Positions 1-64,000 of a DNA stretch of 64,000 nucleotides are shown one piece after another. The DNA is from Thiohalocapsa sp. GTDB taxonomy: Bacteria > Pseudomonadota > Gammaproteobacteria > Chromatiales > Chromatiaceae. The notes beneath the pieces are model-generated. The model made no database searches and was not told the DNA's origin. It saw nothing but the letters and a program-made list of their open reading frames with translations. Numbering within the stretch: position 1 is the first letter of the stretch; each line of letters begins with the position of its first letter. The stretch spans positions 1 through 64,000 of the forward strand of contig JAIPFF010000025.1 of NCBI GenBank assembly GCA_021736785.1. The letters are read 5' to 3'. The position numbers and the translations under genes were made by a program.

Positions 1-11
1 CCCCCCCCCCC
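1..11. repeat. Homopolymer C run at the window edge
   Basis: Sequence begins with an 11-nt C tract; may be genomic or a sequencing/assembly effect. Confidence 0.5.
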
Positions 12-110
12 GCGGGTCGTCCGCCGGCTGGCGATCCTGTTTTCGGGTCGGCCGCGATTCGCGCTCGCGACGTTTTGCGCAATCGCGCCACCCACGCGCA
101 TGGCACTGCG

Positions 111-1499
111 ATGACCCTGCTGCTCCTTGTTCTGATTCTGGCCGCGATGGCCATGGCCTACCACGCCGGCCGCAAGCGTGCCGTCGCGGTGGCCGGCGGC
201 CCCGCGCGCATCAACCAGCTGCATTCGCTGCCCGGCTACTACGGTTACTACGTTGCGCTCTGGGTCGGCATTCCGGCACTGCTGCTCCTGCTTGCCTGGA
301 CCGGCCTGCAGGATCGCGTGGTCACCGGTCTGATGGTCGCCGAGCTGCCGGCGGAGCTGACCGCGGACATGTCGCCCGGGCGGGTCGGGCTGATGGTCAA
401 CGACATCAAGAACCTGGCCACCGGCAACATCACCTCCGGCAACGTGACGCCGGAGATCCGGGCTGCCGCCGATCGCTACCAGCGGCTGAGCGAGACCGCC
501 AACCTGGCGCGTTGGCTGCTGATCGGCGCGGTGCTGATCGCCGGGCTGACATTCGCCTGGCGGCAGGTGTCGCCGGCCTTACGCGCCCGCAATCGGGTCG
601 AGGGCACGGTGATGGTGATCCTGATCCTGTGCTCGTCGATCGCCATCCTGACCACGCTCGGCATCGTGCTGTCGGTGCTGTTCGAGTCGCTGCGCTTCTT
701 CCAAATGGTCCCCTGGACCGAGTTCTTCTTCGGCACGCTGTGGAGTCCGCAGATCGCACTACGTGCCGATCAGGTCGCTGCCGCCGGTGCATTCGGCGCC
801 ATTCCGCTGTTTACCGGCACGCTGCTGATCTCGGCCATCGCGATGGTCGTCGCGGTTCCGGTCGGGCTGTTTTCGGCCATCTATCTGGCCGAATACGCAC
901 CGCGTGCGGTGCGCGCCTGGGCCAAGCCCGTGCTGGAGGTGCTGGCCGGAATCCCGACCGTGGTGTACGGCTTCTTCGCCGCCTTGACCGTCGCGCCGCT
1001 GATCCGGGGCTGGGGCGAGGCGATCGGCCTCGATGTCGCCTCGGAGAGCGCATTGGCGGCCGGGCTGGTGATGGGGATCATGATCATCCCGTTCGTCTCG
1101 TCCCTGTCCGACGACGTCATCAACGCCGTGCCGCAGTCGTTGCGCGACGGCTCCTACGCGCTGGGGGCAACCCAGTCGGAGACCATTCGGCGGGTGATCT
1201 TCCCGGCCGCGCTGCCCGGCATCGTCGGCGGCGTGCTGCTGGCGGTTTCGCGTGCGATCGGCGAGACCATGATCGTGGTGATGGCGGCCGGGCTAGCGGC
1301 CAACCTGACCGCCAATCCGCTGGACAGTGTGACCACGGTGACGGTGCAGATCGTCACGCTGCTGACCGGCGACCAGGAGTTCGACAGCGCCAAGACCCTC
1401 GCCGCGTTCGCGCTCGGCCTGACGCTGTTCGCGGTCACGCTGACGCTCAACGTCATCGCCTTGCATATCGTGCGTAAGTATCGTGAGCAATATGAATAA
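111..1499 (+). CDS. pstC: Phosphate ABC transporter permease PstC
   Basis: Multi-TM permease with the binding-protein-dependent transport signature (ALGATQSETIRRVIFPAALPGIVGG). Followed by pstA, pstB and phoU. ATG at 111 preferred over the ORF start at 75. Confidence 0.9.
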   Translation: MTLLLLVLILAAMAMAYHAGRKRAVAVAGGPARINQLHSLPGYYGYYVALWVGIPALLLLLAWTGLQDRVVTGLMVAELPAELTADMSPGRVGLMVNDIKNLATGNITSGNVTPEIRAAADRYQRLSETANLARWLLIGAVLIAGLTFAWRQVSPALRARNRVEGTVMVILILCSSIAILTTLGIVLSVLFESLRFFQMVPWTEFFFGTLWSPQIALRADQVAAAGAFGAIPLFTGTLLISAIAMVVAVPVGLFSAIYLAEYAPRAVRAWAKPVLEVLAGIPTVVYGFFAALTVAPLIRGWGEAIGLDVASESALAAGLVMGIMIIPFVSSLSDDVINAVPQSLRDGSYALGATQSETIRRVIFPAALPGIVGGVLLAVSRAIGETMIVVMAAGLAANLTANPLDSVTTVTVQIVTLLTGDQEFDSAKTLAAFALGLTLFAVTLTLNVIALHIVRKYREQYE

Positions 1500-3495
1500 C
1501 AGCACGAACAACAACGTCTCGCCGGGCGGCTCGGCCGGGCGCCCCTCGGGCAGTTCGGTCGGCGCCGGGGCCGGCGCCCGAAAGGGCCGCGCGATCGACA
1601 TCGTCCAAGCGAGCCTGAAGCGGCGCTACGCCGCGGAGCGCCGCTTCCGCCTGGCCGGTGCCGGCGCTGTTCTGCTCGGGCTCGGATTCGTGGCGATGCT
1701 GTTCGTCAGCATCATCGGTCAGGGCTACACCGCATTCCAGCAGACATATATTCAACTACCGGTGTACTTCGACCCCGAGATCGTCGACCCGGACGGCGAC
1801 TTCGCGCGCGCTCGTGCAGACGGATCCCTGGCGCGGGCGGAGATCGACGAGCGCCTGCTCGGCGTCAACTTTCTTGCCCTGGGGCGCGCGGCGCTGAAGG
1901 ACGAGTTCCCCGGCGTCAGCGGCCGCACCGACACGCGTGCGCTGAACAGCCTGTTGAGCCCCGGTGCGCCGCTGCAGTTGCGCGAAATGTTGGCGCGGGA
2001 TCCGTCGCTGGTCGGTGCCGAGCGGTCCATATGGCTGTTGGCTGACGATGACGTCGACATGTTCATGAAGGGACGCTCTACGGCGGTGCGGCGGCTCGAC
2101 GTCGGCGGCACGGCGACCCTCGCCGCCGCGGACGGCGGTCCGCTCGGCGAGCTGCCTGCCAGCGGTGATCGTGTCCGCGTCGAGTCCACTGTCGCCGACT
2201 TCGCACCTCTGCTCGCCGGTGTGCGCGACTTCCTCTCACGGCAGGCCGATCGCGCCCGGCGCGAGATCGCGCGCGTGGAGCGCGCCCTGGAAGCGAACGC
2301 CGCGGAACGGGAGCGCTTGCTGCAGGCGCTGGCGGACGCCGAAGGCGCAAAGCCGATCACCGACCCCGCCGGTGCCGATGCGCCGGGCAGCGTCTCCGTG
2401 GCACGGCTGGAGCTTCAACTCGGCGCCTTGGATGTGCGGCGCACCGACCTGGAGGGCCAATTGCGCGGCCAGAGCGAGCGGCTTGCGGCATTTCAGGCAC
2501 GTATGGCCGACGACGACGGCGACAACGAGCTGACCGATGACATGCCCAGCTTCCTGATCCGGCTGAACGACGGTCTGATCAAGGCCGACTCGGTCAGCGG
2601 CAGCCGGATCGACGGCACCGTCTTTCTGCCGCCCGCCAGTTTGGAGCCTGCCGGCGCCGAGCGGTGGCGCATTATCGAGCTGGCAACGCCGGAAAACGGT
2701 CGCCGGCTGAAGGATCGTCAGGTCGCGTGGGTCCTGCACCTGGAGGACGAGGGACAGATCAAGAAGCGCTTCAATACCATCTTCTTCACCAACGGCACCT
2801 CGCGCGAGCCCGAGCTTGCCGGTATCGCCGGGGCGTTGATGGGGTCGTTCTACGCCTTGGTGCTGACGCTGCTGTTCTCGTTCCCGATCGGTGTCGGCGC
2901 GGCCGTCTATTTGGAGGAGTTCGCGCCGAAGAACCGAATCACCGATCTGATCGAGGTCAATATCAATAACTTGGCGGCGGTACCGTCCATCGTCTTCGGA
3001 CTGCTCGGACTCGCCGTGTTCATCAACTTCTTCGGCGTGCCGCGCTCGACGCCGCTGGTCGCGGCCATGGTGCTGACACTGATGACCTTGCCGACCATCA
3101 TTATCGCCAGCCGTGCGGCGCTGAAATCCGTGCCGCCGTCGATCCGCGAGGCGGCGCTCGGTGTCGGTGCGTCGCCGTTGCAAACGCAGATCCATCATGT
3201 GCTGCCCTTGGCCCTGCCCGGCATGCTGACCGGCACCATCATCGGCATGGCGCAGGCGCTCGGCGAGAGCGCACCCCTGTTGATGATCGGTATGATCGCG
3301 TTCATCGTCGACGTCCCGGCCGGCTTCACCGATCCAGCCACGGTGCTGCCGGTGCAAATCTTCCTTTGGGCAGACAGCCCAGAGCGCGGCTTCGTCGAGC
3401 GCACCTCGGCGGCGATCATGGTCCTGCTCGCCTTCCTGGTCCTGATGAATTTGGCCGCGGTGCTGTTGCGCCGCCGCTTCGAGCGGCGCTGGTAG
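1483..3495 (+). CDS. pstA: Phosphate ABC transporter permease PstA with a large N-terminal periplasmic region
   Basis: C-terminal permease motif (EAALGVGASPLQTQIHHVLPLALPGMLTGTIIGMAQALGESAPLLMIGM). Overlaps the pstC end and precedes pstB. Confidence 0.9.
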   Translation: MSNMNNSTNNNVSPGGSAGRPSGSSVGAGAGARKGRAIDIVQASLKRRYAAERRFRLAGAGAVLLGLGFVAMLFVSIIGQGYTAFQQTYIQLPVYFDPEIVDPDGDFARARADGSLARAEIDERLLGVNFLALGRAALKDEFPGVSGRTDTRALNSLLSPGAPLQLREMLARDPSLVGAERSIWLLADDDVDMFMKGRSTAVRRLDVGGTATLAAADGGPLGELPASGDRVRVESTVADFAPLLAGVRDFLSRQADRARREIARVERALEANAAERERLLQALADAEGAKPITDPAGADAPGSVSVARLELQLGALDVRRTDLEGQLRGQSERLAAFQARMADDDGDNELTDDMPSFLIRLNDGLIKADSVSGSRIDGTVFLPPASLEPAGAERWRIIELATPENGRRLKDRQVAWVLHLEDEGQIKKRFNTIFFTNGTSREPELAGIAGALMGSFYALVLTLLFSFPIGVGAAVYLEEFAPKNRITDLIEVNINNLAAVPSIVFGLLGLAVFINFFGVPRSTPLVAAMVLTLMTLPTIIIASRAALKSVPPSIREAALGVGASPLQTQIHHVLPLALPGMLTGTIIGMAQALGESAPLLMIGMIAFIVDVPAGFTDPATVLPVQIFLWADSPERGFVERTSAAIMVLLAFLVLMNLAAVLLRRRFERRW

Positions 3496-3577
3496 GGCCG
3501 GCCTGGCCGCGCCCGGGCTGCGGAAGGATTCCACAGCCTCGACCCGGCCAGATCCGAACTGAATTTCGAGGTTTCGT

Positions 3578-4441
3578 ATGAGTACAACAATGGAAGCGGT
3601 GGGCGTGAAGGCACAGCACCTGAGCGCCGCCGAATTGGAGCAAGAGCAGGATTTCGCCGGCACCGTCGGCGATTTCACGTCTCCGGACCCGCGCATGGTG
3701 TGCCGGGGCGTGAACGTCTGGTACGACAACAAGCAGGCGATCCGTAATGTCAGCCTGGATATCGGCCGCAACGAGGTGGTTTCGATGATCGGCCCGTCCG
3801 GCTGCGGCAAGTCCACGTTTCTGCGCTGTCTGAATCGGATGAACGATACGATTCCGGCGGCACGGGTCGAGGGCTCGATCATGCTGGACGGGCAGGAGAT
3901 CCTGGACAAGGACATCGATGTCGTGCCGCTTCGGGCGCGCGTCGGCATGGTGTTCCAGAAGCCGAATCCGTTCCCGAAGTCGATCTACGAGAACGTCGCC
4001 TACGGCCCGCGTATCCACGGGCTGTGCAATAGTGTCGCCGAGCTCGATGAGCTGGTCGAGACCAGCCTCACACGCGCGGGCCTGTGGAACGAAGTCAAGG
4101 ACCGCCTTGGCCAGCCCGGCATCGGCCTGTCCGGCGGTCAGCAGCAGCGGCTGTGCATCGCCCGCACCATCGCGGTCTCACCGGAGCTGATCCTGATGGA
4201 CGAGCCGTGCTCGGCGCTCGATCCCATCGCGACTGCGATCATCGAGAACCTGATCGACGAACTGCGCGAGCAATACAGCATCGCCATCGTCACGCACTCG
4301 ATGCAGCAGGCGGCCCGCGTGTCGCAGCGCACCGCCTACTTCCACCTCGGGGATCTGATCGAGGTCGGTCCGACCCAGCAGATTTTCACAAACCCCGGCC
4401 ATAAGCTGACCGAAGACTACATCACCGGCCGTTTCGGCTGA
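3578..4441 (+). CDS. pstB: Phosphate ABC transporter ATP-binding protein PstB
   Basis: Walker [10 protein letters not shown], signature [13 protein letters not shown], Walker [14 protein letters not shown]. Confidence 0.97.
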
Positions 4442-4589
4442 TGCGATATCCGCATGCCCGGCAAGACCGGCTCGGCGGGAATGCTGTATCTTTACTGACG
4501 CGCGCGCCGGGCAGGTAGCGAGCCATGGTCTCTTTGGCGGTTCCATGCGCTCGGGTTTTCTTCGATAAGGCCTTGACGGGAAGGGGGCG

Positions 4590-5285
4590 ATGCAAATGAA
4601 CAAACAGCACACGGTCCGCGCCTTCGAGGAGGCCCTCTCCGGCGTGCGGGCCGATCTACTGCGGATGGGGCAGCTGACCGGTAAGCAGCTTGCGGCGGCG
4701 GCTGCATTCCTCGGCAACGACAGCACGGCGCCCGATGCGACCGCCATCGACGCCGCCGATAATCGCGTCGATGACTTCGAGGCGCGCATCGAGCATGAGG
4801 TCCAGCAGATCTTGGCATTGCGTCAGCCAATGGCCAATGATCTGCGATCACTGTTGAGTTTCGTGCGCATGGCCACGGACCTGGAACGGATCGCGGACCA
4901 TGCCAAGAACATTGCGAAACGGGTCGTGCGGATGCATGCCAACGGCGAGTCGGTGGATGTGTCGGGCACGCAAGCGCTCGCCGCGCGAGTGCAAGCCCAG
5001 CTCGCGGCTATTCTCGAGGCGGTCGAGAGCGACGACGTCGCGGCGGCACGGGCCATCTGGTCCCGTGACGCGGAGATCGACGCCCTCTTCGAGAAGACCT
5101 TCAACGACCAGTTGCTCAACCTGTGCCGAGTGCCGGATACGGCGGTCAATTGCACGCATTTGCTCTTCATCGACAAGTCGCTGGAACGCATCGGAGACCA
5201 CGTGACGAACGTGGCCGAGGATCTCGTCTATAAGGTGACCGGCGAGCGTATGCAGAGAAACCAACGGATCAGCGACTCCTCTTGA
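4590..5285 (+). CDS. phoU: Phosphate signaling complex protein PhoU
   Basis: PhoU repeats (DLERIADHAKNIAKR; SLERIGDHVTNVAEDLVY). Directly downstream of pstB. Confidence 0.95.
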   Translation: MQMNKQHTVRAFEEALSGVRADLLRMGQLTGKQLAAAAAFLGNDSTAPDATAIDAADNRVDDFEARIEHEVQQILALRQPMANDLRSLLSFVRMATDLERIADHAKNIAKRVVRMHANGESVDVSGTQALAARVQAQLAAILEAVESDDVAAARAIWSRDAEIDALFEKTFNDQLLNLCRVPDTAVNCTHLLFIDKSLERIGDHVTNVAEDLVYKVTGERMQRNQRISDSS

Positions 5286-5331
5286 GCAACTCCGCGGTCG
5301 TCCCCGGGGCCTACGGCGGCGGGGCGATCGA

Positions 5332-6003
5332 TCATCGACGCGCTGTCCGCACGCGCTGCACGAGGGCGTCGGTGATGCCGAGCAGGTCTTCGTAATCCCG
5401 CACGCCTTCGCCGACGACCACATAGCGTCCGTCGACGATGATGCGGGGCACCGCGTCGATCTGCATGCGTGACTCCAGCTCTCTTGCGCGCCCGAGCGCG
5501 ACCTCCACACCGAAACTGTTGAAGGTTTTGCCGAAAGCATCGGCGTCGAGTCCCTGCCGTTCGATCCACTTCAGGATGTTCTTCTCGGTGTAGAGGTTCA
5601 CCCTGTCTTGGGTGATGGCATCGAAGACGGCCTGATCCAGCTGCGCGAGCGAGCCTTCCAGTTCGAGCGCATAGTACAAGCGCGCCAGGTTATCCCAGGC
5701 CGCGCGCCCGAAGGTGACCGGCACGCGCCGGAAGTTGACGTCGTCCGGCAATTGCTCGGCCCACGCCTTGATCAGCGGATTGAGCGAGCCGCAATGAGGG
5801 CAGCCGTAGGAGAAGAATTCGAGCACCTCGATCTGCTCTTGGTCTGCGCCGGCCTGCGGCGGCGACAGTGCGCGCCAGTCTCGGCCTTCGACGAGGCCGT
5901 CGTCCGCGCGCGCCCCCGGAATGAAGGCCGCCGTGAGAAAGCCGGCCAGGCCGGCGAGAAAGTCTCTGCGTTTGATCGGCATGTTTGTTCTCCGGAACGA
6001 CAA
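5332..6003 (-). CDS. dsbA: Thiol:disulfide interchange protein DsbA
   Basis: Signal/Tat-like N-terminus, FFSYGCPHCGSLNP active site, cis-Pro loop VPRIIVDGRY. Confidence 0.9.
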   Translation of the reverse strand: MSFRRTNMPIKRRDFLAGLAGFLTAAFIPGARADDGLVEGRDWRALSPPQAGADQEQIEVLEFFSYGCPHCGSLNPLIKAWAEQLPDDVNFRRVPVTFGRAAWDNLARLYYALELEGSLAQLDQAVFDAITQDRVNLYTEKNILKWIERQGLDADAFGKTFNSFGVEVALGRARELESRMQIDAVPRIIVDGRYVVVGEGVRDYEDLLGITDALVQRVRTARR

Positions 6004-6072
6004 GGATTAAATGGCATGATGTGGCGCTCCAGCGGCGGGGCTGGGGGAAACGGCTCGGACGGGCGATTGCGG

Positions 6073-6582
6073 TCAACCGCGTTCGGCGCCCCGGGCGTGC
6101 GGGCGCAGCAGCCACAGGGCCAAGATGCAAATCACTACAAAGCAAAACAGCGCCCACTCGGCCAATGACAGGCCCAAGATGATAAGCGCTTCGTCTTCGC
6201 AGAAGCCGGTGGCCATGAACAGTGTCGGTTGCTGCATGCCGAGCCATTCCACGAATCGCTCGATCGGACCCATGTCCGGGCCGATGCAGGAGACGCTGCC
6301 CTCGGGCTGGCGTTGAAGCCAGGTCTGATAGCCGGCGGTCGCCGCGCCGGCGGCCGCCGCCAAGGCGGTCAGGGCACCACCGATGCGCCGCGCGAGACCG
6401 GTGGTCAGCGCCACGGCCAGCGCCAGTGGCGCGATCAGCATATACAGCAGGCGCTGGAAGATGCACAGATGGCAGGGCTGCAGCGCCAGCCATTCGGTCA
6501 AGAGGATACTCGCCAGCGCCAGTGCCGCGCTGGCGCCGGCTATGAGCAGCCACAGCCGGCGATGGGTGATCAGTGCCGTCAA
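6073..6582 (-). CDS. dsbB: Disulfide bond formation protein DsbB
   Basis: Four-TM protein with CHLCIFQR motif and the second periplasmic Cys pair region. TTG start at 6582 has a GGAG upstream. The longer ORF N-terminus (to 6789) looks non-coding. Confidence 0.85.
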   Translation of the reverse strand: MTALITHRRLWLLIAGASAALALASILLTEWLALQPCHLCIFQRLLYMLIAPLALAVALTTGLARRIGGALTALAAAAGAATAGYQTWLQRQPEGSVSCIGPDMGPIERFVEWLGMQQPTLFMATGFCEDEALIILGLSLAEWALFCFVVICILALWLLRPHARGAERG

Positions 6583-6752
6583 GTCCAATTCTCCTGGGAA
6601 CGGATAGGGTAGGGGCGCAGCGCCGCTGATCGTTCGCGGTTTGAGCCAGTCTCCGTGTCGGGCGGGGATAGCAGGTATAGCAATCGCTTTCAAAAAAACA
6701 GTCAACAGGGTTGGCCCGCGCGAGCGCGAGCACGGATAGCCCGAGCAGCATG

Positions 6753-7883
6753 TCATCCGTCGGTAGCGGGCGCGGCTGCCGGGCAGCACTCCTCGTAGCT
6801 CGGCACGCCGGGACGGCGCTCGTACCAGCCGCGGGTGCGGTTCACGACGGCCACCGCCGCGAGCATGACCGGCACTTCGATCAGCACGCCGACGACGGTC
6901 GCCAGCGCCGCGCCGGATTGAAAGCCGAACAGCACGATAGCCGTCGCCACCGCCAACTCGAAGAAATTACTGGCACCGATCAGCGCCGAGGGGCCGGCGA
7001 CGCAGTGCGGCGAGCGCACCGCGTAGTTCAAGAGATAGGCCAGGCCCGAGTTGAAGAAGACCTGGATCAGGATCGGCACCGCCAGCATGGCGATGATCAA
7101 CGGCTGGGCCAGGATCTGCTCGCCCTGGAAGCCGAACAGCAGCACAAGGGTGGCCAGCAGCGCGACCAGCGACACGGGTCCGAGCGCGTCGACGGTGTGC
7201 TTGAGGCGCGCGGGGCCGTCTGCATGGCGCAGCAGTGCGCGACGCAGCACCTGGGCGATCACCAGCGGCACCACGATATAGAGCAATACCGACAGCAGCA
7301 GTGTCGCCCAGGGCACCGTGATCGCGGACAGCCCGAGCAGCAGGCCGACGATGGGGGCGAAGGCGAACACCATGATCGTATCGTTCAGCGCGACTTGGGT
7401 CAGCGTGAAGTGCGGCTCACCGCGGGAGAGGCTGCTCCAGACGAACACCATGGCCGTGCAGGGCGCGGCGGCGAGGATGATCAGCCCGGCGATGTAGCTG
7501 TCGATTTGATCCGCCGGCAGCCAAGGGGCGAATACGCCGCGGATGAATACCCAGGCGAGCAGCGCCATCGAGAACGGTTTGACCGCCCAGTTCACGAACA
7601 GCGTGACGCCGACGCCGCGCCAATGCGCGCGCACGCCGGCCAGCGCGTGCAGGTCGATCTTGAGCAGCATCGGGATGATCATGAGCCAGATCAGCAGCGC
7701 AACCGGCAGGTTGATCTGCGCCACCTCGAGCCCGCCGATGAAGCGGAACACGCCCGGGAAGAACTGGCCGAGACCGATGCCGGCGACGATACAGAGAAAG
7801 ACCCAGACCGTCAGATAACGCTCGAACAGGCTCATCTCGGCGCCGGCGGCCTGCTTGCCGGTCACTTCGCATTGACTGCTCAT
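6753..7883 (-). CDS. acr3: Acr3-family arsenite efflux transporter
   Basis: 10-TM BASS-like protein with LFERYLTVWVFLCIVAGIGLG and AAPCTAMVFVWSSLSRGEPHFTLTQVALND. ATG at 7883. Confidence 0.95.
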   Translation of the reverse strand: MSSQCEVTGKQAAGAEMSLFERYLTVWVFLCIVAGIGLGQFFPGVFRFIGGLEVAQINLPVALLIWLMIIPMLLKIDLHALAGVRAHWRGVGVTLFVNWAVKPFSMALLAWVFIRGVFAPWLPADQIDSYIAGLIILAAAPCTAMVFVWSSLSRGEPHFTLTQVALNDTIMVFAFAPIVGLLLGLSAITVPWATLLLSVLLYIVVPLVIAQVLRRALLRHADGPARLKHTVDALGPVSLVALLATLVLLFGFQGEQILAQPLIIAMLAVPILIQVFFNSGLAYLLNYAVRSPHCVAGPSALIGASNFFELAVATAIVLFGFQSGAALATVVGVLIEVPVMLAAVAVVNRTRGWYERRPGVPSYEECCPAAAPATDG

Positions 7884-8140
7884 CAGCGCTCGCCTTCGTG
7901 ATCCGGCGCCTTGATCCAGGCACGGACTTGATCGGGGCCAGGTACGCCGCCGGCGTGGACCACCTCTCCGTCGATGACCACGCCGGGCGTAGACATGACG
8001 CCGTAGCCCATGATCTCGGCGATATCGGTGACTTTCTCCAGTTCGATCTCGACACCGGCCTGTTCCGCCGCCTTGGCGATGGCGTTGGCGGTGATCTCGC
8101 AATTGCGGCAGCCGGAGCCGAGAACCTTGATCTGTTTCAT
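7883..8140 (-). CDS. Thioredoxin-like redox-active disulfide protein (thioredoxin_3 / redox-active disulfide protein 2 type)
   Basis: MKQIKVLGSGCRNCEITANAIAKAAEQAGVEIELEKVTDIAEIMGYGVMSTPGVVIDGEVVHAG; CxxC followed by a cis-Pro TPGVVIDG loop. Confidence 0.85.
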   Translation of the reverse strand: MKQIKVLGSGCRNCEITANAIAKAAEQAGVEIELEKVTDIAEIMGYGVMSTPGVVIDGEVVHAGGVPGPDQVRAWIKAPDHEGER

Positions 8141-8370
8141 GGATTGACCTCGGAAGATGTTCCGCAGCAGTCCCCGTCGCCGGCCTGAATCGGCGGACAG
8201 GGGGTGTCTGCATACGAGCAGAAGACGCAGCAGTCGCCCGGTTTCGGCTTCAGCAGCACCCCGCAGTCGGGGCACTCCCAGAACCAGACGCAGGCGTCGG
8301 TGGGCATCCGCTCGCTGCGGCTGAAGCCGCATTGCGGGCAGGTGATTGTCGAGTCGAGCGTGACGGCCAT
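8137..8370 (-). CDS. GDCCVxC domain-containing small cysteine-rich protein
   Basis: CPQCGF...CPDCGVLLKPKPGDCCVFCSYADTPCPPIQ motif. Sits between the Trx-like gene and the permease in the ars cluster. Confidence 0.85.
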   Translation of the reverse strand: MAVTLDSTITCPQCGFSRSERMPTDACVWFWECPDCGVLLKPKPGDCCVFCSYADTPCPPIQAGDGDCCGTSSEVNP

Positions 8371-8379
8371 GGGCGTGCC

Positions 8380-9342
8380 TCAGGTGATCAGATTGAAACC
8401 CCAGCCGACGAGTATGAACGACACCGCCAGCACGCCGGCGAACAGCGCCAGCGCCTGCCAGCGGATGACCTTGCGCAGGATCAGCATCTCCGGTACGGAG
8501 AGCGCGGCGATGCTCATCATCAGGGCCAGCACCGTGCCGACGGCGACGCCTTTGCCGAGCATCGCCTCGGCCACCGGGATCACGCCGGTGGCGTTGGAAT
8601 ACAGCGGGATGCCCACCAGCACCGCGGCGGGCACCGCGAGCCACTGGCCGTCGCCGAGATGCTCAACGACCCAGTCCGCCGGCACGTAGCCGTGAAAGAG
8701 TGCGCCGACGCCGATGCCGATGAACACCCACTTCCAGATCCGGCGCAGGATCTCTCTCACCTCGGCCACGGCGAAGCGATGCCGCCCGCGCAGGCTGGTA
8801 TCCGGGCGCACCACTGCCGCTTCTCCCATATGGATCTTCCAGACATACTCCTCGACCCAGCGCTCCGGTTTGAAGCGCTGCATGATGATGCCGCCGAACC
8901 AGGCCACCACCAGTCCGGCGCCGATGTACAGCAGCGCGAGCTTCCAGCCCAGGATACCGATCAGCAGCACCGCGGCGACCTCGTTGATCATCGGCGAGGC
9001 GATCAGGAACGAGAAGGTGACCCCGAGCGGAATTCCGGCCTCGACGAAGCCGATGAACAGCGGCACCGAGGAGCAGGAGCAAAACGGCGTCACGGCGCCG
9101 AGACCGACGGCCATGCCGCGCGCCTGCCAGTCCGGTCGCCCGCGCACGAATTCCCGCACCCGCTCCGGCGATACCAGTGCGCGCAGCAGACCCATGATGT
9201 AGATGACGATGACCAGGAGCGCGAAGATCTTGGCAACGTCCATGACGAAGAACTGCAGCGCCGCGCCGGCGGCGGAATCGGGGCTCAGGCCGAGCAGCGA
9301 GTAAGCAATCGTATCGCCGAGCCAGGCGAAGGGATCGGGCAT
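8380..9342 (-). CDS. YraQ/ArsP-type (DUF318) permease
   Basis: Multi-TM protein with GLGAVTPFCSCSSVPLFIGFVEAGIPLGVTFSFLIASPMINEVA. Confidence 0.88.
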   Translation of the reverse strand: MPDPFAWLGDTIAYSLLGLSPDSAAGAALQFFVMDVAKIFALLVIVIYIMGLLRALVSPERVREFVRGRPDWQARGMAVGLGAVTPFCSCSSVPLFIGFVEAGIPLGVTFSFLIASPMINEVAAVLLIGILGWKLALLYIGAGLVVAWFGGIIMQRFKPERWVEEYVWKIHMGEAAVVRPDTSLRGRHRFAVAEVREILRRIWKWVFIGIGVGALFHGYVPADWVVEHLGDGQWLAVPAAVLVGIPLYSNATGVIPVAEAMLGKGVAVGTVLALMMSIAALSVPEMLILRKVIRWQALALFAGVLAVSFILVGWGFNLIT

Positions 9343-9415
9343 GGAGAGGCTCCGAAAACGCTGGTGTCGCCTACCAAAATGTGGGCTTCATTACATCTGA
9401 TGCCAAGACTAACAG

Positions 9416-9433
9416 ATATGGAATTTCGTATAT
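9416..9433. promoter_or_regulatory. AT-rich candidate promoter/operator upstream of the permease-acr3 block
   Basis: ATATGGAATTTCGTATAT (ATAT-10-ATAT) in an otherwise GC-rich intergenic region between arsJ and the permease gene. Confidence 0.3.
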
Positions 9434-9610
9434 TTGACATTACGCATCTAACCCCGGCATCGACTTGGGGCCTTCGGGGCGCGGGAGCAGCGGAAAAAAA
9501 CAGCAGTACCGCGCGGCCAACAGTTCGCCGGCGCACGATCTGCTCGCGCGGTAGGTCGGTTTCGAGACCGAGGGCTTGAATCGGACGATGTTTCACGCAC
9601 ACCGAGGGCT

Positions 9611-11488
9611 CTAAGTGGACATGGCCTCCGTGAGCGTCGCCGAAGCCGGAGGTTTCGCGCCGACGGCAGGCTCAACGCGCACCTGCGCCGTCATGCCGAT
9701 GGCAAAGCCGGCTTGCGCCGGCAGGCGTGCCTCGAGCACCCGCCGGCCGGTCTCCGGCTCGAGGGCCGGCCAGGCGCGCGTCAGCGCCAGCTCAATGGGG
9801 CTGTCAAGCGCGCCGTCGAAATGCGCCTGTACCCTTTGCCCGATGGCCAGGCCGGATGCCCGCGACCCGTCGACGGAGAATCGCAGCACCAGGCTGTTCG
9901 GATCGAATAGCTCGAGCAGCAGCGTCTGCGCCGCGACCTCACGGCCTTCGACGCGCACATGGACCCGCGCGACCGCGCCGTCCCAAGGTGCCTGGATGCC
10001 GTGCTCGGCGGCGTCGGCTTGCGTCGGCACGATGCGCAGCAGCACCTGTCCGGCGGTGACGGCGTCACCCTCGCGCACCGAGCAGCCCTGGATCCGCCCC
10101 GAGATGGGCGCATAGAGCTCGGCCAGCCGTGTCGGCTCGATGACGGCCTCGGCGTCGACGAGGTTGGGTTGCAGCGGTGCCGCTGGAAGGGTGGCTGCTC
10201 GGGGCGCTTGGGGGACACGCGGCAGCCAGAGCGAGAGCAGCGCCGCAGCCAGCACGAAGCCCGTGGACCACCAGAGGCAGCCTTCCAGACCCTGGAGCTG
10301 GTAGATGAGTCCCGAGAGCACCGTGCCGGCGAGCCGGCCGCCGGCATTGGCCATGTAGTAGAAGCCGACGTTGAGCGCGACCTTGTCGGAATCGGCATAG
10401 GCAAGAATGAGGTAGGAATGGACGGCGGAGTTGATGGCGAAAACGAGACCGAACAGCATCAGTCCGCCGATCAGCACGGCGCCTTGAATATCGGCCGGCG
10501 AGGCTGCCGCGAGCCATGCGAGGTCCGCACCGATCGCATCCGTCAGCGTCGTCGCCAGTTCGGGTGCGAGCCCCGGCCCGTACGTTAGGCCCAGCGCGAT
10601 GCCGGCGGGAATCAACGCCAACACCAGCGCGCCGAGCACCGCCGTACGTCCGCCGGGGCCGTGCCCCTGCTTGTTCGGTCGGATCAGCGTCGGGGCGCCC
10701 GCCTGGACGATGCCGTAGCCGATGACCCAGAGCGCGAGAAAGGCGCCCACTGACCCGTACTCCCAGCCGAGCACGTCATAGAGGAAGACCGGCAACGCGA
10801 CGACGAACCAGACATCGCGCGCACCGAACAGGAAAAAGCGCGCCGCCGAGAGCCAGTTGATCGCCGGCGTGTTGGAGAAGACCTGGGTGAACTTGGCCTT
10901 CTCCTTGAGCTTGCCGACGCCGGACGGCAGCAGCGCAATGGTGACGACCATCACCAGGAACAATCCACCGGCGAGGAAGTAGAGGGCATTGCGGAAGCCG
11001 ACCGCCTGCAGCAGCGCGGCGCCGACGAAGAACCCCGCGCCCTTGAGTGCGTTCTTGGATCCGGTCAGCACGGCGACATACTTGAACAGCTTCGACTGGG
11101 CGCCGTCGCCCGTCAGCGTCTTCACCGTGGCCTTCGCTGACATCTTGTTCAGGTCTTTGGCGATGCCGGACAGGGCCTGCGCCGCCATGACATAGACCAC
11201 CGACAGCCAGGGATCCGGCACGGTGAGCATCAGCAGCGCCGCGACCTGCAGGCCCATGCCGATATTCATGGTCAGGTTCAGGCCGATGCGCGCACCGAGC
11301 CAGCCGCCGACGAGATTGGTGATGATGCCGAAGATCTCGTAGAACAAAAACAGCATCGCCACCTCGAACGGCGAATAGCCGAGCTGGTGGAAATACAGCA
11401 CCACCAGCATTCGGATCGCGCCGTCCGTGATGGTAAAGGCCCAGTAGCCGGCCGTGACCGTCAGGTAATTGCGGGTGTTCGGGTTCAT
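9611..11488 (-). CDS. arsJ: ArsJ-type organoarsenical efflux MFS transporter with a C-terminal HlyD/biotinyl-lipoyl-like extension
   Basis: N-terminal ~420 aa is ArsJ-like (MNPNTRNYLTVTAGYWAFTITDGAIRMLVVLYFHQLGYSPFEVAMLFLFYEIFGI; GIAKDLNKMSAKATVK). C-terminal ~180 aa carries APISGRIQGCSVREGDAVTAGQVLLRI and GQRVQAHFDG-type patterns. Adjacent to GAPDH. Confidence 0.88.
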   Translation of the reverse strand: MNPNTRNYLTVTAGYWAFTITDGAIRMLVVLYFHQLGYSPFEVAMLFLFYEIFGIITNLVGGWLGARIGLNLTMNIGMGLQVAALLMLTVPDPWLSVVYVMAAQALSGIAKDLNKMSAKATVKTLTGDGAQSKLFKYVAVLTGSKNALKGAGFFVGAALLQAVGFRNALYFLAGGLFLVMVVTIALLPSGVGKLKEKAKFTQVFSNTPAINWLSAARFFLFGARDVWFVVALPVFLYDVLGWEYGSVGAFLALWVIGYGIVQAGAPTLIRPNKQGHGPGGRTAVLGALVLALIPAGIALGLTYGPGLAPELATTLTDAIGADLAWLAAASPADIQGAVLIGGLMLFGLVFAINSAVHSYLILAYADSDKVALNVGFYYMANAGGRLAGTVLSGLIYQLQGLEGCLWWSTGFVLAAALLSLWLPRVPQAPRAATLPAAPLQPNLVDAEAVIEPTRLAELYAPISGRIQGCSVREGDAVTAGQVLLRIVPTQADAAEHGIQAPWDGAVARVHVRVEGREVAAQTLLLELFDPNSLVLRFSVDGSRASGLAIGQRVQAHFDGALDSPIELALTRAWPALEPETGRRVLEARLPAQAGFAIGMTAQVRVEPAVGAKPPASATLTEAMST

Positions 11489-11504
11489 CTGGTGGCGCCG
11501 CGCC

Positions 11505-12521
11505 TCAAAGCGACGAAGCGACCTTTTGCGCGATGTCCATCATGCGGTTCACGTAGCCCCACTCGTTGTCGTACCAGGCATAGATCTTCACCTGGGTGTC
11601 GTCGATGACCATGGTGGAGGGTGCATCGACGATGGATGAGCGGGGATCATTCAGATAGTCCACCGACACCAGCGGGCGTTCTTCATAGCCCAGAATGCCG
11701 GCAAGCTCGCCGTCGGCCGCTTCTCGGAGATATCCGTTGACCTCTTCGGCGGTGACCGCGCGCGGCGCCTCGAAGACGAAATCGGTCAGCGACGCATTCA
11801 GCAGCGGCACGCGCACCGCATGACCGTTCAGCTTGCCGGTCAGCTCCGGGAAGATCTTGGTGATGGCCTTCGCCGAGCCGGTCGTGGTCGGGATCAGCGA
11901 CTGGCCGCAGGCGCGGGCCCGGCGCAGGTCCTTGTGCCCCAGATCGACGATACGCTGGGTATTGGTGATGTTGTGGATGGTCGTCATGCAGCCATGGACG
12001 ATGCCGATGCGCTCGTGCATGACCTTGACCACCGGTGCGAGGCAGTTGGTGGTGCAGGAGGCGGCCGTCAGCAGATGATGCTCGGCAGGGTCGTAGAGGT
12101 GGTCGTTGACGCCGTAGACGATGTCGAGCGCGCCCTTGGTCGGCGCTGCGACGATGACCTTCTTCACGCCCTGGTCGAAGTAGCCCTGCAGCAGCTCCGG
12201 CTGCTTGTGGTGCTTGCCGGTGGCCTCGATGACGATATCGCAGCCGGACCAATCGCTATCGGCGATCGCCTTGTTGCTGCTGTAGCCGATGCCGCGATCG
12301 TCGATGAGCAGCTTGTCGCCCTCGCCGCGGCAGGCGTGTCCCCAGGGACCGTGCACCGAATCGAACTGCAGCAGATGCGCCGAGCCGGCGGCGTCGCAGG
12401 CGATCTCGTTGATGTGGGCGAGCTCCAGCGCCGCGGCGCCTTGGCTCTGGCGGTCCCACACGGCGCGCAGCCCGAGCCGGCCCATGCGCCCGAAGCCGTT
12501 GATGCCGATACGAATGCTCAT
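11505..12521 (-). CDS. ArsJ-associated glyceraldehyde-3-phosphate dehydrogenase
   Basis: [20 protein letters not shown], active-site [27 protein letters not shown]. Adjacent to arsJ. Confidence 0.95.
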
Positions 12522-12555
12522 GGTGTGATCCCCCGGTTGATGGATTGACGAAAGC

Positions 12556-13479
12556 TCAAAGCGCGAATTCTTCGTCGTAGGGCGCGTCGCCCTGAACGAC
12601 CGGCAGCGTGAGACTGTTGCCCCAGTGCGACCAGCCGCCGTCGTAGAGCCGCACGTCCTCGTAGCCAAGATGCTTGAGTTGCATCCAAGCGAGGCTCATC
12701 CGAAAGCCGTCATGGCAATAGATGTAGATGGTCTTGTCCTTGGGGATGCCGGCGTACATGGTCTGCAGGAGCGCGTCGTCGCGCCAGCGCTGGGTCTGGC
12801 CGTCGGTGCCGTCGAGGCTCACGACGTTGACGGCGCCGGGGATGTGGCCGCCCTGAATCGAATGCCGAATCACCTCGCCCGTGTACATGTCGCGCGGACG
12901 CGCATCGAGGAGCACCACATCGGGATCGCGGCGGGAGACGACGTCGTCGTAGACGGCCGTCCATTCGACGTACAGATCCGGGTCGGCGTCCTGCAGCGTC
13001 ACGGTGCCCGGCTCCGGTGTCACCGACTCCCGGCTCATCTCCTCGAAGGCCGACCAATCCACGGTACCCCCGTTCAATACCTTCACCTGGTCCGCAGGGA
13101 AGCCGTACAGCGCGAGCAGGAAGTACAACCGCGAGGCGAGTGCGGTGTTCGAATCGTCGTAGAGCACGAGTGTCGAGCCGTCATCGACACCCCAGCGGCG
13201 CAGCGTGCCCTGAAACGCATCCTTCGACGGAAAACGCATCAGCGGATCGGCGTCGTTGTCGCCGAGGTCTTTGAAGCGCTGGACTTGGATCGCGCCCGGA
13301 ATATGGCCGACCGTGAAGTAGCGATGCGGGTGGTAGCGGACCTCCAGCACGATCACGTTCTCGGCGTCGATGTGCTCGGCGAGCCAATCGGCGTCGACGA
13401 GATAGTCCGGCTCGGCGTAGGCGAACGACGGCAGAAGGAGCAGGGTCAGCAGGAAGGCGAGTTTGTGTCGAATCATCAT
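12556..13479 (-). CDS. Exported rhodanese/thiosulfate sulfurtransferase (two rhodanese domains)
   Basis: Signal peptide, GHIPGAIQV and [10 protein letters not shown] motifs, active-site YCHDGFRMS. Confidence 0.85.
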
Positions 13480-13631
13480 CTTTATTGCGGTATGGCGGTC
13501 AGTCTTCGGTGCATGCGCAGCGGTAATTCATGAATGGACGCCGATCCGGGGTATTGCCTCGGCGTTCGTTGTACCTGTTGTCGACCCCGACGCTCCTGCC
13601 CCGTCCCCGGCGTCGCTGCCGGGCGGTGGCT

Positions 13632-14714
13632 TCAGAGGCCGTCTCGCTGCATCTGTGCCAGTGCGGCCCGGGTCACGTTGTCGGGAAGCGGCACGTAGCC
13701 GAGCGGGTCCGCGTCGGCCTGTCCGTCGGTCAGCATCCAGCGCAGCAACGCATCGATGGCCACGGCGGTCTCGCTATCCCTGTATTCGCTGCGAAGCAGG
13801 GCCCAGGTGTAAGTCACGATGGGGTAGGAGCGTGCGCCTTCGGGGTCCGTGATGACCACGGAAAGATCATCGGGAATGGCGTCTGATCCTCCCGCCAGCG
13901 CCCGTTGGCCGGTCTCTGCCGTCGGCGCAACGAATCCACCGGCCCGATTCTCCAGCCAGGCCAAAGGCAGGCCGAGGCGCGATGCGAACCCGGCCTCCAC
14001 ATAGCCGATGGAGCCCAGCGTCAGCTTGATGCGCTGGGCAACACCCTCGTTGCCGCGGGCGACCATGGCGCCGCCCGGCCAGTCGATCAGCTTGCCTACG
14101 CCGGGGCCGTCGGCCCAGGTCGGGCTGATCGCCGCCAAGTGGTTGGTGAAGGCAAAGGTCGTGCCGCTCGAGTCCGATCGTGCGACGACCTGGATCAGCT
14201 TGGTCGGCAATCCGATGCCGGGGTTCGCGGCCTCGATACGCGGGTCGTCCCAGCGGGAGATATTGCCCAGAAAGATGTCGGCGTAGACATCCCGCGGGAG
14301 ATTCAGCGGGCCCGAGATATCCGGAAGATTGTAGGCAATGGCGATCATGCCGGCCGTCACCGGGATCTGCACAACCGGCCCGCCCTCGACTTGGATGTCG
14401 TCTGTCGCCACCGGTGCGTCGGTCGCGCCGATGTCGACCGTGCCCGCGAGAAAACGCTTGATGCCCTCGCCGCTGCCCACCGAGTCGTAACTAAGGCCGA
14501 CTGCGGCATTGGACGGTCGATAGGTTTCTCTCCACTTGTTGAAGATCGGAGCGGCGAATGACGAGCCGGCGGCGGTGATCGTCAGATCGGCGCGATCGAC
14601 AGCCCCGCTTGCTTCGGCAACGTGCTCGTATCCGGCGACATTGAAGAGAAGCAGAGTGCTCGATAGGGTTCCGAGGATAATTCTGGCTGGCAGGCGCATG
14701 ATTTTCTCCGGCAA
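13632..14714 (-). CDS. pstS: Phosphate ABC transporter substrate-binding protein PstS-like
   Basis: AAGSSFAAPIFNKWRETYR, SVGSGEGIKRFLAGTVDIGATDAP, VARSDSSGTTFAFTNHL. The start may be internal, at about 14699. Confidence 0.92.
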   Translation of the reverse strand: MPEKIMRLPARIILGTLSSTLLLFNVAGYEHVAEASGAVDRADLTITAAGSSFAAPIFNKWRETYRPSNAAVGLSYDSVGSGEGIKRFLAGTVDIGATDAPVATDDIQVEGGPVVQIPVTAGMIAIAYNLPDISGPLNLPRDVYADIFLGNISRWDDPRIEAANPGIGLPTKLIQVVARSDSSGTTFAFTNHLAAISPTWADGPGVGKLIDWPGGAMVARGNEGVAQRIKLTLGSIGYVEAGFASRLGLPLAWLENRAGGFVAPTAETGQRALAGGSDAIPDDLSVVITDPEGARSYPIVTYTWALLRSEYRDSETAVAIDALLRWMLTDGQADADPLGYVPLPDNVTRAALAQMQRDGL

Positions 14715-14761
14715 TGACGGGCGTGGCCCGGTTGGTCACGCGCGGAATCTATATCATTTTC

Positions 14762-14781
14762 CATATGTATGTGTTGCGAAC
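14762..14781. promoter_or_regulatory. Candidate second ArsR site upstream of pstS
   Basis: CATATGTATGTGTTGCGAAC shares TTGCGAAC and flanking TATG/CATA elements with the arsR palindrome. Confidence 0.35.
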
Positions 14782-14905
14782 TGATGAAGCCTGATCAGTC
14801 CTTAGGATCGGGCGACATATCGCGGGCAGCTACCAGGTCAGCGCACGGCAAAACCCCGGCTGCGCGGCTCATCGCGACGCTGTGGGTCAGTCTTGCATGC
14901 GGTTA

Positions 14906-15259
14906 TCAGGCACAGCGGGCCGCGCCGGGGCGATTAGGCATCGCCTGCAGCGTTTGCTCGTCGTCGGAGAACGGAGCGCGGCCGCGTGTACCGGCGGCTG
15001 TCTCCGCGAGTACATTCGATGCCCAGCGCGGCAGTTCCGGATGGATGCGGTAGTAGACCCAGATGCCGTTTCTCCGATCGGCCACCAGCCCGAGCTCGCG
15101 CAGCTGCGCAAGGTGGCGGGAGATATGCGGCTGGCTGACGCCGATTGCGTGCGTCAGCTCGCAGACGCAGAGCTCGTCATGCGTGCTGAGCAACATCAGG
15201 CAGCGCAGGCGGGTATCGTTGGCGAGCGCGCCGAACAGGTGGATCGGGTCGATCTTCAT
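14906..15259 (-). CDS. arsR: ArsR/SmtB-family arsenic-responsive repressor
   Basis: ArsR fold with ELCVCELTHAIGVSQPHISRHLAQLRELGLV (the ELCVC(D/E)L As(III)-site motif). Confidence 0.93.
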   Translation of the reverse strand: MKIDPIHLFGALANDTRLRCLMLLSTHDELCVCELTHAIGVSQPHISRHLAQLRELGLVADRRNGIWVYYRIHPELPRWASNVLAETAAGTRGRAPFSDDEQTLQAMPNRPGAARCA

Positions 15260-15279
15260 GAGCTAAACATACATTTATC

Positions 15280-15303
15280 AATATATGTTCGCAAACATAT
15301 ATT
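15280..15303. promoter_or_regulatory. Probable ArsR operator (palindrome)
   Basis: AATATATGTT-CGCA-AACATATATT: perfect 10-bp arms with a 4-nt spacer, 20 bp upstream of the arsR ATG (15259). Confidence 0.7.
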
Positions 15304-15553
15304 TTGCGGTATTGCCGACCGCGCGGGGCTGGCGGCGTCGGCGCGCGGGTTGTCCGTCCTGATCCCGGAGCGTCGCGGACGGGCCGGCGGCCGTCGTTCG
15401 GGAGACGATCTGCCCGCAGGGCGGTTGCCGGAGGACTTTGGCGAATGAGCGCTTCGCCGATAAGCGGATCATCGAAAAACGGCGCGCTCGGGCGGCGCTG
15501 CACAGGCCGTCGGTGCGCTGCAGGTCGTTGCGGCGCGTGATGCGGACTTCGGT

Positions 15554-16267
<714 letters not shown>

Positions 16268-17851
16268 TCACTCCCACTCGATCGTGCCCGGCGGTTTGCC
16301 GGTGATGTCGTAGACGACGCGTGAAACGCCCTTGACCTCGTTGACGATGCGCCGGCTGACGTGATCGAGGAAGTCGTAGGGTAGGTGGGCCCAGCGCGCG
16401 GTCATGAAGTCGATGGTCTCGACCGCGCGCAGGGCGATGACGTGCGCATACTGGCGGTTGTCGCCGACGACGCCGACCGAGCGCACCGGCAGAAATACGG
16501 CGAACGCCTGCGAGACCTTGTCGTAAAGCTCCGCCGCGCGGAGCTCTTCGATGAAGATGTGATCGGCCTCTCGCAGCGTATCTGCATAGTCCTTGTGGAT
16601 CTCGCCGAGGATACGCACGCCGAGACCGGGTCCGGGAAACGGGTGGCGGTAGACCATCTCGGCGGGCAGACCGAGCTCGACGCCGAGCTTGCGTACCTCG
16701 TCTTTGAACAACTCGCGAAGCGGCTCCAGGAGTTGCAGGCGCATGTGCTCGGGCAGGCCGCCGACGTTGTGATGGGATTTGATGACTTTGGCGACACCGG
16801 TCTTGGCGCCGGCGGATTCGATGACATCCGGGTAGATGGTGCCTTGGGCCAGCCACTTGACGTTCTCCAGCTTGGCGGCCTGCTCGTCGAACACATCGAT
16901 GAAGGTATTACCGATGATCTTGCGCTTCTGCTCCGGGTCCTCGATACCTTCGAGGCGGGTCAGGAAGCGCCGCTCCGCGTCGGCGCGAATCACGCGCACG
17001 CCCATGTGGCGGGCGAACGTGGCCATCACTTGGTCGCCCTCACCGAGCCGCAGCAGTCCATTGTCGACGAATACGCAGATCAATTGATCGCCGATGGCCC
17101 GGTGCAGCAGTGCGCCGACCACCGAGGAGTCGACGCCGCCCGAGAGTCCGAGCAGCACCTCGTCGTCGCCGACTCGGGTGCGGATCTGCTCGATGGCGTC
17201 ATCGATGATGTGCGAGGGTGTCCACAGGTTGCCGCAGCCGCAGATCTCGTGACAGAAGCGCTCGAGAATGCGCTGCCCTTGGCGGGTGTGCGTCACCTCC
17301 GGGTGAAACTGGACGCCGTAAAACGAACGCTGCTCGTCGGCGATGCCGGCCAGCGGTGCGCTCGGCGTCTCCGCGATGACGGCGAAGCCCTCGGGCAGTG
17401 ATTCCACCCGGTCGCCGTGACTCATCCAGACATCGAGCAGGCCATAGCCCTCGGGGCTGGTGTGGTCTTCGATATCTCGGAACAGCCGTGAATGGCCGCG
17501 CGCGCGCACCTGCGCATAGCCGTATTCGCGGTGCGCCGACGGCGCAACGCTGCCGCCGAGTTGGGCCGCCATGGTCTGCATGCCGTAGCAGATCCCGAGC
17601 ACCGGTACGCCGAGATCGAACACCAGTGGGTCGGCCCTCGGCGTCTCGGCCTGATGCACCGACTGCGGCCCGCCCGACAGAATGATCCCCGATGGCGCAA
17701 AGGCGCGCATTGCCTCCGGCGCCATGTCGTAGGGGTGCAACTCGCAGTAGACGCCGGCCTCGCGGACACGGCGCGCGATCAACTGCGTGTACTGCGAGCC
17801 GAAATCCAGGATGAGGATGCGATCGGCGTGAATATTTTGTTCGGTCGACAT
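16268..17851 (-). CDS. guaA: GMP synthase (glutamine-hydrolysing)
   Basis: GATase motif [12 protein letters not shown]-loop [19 protein letters not shown]-terminal [13 protein letters not shown]. Confidence 0.98.
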
Positions 17852-17943
17852 GGGCTTGACTGCAGTCGCCGTGCGGCGGTCCGGAGTAGGGCATCCCTGG
17901 CGGGGGCGCTTTGCGCCCACGCCCTGCGGCGGGGCGATCGGGC

Positions 17944-19437
<1,494 letters not shown>

Positions 19438-19791
19438 TTAAGAGTTAACTTTCTATGATATGAATTCCGGGCCCGCTGGTAAACTCTCGTTTCGTTGCCG
19501 GCCGTCAGGCGGCGGTCGGGCCGGAGTTCGGCGCCGGATTCCTCGCAAGCCGGCGCTTTGCCGCAGCGCCGGCCGATTCTTTAGGGCCCGGGTCCGCTCC
19601 GAATCCGGGTCCGATCCGGCGGGCGCCGCAAAACCGAGGTCGGCCCACGCCGTCGATGGCCGCCCGACTTGCCCGCGGATCGCGCCACCGATGGCGGGCA
19701 TGGGTCTCGCGTCCGCCGACCCGGCCGCTGTGCCGGGCGCACCGGCTGCCATTCGTGTACCGGTTTGCCCCCTTTGACAATCGAGTTGTCC

Positions 19792-21195
19792 ATGTCGTTC
19801 GCCGCAGGTCCGCAAGCATCCCTGGATTTCTCCCGCGATATCTGGACGGTCTCCAGGCTCAACGCCGAAGTCCGCGCCGTGCTGGACGCAAGCTTCCCGC
19901 TGCTCTGGATCCAGGGTGAGATCTCCAACCTGGCCAAACCTGCATCGGGACATCTCTATTTCAGCCTGAAGGACGACGCCTCGCAGGTGCGCTGCGCGCT
20001 GTTCAAGCAGAAGCGCCGCCTGCTGGCCTTCGAGCCCGGCAACGGCCAGCAGGTGCTGGCGCGCGCTCGCGTCGGACTGTACGAGCCGCGCGGCGATTTT
20101 CAGTTGATTGTCGAGCAGATGGAGCCCGCGGGCGAAGGTGCACTGCGTCTGGAGCTCGAGCGGCGCAAGCGCCGTCTCGCCGCCGAAGGTTTGTTCGATC
20201 AGGCGCGCAAGCGCGCGCTGCCGGTGTTTCCCAAGCAGATCGGTTTGATCACGTCATCCAGCGGCGCGGCCGTGCACGACCTGCTGACGGTGCTCGGTCG
20301 CCGCCTGCCGCTGCTGCCGGTGATCATCTATCCGGTCTTGGTGCAAGGCGAAGCCGCGGCGTCGCAGTTGATCGAGGCGCTGCAACTGGCGAATCGACGC
20401 AATGAGTGCGACCTGCTGATTTTGGCGCGCGGCGGAGGCTCTCTGGAGGACCTGATGGCCTTCAATGACGAGGGGCTGGCGCGTGCCATACGTGCGTCCG
20501 CCATCCCGGTGTTGACGGGCATCGGCCATGAAGTGGACCTGAGCATCGCGGACCTGGCGGCGGATGTGCGTGCCGCGACGCCGTCGGCGGCGGCCGAGCT
20601 GGCCGTACCCTCGGCGGAGCAGCTGGCCGGACGTCTAGGAGATCTGGAGCGCCGGTTGTCCGGGGCGCTGCGGCGCCGTCTCCACGCCGCGGCCGGCCGC
20701 GTCGAGACGGCAGTACGGCGTCTGCGCAGCCTGCATCCGGCCTCTCGGCTACAGCAGCGAGCCCAGCAGCTCGATCAAGTCGAATATCGCATGCGCTCGC
20801 TGGTGCTGCGCAGAATCGAGCGCGAGCGGGCTCGGTTGCGAAGCAACGATCTCGGGCTGCGAGCGGCCTCGCCGCGGCACCTCATCGAGGCCGCATCGCA
20901 CGCGCTGGCGGTGTTTCGGCAGCGTTTGGCGAGGGCGGGAGCGCAAGCGGTTGCTCTGCGCAGGGACCGCTTGGCGGCCATCGCCGGACGCCTCGATGCA
21001 CTGAGCCCGTTGTCGACGCTTGCGCGCGGCTACGCCGTCGTGACGCTGGTGCGGGACGGGGCGCCGTTGACCGACGCCGCGGCGGCCCCCGCGGGCACGC
21101 TGATCGCGGTCAGACCGTATAAGGGCCGCTTGATCGCCCGCGTCGAAGACGGTCCGGACGACGACGCCGATCCGCCAGGGCGTCGCGCGTCCTAA
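19792..21195 (+). CDS. xseA: Exodeoxyribonuclease VII large subunit
   Basis: LWIQGEISNLAKPASGHLYFSLKDDASQVRCALF; ARGGGSLEDLMAFNDE; GHEVDLSIADLAADVRAATPSAAAE. Confidence 0.97.
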   Translation: MSFAAGPQASLDFSRDIWTVSRLNAEVRAVLDASFPLLWIQGEISNLAKPASGHLYFSLKDDASQVRCALFKQKRRLLAFEPGNGQQVLARARVGLYEPRGDFQLIVEQMEPAGEGALRLELERRKRRLAAEGLFDQARKRALPVFPKQIGLITSSSGAAVHDLLTVLGRRLPLLPVIIYPVLVQGEAAASQLIEALQLANRRNECDLLILARGGGSLEDLMAFNDEGLARAIRASAIPVLTGIGHEVDLSIADLAADVRAATPSAAAELAVPSAEQLAGRLGDLERRLSGALRRRLHAAAGRVETAVRRLRSLHPASRLQQRAQQLDQVEYRMRSLVLRRIERERARLRSNDLGLRAASPRHLIEAASHALAVFRQRLARAGAQAVALRRDRLAAIAGRLDALSPLSTLARGYAVVTLVRDGAPLTDAAAAPAGTLIAVRPYKGRLIARVEDGPDDDADPPGRRAS

Positions 21196-21428
21196 GCAAC
21201 CCGTTCGGCCGTGCGCGCGCCGACGCCGGACACAGCGGCATCGGCTTAATAAGCCGTTCGGCAAGTTCTCACACGCATCGCAACGCCATTCACGACAAGC
21301 GCGTGGCGCCGCGGCGTCGATGGCTCGGTTGCCGCCGGGTGCTTGCCGAGCGATATGTCGGCAGGCCGGAACCCGAAATGCCCTGGGCGACGCCCATACC
21401 GGCGCATTGCCCCGCCGGGCGTGGCCAG

Positions 21429-22196
21429 TCAGCCGAACAACTGGCGCTCGATGATGGAATAGAGCCCGACCAAGTCGGGATTCATTGCGGACAAGGCGGA
21501 CTGTGTTTCGATGTGATAGGCGGCTCGCACGCCGTGATAGTCGGTGTCGGCGCCGACGCGGGAAAAGTGAATGCCGGTGCGTCGCAGCAGCCGTGGCAGA
21601 AACGGCTCCATCATCGCAAATGCATGCTGGCGGCCAGTGTGCTTCATGATGGCGGTCGCCGCCAAATACGCCGATACGGCGATGAACGGAAAAGTGCGGC
21701 GCTCTTCGTCGGAGAACTGGTAGTAGTGTGCGTTGCCTATCCGCGTCTCGTGCTCGCCCGGGCGGCGGCGGAAGCTGCGATCCACGGCGAGCCGCGAGAC
21801 TTCGCACATTTGCGCCCGATCCAAGCCCATCTCGCTCAGCAGCGTTCGATCCAGACTCTCGCGACAGTACTTCTCGAACGGCAGGTCCGACTTCGGGTCA
21901 TCGTCCGAAGTGGGTACCAAACGCACACATGCCGCCGGCTGGTTGGAGGGCAAGTGCGTGACGAGGCAATGCAAAGATGCCGCATCGAACTCGTCGCGCT
22001 CGCGCTGGTTGGGGCATCGGTCCTTGGGCTCGTAGCCGAATTCCTCGCAATAGACGCGGTAGCGAATGTAATGCACCTTGTCCAGCAATGCATCGTCGTA
22101 TGCAAGATCGACGCGAAAATATTTCGCGAAGGTGTCCGCTGTCTCGCCCGAAGTCTGCACCATGTTGAGCTCCCTAGCCCGTTGTTCGGCAGTCAC
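21429..22196 (-). CDS. PEP-CTERM/exosortase system-associated acyltransferase (autoinducer-synthase/FeeM-like GNAT)
   Basis: YIRYRVYCEEFGYEP; AACVRLVPTS; CEVSRLAVDRSFRRR; FAMMEPFLPRLLRRTGIHFSRVGADTDYHGVRAAYHI. Confidence 0.82.
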   Translation of the reverse strand: MTAEQRARELNMVQTSGETADTFAKYFRVDLAYDDALLDKVHYIRYRVYCEEFGYEPKDRCPNQRERDEFDAASLHCLVTHLPSNQPAACVRLVPTSDDDPKSDLPFEKYCRESLDRTLLSEMGLDRAQMCEVSRLAVDRSFRRRPGEHETRIGNAHYYQFSDEERRTFPFIAVSAYLAATAIMKHTGRQHAFAMMEPFLPRLLRRTGIHFSRVGADTDYHGVRAAYHIETQSALSAMNPDLVGLYSIIERQLFG

Positions 22197-22965
22197 TGTG
22201 ATTTTCGTCCTTTGGTCGGCTTAAATCACCGGCGCAGAGCCCGGTGGTCCGCGGTCCAATCCGGTCCGCCAAGACCAGCGGGGAAGCGCCTGACTCGATG
22301 AGTGAATCGGCGGTGTCCGCACGATCGGCGTGACCGACGTCATGTTTGCGCTGGCGCCGCAAATCCAAAAAAACGAAAGCCGGCGCCCGCTGTCTCTCGC
22401 TGTTTGAATGCATCGTCCCCGAACAGTGTCCATGCGCGGCACCGCCCGGGGCTTTTTTGCGTCCACTGATCGCAATCGCTGCATTCGCGGGCAGAGCGGT
22501 CATTGCCAGCGGGAAATATCCGCACTGTGCTTCCCGATTGTCAATCCGTCCAATCAATAAAGGCGAGGTCTGCGGCATTGAATACCGGTTCCGGACTACA
22601 CCGGATACGCCTGTTCCTGCTTAAATGCCGAGAACATCACGGGAAGTGTGCGGTGATGTGGAGAGCCGGATCGCCATTGCAGCCTTTACTGATACACGAA
22701 GCGCAATGAAAAACGTTTTGCGAGCTCGCTTCATGCCGGTAATGACACCGTCAATAAAAGCATCCCCATCAGCGTATGGCGCGCCATGAAAGATCACTCT
22801 ACGAACTCGGGCTGTCAACATTGTCAGATGAGCGGTTTTGACGTTCACGGGCATGGTCATTTCGCATTTGCGACGTCGCCGCATTGTTTGCTTGTGGCAG
22901 AATGCGGGTCCGGGCTCATGTTGCCGGCGCAGCCGAGACCACCGCCGAAACGAGGGATTCCTACG

Positions 22966-23835
22966 ATGGGGGACGGACTGAACGGATACGACTACGAGGA
23001 GGCGTTCAGCCGTAATCTCGGTTTCGTGACGCGCGAGCAACAGCAAACGTTGCAGTCCGCGCGGGTCGCCGTCGCGGGACTGGGCGGTACCGGTGGTGCG
23101 CAGACGCATGCACTGGCGCGGATGGGCATCGGCGGTTTTTCGCTCGCCGACCCGGACACCTTCGAGCTGGTCAATTTCAATCGCCAAAGCGGCGCGACGA
23201 TGCCGAATATCGGTCGCAAGAAGACGGCCGTGGCGTCCGAGCTGATCAAGGCAATCAACCCGGACGCGGACATCCGGATGTTCGAGGACGGCATCGGACC
23301 CGAGAACATCTCGGCATTCCTCGACGGTGTCGATGTCGTCGTCGACTCGCTGGATTTCTATTGCTTCCGGGAGCGCTTCCTGCTTTACGCGTCGGCCCGG
23401 GAGCGCGGTCTGTGGGTCTTGACCGCGCCGCCGCTCGGGTTCGGTTTCACGCTGCTGGCGTTCGATCCGGCGGGCATGACGTTCGAGCGCTACTTCGATT
23501 TCACGCCCGATATGAGCGAGCGCGATTTGACCGTCGCCCTGATCGCCGGGCTCGCGCCGGTGCCGTTTTTGATGCGTTACTTGGACAAGGACGTGGTCAC
23601 GATCGGTGGCAGGCGGCTGCCGTCGGTGGGGGCGGCGCCGTTCATGATCGCGGGTGCGGTCGCCGCGGATGTCGTCGGCCTGCTGACCGGCAAAGGAAAG
23701 CCGTTGGCGGCGCCCACGCTCTATCAGTTTGATGCGCTGCTGCACAGATATTCCCGAAAAACCTATCGGTTCGGGATGCGCAGTCCCTTGCAACGCCTGA
23801 AAAAAGTCATCTTGAAGCGCAAGCTGCCGCAATAG
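22966..23835 (+). CDS. ThiF/HesA/MoeB-family E1-like adenylyltransferase
   Basis: RVAVAGLGGTGGAQTHALARMGIGGFSLADPDTFELVNFNRQ (Rossmann GxGGxG and acidic strand end), DVVVDSLDFY. The ORF could extend 5' to 22786. Confidence 0.88.
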   Translation: MGDGLNGYDYEEAFSRNLGFVTREQQQTLQSARVAVAGLGGTGGAQTHALARMGIGGFSLADPDTFELVNFNRQSGATMPNIGRKKTAVASELIKAINPDADIRMFEDGIGPENISAFLDGVDVVVDSLDFYCFRERFLLYASARERGLWVLTAPPLGFGFTLLAFDPAGMTFERYFDFTPDMSERDLTVALIAGLAPVPFLMRYLDKDVVTIGGRRLPSVGAAPFMIAGAVAADVVGLLTGKGKPLAAPTLYQFDALLHRYSRKTYRFGMRSPLQRLKKVILKRKLPQ

Positions 23836-24035
23836 CCTGCCTTCAGGCCATCAGGATCCGGCCATCAGGATCCGGCGGGCTGCCGGCGCGCTTGATCCGG
23901 GCGGGCCGGGCCGGGCAGCAGTCGCCTCCAAGCGTTCATCGAGGAAACGTTCATCGAGGTCCGGGCCGAATGCAGCCCGGTGGCACCGGCCCGCGCCTTC
24001 GCGCAGCCCGAAGCACGGGTGGGGCGTCCGCGCGC

Positions 24036-25226
24036 TCAGTCGCGCCGGTAGAGTTGGCTCAGCGGCAGCCGTCGGGCACGTACCGGTGTGACGGCGGGTA
24101 CGCCCGCGCGCAGCAGCATATGCAGCGAATCCCCGTCGGGCAGCATCCGCGCCACGCCCTGTGCAAGATTCCGCGCGTCTTCTTGCAGCGGGGCCGCCAG
24201 CCTGCCGGCGTCGTAGCGCCGCACGAGATCGGTGACGACATAAAACGGCTGCACGGCGATATCCTGTTCGGTGAGCGTCAACCAAGCGCGCTCCATGAGC
24301 CGGCCGGCCGCCAGATCCGACTCGGCATCGGAAGGTCCGACCACGGCGATGATCAGCCCGGCGTTCTGGATTTTCTTGGCTTCGATCGCGGCGAGGAGTT
24401 TGTACATACCCAGCCGGTTCAAGCGCGACAAGCGCTCCCAGTCTCGGATTACGCGCAGCAGCAGCCGTCCGCCTGGCGGCAGATCGATGGTGGCGACGTC
24501 CAGCCCCGTGCCCGTCGCCACCTCCTCGGGCCGAAACCGCAATACGGCGGCGAACCACTCGTGTATTTCCCGAGTCCTGAAGCGCAGCCGCGAGGCGAGC
24601 TCCACGAGCGCCCTTACTTGGCCCATGGCGTCGGGTGTATCGATTATCAGAAGCCGGCAGTGCTCCTGCTGCAGATCCTGCAGCGTTTCGACGAGCGGCT
24701 TCGGCAGCCCGGTATTGCGATACCGAAGGCGATTGGTGTGGCGCCGGAAAAGCGGGTGTTTGTCCGCCTCATCGCGCAGTTGCGAGTCACGAACGCGCCC
24801 GTCGAGATAGGTCGGTCCTGCGGCGTCGATTGTCCAATCGGCGTCGAGACTTGCTGCCTCCGCGGCTTGGAGCACGTTTTCGATCAGCGCGCCCATTGTC
24901 AGCCGTTCGGCGTGGCGGTCCGATGCGAAGACCCGCGCGGCGGCCTCGGAGGCGTCGTAATCGGCGGCGAATCTGCCGGCTTGCCCATGCAGGCGCCAAG
25001 GCTGGGTATTGTCCGCCGACGGGGCAGCAGCGGCGGGCGCCATCAAGAAGCGAATATGTGCGGGCAGGGCGTCAACGCCCTCGGGTGCGTGCTGGCTCAC
25101 GGTGTCGGATCCAAGACATAGCTGACGAAAACGTGCCCGGCGAGCGGCCGGGCTCGGGCTTGCGGGCGGACTCCGGGCCCATTCTCGGTCAATGCACGGT
25201 TCGGGCATGCCATCCGACGCCGTCAT
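24036..25226 (-). CDS. Nitroreductase-family (Acg-like) protein
   Basis: APSADNTQPWRLHG (N-terminal FMN-site motif), LPPGGRLLLRVIRDWE. Resembles nitroreductase-like domains. Confidence 0.7.
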   Translation of the reverse strand: MTASDGMPEPCIDREWARSPPASPSPAARRARFRQLCLGSDTVSQHAPEGVDALPAHIRFLMAPAAAAPSADNTQPWRLHGQAGRFAADYDASEAAARVFASDRHAERLTMGALIENVLQAAEAASLDADWTIDAAGPTYLDGRVRDSQLRDEADKHPLFRRHTNRLRYRNTGLPKPLVETLQDLQQEHCRLLIIDTPDAMGQVRALVELASRLRFRTREIHEWFAAVLRFRPEEVATGTGLDVATIDLPPGGRLLLRVIRDWERLSRLNRLGMYKLLAAIEAKKIQNAGLIIAVVGPSDAESDLAAGRLMERAWLTLTEQDIAVQPFYVVTDLVRRYDAGRLAAPLQEDARNLAQGVARMLPDGDSLHMLLRAGVPAVTPVRARRLPLSQLYRRD

Positions 25227-25287
25227 TCGGATACGTCGATACCCGGGCCCGGCGACCGGCTGCTGGTGGGGCGCCGCCGCTCGCCGC

Positions 25288-26688
25288 TCAGCGCTTGCGC
25301 TTGACGAACTGCTGCAGCCGCCTGCGTTTTTGCGTCTGGCGCGGCGTCAGCTTGTTGCGCCGTCCCTCGTAAGGATTCGTCGACGTCTTGAATTCCAGCC
25401 GCATGGGCGTGCCGTCGAGCTTGAGCGTCTTGCGGAAACGGTTGATCAGGTAGCGTCGGTAGGTTTCCGGGACGGCGGCTGTCTGGTTGCCGTGTATGAC
25501 GACGATCGGGGGGTTACGCCCGCCTTGATGGGCGTAGCGCAGTTTGATGCGATGGCCGTGGACCAGCGGCGGTTGATGCTCCTGCACCGCGTCTTCGAGC
25601 AGGCGCGTCAGGACCGGCGTCGGCAGGTTGCGGGTGGCATTGCGGAACGCGTCGTCGACCTCGTCGAGCAGCAGCCCGACGCCGCTGCCGTGCAGCGCGG
25701 AGATGAAGTGCTTGGCGGCGAAATCGAGAAAACCGAGCTTGCGCTCGATGTCTTCTTTGGTGCGGCCGCGCTGCGCGGCATCGAGTCCGTCCCACTTGTT
25801 GACGGCAACGACCAGGGCGCGGCCGCTCTCGACGACGTGACCGGCCAGGCTCGCGTCCTGCTCGCCGATGCCTTGGTGGGCATCGAGCACCAGCACCACG
25901 ACGTTGCATGCCTCGATGGCCTGCAGCGTCTTGATGACGCTGAACTTCTCGATGGCATCGTCGACCCGGGCGCGACGCCTGACGCCGGCGGTATCGATCA
26001 GCGTGTAGCGCCGATCGCCGAGCGCGAACGGGATATAGACGCTGTCCCGGGTGGTGCCGGGGCTGTCGTAGACCACGACGCGCTCTTCGCCGAGAAGGCG
26101 ATTGATCAGGGTCGATTTGCCGGCATTGGGTCTTCCGACGACCGCGATCAGGACGCCGCGGTCGTCCTGCGAGTGGGCGTCTTCGAGTGCATCCTCCCGG
26201 GCCGGGAGCGTCGAGAAGACATGCTCGATCAGGTGATTGACGCCGCGTCCCTGGCTGGCGGCGATGGCATAGGGATCGCCGAGACCGATCGCGTGGAACT
26301 CGGCGCCGACGATATCCTGATTGAGGTGGTCGATCTTGTTGACCACCAGCGTCAGCGGCTTGCCGGTCTTGCGCAATGCGTCGGCGATATCGTAATCGGC
26401 CGGGCTCAGTCCGTCGCGGGCATCCACCATGAACAGCAGGTGATCGGCTTCGGCGATGGCGTGCCGGACCTGGCGCTCCATCAGAACCTCGACCCCGTCG
26501 CCGCCACTGATGCCGCCGGTGTCGACGACGATATAGGGTCCGGGGCCGACCCGGCCGACGCCGTACTGACGGTCGCGGGTGAGTCCGGGATAGTCGGCGA
26601 CCAGCGCATCGCGCGTACCGGTGAGCCGGTTGAACAGCGTCGACTTGCCGACGTTCGGGCGTCCGACCAGGGTGATGACGGGGAGCAT
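25288..26688 (-). CDS. der: Ribosome biogenesis GTPase Der
   Basis: Two GTPase domains ([36 protein letters not shown]) and a KH-like C-terminus. ATG at 26688. Confidence 0.97.
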
Positions 26689-26699
26689 CGGCGCGGGCC

Positions 26700-27935
26700 T
26701 CAGGGCTGGCCGGCTGCCGGCCGGGCGCCGCCGCTCGTGCGCACGGCCGCAACCGTGCCGTCGTTGGCGTAGACGAAAGCGGTGTTGCCTTCGATCGCCG
26801 GGCGATGGCCGATGCGCGCTTTCGCGATGCGCTCGAAGCCGAGCAAACGGCCGTCGCTGCGCGAAAGGATATGGACGTAGCCTTCGAAGTCGCCGAGGAT
26901 CAGCTGGTTGCCCAATAGCGCCGGGGCCGTCAGGCGGCGGTTGGCCAAGGCGTCCTGGCGCCAGCGTCCGGCACCATCGCCGCGCTCTGCCGCCCAGACG
27001 TTGTCGCTGGAATCGGTGACGTAAAGAGACGCCTCGTCGGCGCTGAGGCCGGCATGGGCGGACAGCTCGCGGCGCCAGAGAATTTCGCCGGTGTCGATGG
27101 ACACGGCGGCCAAATCGCCGTTGAACGTGCCGACATACGCGATGTTGTCCACCACGACGGGATCGGCATCGATATCGGCGATACGGTCGAGCTCGCTGCG
27201 CCCGCGCGGCGGTGTCACCGTCACCTCCCACAGTGGTGCGCCGCGCTCGAGGTCGATATAGACCAGACGCCCGCCCGAGAAGCCGACGATGACGCCGTCG
27301 CCGGCGGGCGTCGGCGTGCTGCTCCCGTGCAGCGTCAGCACGGGAGCAGGGTAGCTGTAGCGCCAGCGCTCGCCGCCGTCCGCCAATTCGAGCGCGTAGA
27401 CGGTGTTGTCGATGGTGTGAACGACCACCGCGTCGCCGACGATGCGCGGTATGGACAGCACTTCGCTGTCGAGCTGCGCCCGCCAGCGCTGGCTGCCGTC
27501 GCGGTTCGACATCGTGACTATCTCGCCGTCTGTCGTGCCGAGCACCAGCACATCGCCGCCCACGTCGGGCCCGCCACTGAACGCATACTCCGTCTCGCGC
27601 TCCCACAACGTGCGGCCGTCCGCGGCGGACAGCGCGGCGATCCGGCCGCGGTTGCCGGCGACGTACACCCGCCCGCCGGCGACGGCCGGCACAAGGTGCA
27701 GCTGCCGCCCGCCGGTGCCCTTGCCGATTCGCGTCTGCCAAAGCGTGCGCACGTCCACTTGCTGGACCATCTTCTTGTCGAGCTCGGTCGGCGGATTGGG
27801 GTCTTCCTCGCCCCCGAGCCCCGGTATTGCCGCGCAGCCGCCGAGCAGCGACGCCGCGAACAGCGCCGTCGCAAGCTGCAGCAACGTCGGGCCTCGCTGC
27901 CGGCAGATGGACTGGGTCGAACGGGCGAGATTCAA
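26700..27935 (-). CDS. bamB: Outer membrane protein assembly factor BamB (PQQ-like repeat lipoprotein)
   Basis: Lipobox [10 protein letters not shown], repeated GxLxWR/WxxxL beta-propeller segments. Adjacent to der. Confidence 0.93.
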
Positions 27936-28567
27936 GATGTGCCCTCCGGCGGCAAATCTTGGAGTTTGAGATCGATCAAGCGGCGGTTGCCCGCATCCAG
28001 CTCCAGCGCACGCCTGTAGTCGTTGCGGGCGTCGTCGATTCGGCCCTGAGACAGCGCGATATCGCCGCGCAGCGTCGCGAAGTCGCCGCCGAAGGCGCCG
28101 CCGTCGTCATGCTCCGCGATCACCGAGGATGCCTGCTCGAGGTCGCCCTCGGCGATCAGCACGCGGGCCAGGCGCAGTGCCGCCAGACGTTTGAGGCCGG
28201 GATCGGGGGCGTCGGCGATGGCCGAGCGCAGCGCGGCGCCGGCCGCCGATAGATTGCCGGCCTCGACGTGGGCCTTGGCCGCGGTCAGATCGGCGAGCAT
28301 TGCGTAGGGCGTCGAGCCGTACTCGTCCTGCAGGGCGCTTGCCCGGCTTGCGACTTGCTCGGACTCGGCGGCCGGCATGCTGGCCAGCAGTTGTTCGAAG
28401 GCAATGGATGCGCGCTGGCGCACACCGTCCTGATAGCCCACCCAAGCGCGCCAACCGAACACGGCGCCGAGGCCCAGCACGACGCCGGCCACAACCGATA
28501 CGCCGTTCGCTTTCCACCAGCGCTTGATGGATTCGACTTTTTCGTCGTCTGTTTCCAGGTCTGCCAT
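27932..28567 (-). CDS. YfgM-like tetratricopeptide protein
   Basis: N-terminal [36 protein letters not shown] anchor then TPR-like helices. Between bamB and hisS. Confidence 0.88.
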
Positions 28568-28620
28568 GAATACTCCGAATAAGACTTGCGCGGTCCGCTT
28601 TGAATTGGATACGGGCCGTG

Positions 28621-29904
28621 TCAGGAATGCGTGGGCTCGCCGCCTGCCGCTGTCGTTTCCGACAGCGCTGCCGGCAGCGCATCGAGCGTGACCGCGCGCT
28701 GCGCGCCGGCCTCACGCAGCGGCTTCAGGCCGATGCTGCCATTGTCGAGCTCGTCGTCACCGAGTACCAGCGCCCAGCGCGCACCGCTGCGATCGGCCTT
28801 TTTGAATTGGCTCTTGAAACTGCCGCCGCCGCAATGGCAAAGCAGTCGCAAGCCGGGCATGCGCTCGCGCAACCGCTCGGCGAGCAACAGGGCCTGCTGC
28901 TGTGCGCGCTCGCCGACCGCGACCAAGTAGGCATCAGGCCCACCGCGGACGGCGTCGGCGTCGATCAACTCCAGCAGCCGCTCGACGCCCATCGCGAAGC
29001 CCACCGCGGGCGTCGCCTTGCCGCCGAGCTGCTCGACCAGCCCATCGTAGCGACCGCCGGCACAGACAGTGCCTTGGGCACCGAGCGCGTCGGTGATCCA
29101 CTCGAAAACGGTACGATTGTAGTAGTCGAGTCCGCGCACCAGTCGCGGGTTGACATGGTAATCGATCCCGGCGGCATCGAGTCCGGCGCAGAGTTGATCG
29201 AAGTGGCCGCGGGTCTCCTCGCCGAGGAAATCGATCAGGCTCGGCGCGCCGTCGATGACCGCGCGTGTGCCCGGATCTTTGGAATCAAGCACCCGCAGCG
29301 GATTGGTTGTCAGGCGTTTGCGGCTGTCTTCGTCGAGTGCGTCGCGATGCGTGTCGAGATAATCGGTCAGGGCGCCGCGGTAGCGCGCGCGCTCCGGAGC
29401 GTCGCCGAGGCTATTGATCTCCAGACGCAGGCCGTCGAGTCCGAGCGCTTGCCAGAACCGCCGCGTCAGCAGAATCGTCTCCAGGTCGATATCGGGGCCT
29501 GTCAGGCCCAGCACCTCGACGCCGATTTGATGGAACTGCCGGTAGCGGCCGCGTTGCGGTCGCTCGCGACGAAACATCGGGCCCCGATACCAAATGCGCT
29601 GAGGCTGATCGAGCAGGCCGTGCTCGATGGCGGCCCGCACACAACTTGCCGTGCCCTCCGGACGCAGCGACAGCTGATCGCCGCCGCGATCCTCGAAACT
29701 GTACATTTCCTTCTCGACAATATCGGTGACTTCGCCGATAGAGCGCTTGAAGAGCTCGGTCACCTCGACCAGCGGGGTACGCATCTCGCGGTAACCGTAG
29801 GCCTCGAGCACGTTGCGAACGCGGTCTTCGAGATGCTGCCACAGCGCGGAGCGCTCGGGCAGGATGTCGTGCATACCGCGAATTGCCTGGATTTTGCCGG
29901 ACAT
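28621..29904 (-). CDS. hisS: Histidyl-tRNA synthetase
   Basis: [63 protein letters not shown]. Confidence 0.97.
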
Positions 29905-29919
29905 GATAGTACTCGGTGG

Positions 29920-31131
29920 TCAGTCGCCGGCGCCGGCGCCGGTATCGGCCTCGCTCGCGGCGGCGAGCTCGGCGGGATCGAGCTCGAAGCGCGCCACATT
30001 GCCGCGCGCGATGGCGGCAACGTCGAACGGCTCGTCGCCGACGCGCATATCCACGACGGCCGCGTTGCCGAGGATCAGGGAATAGGGTGGGGTGCCGCCG
30101 AGCACGTGGCGGTCGCCGTCGCTCATCTCGCCGAAGAGCTTGAAATCGCCGCTCGCATCGCGGATATCGACCCAGCACGGGCCGCCGAAGGAGATGGTGA
30201 CTTGCTCCGGCGGCGTCGCATCCGGGGCATCGGCATCGTCCGCTGCAGCGTCGCCGGCGAGCGTGTCCGCCGTGCCCGAGACCGAGTCGGAGCCCAAGCC
30301 GGTACCGGTGTCCGCTGGTGCCGAGGGTTGCGCCGTGCCGGGCGCAGGCGCTGCCGGGTCATCCGCCTCGGCAGACAACTCGCCCGTACTCAGTGCCGAG
30401 CCCGGCCGCGTCGGCGGAAGCAGCGCTGTCGGCGAGTCCAAATCGTCGATTGCCGTGTCTTGCGCCGCCGGCCGATCGGACGGCTGCAGAGCGACCGGCG
30501 GTGGCTCCGGTGCCGGCAATGGCGATCGCGACGGCGCATCGGCGTCTGCCCCGAGCGGTGCCGTGCCGGTTTGCCCGCCGAACGTCGCGGACGGCGCTTC
30601 GGCTGCCGGATCCGGGCGCTCGGGGCGGAACGCCCCCGGTGTCGCGGCCGGCTCGTCGGTATCGGTTGCGAGCGCCGCATTGCGATCGGCGGCGTCGTCG
30701 ACGGGTGTCGACCACCATAGATAGGCGCCGCCGGCCAGCGCGATCAGGATCAGCGCCGAGAGCAGTAGCACGAGGCCGCCGCCGCTGGCCTGAGCCGGCC
30801 CGGCCGGCGGGCGCAGCCGCGGCGGCGGCGCCTCGGCGCCGGGATGCAGGTTCCGGAACAGCGCCAGCACCGGTTCGGGATCGATGTCCAACAGCTTCGC
30901 GTAGCTGCGAATGTAGCCGCCGACGAACACCGGGCTCGGAAGCTTTTCGTAATCGTCGCGCTCGATGGCTTCGATGGTCTCCGGCGTCAGCCTGAGCTCC
31001 CCGGCAACGCGCGGTATCTCGAGCCGCTTGGCCCTGCGCGCGACGCTGAGTATGCCACCGGGGCTTCCCTCCGGCGGCGGCTCGGCCTCGACCGATAGCG
31101 AGACTGCGATGTCGTCTGCGTTGGCGTTCAT
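29920..31131 (-). CDS. rodZ: RodZ-like HTH/TM cytoskeletal protein
   Basis: N-terminal HTH, single TM (GLVLLLSALILIALAGGAYLWW), low-complexity Pro/Ala linker, C-terminal DUF4115-like domain (CWVDIRDASGDFKLFGEMSDGDRHVLGGTPPYSLILGNA). Confidence 0.88.
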   Translation of the reverse strand: MNANADDIAVSLSVEAEPPPEGSPGGILSVARRAKRLEIPRVAGELRLTPETIEAIERDDYEKLPSPVFVGGYIRSYAKLLDIDPEPVLALFRNLHPGAEAPPPRLRPPAGPAQASGGGLVLLLSALILIALAGGAYLWWSTPVDDAADRNAALATDTDEPAATPGAFRPERPDPAAEAPSATFGGQTGTAPLGADADAPSRSPLPAPEPPPVALQPSDRPAAQDTAIDDLDSPTALLPPTRPGSALSTGELSAEADDPAAPAPGTAQPSAPADTGTGLGSDSVSGTADTLAGDAAADDADAPDATPPEQVTISFGGPCWVDIRDASGDFKLFGEMSDGDRHVLGGTPPYSLILGNAAVVDMRVGDEPFDVAAIARGNVARFELDPAELAAASEADTGAGAGD

Positions 31132-31152
31132 CCTGGCGTTCCCGTGGATTTC

Positions 31153-31908
31153 TTAAAGTTGCATGAGCTGGGGGGCATCCGGGTAACGCTGGCGCAGCGA
31201 CTCCGCGAGGGCCTTGGCGCCGGCCTTGTTGCCGAGCCGTTGTTCGATCTGAGAGGCCAGCAGCAGCGCCTCCGCCGTCGGCTGGCCGACACGCGAGTAA
31301 CGCCCCATGTAGCCTCGGGCGTCCTGGTAGCTGCCGATTTCGTAGCTACGTTTCGCCATCGCCATCAGCGCAGGGGCATATTGCGGGTTCGCCGTCAGGG
31401 CCTCGCGCAGGAATCGCTCCGCCTCTGTGGGCTTATTCGCCCGCCGCGAGCAGTCGGCGGCGTTCATTAATGCCACTTCCGGTGTCTTGTAAAGCGGATT
31501 GTCGAGGGCGCGCTGAAATTCCTTCAGTGCGCCGTCATAGTCGCGCCGCACGCAGAGAATCGTTCCCTTCGCGTTCAGCAAATCGGGGTTCGTCGGATCG
31601 AGCTTCGCGGCTTCCGAGAAGTGCTTCTCCGCCTCCTGCGTCTTGCCGAGCCGCTTGTAGACGATCGCGAGCACATAGTGGGCGCGCGGGTTCTTCTTGT
31701 CCTCGGCGACCGCGCGCAACGCGCGGTCGAGTGCCGCGTCCATCTGGTCGCGCTGGTAATAAGCCGACGCCATGTTGACGTACAGGTCGCCGGGGCTCTC
31801 TTCCAGCGTCATTCCTTCCACGGAAGACTTCGCGCCGGTGCCGGCACAGCCGGATAATGCCAGCCAGGCTGCGACGGAAACGAAGATGCCGATACGCGGG
31901 CGCTTCAT
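31153..31908 (-). CDS. pilW: Type IV pilus biogenesis/stability TPR lipoprotein PilW/PilF
   Basis: Lipobox LALSGCAG, tandem TPR repeats, position between rodZ and rlmN. Confidence 0.88.
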
Positions 31909-32993
31909 CGGGTGAGTGAAGCCCTGTCCAGAGGAACGACGACGCTGCGCCGGCTGCGGTCCTGCACGCGGCCGACCAGTTGGCCGCAGGCCGCGGCGAT
32001 CTGGTCGCCTCGGGTCTTGCGCGTGGTGGTCACCAGACCCGAGCGAAGCAGGCGCAGCCGGAACGCCTCGATGCGCTCTGCCGGGCTGGTGCTGTAGCCG
32101 CTGCCTGCAAACGGGTTGAACGGGATCAGATTGACCTTCGACGGCGTGCCTTCCAGCAGCCTGATCAAGGCCTTGGCGTGCCGATCGCTGTCATTGACGC
32201 CGTCGAGCATGACGTACTCCCAGGTCACGCGCCGTCGCTTCTCGCCGCGCAGATAGGCGCGGCAGGCCGGGATCAACTGCTCCAGCGGGTACTTGCGATT
32301 GATCGGGACCAACTCGTCGCGCAGTGCATTGTCGGGCGCGTGCAGCGACACCGCCAGCGAGACGTCGCTGACCTCGGCGAGACGGTGAATATTCGGCACG
32401 ATGCCGGACGTGGACAGGGTCACGCGGGTCTTCGCCAGCATATACGCGAAGTCGTCCTGCATGATGTCCATCGCCTGCACCACGGCGTCGAAATTCGCCA
32501 GCGGCTCGCCCATGCCCATCATCACGATATTGGTCGGCGGGCGGCCGAGCTTGCGCGTCGCGAACCAGACCTGGCCGATGATCTCGCCGACGTCCAGGTT
32601 GCGATTGAAGCCTTGGCGCGCCGTCGCGCAGAAGCTGCAATCCAGCGCGCAGCCCACCTGCGACGACACGCACAGGGTGCTGCGCCGCTCTTCGGGGATG
32701 TAGACCGTCTCCACGCGCTGGCCGTCGGCGAGCTCGAGCACCCATTTGATGGTGCCGTCCGCGGACGGCTGCTCCTCGGCCGCCCGCGGCAGCCGCACGT
32801 GCGAGCACTGCGCGAGACGCTCGCGCAGTGCCTTGGAGAGGTCCGTCATTCGCTCGAGCTCGACCACACCGTGCTTGTGGATCCACTTGAACAGGTTGCG
32901 CCCGTGGAACGGCTTGAAGCCGAGCTCCGCGGCCAGCGCCTCGCAACCCGCGCGATCGAGGCCCATCAAGTCGATGTGTTCGGCGGCGATCAT
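31905..32993 (-). CDS. rlmN: Dual-specificity 23S rRNA/tRNA methyltransferase RlmN
   Basis: Radical [35 protein letters not shown] at 32993 ([14 protein letters not shown]). Confidence 0.97.
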
Positions 32994-33003
32994 GTCCGAT
33001 GGC

Positions 33004-33432
33004 TCAGCGGGTGCGGGCACAGACACCGTCGGGGAAGAAGAAGCCGATCTCGCGCTGCGCGGTCGCCGGCGCGTCGGAGCCATGCACGGCGTTTTCGGTG
33101 AAGGAGTCGGCGAAGTCTGCGCGCAGCGTCCCGGGGGCCGCATCGGCAGGGTTGGTGGCGCCCATGATCTCGCGGTTGCGGGCGATCGCGTTGTCACCTT
33201 CGAGGACCATCGCCATGCACGGGCCGGACGTCATGAAGCCGACCAGCTCCTCGAAGAAGCCCTTGCCTTGGTGCTCCGCATAGAAGGCGGTGGCCTGCTC
33301 GCGACTCAGGTGCAGCATCCGCGCGGCCACGATGCGCAGGCCGCCTTCCTCGAAACGGGTGCAGATGGCGCCGATGACGTTTTTCGCGACGGCGTTGGGC
33401 TTGATGATGGACAGGGTCTGCTCGACGGCCAT
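33004..33432 (-). CDS. ndk: Nucleoside diphosphate kinase
   Basis: [20 protein letters not shown] and active-site [16 protein letters not shown]. Confidence 0.98.
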
Positions 33433-33877
33433 GATGACTCCAAAAAAGCTGTTGATGTTGATGGTTACGATTGCCGATAGACGGGAGCCCGATCCTGTCC
33501 CGCGCCGCCGAGCGGCGCCTTGTGCTGACCCGGCGCTGAAACATTGCTGACCCGGTGCTCCGCCGTGCCGGCCGCGATGGGCGTCCGGGCTGCGCCCGCT
33601 GTCGGGTGCCGCGGCAGTTGACGCCCGGTCGGACGGCGGTCACGGCGTGTGCTGGTTCACAGTTGTCTATCAGCAAACCCGCTATTTTACCCTGCCGGCG
33701 CTGTCAAGGTCTATCTCGGCGGCATTCCTTGCGCTGCCCGCCGCCGCGCGAAACCCGTTGTCGGCAAAAACCTTTCCGGCGACGGCTGCCGCGTTCGCCT
33801 TTTCGAGGCTTGCTCGTTAATCTTCCGGCTGGCGCCCATCCAGGCATACGGCATCATCGCAAAATAAGGAGACTGAC

Positions 33878-34831
33878 ATGGCCATTTTCGACGTTTTCAA
33901 CGGCGATGCCGACGGCATCTGCGCGTTGCAGCAGCTGCGGCTCTCGGAGCCCGCCGACACCGTGCTGGTGACCGGCGTCAAACGTGACATCTCGCTGCTC
34001 AAGCGCGTCGACGCGGCAGCCGGTGATCACGTCAACGCCCTCGATATCTCGTTGGACAAGAACCGCGAGCCGCTGCTCGAGCTGCTGGAGCGGGGCGTTT
34101 CCGTTCGCTACTTCGATCACCATTATCCCGGCGAGATCCCGGAGCATCCGCAATTCGACGTCCACATCGAGACGCTGCCGGACAAGGGTACCAGCCTGCT
34201 GGTGGACGATTTCCTGGACGGGGCTCAGCGGCTTTGGGCGGTCGTCGGAACCTACGGCGACAATTTCGACGACTCCGCGCGGCGGGCCGCCGAGCCGTTG
34301 CAGCTGTCGGACGACGTCTTGGCGCAACTGCGCGAGCTCGGCATTTTGATCAATTACAACGGCTACGGTGCCGCGGTCGCCGACCTGCATGTGCCGCCGG
34401 ACGAGTTATTCCGTCGCATCTCGCCCTACGCGGACCCGATGGACTTCATTCGCGGGGACGATACCTTCAAGCTGCTGCGCGATGGTTACACCGAGGACAT
34501 GACCAACGCCCGCGCCGCGCGGCCCGAGCTCGAGACCGAGCGTCATTCGGTGGTCATCCTGCCGGCGGAGAAGTGGGCTCGGCGCGTCAGCGGCGTCTAC
34601 GCCAATGACTTGGCCCAAGCCGCCCCGGGCCGTGCTCACGCGATGCTGACCCGGCTCGACGACGGCGGCTTCGTCGTCAGCGTGCGTGCACCGCTCGAGC
34701 GGCCCGAGGGCGCCGACGCCCTGTGCAGGCAGTTCGCGACGGGCGGCGGGCGTAAGGCCGCGGCGGGCATCAACAATTTGCCCGACGCCGAGCTGGACAA
34801 CTTCGTCAAGGCGTTCTCCGAGGCCTTCTGA
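33878..34831 (+). CDS. DHH-family phosphoesterase
   Basis: FNGDADGICALQQL; ALDISLDKN; YFDHHYPGEIP; C-terminal GGGRKAAAGIN (DHHA1-like). Confidence 0.85.
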   Translation: MAIFDVFNGDADGICALQQLRLSEPADTVLVTGVKRDISLLKRVDAAAGDHVNALDISLDKNREPLLELLERGVSVRYFDHHYPGEIPEHPQFDVHIETLPDKGTSLLVDDFLDGAQRLWAVVGTYGDNFDDSARRAAEPLQLSDDVLAQLRELGILINYNGYGAAVADLHVPPDELFRRISPYADPMDFIRGDDTFKLLRDGYTEDMTNARAARPELETERHSVVILPAEKWARRVSGVYANDLAQAAPGRAHAMLTRLDDGGFVVSVRAPLERPEGADALCRQFATGGGRKAAAGINNLPDAELDNFVKAFSEAF

Positions 34832-35033
34832 GCCGGCTCCGGCCGGGCTGAGCGCGCCGCCCGGCGCGCGGCCGGCACCATCGCGCTTTGCCGTGCCGGT
34901 CGGCGGCGCCGATTCGGGCCGCTGACGGGCCGGTCGGGAACTGGTCGAGCCTGGTCGCGGACTGCTCGGGGACCGGCCGCGTCCGTGGGGGCAGCCGCGC
35001 CGAGCGGCGACACCGCTGCCGTTGCGGTGCGCG

Positions 35034-36149
35034 TCAGTCGAACAGCGACATCTGCAGTCCCGGCAGCTTCGGCGGGCGGAAGTGGTCCGTGGTCAGCGGC
35101 CAGCCGCTATCCCGGCGAGCAAGGCCATGGCGGCGCAGCGCAAGCGAGAGGCGCTGCTGCAACAAGTCGGCAACGGCGCCGGTGCCGGTCATCCGCGCGC
35201 CGAAGCGCGGATCGTTCAAGCGTCCGCCCCGGCACTGGCGGATCAGCCCCAGCACTTTATCGGCCCGCTGCGGATAGTGGCCGCGCAGCCAGTCCTCGAA
35301 CAATCCGGCCACCTCGTGCGGCAGCCTGATCAACAGCGCGCCGGCGCGTGTCGCGCCGGCATTGGATGCCGCCTCGATGATCCGCTCGAGCTCCGCGTCG
35401 GTCAGGCCCGGTATCAGAGGCGACACCAGCACCCCGACCGGCACACCGGCTGCCGCCAGCTCCGACAGCGCATGCAGCCGCCTTCGCGGCGTGCTGGCGC
35501 GCGGCTCGAGCCGGCGGGCGAGCTCCGCATCCAGCGCCGTGATCGAGATCTGCACGGCGGCCAGGCCGCGCGCGGCCATGTCGTGCAACAGGTCGATGTC
35601 GCGCAGCACAAGCGACGATTTGGTCGTGATCACGGTGGGATGTCCGCACTCGGACAAGACCTCCAGCAGGCTGCGGGTGGTGCCCAGACGCCGCTCGATC
35701 GGTTGGTACGGGTCGGTGTTGGCACCCAGCACCAGCGTCTCCGGCCGGTAGTCCGGGGCCGCCAGCTCGCGACGCAGCTGCTCGGCGGCCTGCGGTTTGT
35801 GGAAAAGCCGGCGCTCGAAGTCGAGCCCCGGCGACAGGCCGAGCCAGGCGTGGGTCGGGCGGGCGTAACAGTAGATACAGCCGTGCTCGCAGCCGCGGTA
35901 GGGATTGACGCTGCGATCGAACGGGATGTCCGGCGATGCGTTGCGGCTGATGACGGTTCGGCTGCGGTCTACGCCGAGCTCGGTGCGCAGCGCCGTTGCG
36001 GGAAAATCGGGATCATCATCGCGCGGCTTGGACCAGCCGTCGTCGACGGCCGCGCGGGTGTGCTCGGCGTATCGGCAGTCGGGGTTGCCGAGGGCGCCGC
36101 GCCCGCGTAGGCGCCGTCGTTGTTCGGTGTTGTCGGTGTCGGTGGGCAT
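35034..36149 (-). CDS. PA0069-type radical SAM protein (SplB-like)
   Basis: NPYRGCEHGCIYCYARPTHAWLGLSPGLDFE; ITTKSSLVLRDIDLL; GVLVSPLIPGLTDAELE. Confidence 0.88.
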   Translation of the reverse strand: MPTDTDNTEQRRRLRGRGALGNPDCRYAEHTRAAVDDGWSKPRDDDPDFPATALRTELGVDRSRTVISRNASPDIPFDRSVNPYRGCEHGCIYCYARPTHAWLGLSPGLDFERRLFHKPQAAEQLRRELAAPDYRPETLVLGANTDPYQPIERRLGTTRSLLEVLSECGHPTVITTKSSLVLRDIDLLHDMAARGLAAVQISITALDAELARRLEPRASTPRRRLHALSELAAAGVPVGVLVSPLIPGLTDAELERIIEAASNAGATRAGALLIRLPHEVAGLFEDWLRGHYPQRADKVLGLIRQCRGGRLNDPRFGARMTGTGAVADLLQQRLSLALRRHGLARRDSGWPLTTDHFRPPKLPGLQMSLFD

Positions 36150-36223
36150 CGGAGTGCTTATCCGGGCTGCATTGGCTATAGTCTGGCGGTCATGGCGGAA
36201 TGCAACCACCGGAGGTTCGCGAG

Positions 36224-36811
36224 ATGGCAGCGAAGAAGATCCTGATGTTGGTCGGAGATTATGTCGAAGACTACGAAGTCATGGTCCCGTTCCAGATTCT
36301 GACCATGGTCGGGCATACCGTGCATGCAGTCTGTCCCGACAAACGGGCCGGGGACAGCGTGCGTACGGCCGTCCACGACTTCGAGGGCGATCAGACCTAC
36401 AGCGAGAAGCCCGGTCACAACTTCGCGCTGAATGCGACTTTCGACGAAGTCGACGTGGAGCGCTACGACGCACTGGTGATTCCGGGCGGCCGCGCGCCGG
36501 AGTATCTTCGTCTCAATGCGCGCGTCATCGAGATGGTGCGCCACTTCTCCGAGCAAGCCAAGCCGATCGCGTCGATCTGTCACGGACAGCAGATTCTGGT
36601 CGCCGCCGGCGTGCTCGAGGGGATGACCTGCACCGCTTACCCGTCGATCCGGCCGGACATCGAAATGGCCGGCGGCAGTTGGCACGAGGTGGCGGAAACC
36701 TTCGCCAATGCCCACACCCACGGGATGCTGGTGACTGCGCCCGCTTGGCCGGCGCATCCGGAGTGGATGCGCCAGTTCCTCGACGTGCTCGGCAGCCGTA
36801 TCGAGCCTTGA
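36224..36811 (+). CDS. DJ-1/PfpI-family protein
   Basis: [50 protein letters not shown] nucleophile elbow. GGAGG RBS before the ATG at 36224. Confidence 0.92.
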
Positions 36812-36896
36812 GGCCGGTCGCGCCTCGAGCTTGATTGCGCGCGGGCCCGCCGTCGATTCGCTTATCCGTTCAGCCCGACTCAGTCCGACCGTCGTC

Positions 36897-37337
36897 ATGG
36901 AGCACCGCGTTTTCGTCTACGGCACCCTGCTGCGGGGCGAGGTGAACCACCACCTGCTGGAAGACGCCCGCTGTTGCGGGCCTCATCGCACCGAGCCGCG
37001 CTTTACGCTGTTCGCGCTGGGCGCTTATCCGGGCGTCGTCGACGGCGGAAATACCGCCGTCGTCGGCGAGGTCTATGTGGTCAACGAGATTCAGCTGCTG
37101 CGCCTCGACCGGCTCGAAGACTACCCGCGTCTGTACGATCGCCGCCTGATCGCCACCCCTTACGGCCGCGCCTGGCTCTACCTGTATCGAGGCCGCGTAC
37201 GCGACCGGCACGCCATCCGCGGCGGCGACTGGCGCTGCCACGCGCGGCGGCGAGCGCGCGGTCCGGGCGACGCGCGCCGCCGCGATGACGACGGCGGGGG
37301 TCGGAGCCGGCGCAGGCGTTTCTCGCTTTACGGGTGA
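36897..37337 (+). CDS. Gamma-glutamylcyclotransferase-like (AIG2/GGACT) protein with an Arg-rich C-terminal tail
   Basis: VFVYGTLLRGEVNHHLLEDARCCG; YPGVVDGGNTAVVGEVYVV; LDRLEDYPRLYDRR. Confidence 0.85.
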   Translation: MEHRVFVYGTLLRGEVNHHLLEDARCCGPHRTEPRFTLFALGAYPGVVDGGNTAVVGEVYVVNEIQLLRLDRLEDYPRLYDRRLIATPYGRAWLYLYRGRVRDRHAIRGGDWRCHARRRARGPGDARRRDDDGGGRSRRRRFSLYG

Positions 37338-37393
37338 CGCATCCGCGCCACCCGTCAGTCGTCCCCAGGGACCGCACTCACCGGAGAATCCGC

Positions 37394-37855
37394 ATGTCCG
37401 AACAAGGCCGCTTTACGATCCACCTGGATCAGCAGGAGGATTATCAGATCAACGTGCGTTTCGACTGGAAGCGCGCCGCCGATCTGCTGATGGACGAGCC
37501 GCCTCCGCTCGGCGAGACGTCCGGGCCCAACGCCTCGCGACTGCTGGCCGCGGCCGCCGCCAACTGCCTCTCCGCGAGCCTGCTCTACTGCTTGTCGAAG
37601 GACGAGCCGCCGGCAAACAGCCTGCGCGCCGAGGCCACCTGCATCGTCGTGCGAAATGACAAGAAACGCCTTCGCATCGGCGGCCTCGAGGTCAAGCTGA
37701 TCGTCGGCGACGCATTGACTTCCTCGCGGCGCTTCGAGCGCTGCAAAGACTTGTTCGAAGATTTCTGCGTCGTCTCCGCCAGTATCCGCGAGGGCATTCC
37801 GATCGCGGTGACTGTCGAAGACGAGGGCGGCAACGTGCTGCACAGCGCGCAATAA
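37394..37855 (+). CDS. OsmC-family protein
   Basis: DEPPPLGETSGPNASRLLAAAAANCLSASLLYCL; RCKDLFEDFCVVSASIREGIPIAVTVED. Confidence 0.85.
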   Translation: MSEQGRFTIHLDQQEDYQINVRFDWKRAADLLMDEPPPLGETSGPNASRLLAAAAANCLSASLLYCLSKDEPPANSLRAEATCIVVRNDKKRLRIGGLEVKLIVGDALTSSRRFERCKDLFEDFCVVSASIREGIPIAVTVEDEGGNVLHSAQ

Positions 37856-37906
37856 CGGGCGCTGCACGGGCCCGCCGCATCATCCGCGCCGCCGCGCCGC
37901 TTAGCC

Positions 37907-38701
37907 ATGCCGCCCCCGATCGAGCATTCCTCGCCGGCCCCGGTCCGCGTGCTGGACGTGCACTCGCCCGCCGATCTGGAGTCGGTATTGGCGGCGGTCG
38001 TGCCGACGACGCCGCGGCCGGTGCTGGTGCTGGTGGGCGGCGCCTCGGGACTGGCGCCGGAGGTCGCTCGACGCCTTCTCGACTGCTTTCGGGTGCGGCT
38101 TTGTCCGTTGCTCGAGCGGCTCGGTGCCGTCGTCGTCGACGGCGGCACCGATGCCGGCGTAATGAAGGTCATCGCCCTTGCGCGGCAGCAAGCGGCAGCC
38201 CGCTTTGCGCTGCTCGGTGTGGCTGCTCGCGGCACGCTGGCGGATCCGGCCGCGGATGAACGGACCGAGGCCCGCCCGGGGCAGGCACGGCCCGAGCCTC
38301 GTCACGACGCGCTGCTGCGTGTACCCGGTGATGCCTGGGGTGACGAGATCCCGTGGATGAACCGGGTCGCGGGCATGCTCGCCCGAGATGCACCGTCGGT
38401 GACGCTGGTCGCCGGCGGCGGCGGTGTCACCCTGCTGGACGTGCAGGCGAGTTTGGGGCAGGGGCGGGCGGTCCTTGCGCTGGCCGGCAGCGGCGGCGTC
38501 GCCGATCGCTTGGCCGCGGCCGCCCTGGATGCCCGAGCCCCGGCGGATCTGCCGTTCGTGCCGTTGCTGATCCATGCCGTGGCGGCCGACGACGGCTGGG
38601 CCGCACTCGAGGTCTGCCTCGGGGAGTCGCTGGGGGGCGGGGTTGCCGCGGACGGGGCAGCATCGGCGCCGGTTGCGCCGGCGGGGCGAAACGTTTGCTG
38701 A
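37907..38701 (+). CDS. SLOG-superfamily LSDAT (TRPM-type, prokaryotic) nucleotide-sensing domain protein
   Basis: LVGGASGLAPEVA; GAVVVDGGTDAGVMKVIALAR; FALLGVAARGTL; RVPGDAWGDEIPWMNRVAGMLA; SVTLVAGGGGVTLLDVQASLGQGRAVLALAGSGGVADRLA, in the expected LSDAT order. Confidence 0.78.
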   Translation: MPPPIEHSSPAPVRVLDVHSPADLESVLAAVVPTTPRPVLVLVGGASGLAPEVARRLLDCFRVRLCPLLERLGAVVVDGGTDAGVMKVIALARQQAAARFALLGVAARGTLADPAADERTEARPGQARPEPRHDALLRVPGDAWGDEIPWMNRVAGMLARDAPSVTLVAGGGGVTLLDVQASLGQGRAVLALAGSGGVADRLAAAALDARAPADLPFVPLLIHAVAADDGWAALEVCLGESLGGGVAADGAASAPVAPAGRNVC

Positions 38702-40419
38702 TTCGCCGCTCCGTGCTCGTCTGCGGCGCCGGCCCGCTGGCCGACGAGGTGGAGTCCGCGATGCGCCGCGGCCCGCGCCGCGTCGAGCGCATCTACGACG
38801 GCGCCCGCCTGGCCGCCGGCCGCGGGCGCTGGGCGGCCGTGCTGCTGGCTGGCCGGCTGGATGTCGACGCAGTGGCACCGGCGCTGGCGGTGCTGCGGGA
38901 GCGCCGACGTCCGCCGCGGGTGCTCGCACTCGGGACCGCGCTGCATCCGCCGCCGCTGCCGGCGAGCGACGATACCGACGCTCCGCCCGCCGCAAGCATC
39001 GACCTGGAGCGCCGAGCCGCGCGTATGCTGCTGCATCGCTGGCCGTTGCACCTGGGCGCCGATCCGGCGTTCGGCCAAGACATCCATGTCGTGATCGCCG
39101 GTGCCGGCGCCCTCGCCCGGGCCCTGCTGCCGCAAGTTCTGCGGGTGGCGCACTACAGCGAGCGTCCGCCGACGGTGACCGTTCTCGACGAGGACGCGGC
39201 GGTTAGGGAACACGACTTCTCGCGAGACTATCCTCAAGCGCACCGGTTCAGCCGGCTGCGCTTCCGGCCGCCGCGCGAGGCGGCGCTGTCCGGCGAGGCG
39301 CCGGTGACCGGCGTGTTTGTCTGCGACGGAGATGCGCGCAAAGGGACGGAGTCGGCGCTGCGGCTGCGCGATCGGATCGCCGAGGAGCAGGGGGCGTCGC
39401 CGCCGATCCTGCTCGACATCGGCAATGCCGTCGCGACCGGCGAGCTGGCCGATTGGGACGGTCAGATTATTCCGGTCGCCTGGCGGCGCATGGTGCTCTC
39501 TCAGCAGGCGTTGCTCGACGATCACGACGATGACTTGGCTCGGGTCATTCACGCACACTATCGCGACACCACCGCCGCTCAAGGCCGCGACCCGTCGGCA
39601 GAGCCCGCGGGGCGCCCGTGGGAGACGTTGGCGGAGCCCTATCGCGACGCCAACCGCCATCAGGCCGACCACCTCCTGGCCAAGCTCGCCGTCACCGACT
39701 GCCGTGCCGTGCCCGAGGAACTGGTCGAATCGTTCGCGTTCGCGCCGACCGAGATCGAGCGACTGGCGATCATCGAGCACGCACGCTGGGCCGCGGACCG
39801 CTATCTGGCCGGCTGGCGCTATGCACCGCAGCGCGACAACGCACGCAAGCATCATCCGCAACTCATCCCCTACGACGCGCTTTCCGGGCCGATGAAAGAC
39901 CTCGACCGGTTCGCCGTTCGGCTGGTGCCTGCGCTGCTGGCGCGCTCCGGGCTCGGAATCGTGCGCATGCTGATTGTCGCGGTGCGCGGGCCGGGACCCG
40001 GCGAGGGCCGCCTGCGGGGGCTGTCTGACCAAGTGCTGGCGCGGCTGCGGGCGCGCTACCCCGACCGCGGGCTGATCATCGCCTCCGACCTCGAAGATGC
40101 GGCGTCGCGCGCCTTTGCGCGGCGCGCGCTGGAGCATTTCGGTGCCGGGCTGTTCTTGTTGAGCACGCGTCCTTTGCAAGCGCAGCTGGCGGCGCAAGCT
40201 TCAGCCGACGCGCGCATGGAGCTGCTCGCGCTCGCGGCACGTGCCGAGCGGCGCATCGACGTCGACGGGGTCGAGGGACTCGCGCGCTGGATGGCCGCGC
40301 GGGCCGAGATCCTGGTCGAGCTCGGCACAGCCGGCCGCGGCGGCGTGCCGGCCGGGCAGCCGCGAAAACGTGTGCATGTCGATCCCGACCGCGGAGCCGA
40401 CTGGAATTTCGAGTACTGA
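38695..40419 (+). CDS. Tandem Rossmann (TrkA-N-like)-RyR domain protein with a possible C-terminal SLOG-like domain
   Basis: VLVCGAGPLADEVE and HVVIAGAGALARALLPQVL Rossmann motifs; RyR-type LAEPYRDANRHQADHLLAKLA...EIERLAIIEHARWAADRYLAGWRYAPQRDNARKHHPQLIPYDALSGPMKDLDRFAV. Start uncertain: TTG 38695 overlapping the upstream stop, or GTG 38713. Confidence 0.78.
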   Translation: MLIRRSVLVCGAGPLADEVESAMRRGPRRVERIYDGARLAAGRGRWAAVLLAGRLDVDAVAPALAVLRERRRPPRVLALGTALHPPPLPASDDTDAPPAASIDLERRAARMLLHRWPLHLGADPAFGQDIHVVIAGAGALARALLPQVLRVAHYSERPPTVTVLDEDAAVREHDFSRDYPQAHRFSRLRFRPPREAALSGEAPVTGVFVCDGDARKGTESALRLRDRIAEEQGASPPILLDIGNAVATGELADWDGQIIPVAWRRMVLSQQALLDDHDDDLARVIHAHYRDTTAAQGRDPSAEPAGRPWETLAEPYRDANRHQADHLLAKLAVTDCRAVPEELVESFAFAPTEIERLAIIEHARWAADRYLAGWRYAPQRDNARKHHPQLIPYDALSGPMKDLDRFAVRLVPALLARSGLGIVRMLIVAVRGPGPGEGRLRGLSDQVLARLRARYPDRGLIIASDLEDAASRAFARRALEHFGAGLFLLSTRPLQAQLAAQASADARMELLALAARAERRIDVDGVEGLARWMAARAEILVELGTAGRGGVPAGQPRKRVHVDPDRGADWNFEY

Positions 40420-40440
40420 GGGGATCTGATCTGGGCGGGC

Positions 40441-40500
40441 GGAGTTTGGCGGAGTTTGGCGGAGTTTGGCGGAGTTTGGCGGAGTTTGGCGGAGTTTGGC
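40441..40500. repeat. Tandem 10-bp repeat GGAGTTTGGC, six perfect copies, with degenerate copies to about 40530
   Basis: Directly visible in the sequence 22 bp downstream of the RyR gene stop. Confidence 0.98.
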
Positions 40501-40663
40501 GTGGTTTGGCGGAGTTGTGCGGGTTTGGGCGGGGCTGAGAGGGCAGCGGCCGGGGGGGGGCGCCCGAGCGCCGCCGCGCTTGCCGGGAGAGACCATGCTT
40601 ACCGCGTTGGTTTAGAATCCCGTCTTACGCCGATGCCGAAACCGGACTTGTCGCCGATCAGCC

Positions 40664-41257
40664 ATGCCCAGAGTCGATACCGACACCTTCTACCGCAATT
40701 CCCTCGCGACCTACGGCAACAATGCCGAGGGCGTGCATTGGAATTCCACGCAATGCCAGCAGGTGCGATTCGCCGCGATCCGCGGCTTTCTGCCGGCCGA
40801 CCTGTCCGCGCTGACGCTGGTCGACGTCGGTTGCGGCCTGGGTGATCTGTATGGTTTTCTGCTCGGCCAGGGCGATCTCCCCGGACGCTATATCGGCATC
40901 GATGTGGTCGAGCCCATGGTCGCGCTCGCGCGCGAGCGCACCGGCTGCGAGATCCTGCATCGCGACGTCCTCTCCGACCCGTTGCCGGACGGCGATTACT
41001 ACCTGTGCAGCGGCGCGATGAACACCCTGACCCGCGAGGAAACGGAGCAGTTCCTGCGGCGCTGCTTCGACGCTGCCGGCCGTGGCCTGGTATTCAACCT
41101 CCTCAAAGGCAAGCCGCGGCCCGGCGCCTTCAATCACTACCTGCCGGAAGATCTATATCCGTTGGCGGCGTCCCTCGGCGTCGAGCCGCGCTTCACCGAT
41201 GACTACCTGCACGCCGACTTCACGATGGCTTTCGAGCGGCGGCCGGCGCGCCGGTAA
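40664..41257 (+). CDS. Class I SAM-dependent methyltransferase
   Basis: LVDVGCGLGDLYGFLLGQGDLPGRYIGIDVVEPMVALARER. Confidence 0.85.
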   Translation: MPRVDTDTFYRNSLATYGNNAEGVHWNSTQCQQVRFAAIRGFLPADLSALTLVDVGCGLGDLYGFLLGQGDLPGRYIGIDVVEPMVALARERTGCEILHRDVLSDPLPDGDYYLCSGAMNTLTREETEQFLRRCFDAAGRGLVFNLLKGKPRPGAFNHYLPEDLYPLAASLGVEPRFTDDYLHADFTMAFERRPARR

Positions 41258-41373
41258 CGCAACCCGCGGGCGCGTATCGGGTTAAAGACCACGCGCGCCG
41301 GGAGGGAAACTGCGATGCCCAAGGGGATCTGCTAGACTCCCCGCCACTGCAAGCAAGACTGAAGGATTTGCTC

Positions 41374-41751
41374 ATGGCCGTCATCGAGCTGACAAGCGAG
41401 AATTTCGAATCGACCATCTCGGACAACGGCTTCGTGATCGTCGATTTTTGGGCCCCTTGGTGCGGCCCTTGCCGGTCTTTTGCGCCGGTATTCGAGAAGG
41501 TCTCGGAAGACCATCCGGACATCGTGTTCGCCAAGGTGAACACTGAGGAGGAGCAGCAGATCGCGGCGCATTTTCAGATTCGCTCGATCCCGACGCTGAT
41601 GATCTTCCGCGACCAGATCATCATCTTCTCCCAGCCCGGCGCGCTGCCGGAGGGGTCGTTCCGCGAATTGGTGGGGAAGGCCGGCGAGCTAGACATGGAC
41701 AAGGTCCGCGCGGACATCGCCGCCGGCCAGCAAGGCGGGCAAAGCGCCTGA
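41374..41751 (+). CDS. Thioredoxin family protein
   Basis: VIVDFWAPWCGPCRSFAPVFEKV; IRSIPTLMIF. Confidence 0.95.
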   Translation: MAVIELTSENFESTISDNGFVIVDFWAPWCGPCRSFAPVFEKVSEDHPDIVFAKVNTEEEQQIAAHFQIRSIPTLMIFRDQIIIFSQPGALPEGSFRELVGKAGELDMDKVRADIAAGQQGGQSA

Positions 41752-41866
41752 CCGTATTCCCCGCAATGTCCTCGCGGGAACCGAATCCACCCGCGAGCGT
41801 CTGACTAGCTTCACCGTCTTCGGCCGCGGCCTTCAGTCCGCCCAGCGCGTTTCCGCTCTACATCCG

Positions 41867-42373
41867 ATGCGTTTATCGACTCCGCTTGACGAGCGTTTGG
41901 GGCTGACGGACTTTGCGCCGACGGTCGGCCGGCTCATGGCGCTGTGCGAGGAGAACTATCTCGCACTGAAGCGCTTGGCGCCGGACTTGGAGCGGATGCA
42001 CGGGCCCTACATCTCGCGCGCGGACAACGGCGCCGATCTGCTGCTGGAAGTGCGCGAGCAGGGACCCTACACCACCATCTTTCGGCTCACCCACCTGTTC
42101 GCCGGCCCCCTCGACAACGAAAGCCGGCGTCCGGAGCCGGACGCAGCGCTGCGCGCGTATCACGACGCGGCACAGGTCGAAGTGCTCGATTTGCGCCAGA
42201 CGGCGCTGCCCGTTTACAGTCACTATTCCTCCCCCGCGCTGCAGGCGAAGTGGAAGGCCAACCTGTTTCTGGCCAAGTGGCTGTCCTACTGCCTGCTGCA
42301 AGCTCACGGCTTTCCGCCGGTGGACTCTCCTCGTCCGCCGCGGCGAGAGCGCGAACTGCTCTCCACTCCCTGA
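41867..42373 (+). CDS. DUF1249 family protein
   Basis: LMALCEENYLALKRLAPDL; LTHLF; ARAYHDAAQVEVLDL-like segment; KWKANLFLAKWLSYCL. Confidence 0.8.
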   Translation: MRLSTPLDERLGLTDFAPTVGRLMALCEENYLALKRLAPDLERMHGPYISRADNGADLLLEVREQGPYTTIFRLTHLFAGPLDNESRRPEPDAALRAYHDAAQVEVLDLRQTALPVYSHYSSPALQAKWKANLFLAKWLSYCLLQAHGFPPVDSPRPPRRERELLSTP

Positions 42374-42424
42374 CCTGACCTGACCCGGACCCGGACCCGA
42401 CCCGGACCCGGCCTGGATCCGGCC
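42371..42424. repeat. Low-complexity degenerate tandem repeat (TGACC / GGACCC units)
   Basis: tgacctgacctgacccggacccggacccgacccggacccgg. Confidence 0.8.
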
Positions 42425-42696
42425 TCTGATCCCCCCGACCGTTTCCGGTCGGCTCAGCCTCGTTCGTTCATCTTCGGGCGATGTTCCCGCCGCGGCCGCC
42501 CGGGCGCGCCCGTGGGGTGGCCTCTCGTTGTCTTCCCGCCCGCTCTGCGATCGTGCTCAGCATGCGCCCCGATCCTCGGTTTCGTGGCGCCCGATGCGTC
42601 TCGGCGGAAAAATTGTTGACGAATTTTCTTGACAATCGATAATCTAAAACCAAGTAGGGCACTGGGAAAAGGCCGAGGCAACCAAGGCGTACCACC

Positions 42697-43161
42697 ATGA
42701 GACTTTCTACCAAAGGCAGATATGCGGTGACCGCGATGCTGGATCTGGCCCTGCACTCGGGCAAAGGTCCGGTGACATTGGCCGACATCTCAGTCAATCA
42801 GGGCATCTCCTTGTCGTACCTGGAGCAATTGTTCGCGTCACTGCGCGGCAAGCAACTGGTGCGTGGAATCCGCGGGCCGGGCGGCGGCTACTATTTGGGC
42901 AAGCCGGCGGAGGACATCTCCATCGCCGACATCATTTGCGCGGTCGACGAGTGGGTGGAGTTCACCCGCTGCGGCGGACGCGAGAACTGCCGGGACGGAC
43001 AGCGCTGCCTGACCCACTCGTTATGGGATCAGCTCAGCGACGAGATCTTCACGTTTCTGAGCGAGATCTCTCTGGCCGACCTCGTCGAGCGCGGCAAGCG
43101 CGACATTCCCCAAGTCGACCCGAAGCAGATCACCGCCGGGCGCAAGCAGCGGGCCGCCTGA
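42697..43161 (+). CDS. iscR: Rrf2-family Fe-S cluster regulator IscR
   Basis: [57 protein letters not shown] cluster ligands. Confidence 0.93.
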
Positions 43162-43253
43162 GGCCGCTCGTCTCCGCCCGGAACAGCCGTCGCGGATCCC
43201 GATCGGCGTCGCACGCTCGATCGGCCTTCACCGGTCCGCGCGCGATGTCTCCC

Positions 43254-43285
43254 GGCGCCCTCGGATGCAAACGAGGGCGCCTTTT
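43254..43285 (+). terminator. Rho-independent terminator downstream of iscR
   Basis: GGCGCCCTCG-gatgcaaa-CGAGGGCGCC followed by TTTT: perfect 10-bp stem, 8-nt loop. Confidence 0.85.
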
Positions 43286-43518
43286 ATGACGGGCGAAACG
43301 CGTGTCACGCGCCGGGCTATTTCAGCGGCGATTCGCGCCGATACGCCTATCCTTGTCGCCCGCCTGCCTGTCGACCCGCCCCTGTTCTTGGGAGCGAGTA
43401 GAGCAGCCACCGACTAGGATTCGGACGGGATAGGAGTCGATCCCGAAGCTGCGGGTCGGCTCACCCTCGAGTCCGGGCCTGTAGCCGCATTAGCTTCGCT
43501 GGTCCAAGCCGCCTCGAC

Positions 43519-45648
43519 TCAGCTCGCTCGCTCATCTCTTGGGTGACTTTCCGGCGTGCCGCGCGTGTGCGCCTGTCTCTGTTCGCTTTTGTCCTCTGCG
43601 GTCGCTGCGGCTACGTCGGGCGACCTCACGGCGCCATCCGTCTCCTGCGTCTTTTCCGTAGCGCTCGACGCCACTAACGGCATCCCTTGCGTCGACTCCA
43701 GCGGCAGTGTCACGCGCACCGTCGTGCCGATTGTCGCGGCCGACTCGATGTCGACCGCGCCGCCGTGCAGACCGACCAGGCGCTGCACGATCGCGAGTCC
43801 CAGGCCCGTGCCGCCTTGTTTGGTGCTGACGAAAGGCTGGAATACCCGCGCCAGCAGCGCAGCGGACATCACCGCGCCGCCGTTGTGGATGGCAACCGTC
43901 GCCGACTGCATGCCGCCGGTCTCAAGGCGGATCCGCACGGTGCCGCCGGCCTCGGCCGCCTCGCAAGCGTTTCTCACCAGGTTGGTCATGACCTGCAGCA
44001 GCCGGTCCCGGTCGCCGAGGATCGGCCGGTCTGCCTCCGGCGCGTCGATGCTGACGCATTTATCGGCGCAGCAGGACTGACCTCGAACCAGCGAGACCGC
44101 GTCGGTGACGACCTCGGCCAGATCCAAACGTGCCAGATCGAGCTTCAGGGGCTTGGCGTACAGCAGCATGTCCTCGACCAGGCGCGCCATCCGTGCCGAC
44201 TCCGCCAGCGCAAGATCGAGACGCTTGCGTGCGCCCGGTTCCTGCTCCCGACGATCGAAGTAGTCCAGGGCCAGCGTCAGTGTGGCCAGCGGCGAGCGCA
44301 TCTCGTGCGCAATTCCCGAGGCAAGCTCGCCGATGGCGGCGAGCCGCCCGCGCTCGGCCAGGCGCACGGTGCGACCGAAGCTCTCGCTGATCAGTTGAGC
44401 GATGTTGCCGAGGAAATGCAGATGTGCGGAGTCATATTGGCGTGACGCCCGGGTAGCGAACGCGACCAGCGCGGGCACCGGCGACTGTGATGCCACGGGC
44501 AGGAAGATGACGTCGTTGAGGCCGCGGCGGACAATGTCGCGCAGGAACTCGTAGCGCGGAGTCGCGGCGGCGATCGCTGCCATATCCGCGATATGCATGG
44601 GCTCGCCGCGGGCGAGCGCCTCGTCGATCAGGGTCTCCTGTAATCGGAACAGCTGTTTGCAGCCATGTTCGCGGCGACCGTCCAGTGCGCTGGCCTCCAG
44701 CCGTACCGTCGCCGCGTCGGGGTTGACCAACACGACCCCGATCCAGTCGAAGCGCAGCAACTCGCGAAACTCGGCGCCGAGGAAGCCGACGACGTCGTCG
44801 AGATCCTTGCCCCGCTGCAGCCGCTCGATCAACTGGAACAGCAAGTTGAGCCGCCCGGAGAGCGCATTGAACCGCGCTGTCAGCTCCGCGATCTCGGTGC
44901 TTCCGGCAATCGGCAGCTCGTGTCCGAAGTCGCCCTCGGCTACACGCTGGAAGCCGGCAATGGTGCGCTGCATGGGCTTCAGCGTCAGAAAGTGCAGGAC
45001 CGCGAGTATCGCCAACGCCAGGGCCACGGTGCCGGCGATCAGCGCCAGGGCAATCACCTCGATGCGCTCGTGCTCCTCCTGCGCCCTGGCGCGCAGCGTT
45101 TGCGTCAATGCGCTGCTGGCCTGTTGCAGCGGCGCATACTGGGCGATGTTGTATTCCGCCGCCCATTCCAGGCGCGGCTCGTCCGGGTCATCGCCCAGTG
45201 CGTCGAGCAAGCCGCGGCGGTGGGTGCTCCAGCGCTCCTCCATCTGCAGAATGGCTTCACGCAACTCGGGGGTCGAGTCGGGTTTCATCCATCCTGCGGG
45301 CCCGCCGATGGCCTCGCTCAGATCGCCCTCCATGAAGCCGGCGACGACCCCGTCGAACAGCGCGATCTGAGACGAGAGATCCCGGTAGTAGAGACGAACG
45401 TCGCGATAGTAGGTAGGGTAGTCGCGCGGTGCGTTCGCTTTATAGTTCATCGCCTGCATGTGCATCTGCGAGGCGGTCAACTCGAGACGGGCGGCGATGT
45501 CGACGACCGCGTCATGATCGATTTGACGCTCGAAAGCCGCCAGCGCATAGAGGCTTGCCGCGGCAAACACGACGATCAGCGCGGCGAAGGCGAGGGCGAC
45601 TTGAAAGCGCAGACTGGTGAGGAAAGGTTTGAGCATGACGGAGGTCAA
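43519..45648 (-). CDS. Membrane sensor histidine kinase (periplasmic sensor, HAMP, GAF-like, HisKA, HATPase)
   Basis: Two TM segments; HAMP (RTIAGFQRVAEGDFGHELPIAGSTEIAELTARFN); H-box ASGIAHEMRSPLATL; N-box NLVRNACEAAE; G-box GGTGLGLAIVQRLVGLHGG. Confidence 0.92.
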   Translation of the reverse strand: MTSVMLKPFLTSLRFQVALAFAALIVVFAAASLYALAAFERQIDHDAVVDIAARLELTASQMHMQAMNYKANAPRDYPTYYRDVRLYYRDLSSQIALFDGVVAGFMEGDLSEAIGGPAGWMKPDSTPELREAILQMEERWSTHRRGLLDALGDDPDEPRLEWAAEYNIAQYAPLQQASSALTQTLRARAQEEHERIEVIALALIAGTVALALAILAVLHFLTLKPMQRTIAGFQRVAEGDFGHELPIAGSTEIAELTARFNALSGRLNLLFQLIERLQRGKDLDDVVGFLGAEFRELLRFDWIGVVLVNPDAATVRLEASALDGRREHGCKQLFRLQETLIDEALARGEPMHIADMAAIAAATPRYEFLRDIVRRGLNDVIFLPVASQSPVPALVAFATRASRQYDSAHLHFLGNIAQLISESFGRTVRLAERGRLAAIGELASGIAHEMRSPLATLTLALDYFDRREQEPGARKRLDLALAESARMARLVEDMLLYAKPLKLDLARLDLAEVVTDAVSLVRGQSCCADKCVSIDAPEADRPILGDRDRLLQVMTNLVRNACEAAEAGGTVRIRLETGGMQSATVAIHNGGAVMSAALLARVFQPFVSTKQGGTGLGLAIVQRLVGLHGGAVDIESAATIGTTVRVTLPLESTQGMPLVASSATEKTQETDGAVRSPDVAAATAEDKSEQRQAHTRGTPESHPRDERAS

Positions 45649-45864
45649 GGTTTAGGCGGGCATGTGAAGCAATCTCGGCAATAATGCTATTCTTGTGTGT
45701 CCGCGTTTCGAAAAGACGAGAGACGGCAACGACTAACAGCCCGGCCACCGGGCGCGTAACGCCGCACCGAGGTCGTGCCGGATGCCCGCTTCGAGCGCCG
45801 TTCCCGAAGCAGACTTTTCGCCAACTTTGCGCCGACGCCGCGCAACGCCGGAAACCAACAGCCC

Positions 45865-46791
45865 ATGCCCGCCGAAACCGACGCTTTGGACAAGATACAG
45901 GACCTGGTGCGCTGGGGGGCGAGCCGCTTCGGCGCGGCCGGACTGCATTTCGGCCACGGCACGGACAACGCCCTCGACGAGGCGGCTTGGCTGGTGGCGC
46001 ACGCGCTGCATCTGCCGATCGACCGGCTCGATGCGCTCGGCCAATGCCGGCTGACGCCCGTCGAGCAGGCCGAGGTGCTTGCGCTGCTGGGGAGGCGCAT
46101 CGACGAGCGCAAGCCGGCCGCCTACCTGACCGGTCGCACCTGGTTTGCCGGTCTCGAGATGGCGGTGGACGAAAACGTCATGATTCCGCGCTCGCCGATC
46201 GCCGAGCTGATCGCCGACGGTTTCGCACCCTGGGCCGATCCCGACGCCATCGACCGGGTGCTGGACCTGTGCACCGGCAGCGGCTGTATCGGGCTCGCCG
46301 TGGCGGCGCATCTGCCCGCCGCCGACGTGGATCTGGCCGATATCTCCCCGGCCGCGCTGCGCATGGCGGCACGCAACCGGACTCTGCACGGTCTCGAGGA
46401 TCGCGTCCGGCTGATCGAGTCGGACCTGTTCGCGGCCATCGGCGAGCAACCTTACGATGTCATCGTCTCGAACCCCCCGTACGTCGGCGCCGACGAGTTG
46501 GAGGCGCTGCCGGACGAGTATCGACACGAGCCGACGCTCGCCTTCGCCGCCGGCGAGACCGGGCTCGACTTGGTGCTGCGCATTCTGCGCGACGCGCCCG
46601 ACTATCTGTCCGACGACGGTATCCTGGTGGTCGAGGTCGGCAACACCAGGGCCGCGCTGCAGGAGCGCTTTCCCCGCCTGCCGTTCACATGGCTCGATTT
46701 CACGCACGGCGGCGACGGTGTCTTCTTGCTGCGGCGCGAGCAATTGGCCGATTATCATCCCGAGTTTTCGGAGGCATTGACAGACCTATGA
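45865..46791 (+). CDS. prmB: 50S ribosomal protein L3 N(5)-glutamine methyltransferase PrmB
   Basis: PAAYLTGRTWFAGLEMAVDENVMIPRSPIAELI; VLDLCTGSGCIGLAVA; VIVSNPPYVGADEL. Confidence 0.93.
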   Translation: MPAETDALDKIQDLVRWGASRFGAAGLHFGHGTDNALDEAAWLVAHALHLPIDRLDALGQCRLTPVEQAEVLALLGRRIDERKPAAYLTGRTWFAGLEMAVDENVMIPRSPIAELIADGFAPWADPDAIDRVLDLCTGSGCIGLAVAAHLPAADVDLADISPAALRMAARNRTLHGLEDRVRLIESDLFAAIGEQPYDVIVSNPPYVGADELEALPDEYRHEPTLAFAAGETGLDLVLRILRDAPDYLSDDGILVVEVGNTRAALQERFPRLPFTWLDFTHGGDGVFLLRREQLADYHPEFSEALTDL

Positions 46792-47111
46792 GCGTGCGGC
46801 GCGCGAACAGCGTGGACGAGTACGCAGACTGGGTCCGCCAGGCCGCCTTCGAGGTGGACGACTTGCGCGCGTGCTTCGAGCGCGAGTCGGAGGATCTGTC
46901 CCGTTTCCCGGTCTTTCTGGACCCATTGCAGCAGGGCATCAAGACGCTGTACGCCGCCATGCGCGAAGGTCGCTACAGCTTCGGCCACGAAGACCTGCCG
47001 TTCATGGAGCTCGTCGAGCGGTTTTCCGACGAGATTCCGTTCCACACCCTTTTGAACCAGATCAACGAGACCCATCGCCGGGGCCTCGAGGTAGATGAAG
47101 ACGATGCTTGA
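46788..47111 (+). CDS. Conserved hypothetical protein (107 aa)
   Basis: ATG overlaps the prmB stop (ATGA). Translation MSVRRANSVDEYADWVRQAAFEVDDLRACFERE... has normal composition. It precedes hemN. Confidence 0.65.
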   Translation: MSVRRANSVDEYADWVRQAAFEVDDLRACFERESEDLSRFPVFLDPLQQGIKTLYAAMREGRYSFGHEDLPFMELVERFSDEIPFHTLLNQINETHRRGLEVDEDDA

Positions 47112-48561
47112 CGAAACCCGACGCGACGACGCCACTCATTCAGATCACGATGCGGATCAGGTTGCAGACCAGGCTGCCGACCAGCGCACCGTCTTCGATC
47201 TCGATCTGATCAAACGCTACGACCAGAGCGGTCCGCGCTACACGTCCTACCCGACCGCCGTCGAGTTCGATCCCGCCTTCGACGCCGAACGCTACAGCGA
47301 GATCAGCCGGGGCAGCAACGCGAGCGGCCGGCCGCTGTCGCTGTACTTCCACATTCCGTTCTGCGATACGGTCTGCTTCTATTGCGCCTGCAACAAGATC
47401 GCGACCAAAGACCGCAGTCTCGCGCAACCGTACCTGGAGCGGGTGTACCGGGAAATGGCCATGCAGTCGGAGCTCTTCGACAGCGACCGCGTCGTCGAGC
47501 AACTGCACTGGGGCGGCGGCACGCCGACTTTCATCAGCCAGGAGCAGATGCGCGAGCTGATGGCACAGACGCGCAAGTACTTTAAGTTGGCCGACGACGA
47601 GCACGGCGAGTTCTCCATCGAGATCGATCCCCGCGAGGCCCGCGGCGACACCGTGAAGCTGCTGCGCGAAATCGGCTTCAACCGCATGAGCCTTGGTGTG
47701 CAGGATTTCGATGCGCAGGTGCAGAAGGCGGTCAACCGCATCCAGACCGAGGCAGAGACCATGGAGGTCTTGCAGGCGGCGCGCGACGAAGGCTTCCGTT
47801 CCATCAGCGTCGATCTGATCTACGGTCTCCCGAATCAAAGCCTGAACGGCTTCATGGCGACCCTCGATCGCATCATCGACGCCGCGCCCGACCGCGTTTC
47901 GGTGTTCAACTACGCCCACTTGCCGACCCGCTTCAAGCCCCAGCGCCGCATCAACGACGACGATCTGCCGCCGCCGGAGGTCAAGCTCGACATCCTCCAG
48001 GCCACCATCGAGCGGCTCACCGCTTCCGGCTGGCTGTATATCGGCATGGATCACTTCGCGCGCCCGGACGACGAGCTCGCCCTTGCCCAGCGCGACGGAA
48101 CGCTGTACCGCAATTTTCAAGGCTATTCGACACATGCCGAATGCGACCTGATCGGCCTCGGCGTCACCTCCATCGGCAAGGTGGCCAATACCTACGGCCA
48201 GAACCGCCGCGAGCTCGATGCTTACTACGAGGACATCGATGCCGGCCGGCTGCCCGTGTTTCGCGGCATCGAGCTGAACCGCGACGACGAGATCCGCCGA
48301 GACGTGATCACTCGGCTGATCTGCCATTTCAAGCTGGACTTCGCCGATGTGGAGCGGGCTTGGGAGATCGACTTCGACGACTACTTCGGCAAGAGCGTCG
48401 CCAAGCTCGACGGCATGGCGAAGGACGGGCTGCTCGAGGTGGACGGCTCCGGTATCCGCGTGCTGCCCAAGGGGCGCTTGCTGATCCGCAACATCTGTAT
48501 GGCCTTCGACGCGTACCTCGAAGCCAAGCAGGGGCCCGTGGGGTTCTCGAAGGTCATCTGA
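47095..48561 (+). CDS. hemN: Oxygen-independent coproporphyrinogen III oxidase HemN
   Basis: LSLYFHIPFCDTVCFYCACNKI radical SAM motif; WGGGTPTFIS; DLIYGLPNQS. Confidence 0.96.
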   Translation: MKTMLDETRRDDATHSDHDADQVADQAADQRTVFDLDLIKRYDQSGPRYTSYPTAVEFDPAFDAERYSEISRGSNASGRPLSLYFHIPFCDTVCFYCACNKIATKDRSLAQPYLERVYREMAMQSELFDSDRVVEQLHWGGGTPTFISQEQMRELMAQTRKYFKLADDEHGEFSIEIDPREARGDTVKLLREIGFNRMSLGVQDFDAQVQKAVNRIQTEAETMEVLQAARDEGFRSISVDLIYGLPNQSLNGFMATLDRIIDAAPDRVSVFNYAHLPTRFKPQRRINDDDLPPPEVKLDILQATIERLTASGWLYIGMDHFARPDDELALAQRDGTLYRNFQGYSTHAECDLIGLGVTSIGKVANTYGQNRRELDAYYEDIDAGRLPVFRGIELNRDDEIRRDVITRLICHFKLDFADVERAWEIDFDDYFGKSVAKLDGMAKDGLLEVDGSGIRVLPKGRLLIRNICMAFDAYLEAKQGPVGFSKVI

Positions 48562-48573
48562 GCCGCAGCGCCG

Positions 48574-50172
48574 ATGGTTCTGCGCGCCGGCTCCACACGC
48601 GACGCTTTCGCTCGGACGGGCGGCTTGCCGGCATTGCTGCGCCGCGCGGCCGCCGCGGCGCCCGAAGCCCCCGCCGTGCTCGGCGCCGACACCGAGTGGA
48701 CCTACCGGGCGCTTGACCGGGCCACCGACAGCGTCGCCGCATCGCTGATCGGGCAGGGTATCCGCGACGGTGAGCACGTCGCGCTCTATTGTCCCAACGG
48801 CATCGATTTCGTCATCGCCTATGTCGGCATCCTCAAGGCCGGCGCCGTCGCGGTGCCGATCAACCTGCTGCTGAATCCGCGCGAGGTCGCCTTCATCTTG
48901 GGCGACGCGCAGGCGCGCGCGTTGTTCTTTCATGCCGCGATGGCAGACAACGCCGCCGCCGCCCTCGCGGAGGTCCACCAACCGGTGCTGCGTGTCGGTA
49001 TCGGCTGCGCCCCGAACGCACCCGTCGACGCGACACTCGCGGCGATGATCGAAGCCGACCTTGCGGCCCCGGATCGGCCCATCGATCCGGCACAGCCGGC
49101 CGTGATTCTGTACACCTCGGGTACGACCGGATACCCGAAAGGTGCCGTGCTGACCCATGACAATCTGGCCAGCAATGCACTGTCCGTGGCCGGGGTGCTC
49201 GGTCTAGAGGCCGGCGTCGATCGAATCCTTGTCGTGCTGCCGATGTTCCATGCCTTCGCCGGCACCGTCGGCATCCTGACCCCGCTGCTGTGCGGGGCCG
49301 CATTGATCGCGGTGCCGCGCTTCGATCCGCAACTGATCACCGATGCCGTGGCAGCGCACGGCGCGACGGTGTTTCTCGGCGTGCCCAGCTTGTACGCGGT
49401 CCTGCTGCGACTCGACGACGCCGAGGTGGCGCGTTGGCGAAGCGTGCGGCTTTGCGTCAGCGGCGGTGCGGCGATGCCCTTGGCGCTGATGCGGTCCTTC
49501 GAGCAGCGCTTCGCGATCCCGATCCTGGAGGGCGACGGTCCCACCGAGTGCGGCCCGGTCACCGCGGTCAACCCGCCGGAGGGTCCGCGCAAGCCCGGCT
49601 CCATCGGCCCGCCGATCCCCGGCGTTGAAATGCGAGTTGCAGACGGCGACGGTCACTGGCTCCCGGACGGCGAGCACGGCGAGGTTTGCGTGCGCGGGCC
49701 GTCCGTGATGCAGGGCTACTGGCGGCAGCCGGAGCAGACCGCGGCGAGCTTCCACGGCGACTGGTTTCGGACCGGAGATCTCGGCTGGCGCGACGAAGAC
49801 GGTTATTTCTATCTGGTCGATCGCATCAAGGATCTGATCATCAGCAATGGTATGAACCTGTATCCGCGGGTGATCGAAGAAGTCTTGGTACGCCATCCGG
49901 CGGTTGCCGAAGCCGCCGTCGTCGGCGAGCCGCACCGTCTGCACGGGGAAATTCCGGTCGCCCATGTGACGGCGGTTGCGGGTCAGATGGCGGATGCGGC
50001 CGCGCTGAAGGCCTGGTGCCGGGAGCACCTCGGTAGCCACGAGATCCCTCGGCGTATCGAGATCGTCGCCCAGTTGCCCAAAAACGCCGCCGGCAAGATC
50101 CTGAAGCGCGAACTGCGCCGGGCGGGGGAAGTGGAGCGGGGCATCGACGCCGACGTCGGGACACCGACATGA
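48574..50172 (+). CDS. AMP-dependent synthetase / long-chain fatty acyl-CoA ligase
   Basis: AVILYTSGTTGYPKGAVLTHDN; GDWFRTGDLGWRDEDGYFYLVDRIKDLIISNGMNLYP; PKNAAGKILKREL. Confidence 0.93.
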   Translation: MVLRAGSTRDAFARTGGLPALLRRAAAAAPEAPAVLGADTEWTYRALDRATDSVAASLIGQGIRDGEHVALYCPNGIDFVIAYVGILKAGAVAVPINLLLNPREVAFILGDAQARALFFHAAMADNAAAALAEVHQPVLRVGIGCAPNAPVDATLAAMIEADLAAPDRPIDPAQPAVILYTSGTTGYPKGAVLTHDNLASNALSVAGVLGLEAGVDRILVVLPMFHAFAGTVGILTPLLCGAALIAVPRFDPQLITDAVAAHGATVFLGVPSLYAVLLRLDDAEVARWRSVRLCVSGGAAMPLALMRSFEQRFAIPILEGDGPTECGPVTAVNPPEGPRKPGSIGPPIPGVEMRVADGDGHWLPDGEHGEVCVRGPSVMQGYWRQPEQTAASFHGDWFRTGDLGWRDEDGYFYLVDRIKDLIISNGMNLYPRVIEEVLVRHPAVAEAAVVGEPHRLHGEIPVAHVTAVAGQMADAAALKAWCREHLGSHEIPRRIEIVAQLPKNAAGKILKRELRRAGEVERGIDADVGTPT

Positions 50173-50293
50173 GCGCCCGGGAGAACCTCCGGCCGCTGCG
50201 GGGCGGCCGCCGGCGCCGCGCCGGCCTTCCGAAGCATGTTGCGGGGTCGGGCGGACGGGCCCGGAGCACCGGCACGGCGATGGCGGTGACGCC

Positions 50294-50761
50294 TTGACAC
50301 GGCACCCGCCGCTCATGCTCGGCTGGCGCGAGTGGGTGGGGCTGCCAAGCCTCGGGCTCCCGGCGATCAAGGCCAAGGTCGATACCGGTGCACGCACATC
50401 GGCGCTGCACGCGTTCGAAGTCGACGTAGAGCAGCGCTCGGGCATCGAGATCGCCCGCTTTGCCGTGCATCCGCTGCAGCAGCGCACGGATGTCGTGGTT
50501 CGCTGCGAGGCGCCGGTGGTGGAGCGGCGCGTCGTGACCGATTCCGGCGGCCACAAAGAGCTTCGACTCGTCATCCGCACGGAGGTGGAGGTGGCCGGTC
50601 GGTGCTGGCCTATCGAGCTGACGCTGACCGATCGCGACACGATGCGCTTTCGAATGCTGCTCGGGCGCACCGGACTGGCCGGCCGTGCCGGTGTCGACCC
50701 CCGGGCCTCCTACCTGAGCGGCAGACAGCCGGATCCGGAAGCCTTTTACCGCGCTCGATAA
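50294..50761 (+). CDS. Retropepsin-like putative ATP-dependent zinc protease (RimK-associated type)
   Basis: GWREWVGLPSLGLPAIKAKVDTGARTSALHA; RMLLGRTGLAGRAGVDPRASYLSGR. Confidence 0.85.
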   Translation: MTRHPPLMLGWREWVGLPSLGLPAIKAKVDTGARTSALHAFEVDVEQRSGIEIARFAVHPLQQRTDVVVRCEAPVVERRVVTDSGGHKELRLVIRTEVEVAGRCWPIELTLTDRDTMRFRMLLGRTGLAGRAGVDPRASYLSGRQPDPEAFYRAR

Positions 50762-50936
50762 CGGTCCATCCGCACGCCGTATTCGCACGCCCGCGCCGGC
50801 CCCGGCCCGATCAGCTTCGAGAAGGCTGCCTCGGGCATGCGGCGGCTGGCCGTAGCGGCATCGAGGGTATCCGGCTGCGCGATGACATAGAATCCGAAGA
50901 AAGGCTGCCTGCGGATGCGCAGCCGAGGAGTGATGG

Positions 50937-51317
50937 GTGGATGCGATACAGCCGGACGCTGCGGCCGCGGTGGTCGAAGCGTATTTCAATGCCTTGGTCG
51001 GGCACGACTACGAGCGCGCCGCGGCGCTGCTCGCAACAGACGGTTTTCGGTACGAGAGTCCGATCGCCAAATTTACCCGCATCGACGACTTCGTTCAGTA
51101 TATGAGCGGCCTCGGCGGCATCCTGCACGGGATCGAGCGCCGGCGCGTATTCGTCGACGGCGATGATGTCTGCCATTGGCTGGTGTTCGAGACTCAACTC
51201 TCGGAGCGCGTATCGACGCGCGCCGTGCAGTGGACGCGTGTGATCGGCGGCAGGATTGCCTTCATCGAGGTCCTTTTCGACCCCTACCGTTATCGGCTGC
51301 TGTTCGAGGTGGACTGA
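50937..51317 (+). CDS. SnoaL/NTF2-like nuclear transport factor 2 family protein
   Basis: VVEAYFNALVGHDYERAAALLATDGFRYESPIAKFTRIDDFVQYMSGL; C-terminal GGRIAFIEVLFDPYRYRLLFE. Confidence 0.7.
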   Translation: MDAIQPDAAAAVVEAYFNALVGHDYERAAALLATDGFRYESPIAKFTRIDDFVQYMSGLGGILHGIERRRVFVDGDDVCHWLVFETQLSERVSTRAVQWTRVIGGRIAFIEVLFDPYRYRLLFEVD

Positions 51318-51490
51318 AGGCGATCGGCCGTTTGCGGGGCGGTCACCGGCGATGGGACTATGGCCCGCGGCGCGACAGGGCGGTCTACGCGTCCATGCGA
51401 TGACCCGGCGGGATCGCCGCAAGCGCTCGCGATGCAGCGGTGCGCTCCGGTCTCTCGCCGCCGGGCCATCGTCGGCCGCGGGCGCCGACC

Positions 51491-52333
51491 CTATGCGGCC
51501 GGCTTGCGGAAGTGCATGATGCCCCAGCTCAGGTAGCCGGCTTCGCCCGCATCGGTCCAATGCCGCAGGCCCGCAATCATGCGATCGATATAGTCCGCCG
51601 AGACTTTGCCGGCGAGCTCGTCGCGCCGGCGTTCCAACTCTTCGCGCACACGTCCGTAGTGCCTGACCAACTGGTCGGTCATCTCGACGACCTGCACTTC
51701 GCGTAAGCCGTTATGGGCGGCCTGTGCCCGGTAGAACGCCATCGAGCCCAGGGAGCTCAGGTGAATGCGGTCGAGCACCGGCTGCAGCACCCCCTCGGGG
51801 CAGTCATCGGCCTGCATCGGATCGGTGAAGATCATCTGTCCGCCGGGGCGCAGCACCCGCGATGCCTCGGCCACGACTTTGTCACGATGTCCGCTGTGCA
51901 GAATCGCGTCTTGCGACCAGACCAAGTCGAACTGCTCGTCGCGGGCCGGCACGCTCTCGAAGCTGCCGTCGATCACGTCGATGCGATCGCCGAGACCCTG
52001 ATCGGCGCTCATGCTCCGGTTACGCTCGTTTTCGGTTTCGCTCAGGTTCAGCGCGGTGACCCGGCAACCGTAGGTCTTGGCCAGGTAGCGTGCGGCGCCG
52101 CCGTAGCCGGAGCCCATATCGAGAACGCGGGTCTCCGCGCTCAGGCCGTCGACCATGTCGGCCATACGCTCGACCGTGCGTCTGCTGGCGTCGCGAATGG
52201 CCTCTTGCGGTGCTTCGTAGAGGCCGATGTGAATGTCCTCGCCGCCCCAGACATGAAAGTAGAAATTATCCGCGTCGTCGCTGTTGTAGTAGGCGCGCGC
52301 GGTCTCGACGACTTCCGAGTAACCGGTGCTCAT
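51491..52333 (-). CDS. Sarcosine/dimethylglycine N-methyltransferase (betaine synthesis)
   Basis: YYNSDDADNFYFHVWGGEDIHIGLYEAPQEAIRDASRRTVERMA; LDMGSGYGGAARYLAKTYGCRVTALNLSETENERNR. Confidence 0.92.
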   Translation of the reverse strand: MSTGYSEVVETARAYYNSDDADNFYFHVWGGEDIHIGLYEAPQEAIRDASRRTVERMADMVDGLSAETRVLDMGSGYGGAARYLAKTYGCRVTALNLSETENERNRSMSADQGLGDRIDVIDGSFESVPARDEQFDLVWSQDAILHSGHRDKVVAEASRVLRPGGQMIFTDPMQADDCPEGVLQPVLDRIHLSSLGSMAFYRAQAAHNGLREVQVVEMTDQLVRHYGRVREELERRRDELAGKVSADYIDRMIAGLRHWTDAGEAGYLSWGIMHFRKPAA

Positions 52334-53142
52334 TCTTCCTCGCCTCCTTCGATGTAGCGTTTTTCGGCGACATGAATGAAGAAGTCGGGCTCCTCTTCGC
52401 GGTAGGTTTCCTGGAAATCACCGTAGGTGGTGACGGTCTGGAAGCCGACTTCGCGCAGCAGGCGGCGCACGTAGCGCTTGCGCAGCGGGAACATGTTCAG
52501 ATGGAACACGCGGTCTTGGGGGAATTCGTACCGGAAGCGGGCCAGGGTGTCGTCCAAATGCTCCGGCGTCGCGCGGACATTGTCGCCGCAATAGTAGTAG
52601 TTGTGGCTGGGCTCGACTTTGTGGTCGAGCAGCGCGTCGTAGTTGCGTTGATCCAGAATCAGGACGCCGTCGTGGCGAAGCGTCGCGTAGAACTCCGCCA
52701 GCGCCTTGCGGCGGTCGTTCTCGTCGTGCAGGTGGGTAAAGGAGTTACCCAGACAGATCACCGCATCGTAGTAGTCGTGGACATCGCGGTTCAGCCAGCG
52801 CCAGTCGGCCTGAACAGTACGCAGCAAGAAGTCGCGGTCGCGGGCGTTGCCGAACGCCTTGGCCAGCATGTTCGGGCTGCCGTCGGCGCTGGTGACCTCG
52901 AAACCGGCGCGCAAGAGGCGCACGGAGTGGAAGCCCGTGCCGGTGGCCACGTCCAAGACCTTGCGCGCGCCGTGCTCTTTGAGCACTCGGATGAAGAAGT
53001 CGCCCTCGGCCTCTGCGCGGCCGTCCCAGTCGATCAGTTGATCCCAAAGATCGACGAAGGAATGGACATACTCGTTCTGATAGGCGTTGGTATCACGGAC
53101 TGCGAGAGGATCCGCGCCATACTGCTGCTCTGGATTGCTCAT
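52330..53142 (-). CDS. Glycine/sarcosine N-methyltransferase (betaine synthesis)
   Basis: GADPLAVRDTNAYQNEYVHSFVDLWDQLIDWDGRAEAEGDFFI; LDVATGTGFHSVRLLRAGFEVTSADGSPNML; LGNSFTHLHDENDRRKAL. Confidence 0.93.
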   Translation of the reverse strand: MSNPEQQYGADPLAVRDTNAYQNEYVHSFVDLWDQLIDWDGRAEAEGDFFIRVLKEHGARKVLDVATGTGFHSVRLLRAGFEVTSADGSPNMLAKAFGNARDRDFLLRTVQADWRWLNRDVHDYYDAVICLGNSFTHLHDENDRRKALAEFYATLRHDGVLILDQRNYDALLDHKVEPSHNYYYCGDNVRATPEHLDDTLARFRYEFPQDRVFHLNMFPLRKRYVRRLLREVGFQTVTTYGDFQETYREEEPDFFIHVAEKRYIEGGEEE

Positions 53143-53937
53143 ATCGATGGGGCCTCCAAAAGCCGGTCGAAGCGCTCGCCGCAAAAGGCGGCCGCGCGAT
53201 TGAAAACCCCGTCTGCGTTCCGAAACCATGCTGCGAAAACTGACCGCAGCATGTCGACGCGGGCCTTGGGGGCGCCGCGGCGCATCCGGTGCGTACCGCG
53301 CGGGATCTGCGCGGACGACCGAACGTTACAGCTCGGCACGAGACGGAGCGGCGTCATCGATGACGCCTGAGTGACAGTCTTATTGACTGCTGGGATGGCC
53401 GGTTGGCCGAAGAATTAGCCCGTTCAGTATACAGAGATTCGTCGGACCATTCACACCGCTGCGGCACCGAATCTTCGCCATGCTGCACGAAGCGCGCCGC
53501 CAGGGTCGATCTAAGTGCCTGAAATGAAGAGAAAAGGCGTATTGGGCCGCGGATATTGCAAGTCTCGATGCGGGCGGCGGCCCAGCACTGTGAGAACGGC
53601 CGAGAAGTGTCGGAAAAATCCAATTACGACAGCGGCTTGTATTCCCCCGCGCCGAATTGAAAATCCATTGACACCCCGACATCCGTAATCCGGTTTTCCC
53701 GGTTGCTTTATCGGGGAAATCGATCTCCACGCGCTATGCGCCGCGTTGCAGGGAGTAGGATTGGCTGTCAATGGCGCGGCACGAACAGTGCACGCATGGC
53801 GCAGCCGAGGAACGGATAACGGCGGGCGATTCGGGACACATGCCGGATGACGCGCCCGCGCTTTCGCGGAAAGCGGCGGGCCCGCGAGACGTCGGCGAGC
53901 CGCGCGGTACCGGCAGTGTCGTCGCCGACGGCGTCGG

Positions 53938-54456
53938 CTAGCCCGGCATGCTTCGCCCCGTGCCGACCGCCCTGTCGAGCAAGTCGCCGTCGCACGGGAG
54001 CGCGAGTCCGATGCTGTCGCAGAGACTCAGCAGCACGCGGCCGAAAGGACCGTGAAGTTCCGGCGTCGGCGGCGTGCCGAAGCAGGCGTCGTAAGCGCGG
54101 GCCAACTCCGCGACGAAGGCTTCGCACAGCGCCCTCAACCTCTCCTGCTCGGCACCTTCCAGTGACTCCGCGGCATCGCCGCAGGCCTGCTGCAACAGTT
54201 CGGTACCCTGTCGCGGGTCGGCCGAGCGCAGGCGCTCGGAGAAGGCCGCCAACTGATAGTCGAGTGCGGCGAGGAACATGCTGCGCTCGATCACGTCGCC
54301 GATGCCGACGCGTTTCAGCGCCGCTTCGACGTGATTTCTCTGCGCGGGTGTCAGTCTTGATCGGGCGTGGTGTTCTCGGACATTCGCGACTGCATCGAGA
54401 TGTGCGGTCGCGGCATTGCGCGCTCGAGCGTGTTTTCCGCGTCGCCAAAAAAGCAT
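53938..54456 (-). CDS. Hypothetical protein (helical, ~172 aa)
   Basis: Internal ATG at 54456 (MLFWRRGKHARARNAATAHLDAVANVREHHARSRLTPAQRNHVEAALKRVGIG...). Composition plausible; no family recognised. Confidence 0.45.
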   Translation of the reverse strand: MLFWRRGKHARARNAATAHLDAVANVREHHARSRLTPAQRNHVEAALKRVGIGDVIERSMFLAALDYQLAAFSERLRSADPRQGTELLQQACGDAAESLEGAEQERLRALCEAFVAELARAYDACFGTPPTPELHGPFGRVLLSLCDSIGLALPCDGDLLDRAVGTGRSMPG

Positions 54457-54876
54457 GCGAGGCTTCCCCCGGTTGTGGTTCCGCGTTCGTTTCCGCCGAC
54501 TGCCCTTCGGACACGCGAAAAGATGAAGCGCGCCGCGGCTCCCTGCCGTCGCAATCGACCGTGATTCACTGTACGGGTGCTTATCGCGCGTCGGCCCGGT
54601 GGCTTGCGCGTGCGAGACCCGTCGAAAGCCGCAGACCTTGCGCGTCCGTGAGCGGAGCAGCTTGCGCACCGGATGGTGCGGGAGAACATCGGCGTGCCGG
54701 CGGATCTCCCGAGAAATCAGGCGTCAATCCGGGCGCCGTGTGAGATTGTCGTATTGCTTGCCGGGTCAACCCTGAAAGTGGCGTGCGGCAATTACCTACA
54801 GTATGCTCCGATTCGCCGCCGGGCCGCCAGTGCCGAAACATGACAGTCCAAGTCTTACGCCAACCGCTTCGGCCGG

Positions 54877-55482
54877 CTACTGCTTCGGTCCGAGCTCGCG
54901 CCGCTCCATGCGCGCGGGGTCGATCTCCACTTGGCGCTGCAGCAGCGTCTCGAGGCGCTGCTGCTCGATGGCGATGTCCTCGGAGTAGCGCTGATTGACG
55001 GCCTCCATACGCAGGGAGGCATCGATGTTCGCGAGCCCGTCGGCCACCGCTGCCGAGGAGCCCGTACTGCGATCACCGGCGAGTGCGGCGGCCTCGGCAC
55101 CGTCGGCCATCTGCCCGCGCAGCGCTGCCAACTCGGCGTCGCGCTGCGCCTGCAGGTTGCTGATTCGCCCTTGCACCCTGGAGACGGCACGGTCTAGCTC
55201 GATCTTGGTCAGGTAGGCGTCCGACTCCGCATTGTCGGCCTGGATCCGCGCCTGCGCGCTCGCGGCGTCGGCGGCGTCCGGTTCTGCATAGTCCACCGTA
55301 ATCGGCCGATCGCCGGTGCCGCAAGGGACGTCGGAAAACGTCGTCACGCCGTTCTCGACGCACTCATGGACTCTGGCCACGCCCTCACTTGCCCACGGGC
55401 CGGAACAAAATATGCCCAGTCCCGCCGCCAGCAGTATCTGCGCGGCGCGTGCTTGATCTGGTCTGCTTTTTGGTCTTGCCAT
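54877..55482 (-). CDS. DUF4124-like exported protein with coiled-coil region
   Basis: Signal-like N-terminus; VHECVENGVTTFSDVPCGTGDRPITVDY; helical Q/E/R-rich C-terminus. Confidence 0.65.
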   Translation of the reverse strand: MARPKSRPDQARAAQILLAAGLGIFCSGPWASEGVARVHECVENGVTTFSDVPCGTGDRPITVDYAEPDAADAASAQARIQADNAESDAYLTKIELDRAVSRVQGRISNLQAQRDAELAALRGQMADGAEAAALAGDRSTGSSAAVADGLANIDASLRMEAVNQRYSEDIAIEQQRLETLLQRQVEIDPARMERRELGPKQ

Positions 55483-55837
55483 CGCGCTTCGTCCTCGCTG
55501 AAAGCAACAGTCACTGACCCGAGCCCGGCCATCGGCTCGAAACGCCGCGGTGCGCCGGCGCTCGCGGCAGCGGCGCAATCGCCCGGCGCGAGCCGGCAGG
55601 TCGACACCGCGCGCGCAGCCGGAGCCCGGTCCGCGCTTGTCATCCATGGTCGCACAAGATTTCCCGCCGCTATCGCGACCGGCGTCTCAGTTTTCTCGGG
55701 AGATGCGGCAACGGCTTGATCGCAACCCGGGGGGCTGAGCACTGAACGCGTGGTTATCGCGGTGCGAACCGCGCAAACGCACGCCCGGGGCCGGCGCCGA
55801 ATTCTGCGTCGGATCGACTGACGGCGGCCATTTATCG

Positions 55838-56368
55838 CTACAGCCGCGTCAGCAAGATGCGCCAAGCCGCGAGTTTGGCGTCGAAGGACATGCCCGCATA
55901 CGCGGGACTGGTCGACGGCAGGCGCAGGCGCTCCGCACGCTGCTGGTGCGGTCGCAGTAGCGGGTGAGCGCGGCGAGCGAATTCCCGTTCGGCGGTTGCT
56001 CCGTTGAAGGCGATGCAGCGGATTCCGGGGTGGCGGTCGAGCAGGGCACGAAAATCGTTCACGCGCACGCTATCGGGGCGGATGGCTGAATCCAGGCTGC
56101 CGGCGCGCTCGCAGGCGGCGATGACGTCCCAGAGCGCGATACCCGCCGCCGTCAAGGCCGCCGTGCGCGCGGCGTAGTCCGCGTCTGTCGGGATCGCCAG
56201 GAGCGCTTGCAAGATCGGCCAGAACGCATTGCGCCCGTGTCCGTAATACTGTCCGAGGCGTAAAGAAGCCTCGCCCGGCATCGAGCCCAGGATCAGCACC
56301 CGCGGATGTTCGCCGAGGATGGGCGCAAAGGCGTACTTCAGTACGCGTGCGTCGTCGGGGTTGGCCAT
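55838..56368 (-). CDS. DNA-deoxyinosine glycosylase (uracil-DNA glycosylase superfamily)
   Basis: FAPILGEHPRVLILGSMPGEASLRLGQYYGHGRNAFWPIL; ALWDVIAACERAGSLDSAI; IAFNGATAEREF. Confidence 0.87.
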   Translation of the reverse strand: MANPDDARVLKYAFAPILGEHPRVLILGSMPGEASLRLGQYYGHGRNAFWPILQALLAIPTDADYAARTAALTAAGIALWDVIAACERAGSLDSAIRPDSVRVNDFRALLDRHPGIRCIAFNGATAEREFARRAHPLLRPHQQRAERLRLPSTSPAYAGMSFDAKLAAWRILLTRL

Positions 56369-56372
56369 CGCG

Positions 56373-57287
56373 TCAGCCGGTAAGGATGATCGCCACGCCG
56401 GCGAGCATGACGGCACCGGCGGGCATCCGTGTGCGCATGTCCGGCTCCCTGAACAGCAGCGCGCCATAAAGGATGCCGAACAACAAGCTGGTTCGCTTGA
56501 CGGCAATCATGTACGCCACCTCGACGAGCGCTAGCGCCATGAAATGGGTGACGATCATCAGCGCATTCAGTGCCGCCACCGTCAGTACCGCCGCCGGTCG
56601 CCGCAGCAGGCGTTCGACCATCCGGCGCAGGCTGCGCGGCTCCCCCGGCACCATCCGGCGCAGACCGGGGGTCGCGAACAGCAGCGGTACCAGAAGCCCG
56701 AGCGTCATGAAGTAGAACGCGCCGAACTGCTGCGCCGGGATGTACTCGAGCGCGATTTTGCCCATCGTCGACGTGAAGGCGAAGATCACTGCGACGGCAA
56801 GCATCATGCGTGAGCCTGGCTCCCACAGGATAGCGGCGAGCGGGCGTGCCCAACTGCGCCAGTCGCGAAGCCGCGCTCGGCCGACATTCAGCAGCCAGGC
56901 CCCGACAACGACCAGGACGATGCCGACGAGTCCCTGCGCCGAGACCTGCTCGCCGAGCAGCAAGTAGGCAATGCCGACCACGAACACCGGCGTGAACGCC
57001 AGAAACGGGACCGTCAGCGACAGCGGATGATCGCGGATGGCCGCCATGTACAGCAGCATGGCGGCGATCTCGAGCGGCCACATCAGCAGCATCCAACCCC
57101 AGAACTGAGCCGGCAACGTCATGGGTGACGGCAGGCCGCCGAGCAGCGGCAGCAGCAACACGGCGCTCAGCGAGAAGCGGATCAGCGCCAGCTCGCGGGC
57201 CGAATAATCGCCGAGCCATGCCTTTGTCGCCGCATCGGCGGATGCCAATGCAAACGCGCACAGCAGCGCGAGGGGCAGCCAAGTCAT
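56373..57287 (-). CDS. EamA/DMT superfamily transporter
   Basis: About ten TM segments in two repeats (VFVVGIAYLLLGEQVSAQGLVGIVLVVVGAWLLN; C-terminal LLFGILYGALLFREPDMRTRMPAGAVMLAGVAIILTG). Confidence 0.88.
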   Translation of the reverse strand: MTWLPLALLCAFALASADAATKAWLGDYSARELALIRFSLSAVLLLPLLGGLPSPMTLPAQFWGWMLLMWPLEIAAMLLYMAAIRDHPLSLTVPFLAFTPVFVVGIAYLLLGEQVSAQGLVGIVLVVVGAWLLNVGRARLRDWRSWARPLAAILWEPGSRMMLAVAVIFAFTSTMGKIALEYIPAQQFGAFYFMTLGLLVPLLFATPGLRRMVPGEPRSLRRMVERLLRRPAAVLTVAALNALMIVTHFMALALVEVAYMIAVKRTSLLFGILYGALLFREPDMRTRMPAGAVMLAGVAIILTG

Positions 57288-57381
57288 GGTCTCGGCCGAT
57301 TTGCGCGCGAGCGGCGCCGAGGCGCCGACGCTGCGCCGTGGCGACGCGGGTCTCGCGCCGGGTCATGTGCATCACGGCGCA

Positions 57382-58068
57382 TCAAGGCGCATCGGTCCGA
57401 GGGGCCGCGGGCGGATCGAAGCGATAGCCGAGCAGTTCGATGTCGCGGGCGAAATGGGCCGCGACCAGGCCGGCGGTGTCTTCGTCGTAATAGTGGCGGT
57501 AGTCCCGCGAGCGGTCGGATGCCTTGCGCCGATGAGGCAGCGCTTGCGCGGGGAAACCGATGCGCCCGCAGGCGATCGCGAAGTCCTGCTGCAGGCTTTC
57601 ATAGCGACCGATGAAGTCCACGATCAGGTTGCCCCGCAGGTCGATCAGATAATCCGTCTGCAGCTCGATGGAGGTGTCGACGTGAAACTGATAAGGGCGC
57701 GCGGGGTCGAGCTTCCAGCGCAGGAAGTCGGCGAAATTGTCGTAGCCGCCCAAGTACTGCGGGCGCTCGCGGCGGATATGGTGAAAAGAGCTGACCTGCA
57801 GGTCCCACGGATTACGCACGAAGGCGAATTTGAACAGGCTGTCGAAATAGTCCTTCGGCAGCAGCTCTTTCGCGGCGACGATCTTGGCGTGACGCGGTAG
57901 CTTGGTCGCCAAGCGGTGTCCGCTCAGATGACTGAAGCGGCTGCACAGGAACATGGGCCAATACCAGGGGTCGCTCCAGCGCCGGCGTGCCAGCGCCGCA
58001 CGGACGCTCGTGCCGCCGGTCTTGGCGATATGCACGAACAGAAAGCGATATTTCGGGGACAGCAACAT
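57382..58068 (-). CDS. Sulfotransferase family protein
   Basis: RFLFVHIAKTGGTSVRAAL (PAPS-binding loop); FAFVRNPWDLQVSSFHH. Confidence 0.88.
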   Translation of the reverse strand: MLLSPKYRFLFVHIAKTGGTSVRAALARRRWSDPWYWPMFLCSRFSHLSGHRLATKLPRHAKIVAAKELLPKDYFDSLFKFAFVRNPWDLQVSSFHHIRRERPQYLGGYDNFADFLRWKLDPARPYQFHVDTSIELQTDYLIDLRGNLIVDFIGRYESLQQDFAIACGRIGFPAQALPHRRKASDRSRDYRHYYDEDTAGLVAAHFARDIELLGYRFDPPAAPRTDAP

Positions 58069-58086
58069 GGCGGCTTATTGTAGCGG

Positions 58087-59037
58087 TTACCGCCGACATC
58101 CGGCCCGATGGCGGCCGTCCTCGCGCGGCGCCGCGACGATCTGCCGGCGCGTCTCCTCGAGCGCGGCGCGCAATGCACCGGCCGGCGCCGGTAAATCCAA
58201 CGCGCGCTCGATCTCGTTGAGCGCGGCGTCCGGGCAGCCCAGAGCGACCAGCGTTTCCGCCAAGTTATTGCGGGCGATTGCATTCGACGGCTCGCGTGCC
58301 AGCAGCTGCCGGTAGCGGGATGCCGCATCTCGGTAATCGCCCCTGGCGTACGCGACATTGGCGAGGCCGAGCAGGGCCAGCGGATGCGCCGGCCAGCGTT
58401 CGAGCGCCGCGGCATAGGACGCCTGCGCAGCGTCGAGCAGACCGACGCTCTCCAAAGCCGCCGATGCCCGCAGGAAGCGGATCGGATCCGGGTCGGCCGG
58501 CAATTCGCCGGGCCGCAGAACGATCAACCCCCAGCGCTCGGCCAGATCCCAGGTTTGCATGAAGCGCTGCCAATTCATCCTGTGCCGCGGCTCGGTGCCG
58601 GAGCGCAGCAATACCCGATTGCTCTCCGGCGTCACGCCGATCACGACGGCGTAGTGCCAAACCGGCAGTTGCTCCAGGCCGAGATTCTGCAGCACCAGCA
58701 CCGGCCGGCCGGCGAGTAGTTCGGCCTGCAAGGCCGCCGGGTCGGGCGCGATGACGAAGGGCAGGCCGCCGCGGCGGCGGATGCTCGCAAGCAGTTCCGC
58801 CTGCAACGTACCGCGGCGCGCCGGCAGATAGGTCGCCGGCGCGAGCTCGTCGGGGGTTGCGGGCAGGCTTGCCGCCGAAAGCACCGTCGCGGCCGCGGCC
58901 GGGCCGCAGCGATAGGCTGTTTGAGCGAAGAAAGGCGTGTCGCCCAGCTCCACGGCCGGCCCCGCAGGCCGAGGCGCCGGTGCGGCACAGCCCGCCAGCA
59001 ACACCGCAAGCAGCAGCGCGGGGCCTCGACGTCTCAT
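58087..59037 (-). CDS. PA2778-type cysteine peptidase lipoprotein (C39-like peptidase plus TPR)
   Basis: Lipobox LAGCAAP; TPFFAQTAYRCGPAAAATVLSA; HYAVVIGVTPESNRVLLRSG; TPR C-terminus. Confidence 0.85.
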   Translation of the reverse strand: MRRRGPALLLAVLLAGCAAPAPRPAGPAVELGDTPFFAQTAYRCGPAAAATVLSAASLPATPDELAPATYLPARRGTLQAELLASIRRRGGLPFVIAPDPAALQAELLAGRPVLVLQNLGLEQLPVWHYAVVIGVTPESNRVLLRSGTEPRHRMNWQRFMQTWDLAERWGLIVLRPGELPADPDPIRFLRASAALESVGLLDAAQASYAAALERWPAHPLALLGLANVAYARGDYRDAASRYRQLLAREPSNAIARNNLAETLVALGCPDAALNEIERALDLPAPAGALRAALEETRRQIVAAPREDGRHRAGCRR

Positions 59038-59061
59038 CGGCGGTACATGCCGCGGCGCGGG

Positions 59062-59448
59062 TCAGGTGCGGGAGAAAATGTCGATGACACCGACCAAGTC
59101 GAGGACCAACAGCACCACGAAAACCGCACCCAGTAACGCGAGCACGTTGCCGCCGGCGGGCAAGCTGTCGAGATGGTGGCCGATCTCGGCCAACTCGGCG
59201 TCGGTCAGTGCGGCGACCCGCGCGGCTGCCTCCGCCGGATCGACGCCCAAGCCGACCAACTGTGCGCGCACATCGTCGCGGGCTATCCAGCCGCTGAGAT
59301 CGTCGCGCGCCATGGTCGCGTTTTCCGCCGCCGCCAACGCCTGCTCGGTCCCGACGAAAGCGGCCGCCGCGGGCTGAACCGCCGTCGCCGCAACGACACC
59401 GATGGCAGCAACCATGCACACCAGTTCGCGGAAAAGCCTGTTTCTCAT
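59062..59448 (-). CDS. PA2779-type small exported membrane protein
   Basis: N-terminal signal segment, ...LTDAELAEIGHHLDSLPAGGNVLALLGAVFVVLLVLDLVGVIDIF C-terminal TM. Paired with the PA2778-like gene. Confidence 0.82.
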   Translation of the reverse strand: MRNRLFRELVCMVAAIGVVAATAVQPAAAAFVGTEQALAAAENATMARDDLSGWIARDDVRAQLVGLGVDPAEAAARVAALTDAELAEIGHHLDSLPAGGNVLALLGAVFVVLLVLDLVGVIDIFSRT

Positions 59449-59817
59449 GTTGTAGCCTCAAGCCAACGAAATTGGACGAGCGCGAGAAGATACCAGCATT
59501 TCGTCCGCTGCGATGTGGCGGACGATGCCGGTTCGCAACGGGGGGATCGACCGATACAGACGCGCGGCTGGAGGTTGATCGGAACGCGCGATAGCCCGAG
59601 TGCCCGACGCGCCGCCGGGGCAGCAGCATGATCGCGTACGCTTCGGATACGGCCGCGGCGTCGACAGGGGGAGGGGGGCTTGCGCAGTGGTGCTTACGCT
59701 TGGCGCCCTAGGACCGGCGCGGACGTCCGCGACCCGCGCCGGGGCAGACGCGACGCCCGACAGGCGACGCGGCCCGGCGGGGACACCGGGCAGAGGAAGG
59801 TATGGCGATGGTATTGC

Positions 59818-60606
59818 TTAGGCGTCGGCGGGCACGATGTCGCGGTAGGCGTGCCAAGTTGCGTGTCCGACCAATGGCATCGCGAGAGCGAGACCGATAT
59901 AGAAGGTCAGCAGGCCGGCACCGATGAACAGCACGATCAATGCTGCCCACAGGGTCATCGGTGCCCAGTTCACCGTGACCGCTTTGACGCTGGTACGGAT
60001 TGCGGTGAAGCCGTCCACATCCCGGTCCATCAGCATGGGTACGGACACGGCACTGATCGCATAGGCGACCCAGGCCAGCACGAAGCCGACGCTGACACTG
60101 GCGAACACGAACACATTGTTCTGCCCGGACAGGAAGACCGTGCTGAAGAAGTTCTCGAGCGGCGGATGCATGCCCGTGTAGAGCAGGGCAAACAATACGA
60201 AGTTCGACATCACCCAGAGCTGCATCACGATCAGCAGGCCCGCGGTGACGACGCCGAGCTGTGCCTGATTACCTTTCCACGCCTCGAGGAAATGGCAAAA
60301 ATGCAAGGGCTCGCCGCGCTCCAGGTGGGCACTCATCTGGTACAGGCCCAGACCGATGATCGGCGCCAGCAAGTAAAAGCCCGCCGCCAGGAACGGGACG
60401 ATGAAGCCCATGTTCTCGCTGACCAGGCCGAGCGTGATCAGGCCGCTGATCAGCACCACGGCAGAGCCGTAAGTCAGGCTGTAGCGGCGCGCGCTCATCA
60501 TGTCTTTCCAGCCTTTTTCGATCCACTGCCAAGGGTGGGCCAGCGTGATGCGGTTGACTTGGATATCGTGTTGCCGAGTTGGCTCGGCGACCGCAGTGTT
60601 GTCCAT
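59818..60606 (-). CDS. DUF2189 integral membrane protein
   Basis: RITLAHPWQWIEKGWKDMMSARRYSLTYG and six predicted TM segments. Confidence 0.85.
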   Translation of the reverse strand: MDNTAVAEPTRQHDIQVNRITLAHPWQWIEKGWKDMMSARRYSLTYGSAVVLISGLITLGLVSENMGFIVPFLAAGFYLLAPIIGLGLYQMSAHLERGEPLHFCHFLEAWKGNQAQLGVVTAGLLIVMQLWVMSNFVLFALLYTGMHPPLENFFSTVFLSGQNNVFVFASVSVGFVLAWVAYAISAVSVPMLMDRDVDGFTAIRTSVKAVTVNWAPMTLWAALIVLFIGAGLLTFYIGLALAMPLVGHATWHAYRDIVPADA

Positions 60607-61162
60607 GTTCGAGTCCTCCGAAGTCTTGCAATATCGATTACGTGGTTTTTCGAAGTCGCTATCGCGGGCACGGCGCTACTGTCGGTCCCGTTGCCCGATG
60701 CGGGCAAAGGTTCCGCAGGCGCCTGCCGCGAGGGGCGGGCCGACCGGCATTCTGCGCTGCGGCCGCGTTCCGTGTCGGAGCTCGGCCGACGCCCGCGCCG
60801 GTTCGTTAAGCTTGTTTTCGTGACTGCCGGCCGAGGCGGCGGCGTGCCGGAACCGCGGCCGAAGCGCGCGTGCCCCGTAGCCGCGTGAAAAACGCGGGCC
60901 GACGCTGTGCGCGTCAACCGGCGGCCGGACGGCGTCACTCTCACTCAAGTCTTGATAAAACGCAAGCAATCGGTGGTTTAGGGTTGCGCAATCTCATGGA
61001 AAACCCTAAGCGCCGATGCGTGTTGTTCCTGTAACCGTCGGGATTCAACATGGGTGCCCGCCGTTGCCTGACTTGATCTGCGCCTCGCGAACCGCAACAC
61101 AGCCTGCAATCCCATCGGCTGGTTTCCGCGCTCCGGGACGCCCATAGCAGAGCCATACCGAA

Positions 61163-61672
61163 ATGCATGCAAAATGTCCTTTCGCTGCGCCGATCACCGT
61201 CGGGCGCGCCCATTGCCGCCATGCGCTCGAAGTGGTGCGCCGGGGCGGTTCGGAGTACGACTGTGTATCCGCGGACAGTCACGCGATTTGCGTCGAGGTC
61301 TTCGGTGCGCTGAAACGCCAGGGTCTCGAGGCTTTCGCTGTCGAGGACGACTTGACCAGCATGCCGCACAGCGTGTCTGTGAAGATCCAGACCGGTGGTC
61401 TCGACGGGCTGCGGCGGCTGCTCGGCGAAGTGCCGGCGTCCGGTTCGGCCGGAGTGGGTTCGCCTGGAGTGGGTTCGCCTGGAGCGGGTTCGCCAGGGGC
61501 GGGCGCTTCGCAGCCCGATGAGATCGAGCTCGCGGGCGCGCGCGACATCGCGGGGCTGATTGCCGCGGTCGCCGCTGCCTACGGCGGCGTTGCCTCGATC
61601 CCCTTCGCCGCCACCGCGCCCGATATGCTGAACTGCAAGCTCGAGCGCCGCGGGCGCCGGCGGGGAGGCTGA
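61163..61672 (+). CDS. Hypothetical protein with a GSPG(V/A) repeat linker
   Basis: ORF ends 3 nt before the DsbD-like start. Contains four 15-bp repeats (61442-61501). Confidence 0.5.
   Translation: MHAKCPFAAPITVGRAHCRHALEVVRRGGSEYDCVSADSHAICVEVFGALKRQGLEAFAVEDDLTSMPHSVSVKIQTGGLDGLRRLLGEVPASGSAGVGSPGVGSPGAGSPGAGASQPDEIELAGARDIAGLIAAVAAAYGGVASIPFAATAPDMLNCKLERRGRRRGG
61442..61501. repeat. Four tandem 15-bp units (GGTTCGCCTGGAGTG-like) encoding GSPGV/A
   Basis: ggttcggccggagtg ggttcgcctggagtg ggttcgcctggagcg ggttcgccaggggcg. Confidence 0.9.
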
Positions 61673-61674
61673 GC

Positions 61675-63873
61675 ATGCCGTGCGCGCGGGCGGAGCAATC
61701 TCCGCGCATGCCCCGGGGAGCGCCGGGGCAGCGTGCTCGAGCTGTGCTGCTTTTGCTCGGCTTGCTGTTGCTCGCGGCGCCGCCGGCGCCGTCTTGGTCC
61801 GCCGCCAGTCGCGTCACCACCGAGCACGTGACGGCTCGACTGGTCACCGAGCGCAGCGTCGTCGCCCCCGGCGAGTCGGTGGACGCGGCGCTGGTGCTCG
61901 ACTTGCGTCCCGGCTGGCATACCTACTGGCGCAATCCCGGCGATTCCGGCGAGCCGCCGCGCATCGACTGGCGCTTGCCCGCCGGCGTCGAGGCCGGGCC
62001 GATCCGCTGGCCGCTGCCGGAGCGCATTCCGGTCGGGCCGCTGGCCAATTACGGCTATTCGGGCCGTGCGATCCATCTGGTAGAACTGCGCGTGGCCGAC
62101 GATTGGCCCGTCGGCGAGCCGATCGCTGTCGTTGCCGAGGCGTACTGGCTCGTTTGCGAAGAGGCATGCATTCCGGAGCAGAGTCGCTTCGCGCTGCGTC
62201 TCGATACGGCCGCCAGGTCCGGTCCCGCGGACGCCGCCGTCGCCGACGTTTTCGGCGCCGCCCGCGCGGCGCTGCCGTTGCCCGGCAGCGTGGCGGCGAG
62301 TTTCTCCCGCGATGGCGGCCTGCTGCGGCTCGAAGTCCCCGTGGCGGCCCTGCGGGCCCGGTTGTCGCTGCCGGAAGATTTTCAGATCGCCGATGTCGCC
62401 TTTTTTTCCGACGCATGGGGCTTGATCGAGCATGCCGCCGAGCAGCGATGGCATGCGCGCGACGAGCGGTTGGTCGTCGATCTCGTCCCCGGCGCCGCGC
62501 CGCCCGATGTCGAGCCGGCGGGACTTCTGGTGATCGAAACGCCCGATGGGCCTCGTGGCGTGCATGTCGATGCCGGTGCGTCCGCCGGCGCCGCGCCGGC
62601 CCTCGACCCCGAGGCGTTCGATACTGCCTCGCTCGGGCTTCCCGGCGCGCTGCTGCTCGCGCTGCTCGGTGGTCTGGTGCTCAATCTCATGCCTTGCGTC
62701 TTCCCGGTGCTCGCCATCAAGGCACTCGGTTTCGCGCGCCAGGGCGGCGCGCCGCTGCGCGAGCGCGCTCTGCACGGGATCGCCTATACGGCAGGCGTGC
62801 TGACCTTCTTCGCTGTCGTCGCCGCGCTGTTGCTGGCGCTTCGGGGGGCGGGTTTCGCTGTTGGTTGGGGCTTTCAACTGCAGTCGCCGCTTTTCGTCGC
62901 GCTCATGGCCTACTTGTTCCTGCTGCTCGGGCTTTCTCTGGCCGGTGCCGTGACCATCGGCACCGGACTGATGGGGATCGGCGGCGGTCTCGAAACCGGC
63001 CGCGGCCATGCCGGCGCTTTCGCCACCGGCGGCCTCGCGGCGCTGGTCGCCGCGCCTTGCACGGCGCCGTTCATGGGGGCAGCGCTCGGTTATGCCGTGA
63101 CGCTGCCATGGCTCCCGGCGCTGACCATCGTGCTCGCCCTGGGTGTCGGAATGGCGCTGCCCTTTCTGCTGTTGACGCTGGTGCCGGGGCTCGCCGGGCG
63201 ACTGCCGCGGCCGGGTCCGTGGATGGAACGCCTGAAGCAATTGCTCGCATTCCCGATGTTCGCGACCGCCGCTTGGCTTGTTTGGGTACTGAGCGTGCAG
63301 GTGGGATCCGACGGCGTTGCCGCCGTGCTGGCCGGCATGCTGCTGCTGGCGCTCTCGCTCTGGGCTCTGGAGCAAACGCGACACGCAAGCAGCGCGGTGC
63401 GTCGTGGTGTCGGCGCGCTCGCCGTGCTCGGCATCGGCACCGCGCTTTGGCTCGGGGCCGCCACCGAGCGGCAGACCGCGCCGCGGCACGACGCTCTGGC
63501 GGGCGAGATGCCGCCGGCGTCGCACACCGGGCTATCCGGCGTCGCCTACAGCGCCGATGTGCTGAGCGGGGCGCTGGCGGCCGGGCGGCCGGTCTTCGTC
63601 AATATGACCGCGGCCTGGTGTATCACCTGCCTCGTCAATGAGCGCGTCGCGCTGAGCAGCGCTCGGGTGGCGCGTGCCTTTGTCCGGCGCGATGTGCTCT
63701 ATTTGAAAGGCGATTGGACGAATCGCGATCCGGACATCACGCGCTACCTATCCGGGTTCGGACGCAACGGCGTGCCGATCTACGTTTTCTATCCGCCGGG
63801 CCGGCAACCCGAGGTGCTGCCGCAACTGCTGACTGAATCGCTGGTGCTCGCGACCCTCGGCGACGACACCTGA
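61675..63873 (+). CDS. DsbD/ScsB-like protein-disulfide reductase
   Basis: N-terminal TEHVTARLVTERSVVAPGESVDAALVLDLRPGWHTYWRNPGDSGEPPRIDW; DsbD TM core LNLMPCVFPVLAIKALGFARQ and AAPCTAPFMGAALGYA; C-terminal Trx VNMTAAWCITCLVNE. Confidence 0.93.
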   Translation: MPCARAEQSPRMPRGAPGQRARAVLLLLGLLLLAAPPAPSWSAASRVTTEHVTARLVTERSVVAPGESVDAALVLDLRPGWHTYWRNPGDSGEPPRIDWRLPAGVEAGPIRWPLPERIPVGPLANYGYSGRAIHLVELRVADDWPVGEPIAVVAEAYWLVCEEACIPEQSRFALRLDTAARSGPADAAVADVFGAARAALPLPGSVAASFSRDGGLLRLEVPVAALRARLSLPEDFQIADVAFFSDAWGLIEHAAEQRWHARDERLVVDLVPGAAPPDVEPAGLLVIETPDGPRGVHVDAGASAGAAPALDPEAFDTASLGLPGALLLALLGGLVLNLMPCVFPVLAIKALGFARQGGAPLRERALHGIAYTAGVLTFFAVVAALLLALRGAGFAVGWGFQLQSPLFVALMAYLFLLLGLSLAGAVTIGTGLMGIGGGLETGRGHAGAFATGGLAALVAAPCTAPFMGAALGYAVTLPWLPALTIVLALGVGMALPFLLLTLVPGLAGRLPRPGPWMERLKQLLAFPMFATAAWLVWVLSVQVGSDGVAAVLAGMLLLALSLWALEQTRHASSAVRRGVGALAVLGIGTALWLGAATERQTAPRHDALAGEMPPASHTGLSGVAYSADVLSGALAAGRPVFVNMTAAWCITCLVNERVALSSARVARAFVRRDVLYLKGDWTNRDPDITRYLSGFGRNGVPIYVFYPPGRQPEVLPQLLTESLVLATLGDDT

Positions 63874-64000
63874 GGGCCCGTGGAGCATGCGCTTTGCGAT
63901 GCGCGCCGAGCGAGGGCGGCCGCGCTCTGCGTCGACGCGCTTGGCGTCGCGCGCCTGTGCGTCGCGCCGGCGTTCTGCGTCAGGGGTTGCCCGGGCCTCG

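What the first reader, a model, noticed from the sequence alone, without database searches (positions are those of the whole stretch)
37907..40419. Two-gene LSDAT (TRPM-type SLOG) + RyR-domain module: candidate nucleotide-sensing/conflict system
Sequence: two overlapping plus-strand ORFs. The first has the ordered motifs GGASGL, DGGTDAGVM, LLGV, WGDEIPWM and LVAGGGGVTLLDV-GRAVLALAGSGGVAD expected of a prokaryotic LSDAT/SLOG domain related to the TRPM N-terminus. The second has two Rossmann/TrkA-N-like GAG(P/A)LA segments and a clear RyR domain (EPYRDANRHQAD...EHARWAADRYLAGWRY...KHHPQLIPYDALSGPMKDLD). Knowledge: SLOG, LSDAT and RyR domains have been linked by comparative genomics to nucleotide-derived-ligand systems in immunity and signalling, and both occur in animal ion channels. 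Inference: this is a soluble sensor pair. Neither ORF has an obvious TM segment, so the effector is unknown.
Basis: partly seen in the sequence, partly recalled or inferred. Interest (0 to 1): 0.85.

Follow-up and report, generated by a model that had tools for sequence, protein, structure and literature searches.

The report
TRPM-like and ryanodine-receptor-domain gene pair
Purple sulfur bacteria carry two neighbouring genes for soluble relatives of the nucleotide-sensing parts of two animal calcium channels (TRPM2 and the ryanodine receptor), both with the nucleotide pocket largely intact, which points to an ADP-ribose- or adenine-nucleotide-responsive control module rather than an anti-phage system.

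Summary
37907-38701(+) encodes an LSDAT_prok (prokaryotic TRPM-type SLOG) protein. 38695-40419(+) encodes a RyR-domain protein whose true start is about 38695, giving a 7-base overlap. Both fold confidently in AlphaFold2. The LSDAT's nearest solved relatives are the ADP-ribose-binding MHR1/2 domains of TRPM2; the second protein's RyR region matches the nucleotide-bound Repeat12 domain of animal RyRs.

Across 197 genomes of the order, LSDAT (29) never occurs without RyR (62). It is adjacent in 27 of 29, and the two proteins co-diverge. RyR often lacks LSDAT, including in all nine other genomes of the genus.

New here: RyR residues H362, W365, H387 and D404 align without gaps to the ligand-binding and catalytic residues of phage RyDEP, a 2'/3'cADPR glycosidase reported in 2026. 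Relatives outside the family are mostly membrane proteins with RCK (TrkA-N) domains plus RyR, so this looks like a soluble descendant of a channel gating ring.

The conflict reading is not supported: no PADLOC hit, no close viral or plasmid relatives, a fixed chromosomal site beside ordinary genes, no TIR in the host, and no association with TIR across the order. Best reading: a chromosomal ADP-ribose/adenine-nucleotide sensing (possibly turnover) pair. Ligand and output are inferred.

The parts
37907..38701 (+). LSDAT_prok (TRPM-type SLOG) protein, 264 aa
   Evidence: Pfam PF18171 7.3e-56; AF2 pLDDT 88.6; Foldseek top hits TRPM2 chanzyme, E 1.4e-13; profile vs PDB: TRPM2 chanzyme 2.7e-15
38138..38164 (+). 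DGGTDAGVM loop (res 78-86), equivalent of the TRPM2 beta5-alpha3 loop that clamps ADPR
   Evidence: aligned to TGGTNTGVM of srTRPM2; D78, GGT and GVM in 20/20 relatives; role in TRPM2 from PMC6759353
38336..38338 (+). W144 of WGDEIPWM: adenine-stacking position (srTRPM2 F268, hsTRPM2 Y295)
   Evidence: ungapped local alignment; W in 19/20, one X; PMC11479946, PMC6759353. Ribose Arg R275/R302 is M151 here (I/L/M in the family)
38486..38494 (+). GSG (res 194-196), equivalent of the phosphate-facing alpha7 N-terminus in TRPM2
   Evidence: aligned to DGSG / EGSG of TRPM2
38695..40419 (+). RyR-domain protein, 574 aa (TTG start, overlaps LSDAT stop by 7 bases)
   Evidence: Pfam PF02026 4.2e-12; AF2 pLDDT 92.2; start set by alignment of relatives
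38695..38994 (+). N-terminal alpha/beta segment (res 1-100), Rossmann-like first loop CGAGPLA
   Evidence: DSSP of the AF2 model; loop comparison
39076..39504 (+). Second Rossmann/RCK-like segment (res 128-270), loop AGAGALA
   Evidence: aligned to GxGxxG loops of several TrkA_N-RyR membrane relatives
39562..39978 (+). R12/RyR region (res 290-428)
   Evidence: Foldseek to RyR3 Repeat12 with ATP, E 8.1e-6, 190 columns; profile vs PDB RyR, best 1.1e-36
39778..39780 (+). H362 = RyDEP catalytic H75
   Evidence: ungapped HMM alignment with DyoEdafos gp78; 49/49 conserved; PMC13232231
39787..39789 (+). W365 = RyDEP W78 = adenine-stacking Trp of RyR Repeat12
   Evidence: 48/49 conserved; PMC12627627
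39853..39855 (+). H387 = RyDEP H100 (phosphate contact)
   Evidence: 47/49 conserved
39904..39906 (+). D404 = RyDEP catalytic D117
   Evidence: 48/49 conserved
39952..40416 (+). C-terminal alpha/beta region (res 420-574) of unknown family
   Evidence: AF2 model; no significant hhalign match to the LSDAT or to the Rossmann segments
36224..37855 (+). Context, not shown to be functionally part: PfpI (36224-36811), GGACT (36897-37337), OsmC-like (37394-37855), co-directional upstream
   Evidence: Pfam; the block also exists in RyR-less genomes

Best explanation
The two genes encode a cytosolic adenine-nucleotide/ADP-ribose signalling pair of purple sulfur bacteria. The RyR protein descends from the cytosolic gating ring of an RCK-type (TrkA-N) membrane protein that lost its membrane part. 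Its RyR domain binds an ADP-ribose-type or other adenine nucleotide and might, like phage RyDEP, hydrolyse a cyclic ADP-ribose isomer. The LSDAT protein binds a related ligand in a TRPM2-MHR1/2-like cleft and acts through, or on, the RyR protein, since it never occurs without it. Output is probably regulation of a partner such as a transporter (TrkH- or MCE-type) in ordinary stress or redox physiology, not phage killing. Shown: domain identities, folds, pairing, co-divergence, conservation of pocket and catalytic-position residues, membrane-type relatives. Inferred: ligand, catalysis, physical complex, output.
For: Domains and folds. Pairing: 29 LSDAT genomes are all RyR+, p=9e-18, and 2e-5 within phototrophs alone; intergenic gap mostly under 40 nt; distance matrices of 15 pairs correlate r=0.90, p=1e-4. 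LSDAT: nearest PDB sequences are the TRPM2 chanzyme and human TRPM2; the GGTxxGVM loop, the adenine-stacking aromatic and GSG are kept. RyR: H362/W365/H387/D404 equal RyDEP H75/W78/H100/D117 without a gap; R369 and R380 match, by spacing from the Trp, RyR1 R885/R896, which contact nucleotide phosphates. Gating-ring origin: five relatives score for both TrkA_N and RyR, and most of the eight non-Chromatiaceae relatives tested have N-terminal hydrophobic segments. A RelA_SpoT-TPR-LSDAT-RyR single protein exists (L172). TrkA itself gates TrkH through ATP/ADP (PMC6987127 abstract).
Against: The ribose-binding Arg of TRPM2 is absent in the LSDAT (M151), so ADPR itself may not be the ligand. The second Rossmann loop is degenerate in most Chromatiaceae. 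Six of eight phage RyDEP homologues tested bound the signals but none of those eight cleaved them, so conserved residues do not prove catalysis, and these residues are conserved across PF02026 generally. RyR frequently lacks LSDAT. No generator of a cyclic ADPR (TIR) was found in the host genome. Neighbours PfpI/GGACT/OsmC are synteny background, so they say little about function.
Confidence: 0.45

Rival explanations
1. Anti-phage/conflict module: the pair senses or controls an immune nucleotide signal.
For: LSDAT belongs to the SLOG superfamily used in Thoeris-like systems (PMC9503650); RyR-domain proteins degrade or sequester Thoeris signals in phages (PMC13232231); patchy LSDAT distribution, 7 changes on the RyR tree.
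Against: No PADLOC hits, no close viral or mobile-plasmid relatives, a conserved chromosomal site, no co-occurrence with TIR genes, no TIR or STALD in the host, no effector domain.
Confidence: 0.15
2. TrkA-like regulator: the RyR protein is a soluble gating-ring subunit for a TrkH-type K+ channel encoded elsewhere, tuned by adenine nucleotides; LSDAT modulates it.
For: TrkA_N-RyR membrane relatives; three TrkH genes in the host genome.
Against: No TrkH gene was noticed beside the RyR loci examined (neighbours were not systematically scanned for it); the second nucleotide loop is degenerate in most members.
Confidence: 0.2
3. Regulator of an MCE lipid-transport system (MlaE-MlaF-MCE-PqiC), controlling it by nucleotide status.
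For: RyR is directly followed by these genes in 15 of 60 loci, gaps mostly under 20 nt, including beside a divergent short RyR protein (L079, L097, L098).
Against: Not adjacent in the window, in other Thiohalocapsa or in Halochromatium; may be shared synteny. Gene names of this operon rest on sequence inspection, not on a family scan.
Confidence: 0.12

Closest known systems
TRPM2 MHR1/2 (LSDAT_euk) ADP-ribose-binding domain
   Same: Fold and sequence; GGTxxGVM loop, aromatic-GxE motif and GSG phosphate cap
   Different: Free-standing soluble protein; ribose-binding Arg (R275/R302) replaced by M151
Phage RyDEP (DyoEdafos gp78), RyR-domain 2'/3'cADPR glycosidase (PMC13232231)
   Same: Same domain family; all four named ligand/catalytic residues align without a gap
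   Different: Window protein is a four-fold larger chromosomal protein with Rossmann segments and a C-terminal region; host has no detected TIR signal source; activity untested
Animal RyR Repeat12 domain
   Same: Fold, adenine-stacking Trp and phosphate Arg positions
   Different: Not part of a calcium channel; single RyR Pfam match
TrkA/RCK gating-ring proteins and TrkA_N-RyR membrane relatives (L174, L175, L177, L180, L080)
   Same: Two Rossmann-type segments followed by RyR
   Different: No transmembrane part; second glycine-rich loop altered; extra C-terminal region
Thoeris (ThsA SLOG/STALD + ThsB TIR)
   Same: SLOG-superfamily sensor of ADPR-type signal is the analogy
   Different: No TIR, Sir2 or STALD in the pair; no defence context

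Membership tests
LSDAT_prok (PF18171) | Score above Pfam gathering cut-off over most of the profile | tested here: met
   189 bits vs 25.4, profile 1-175/195
RyR domain (PF02026) | Score above cut-off | tested here: met
   46.6 bits vs 27.4
TRPM2-type ADPR site | Adenine-stacking aromatic | tested here: met
   W144, 19/20 relatives
TRPM2-type ADPR site | Ribose-binding Arg (R275/R302) | tested here: not met
   M151; I/L/M in all 20
RyDEP-type cADPR glycosidase | H75/D117 dyad, W78, H100 | tested here: met
   H362/D404, W365, H387
RyDEP-type cADPR glycosidase | Hydrolysis of 2'/3'cADPR | not testable with these tools
   needs purified protein
RCK/TrkA gating ring | TrkA_N Pfam match | tested here: not met
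   none in the window protein up to E=10; met in five relatives
Known anti-phage system | PADLOC match or defence neighbourhood | tested here: not met
Thoeris | TIR (ThsB) and STALD (ThsA) in the genome | tested here: not met
   none in the own genome

The most novel reading that the evidence does not exclude
A chromosomal bacterial ADP-ribose second-messenger circuit in which the RyR protein hydrolyses or sequesters a cyclic ADPR-type signal and the TRPM2-like LSDAT reads the signal or its product: the two ADPR-linked regulatory domains of animal calcium channels working together in one bacterial operon.
Probability: 0.2. Interest if true: 0.85.

Novelty: new variant of a known kind. Interest (0 to 1): 0.6.

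Why it matters
LSDAT and RyR domains are known in animals as sensor parts of TRPM2 and ryanodine receptors, both linked to NAD-derived signals. A small soluble bacterial pair with both pockets largely kept, genetically linked to each other, is a simple system in which to ask what these domains originally sensed. The RyDEP residue match turns a vague 'nucleotide sensor' into a concrete, testable prediction: binding or cleavage of cyclic ADP-ribose isomers by a chromosomal RyR protein.

Tried and rejected
Defence reading by PADLOC, viral, plasmid and TIR co-occurrence searches: all negative; the mad2 hits are ordinary methyltransferases, one of them the PrmB-like gene. Redox reading from PfpI/GGACT/OsmC neighbours: dropped as direct evidence because the block also stands in RyR-less phototrophs. 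C-terminal region as a second SLOG: hhalign against LSDAT and the Rossmann segments gave nothing. NCBIfam gave no useful name. The founding SLOG paper (10.1093/nar/gkv1267) is not held, so whether it already noted an LSDAT-RyR association could not be checked; paper searches found no such report. One LSDAT was first missed by the gene caller (L125) and recovered by tblastn. The phototrophy association (58 of 62 RyR genomes are puf+) is probably shared ancestry and was not used as functional evidence.

Full report
What is there. The two ORFs are real. ORF1 (37907-38701, +) scores 189 bits to LSDAT_prok and ORF2 46.6 bits to RyR. The long version of ORF2 (GTG 38353) is not the gene: relatives begin at the residues encoded from about 38695, so the genes overlap by 7 bases. 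The host is a Thiohalocapsa-like member of the Chromatiaceae (nearest named relatives) with photosynthetic reaction-centre genes.

Structure. AlphaFold2 gives pLDDT 88.6 for the LSDAT; its best PDB matches are TRPM2 chanzyme structures (E 1.4e-13), and a profile built from 20 relatives hits TRPM2 first. ORF2 models at pLDDT 92.2: an N-terminal alpha/beta segment, a second Rossmann-like segment, a RyR region and a C-terminal alpha/beta region. Foldseek finds the RyR3 Repeat12-ATP complex over 190 columns (E 8.1e-6).

Ligand sites. TRPM2 holds ADPR between an aromatic residue (srTRPM2 F268, hsTRPM2 Y295) and the GGTxxGVM loop, with the phosphates at the N-terminus of helix alpha7 and the adenosine ribose held by an Arg (PMC6759353, PMC11479946). 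The LSDAT keeps the loop, the aromatic (W144) and GSG, but not the Arg (M151). Phage RyDEP, described in a May 2026 preprint (PMC13232231), is a RyR-domain glycosidase with H75, D117 (catalytic), W78 (adenine) and H100 (phosphate). I fetched DyoEdafos gp78 and aligned it to the family profile: 43 residues without a gap put H75/W78/H100/D117 on H362/W365/H387/D404, conserved in 49, 48, 47 and 48 of 49 proteins. The phosphate-binding Arg positions of RyR1 (885, 896) correspond by spacing to R369 and R380, 48/49 each. The preprint says these positions are conserved in the RyR family generally and that most phage homologues bind without cleaving, so this predicts binding more strongly than catalysis.

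Distribution. In 197 genomes of the order, LSDAT above cut-off is in 29 and RyR in 62. Every LSDAT genome has RyR (p=9e-18; p=2e-5 within phototrophs); 27 of 29 are adjacent (one of these, G121, inferred across two contig ends), the exceptions being two genomes (G088, G091) with LSDAT elsewhere. Genomes are related, so these p-values overstate independence. RyR stands alone in 33, including the other nine genomes of the genus. On the RyR tree LSDAT needs 7 changes against 14.3 for shuffled labels, and pairwise distances of the two proteins correlate at r=0.90: old linkage with several losses or transfers. In the phylum at large both families are rare (1 and 8 of 399 over cut-off, the window's own genome included).

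Neighbourhood. Upstream PfpI, GGACT and OsmC genes are co-directional and close, but the same block exists in most RyR-less phototrophs tested, so RyR and LSDAT occupy a variable slot after it. Downstream, 15 of 60 loci have MlaE, MlaF, MCE and mostly PqiC-like genes (named by inspection), also beside a divergent short RyR protein. In the window the next genes are a methyltransferase, thioredoxin, DUF1249 and an Rrf2-type regulator (the last named by inspection).

Origin. RyR relatives in Planctomycetota, Burkholderiales, Verrucomicrobiota and others mostly have N-terminal hydrophobic segments (L176 and L178 do not; L178 is cut by its contig end), and five of those scanned score for TrkA_N as well as RyR. 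The Chromatiaceae protein lacks the membrane part, and its second glycine-rich loop has changed. One Actinomycetota MAG encodes RelA_SpoT, TPR, LSDAT and RyR in one chain.

Defence. PADLOC finds nothing for the pair and only generic methyltransferase matches nearby. Viral contigs gave no confirmed relative; plasmids gave one weak RyR hit and no LSDAT. The host genome has no TIR_2, STALD or ThsB_TIR match, and TIR genes are independent of RyR and LSDAT across the order (p=0.45, 0.84).

Verdict. A real, conserved, apparently unstudied pair of nucleotide-type sensor proteins. The strongest new lead is the exact match to the RyDEP residues. Ligand, enzymatic activity, complex formation and output are inferences to be tested.

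Noticed in passing
L172:3-2210: Single polypeptide RelA_SpoT-TPR-LSDAT-RyR (735 aa, N-terminus cut by the contig end) in an Actinomycetota MAG, linking an alarmone-type synthetase domain to both sensor domains.
   Followed up: partly
L133, L139, L147, L156, L171 and L079, L097, L098: RyR gene directly followed by MlaE-MlaF-MCE-PqiC lipid-transport genes, also beside a divergent short RyR protein.
   Followed up: partly
window 40438-40528: Tandem array of a 10-base unit GGCGGAGTTT, about 9 copies, just after the RyR stop codon.
   Followed up: no
L080:7324-9870(-): 849-aa protein with two strongly hydrophobic N-terminal segments, TrkA_N and RyR in a member of the same family without reaction-centre genes; it also carries a long C-terminal extension.
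   Followed up: partly
L126, L130, L134: GGACT and OsmC fused into one 314-aa protein upstream of RyR.
   Followed up: no
L185-L199: Short (about 300-370 aa) Bacteroidales proteins with a C-terminal RyR domain.
   Followed up: no
phage records H2-H12, H33: Gordonia and Erwinia phages carry RyR-domain-like proteins; a weak Pseudomonas phage match (E 0.3) is annotated 'Anti-CRISPR protein'.
   Followed up: no
G000 and the 197-genome set: RyR is strongly associated with phototrophy (58 of 62 are puf+), probably shared ancestry.
   Followed up: partly
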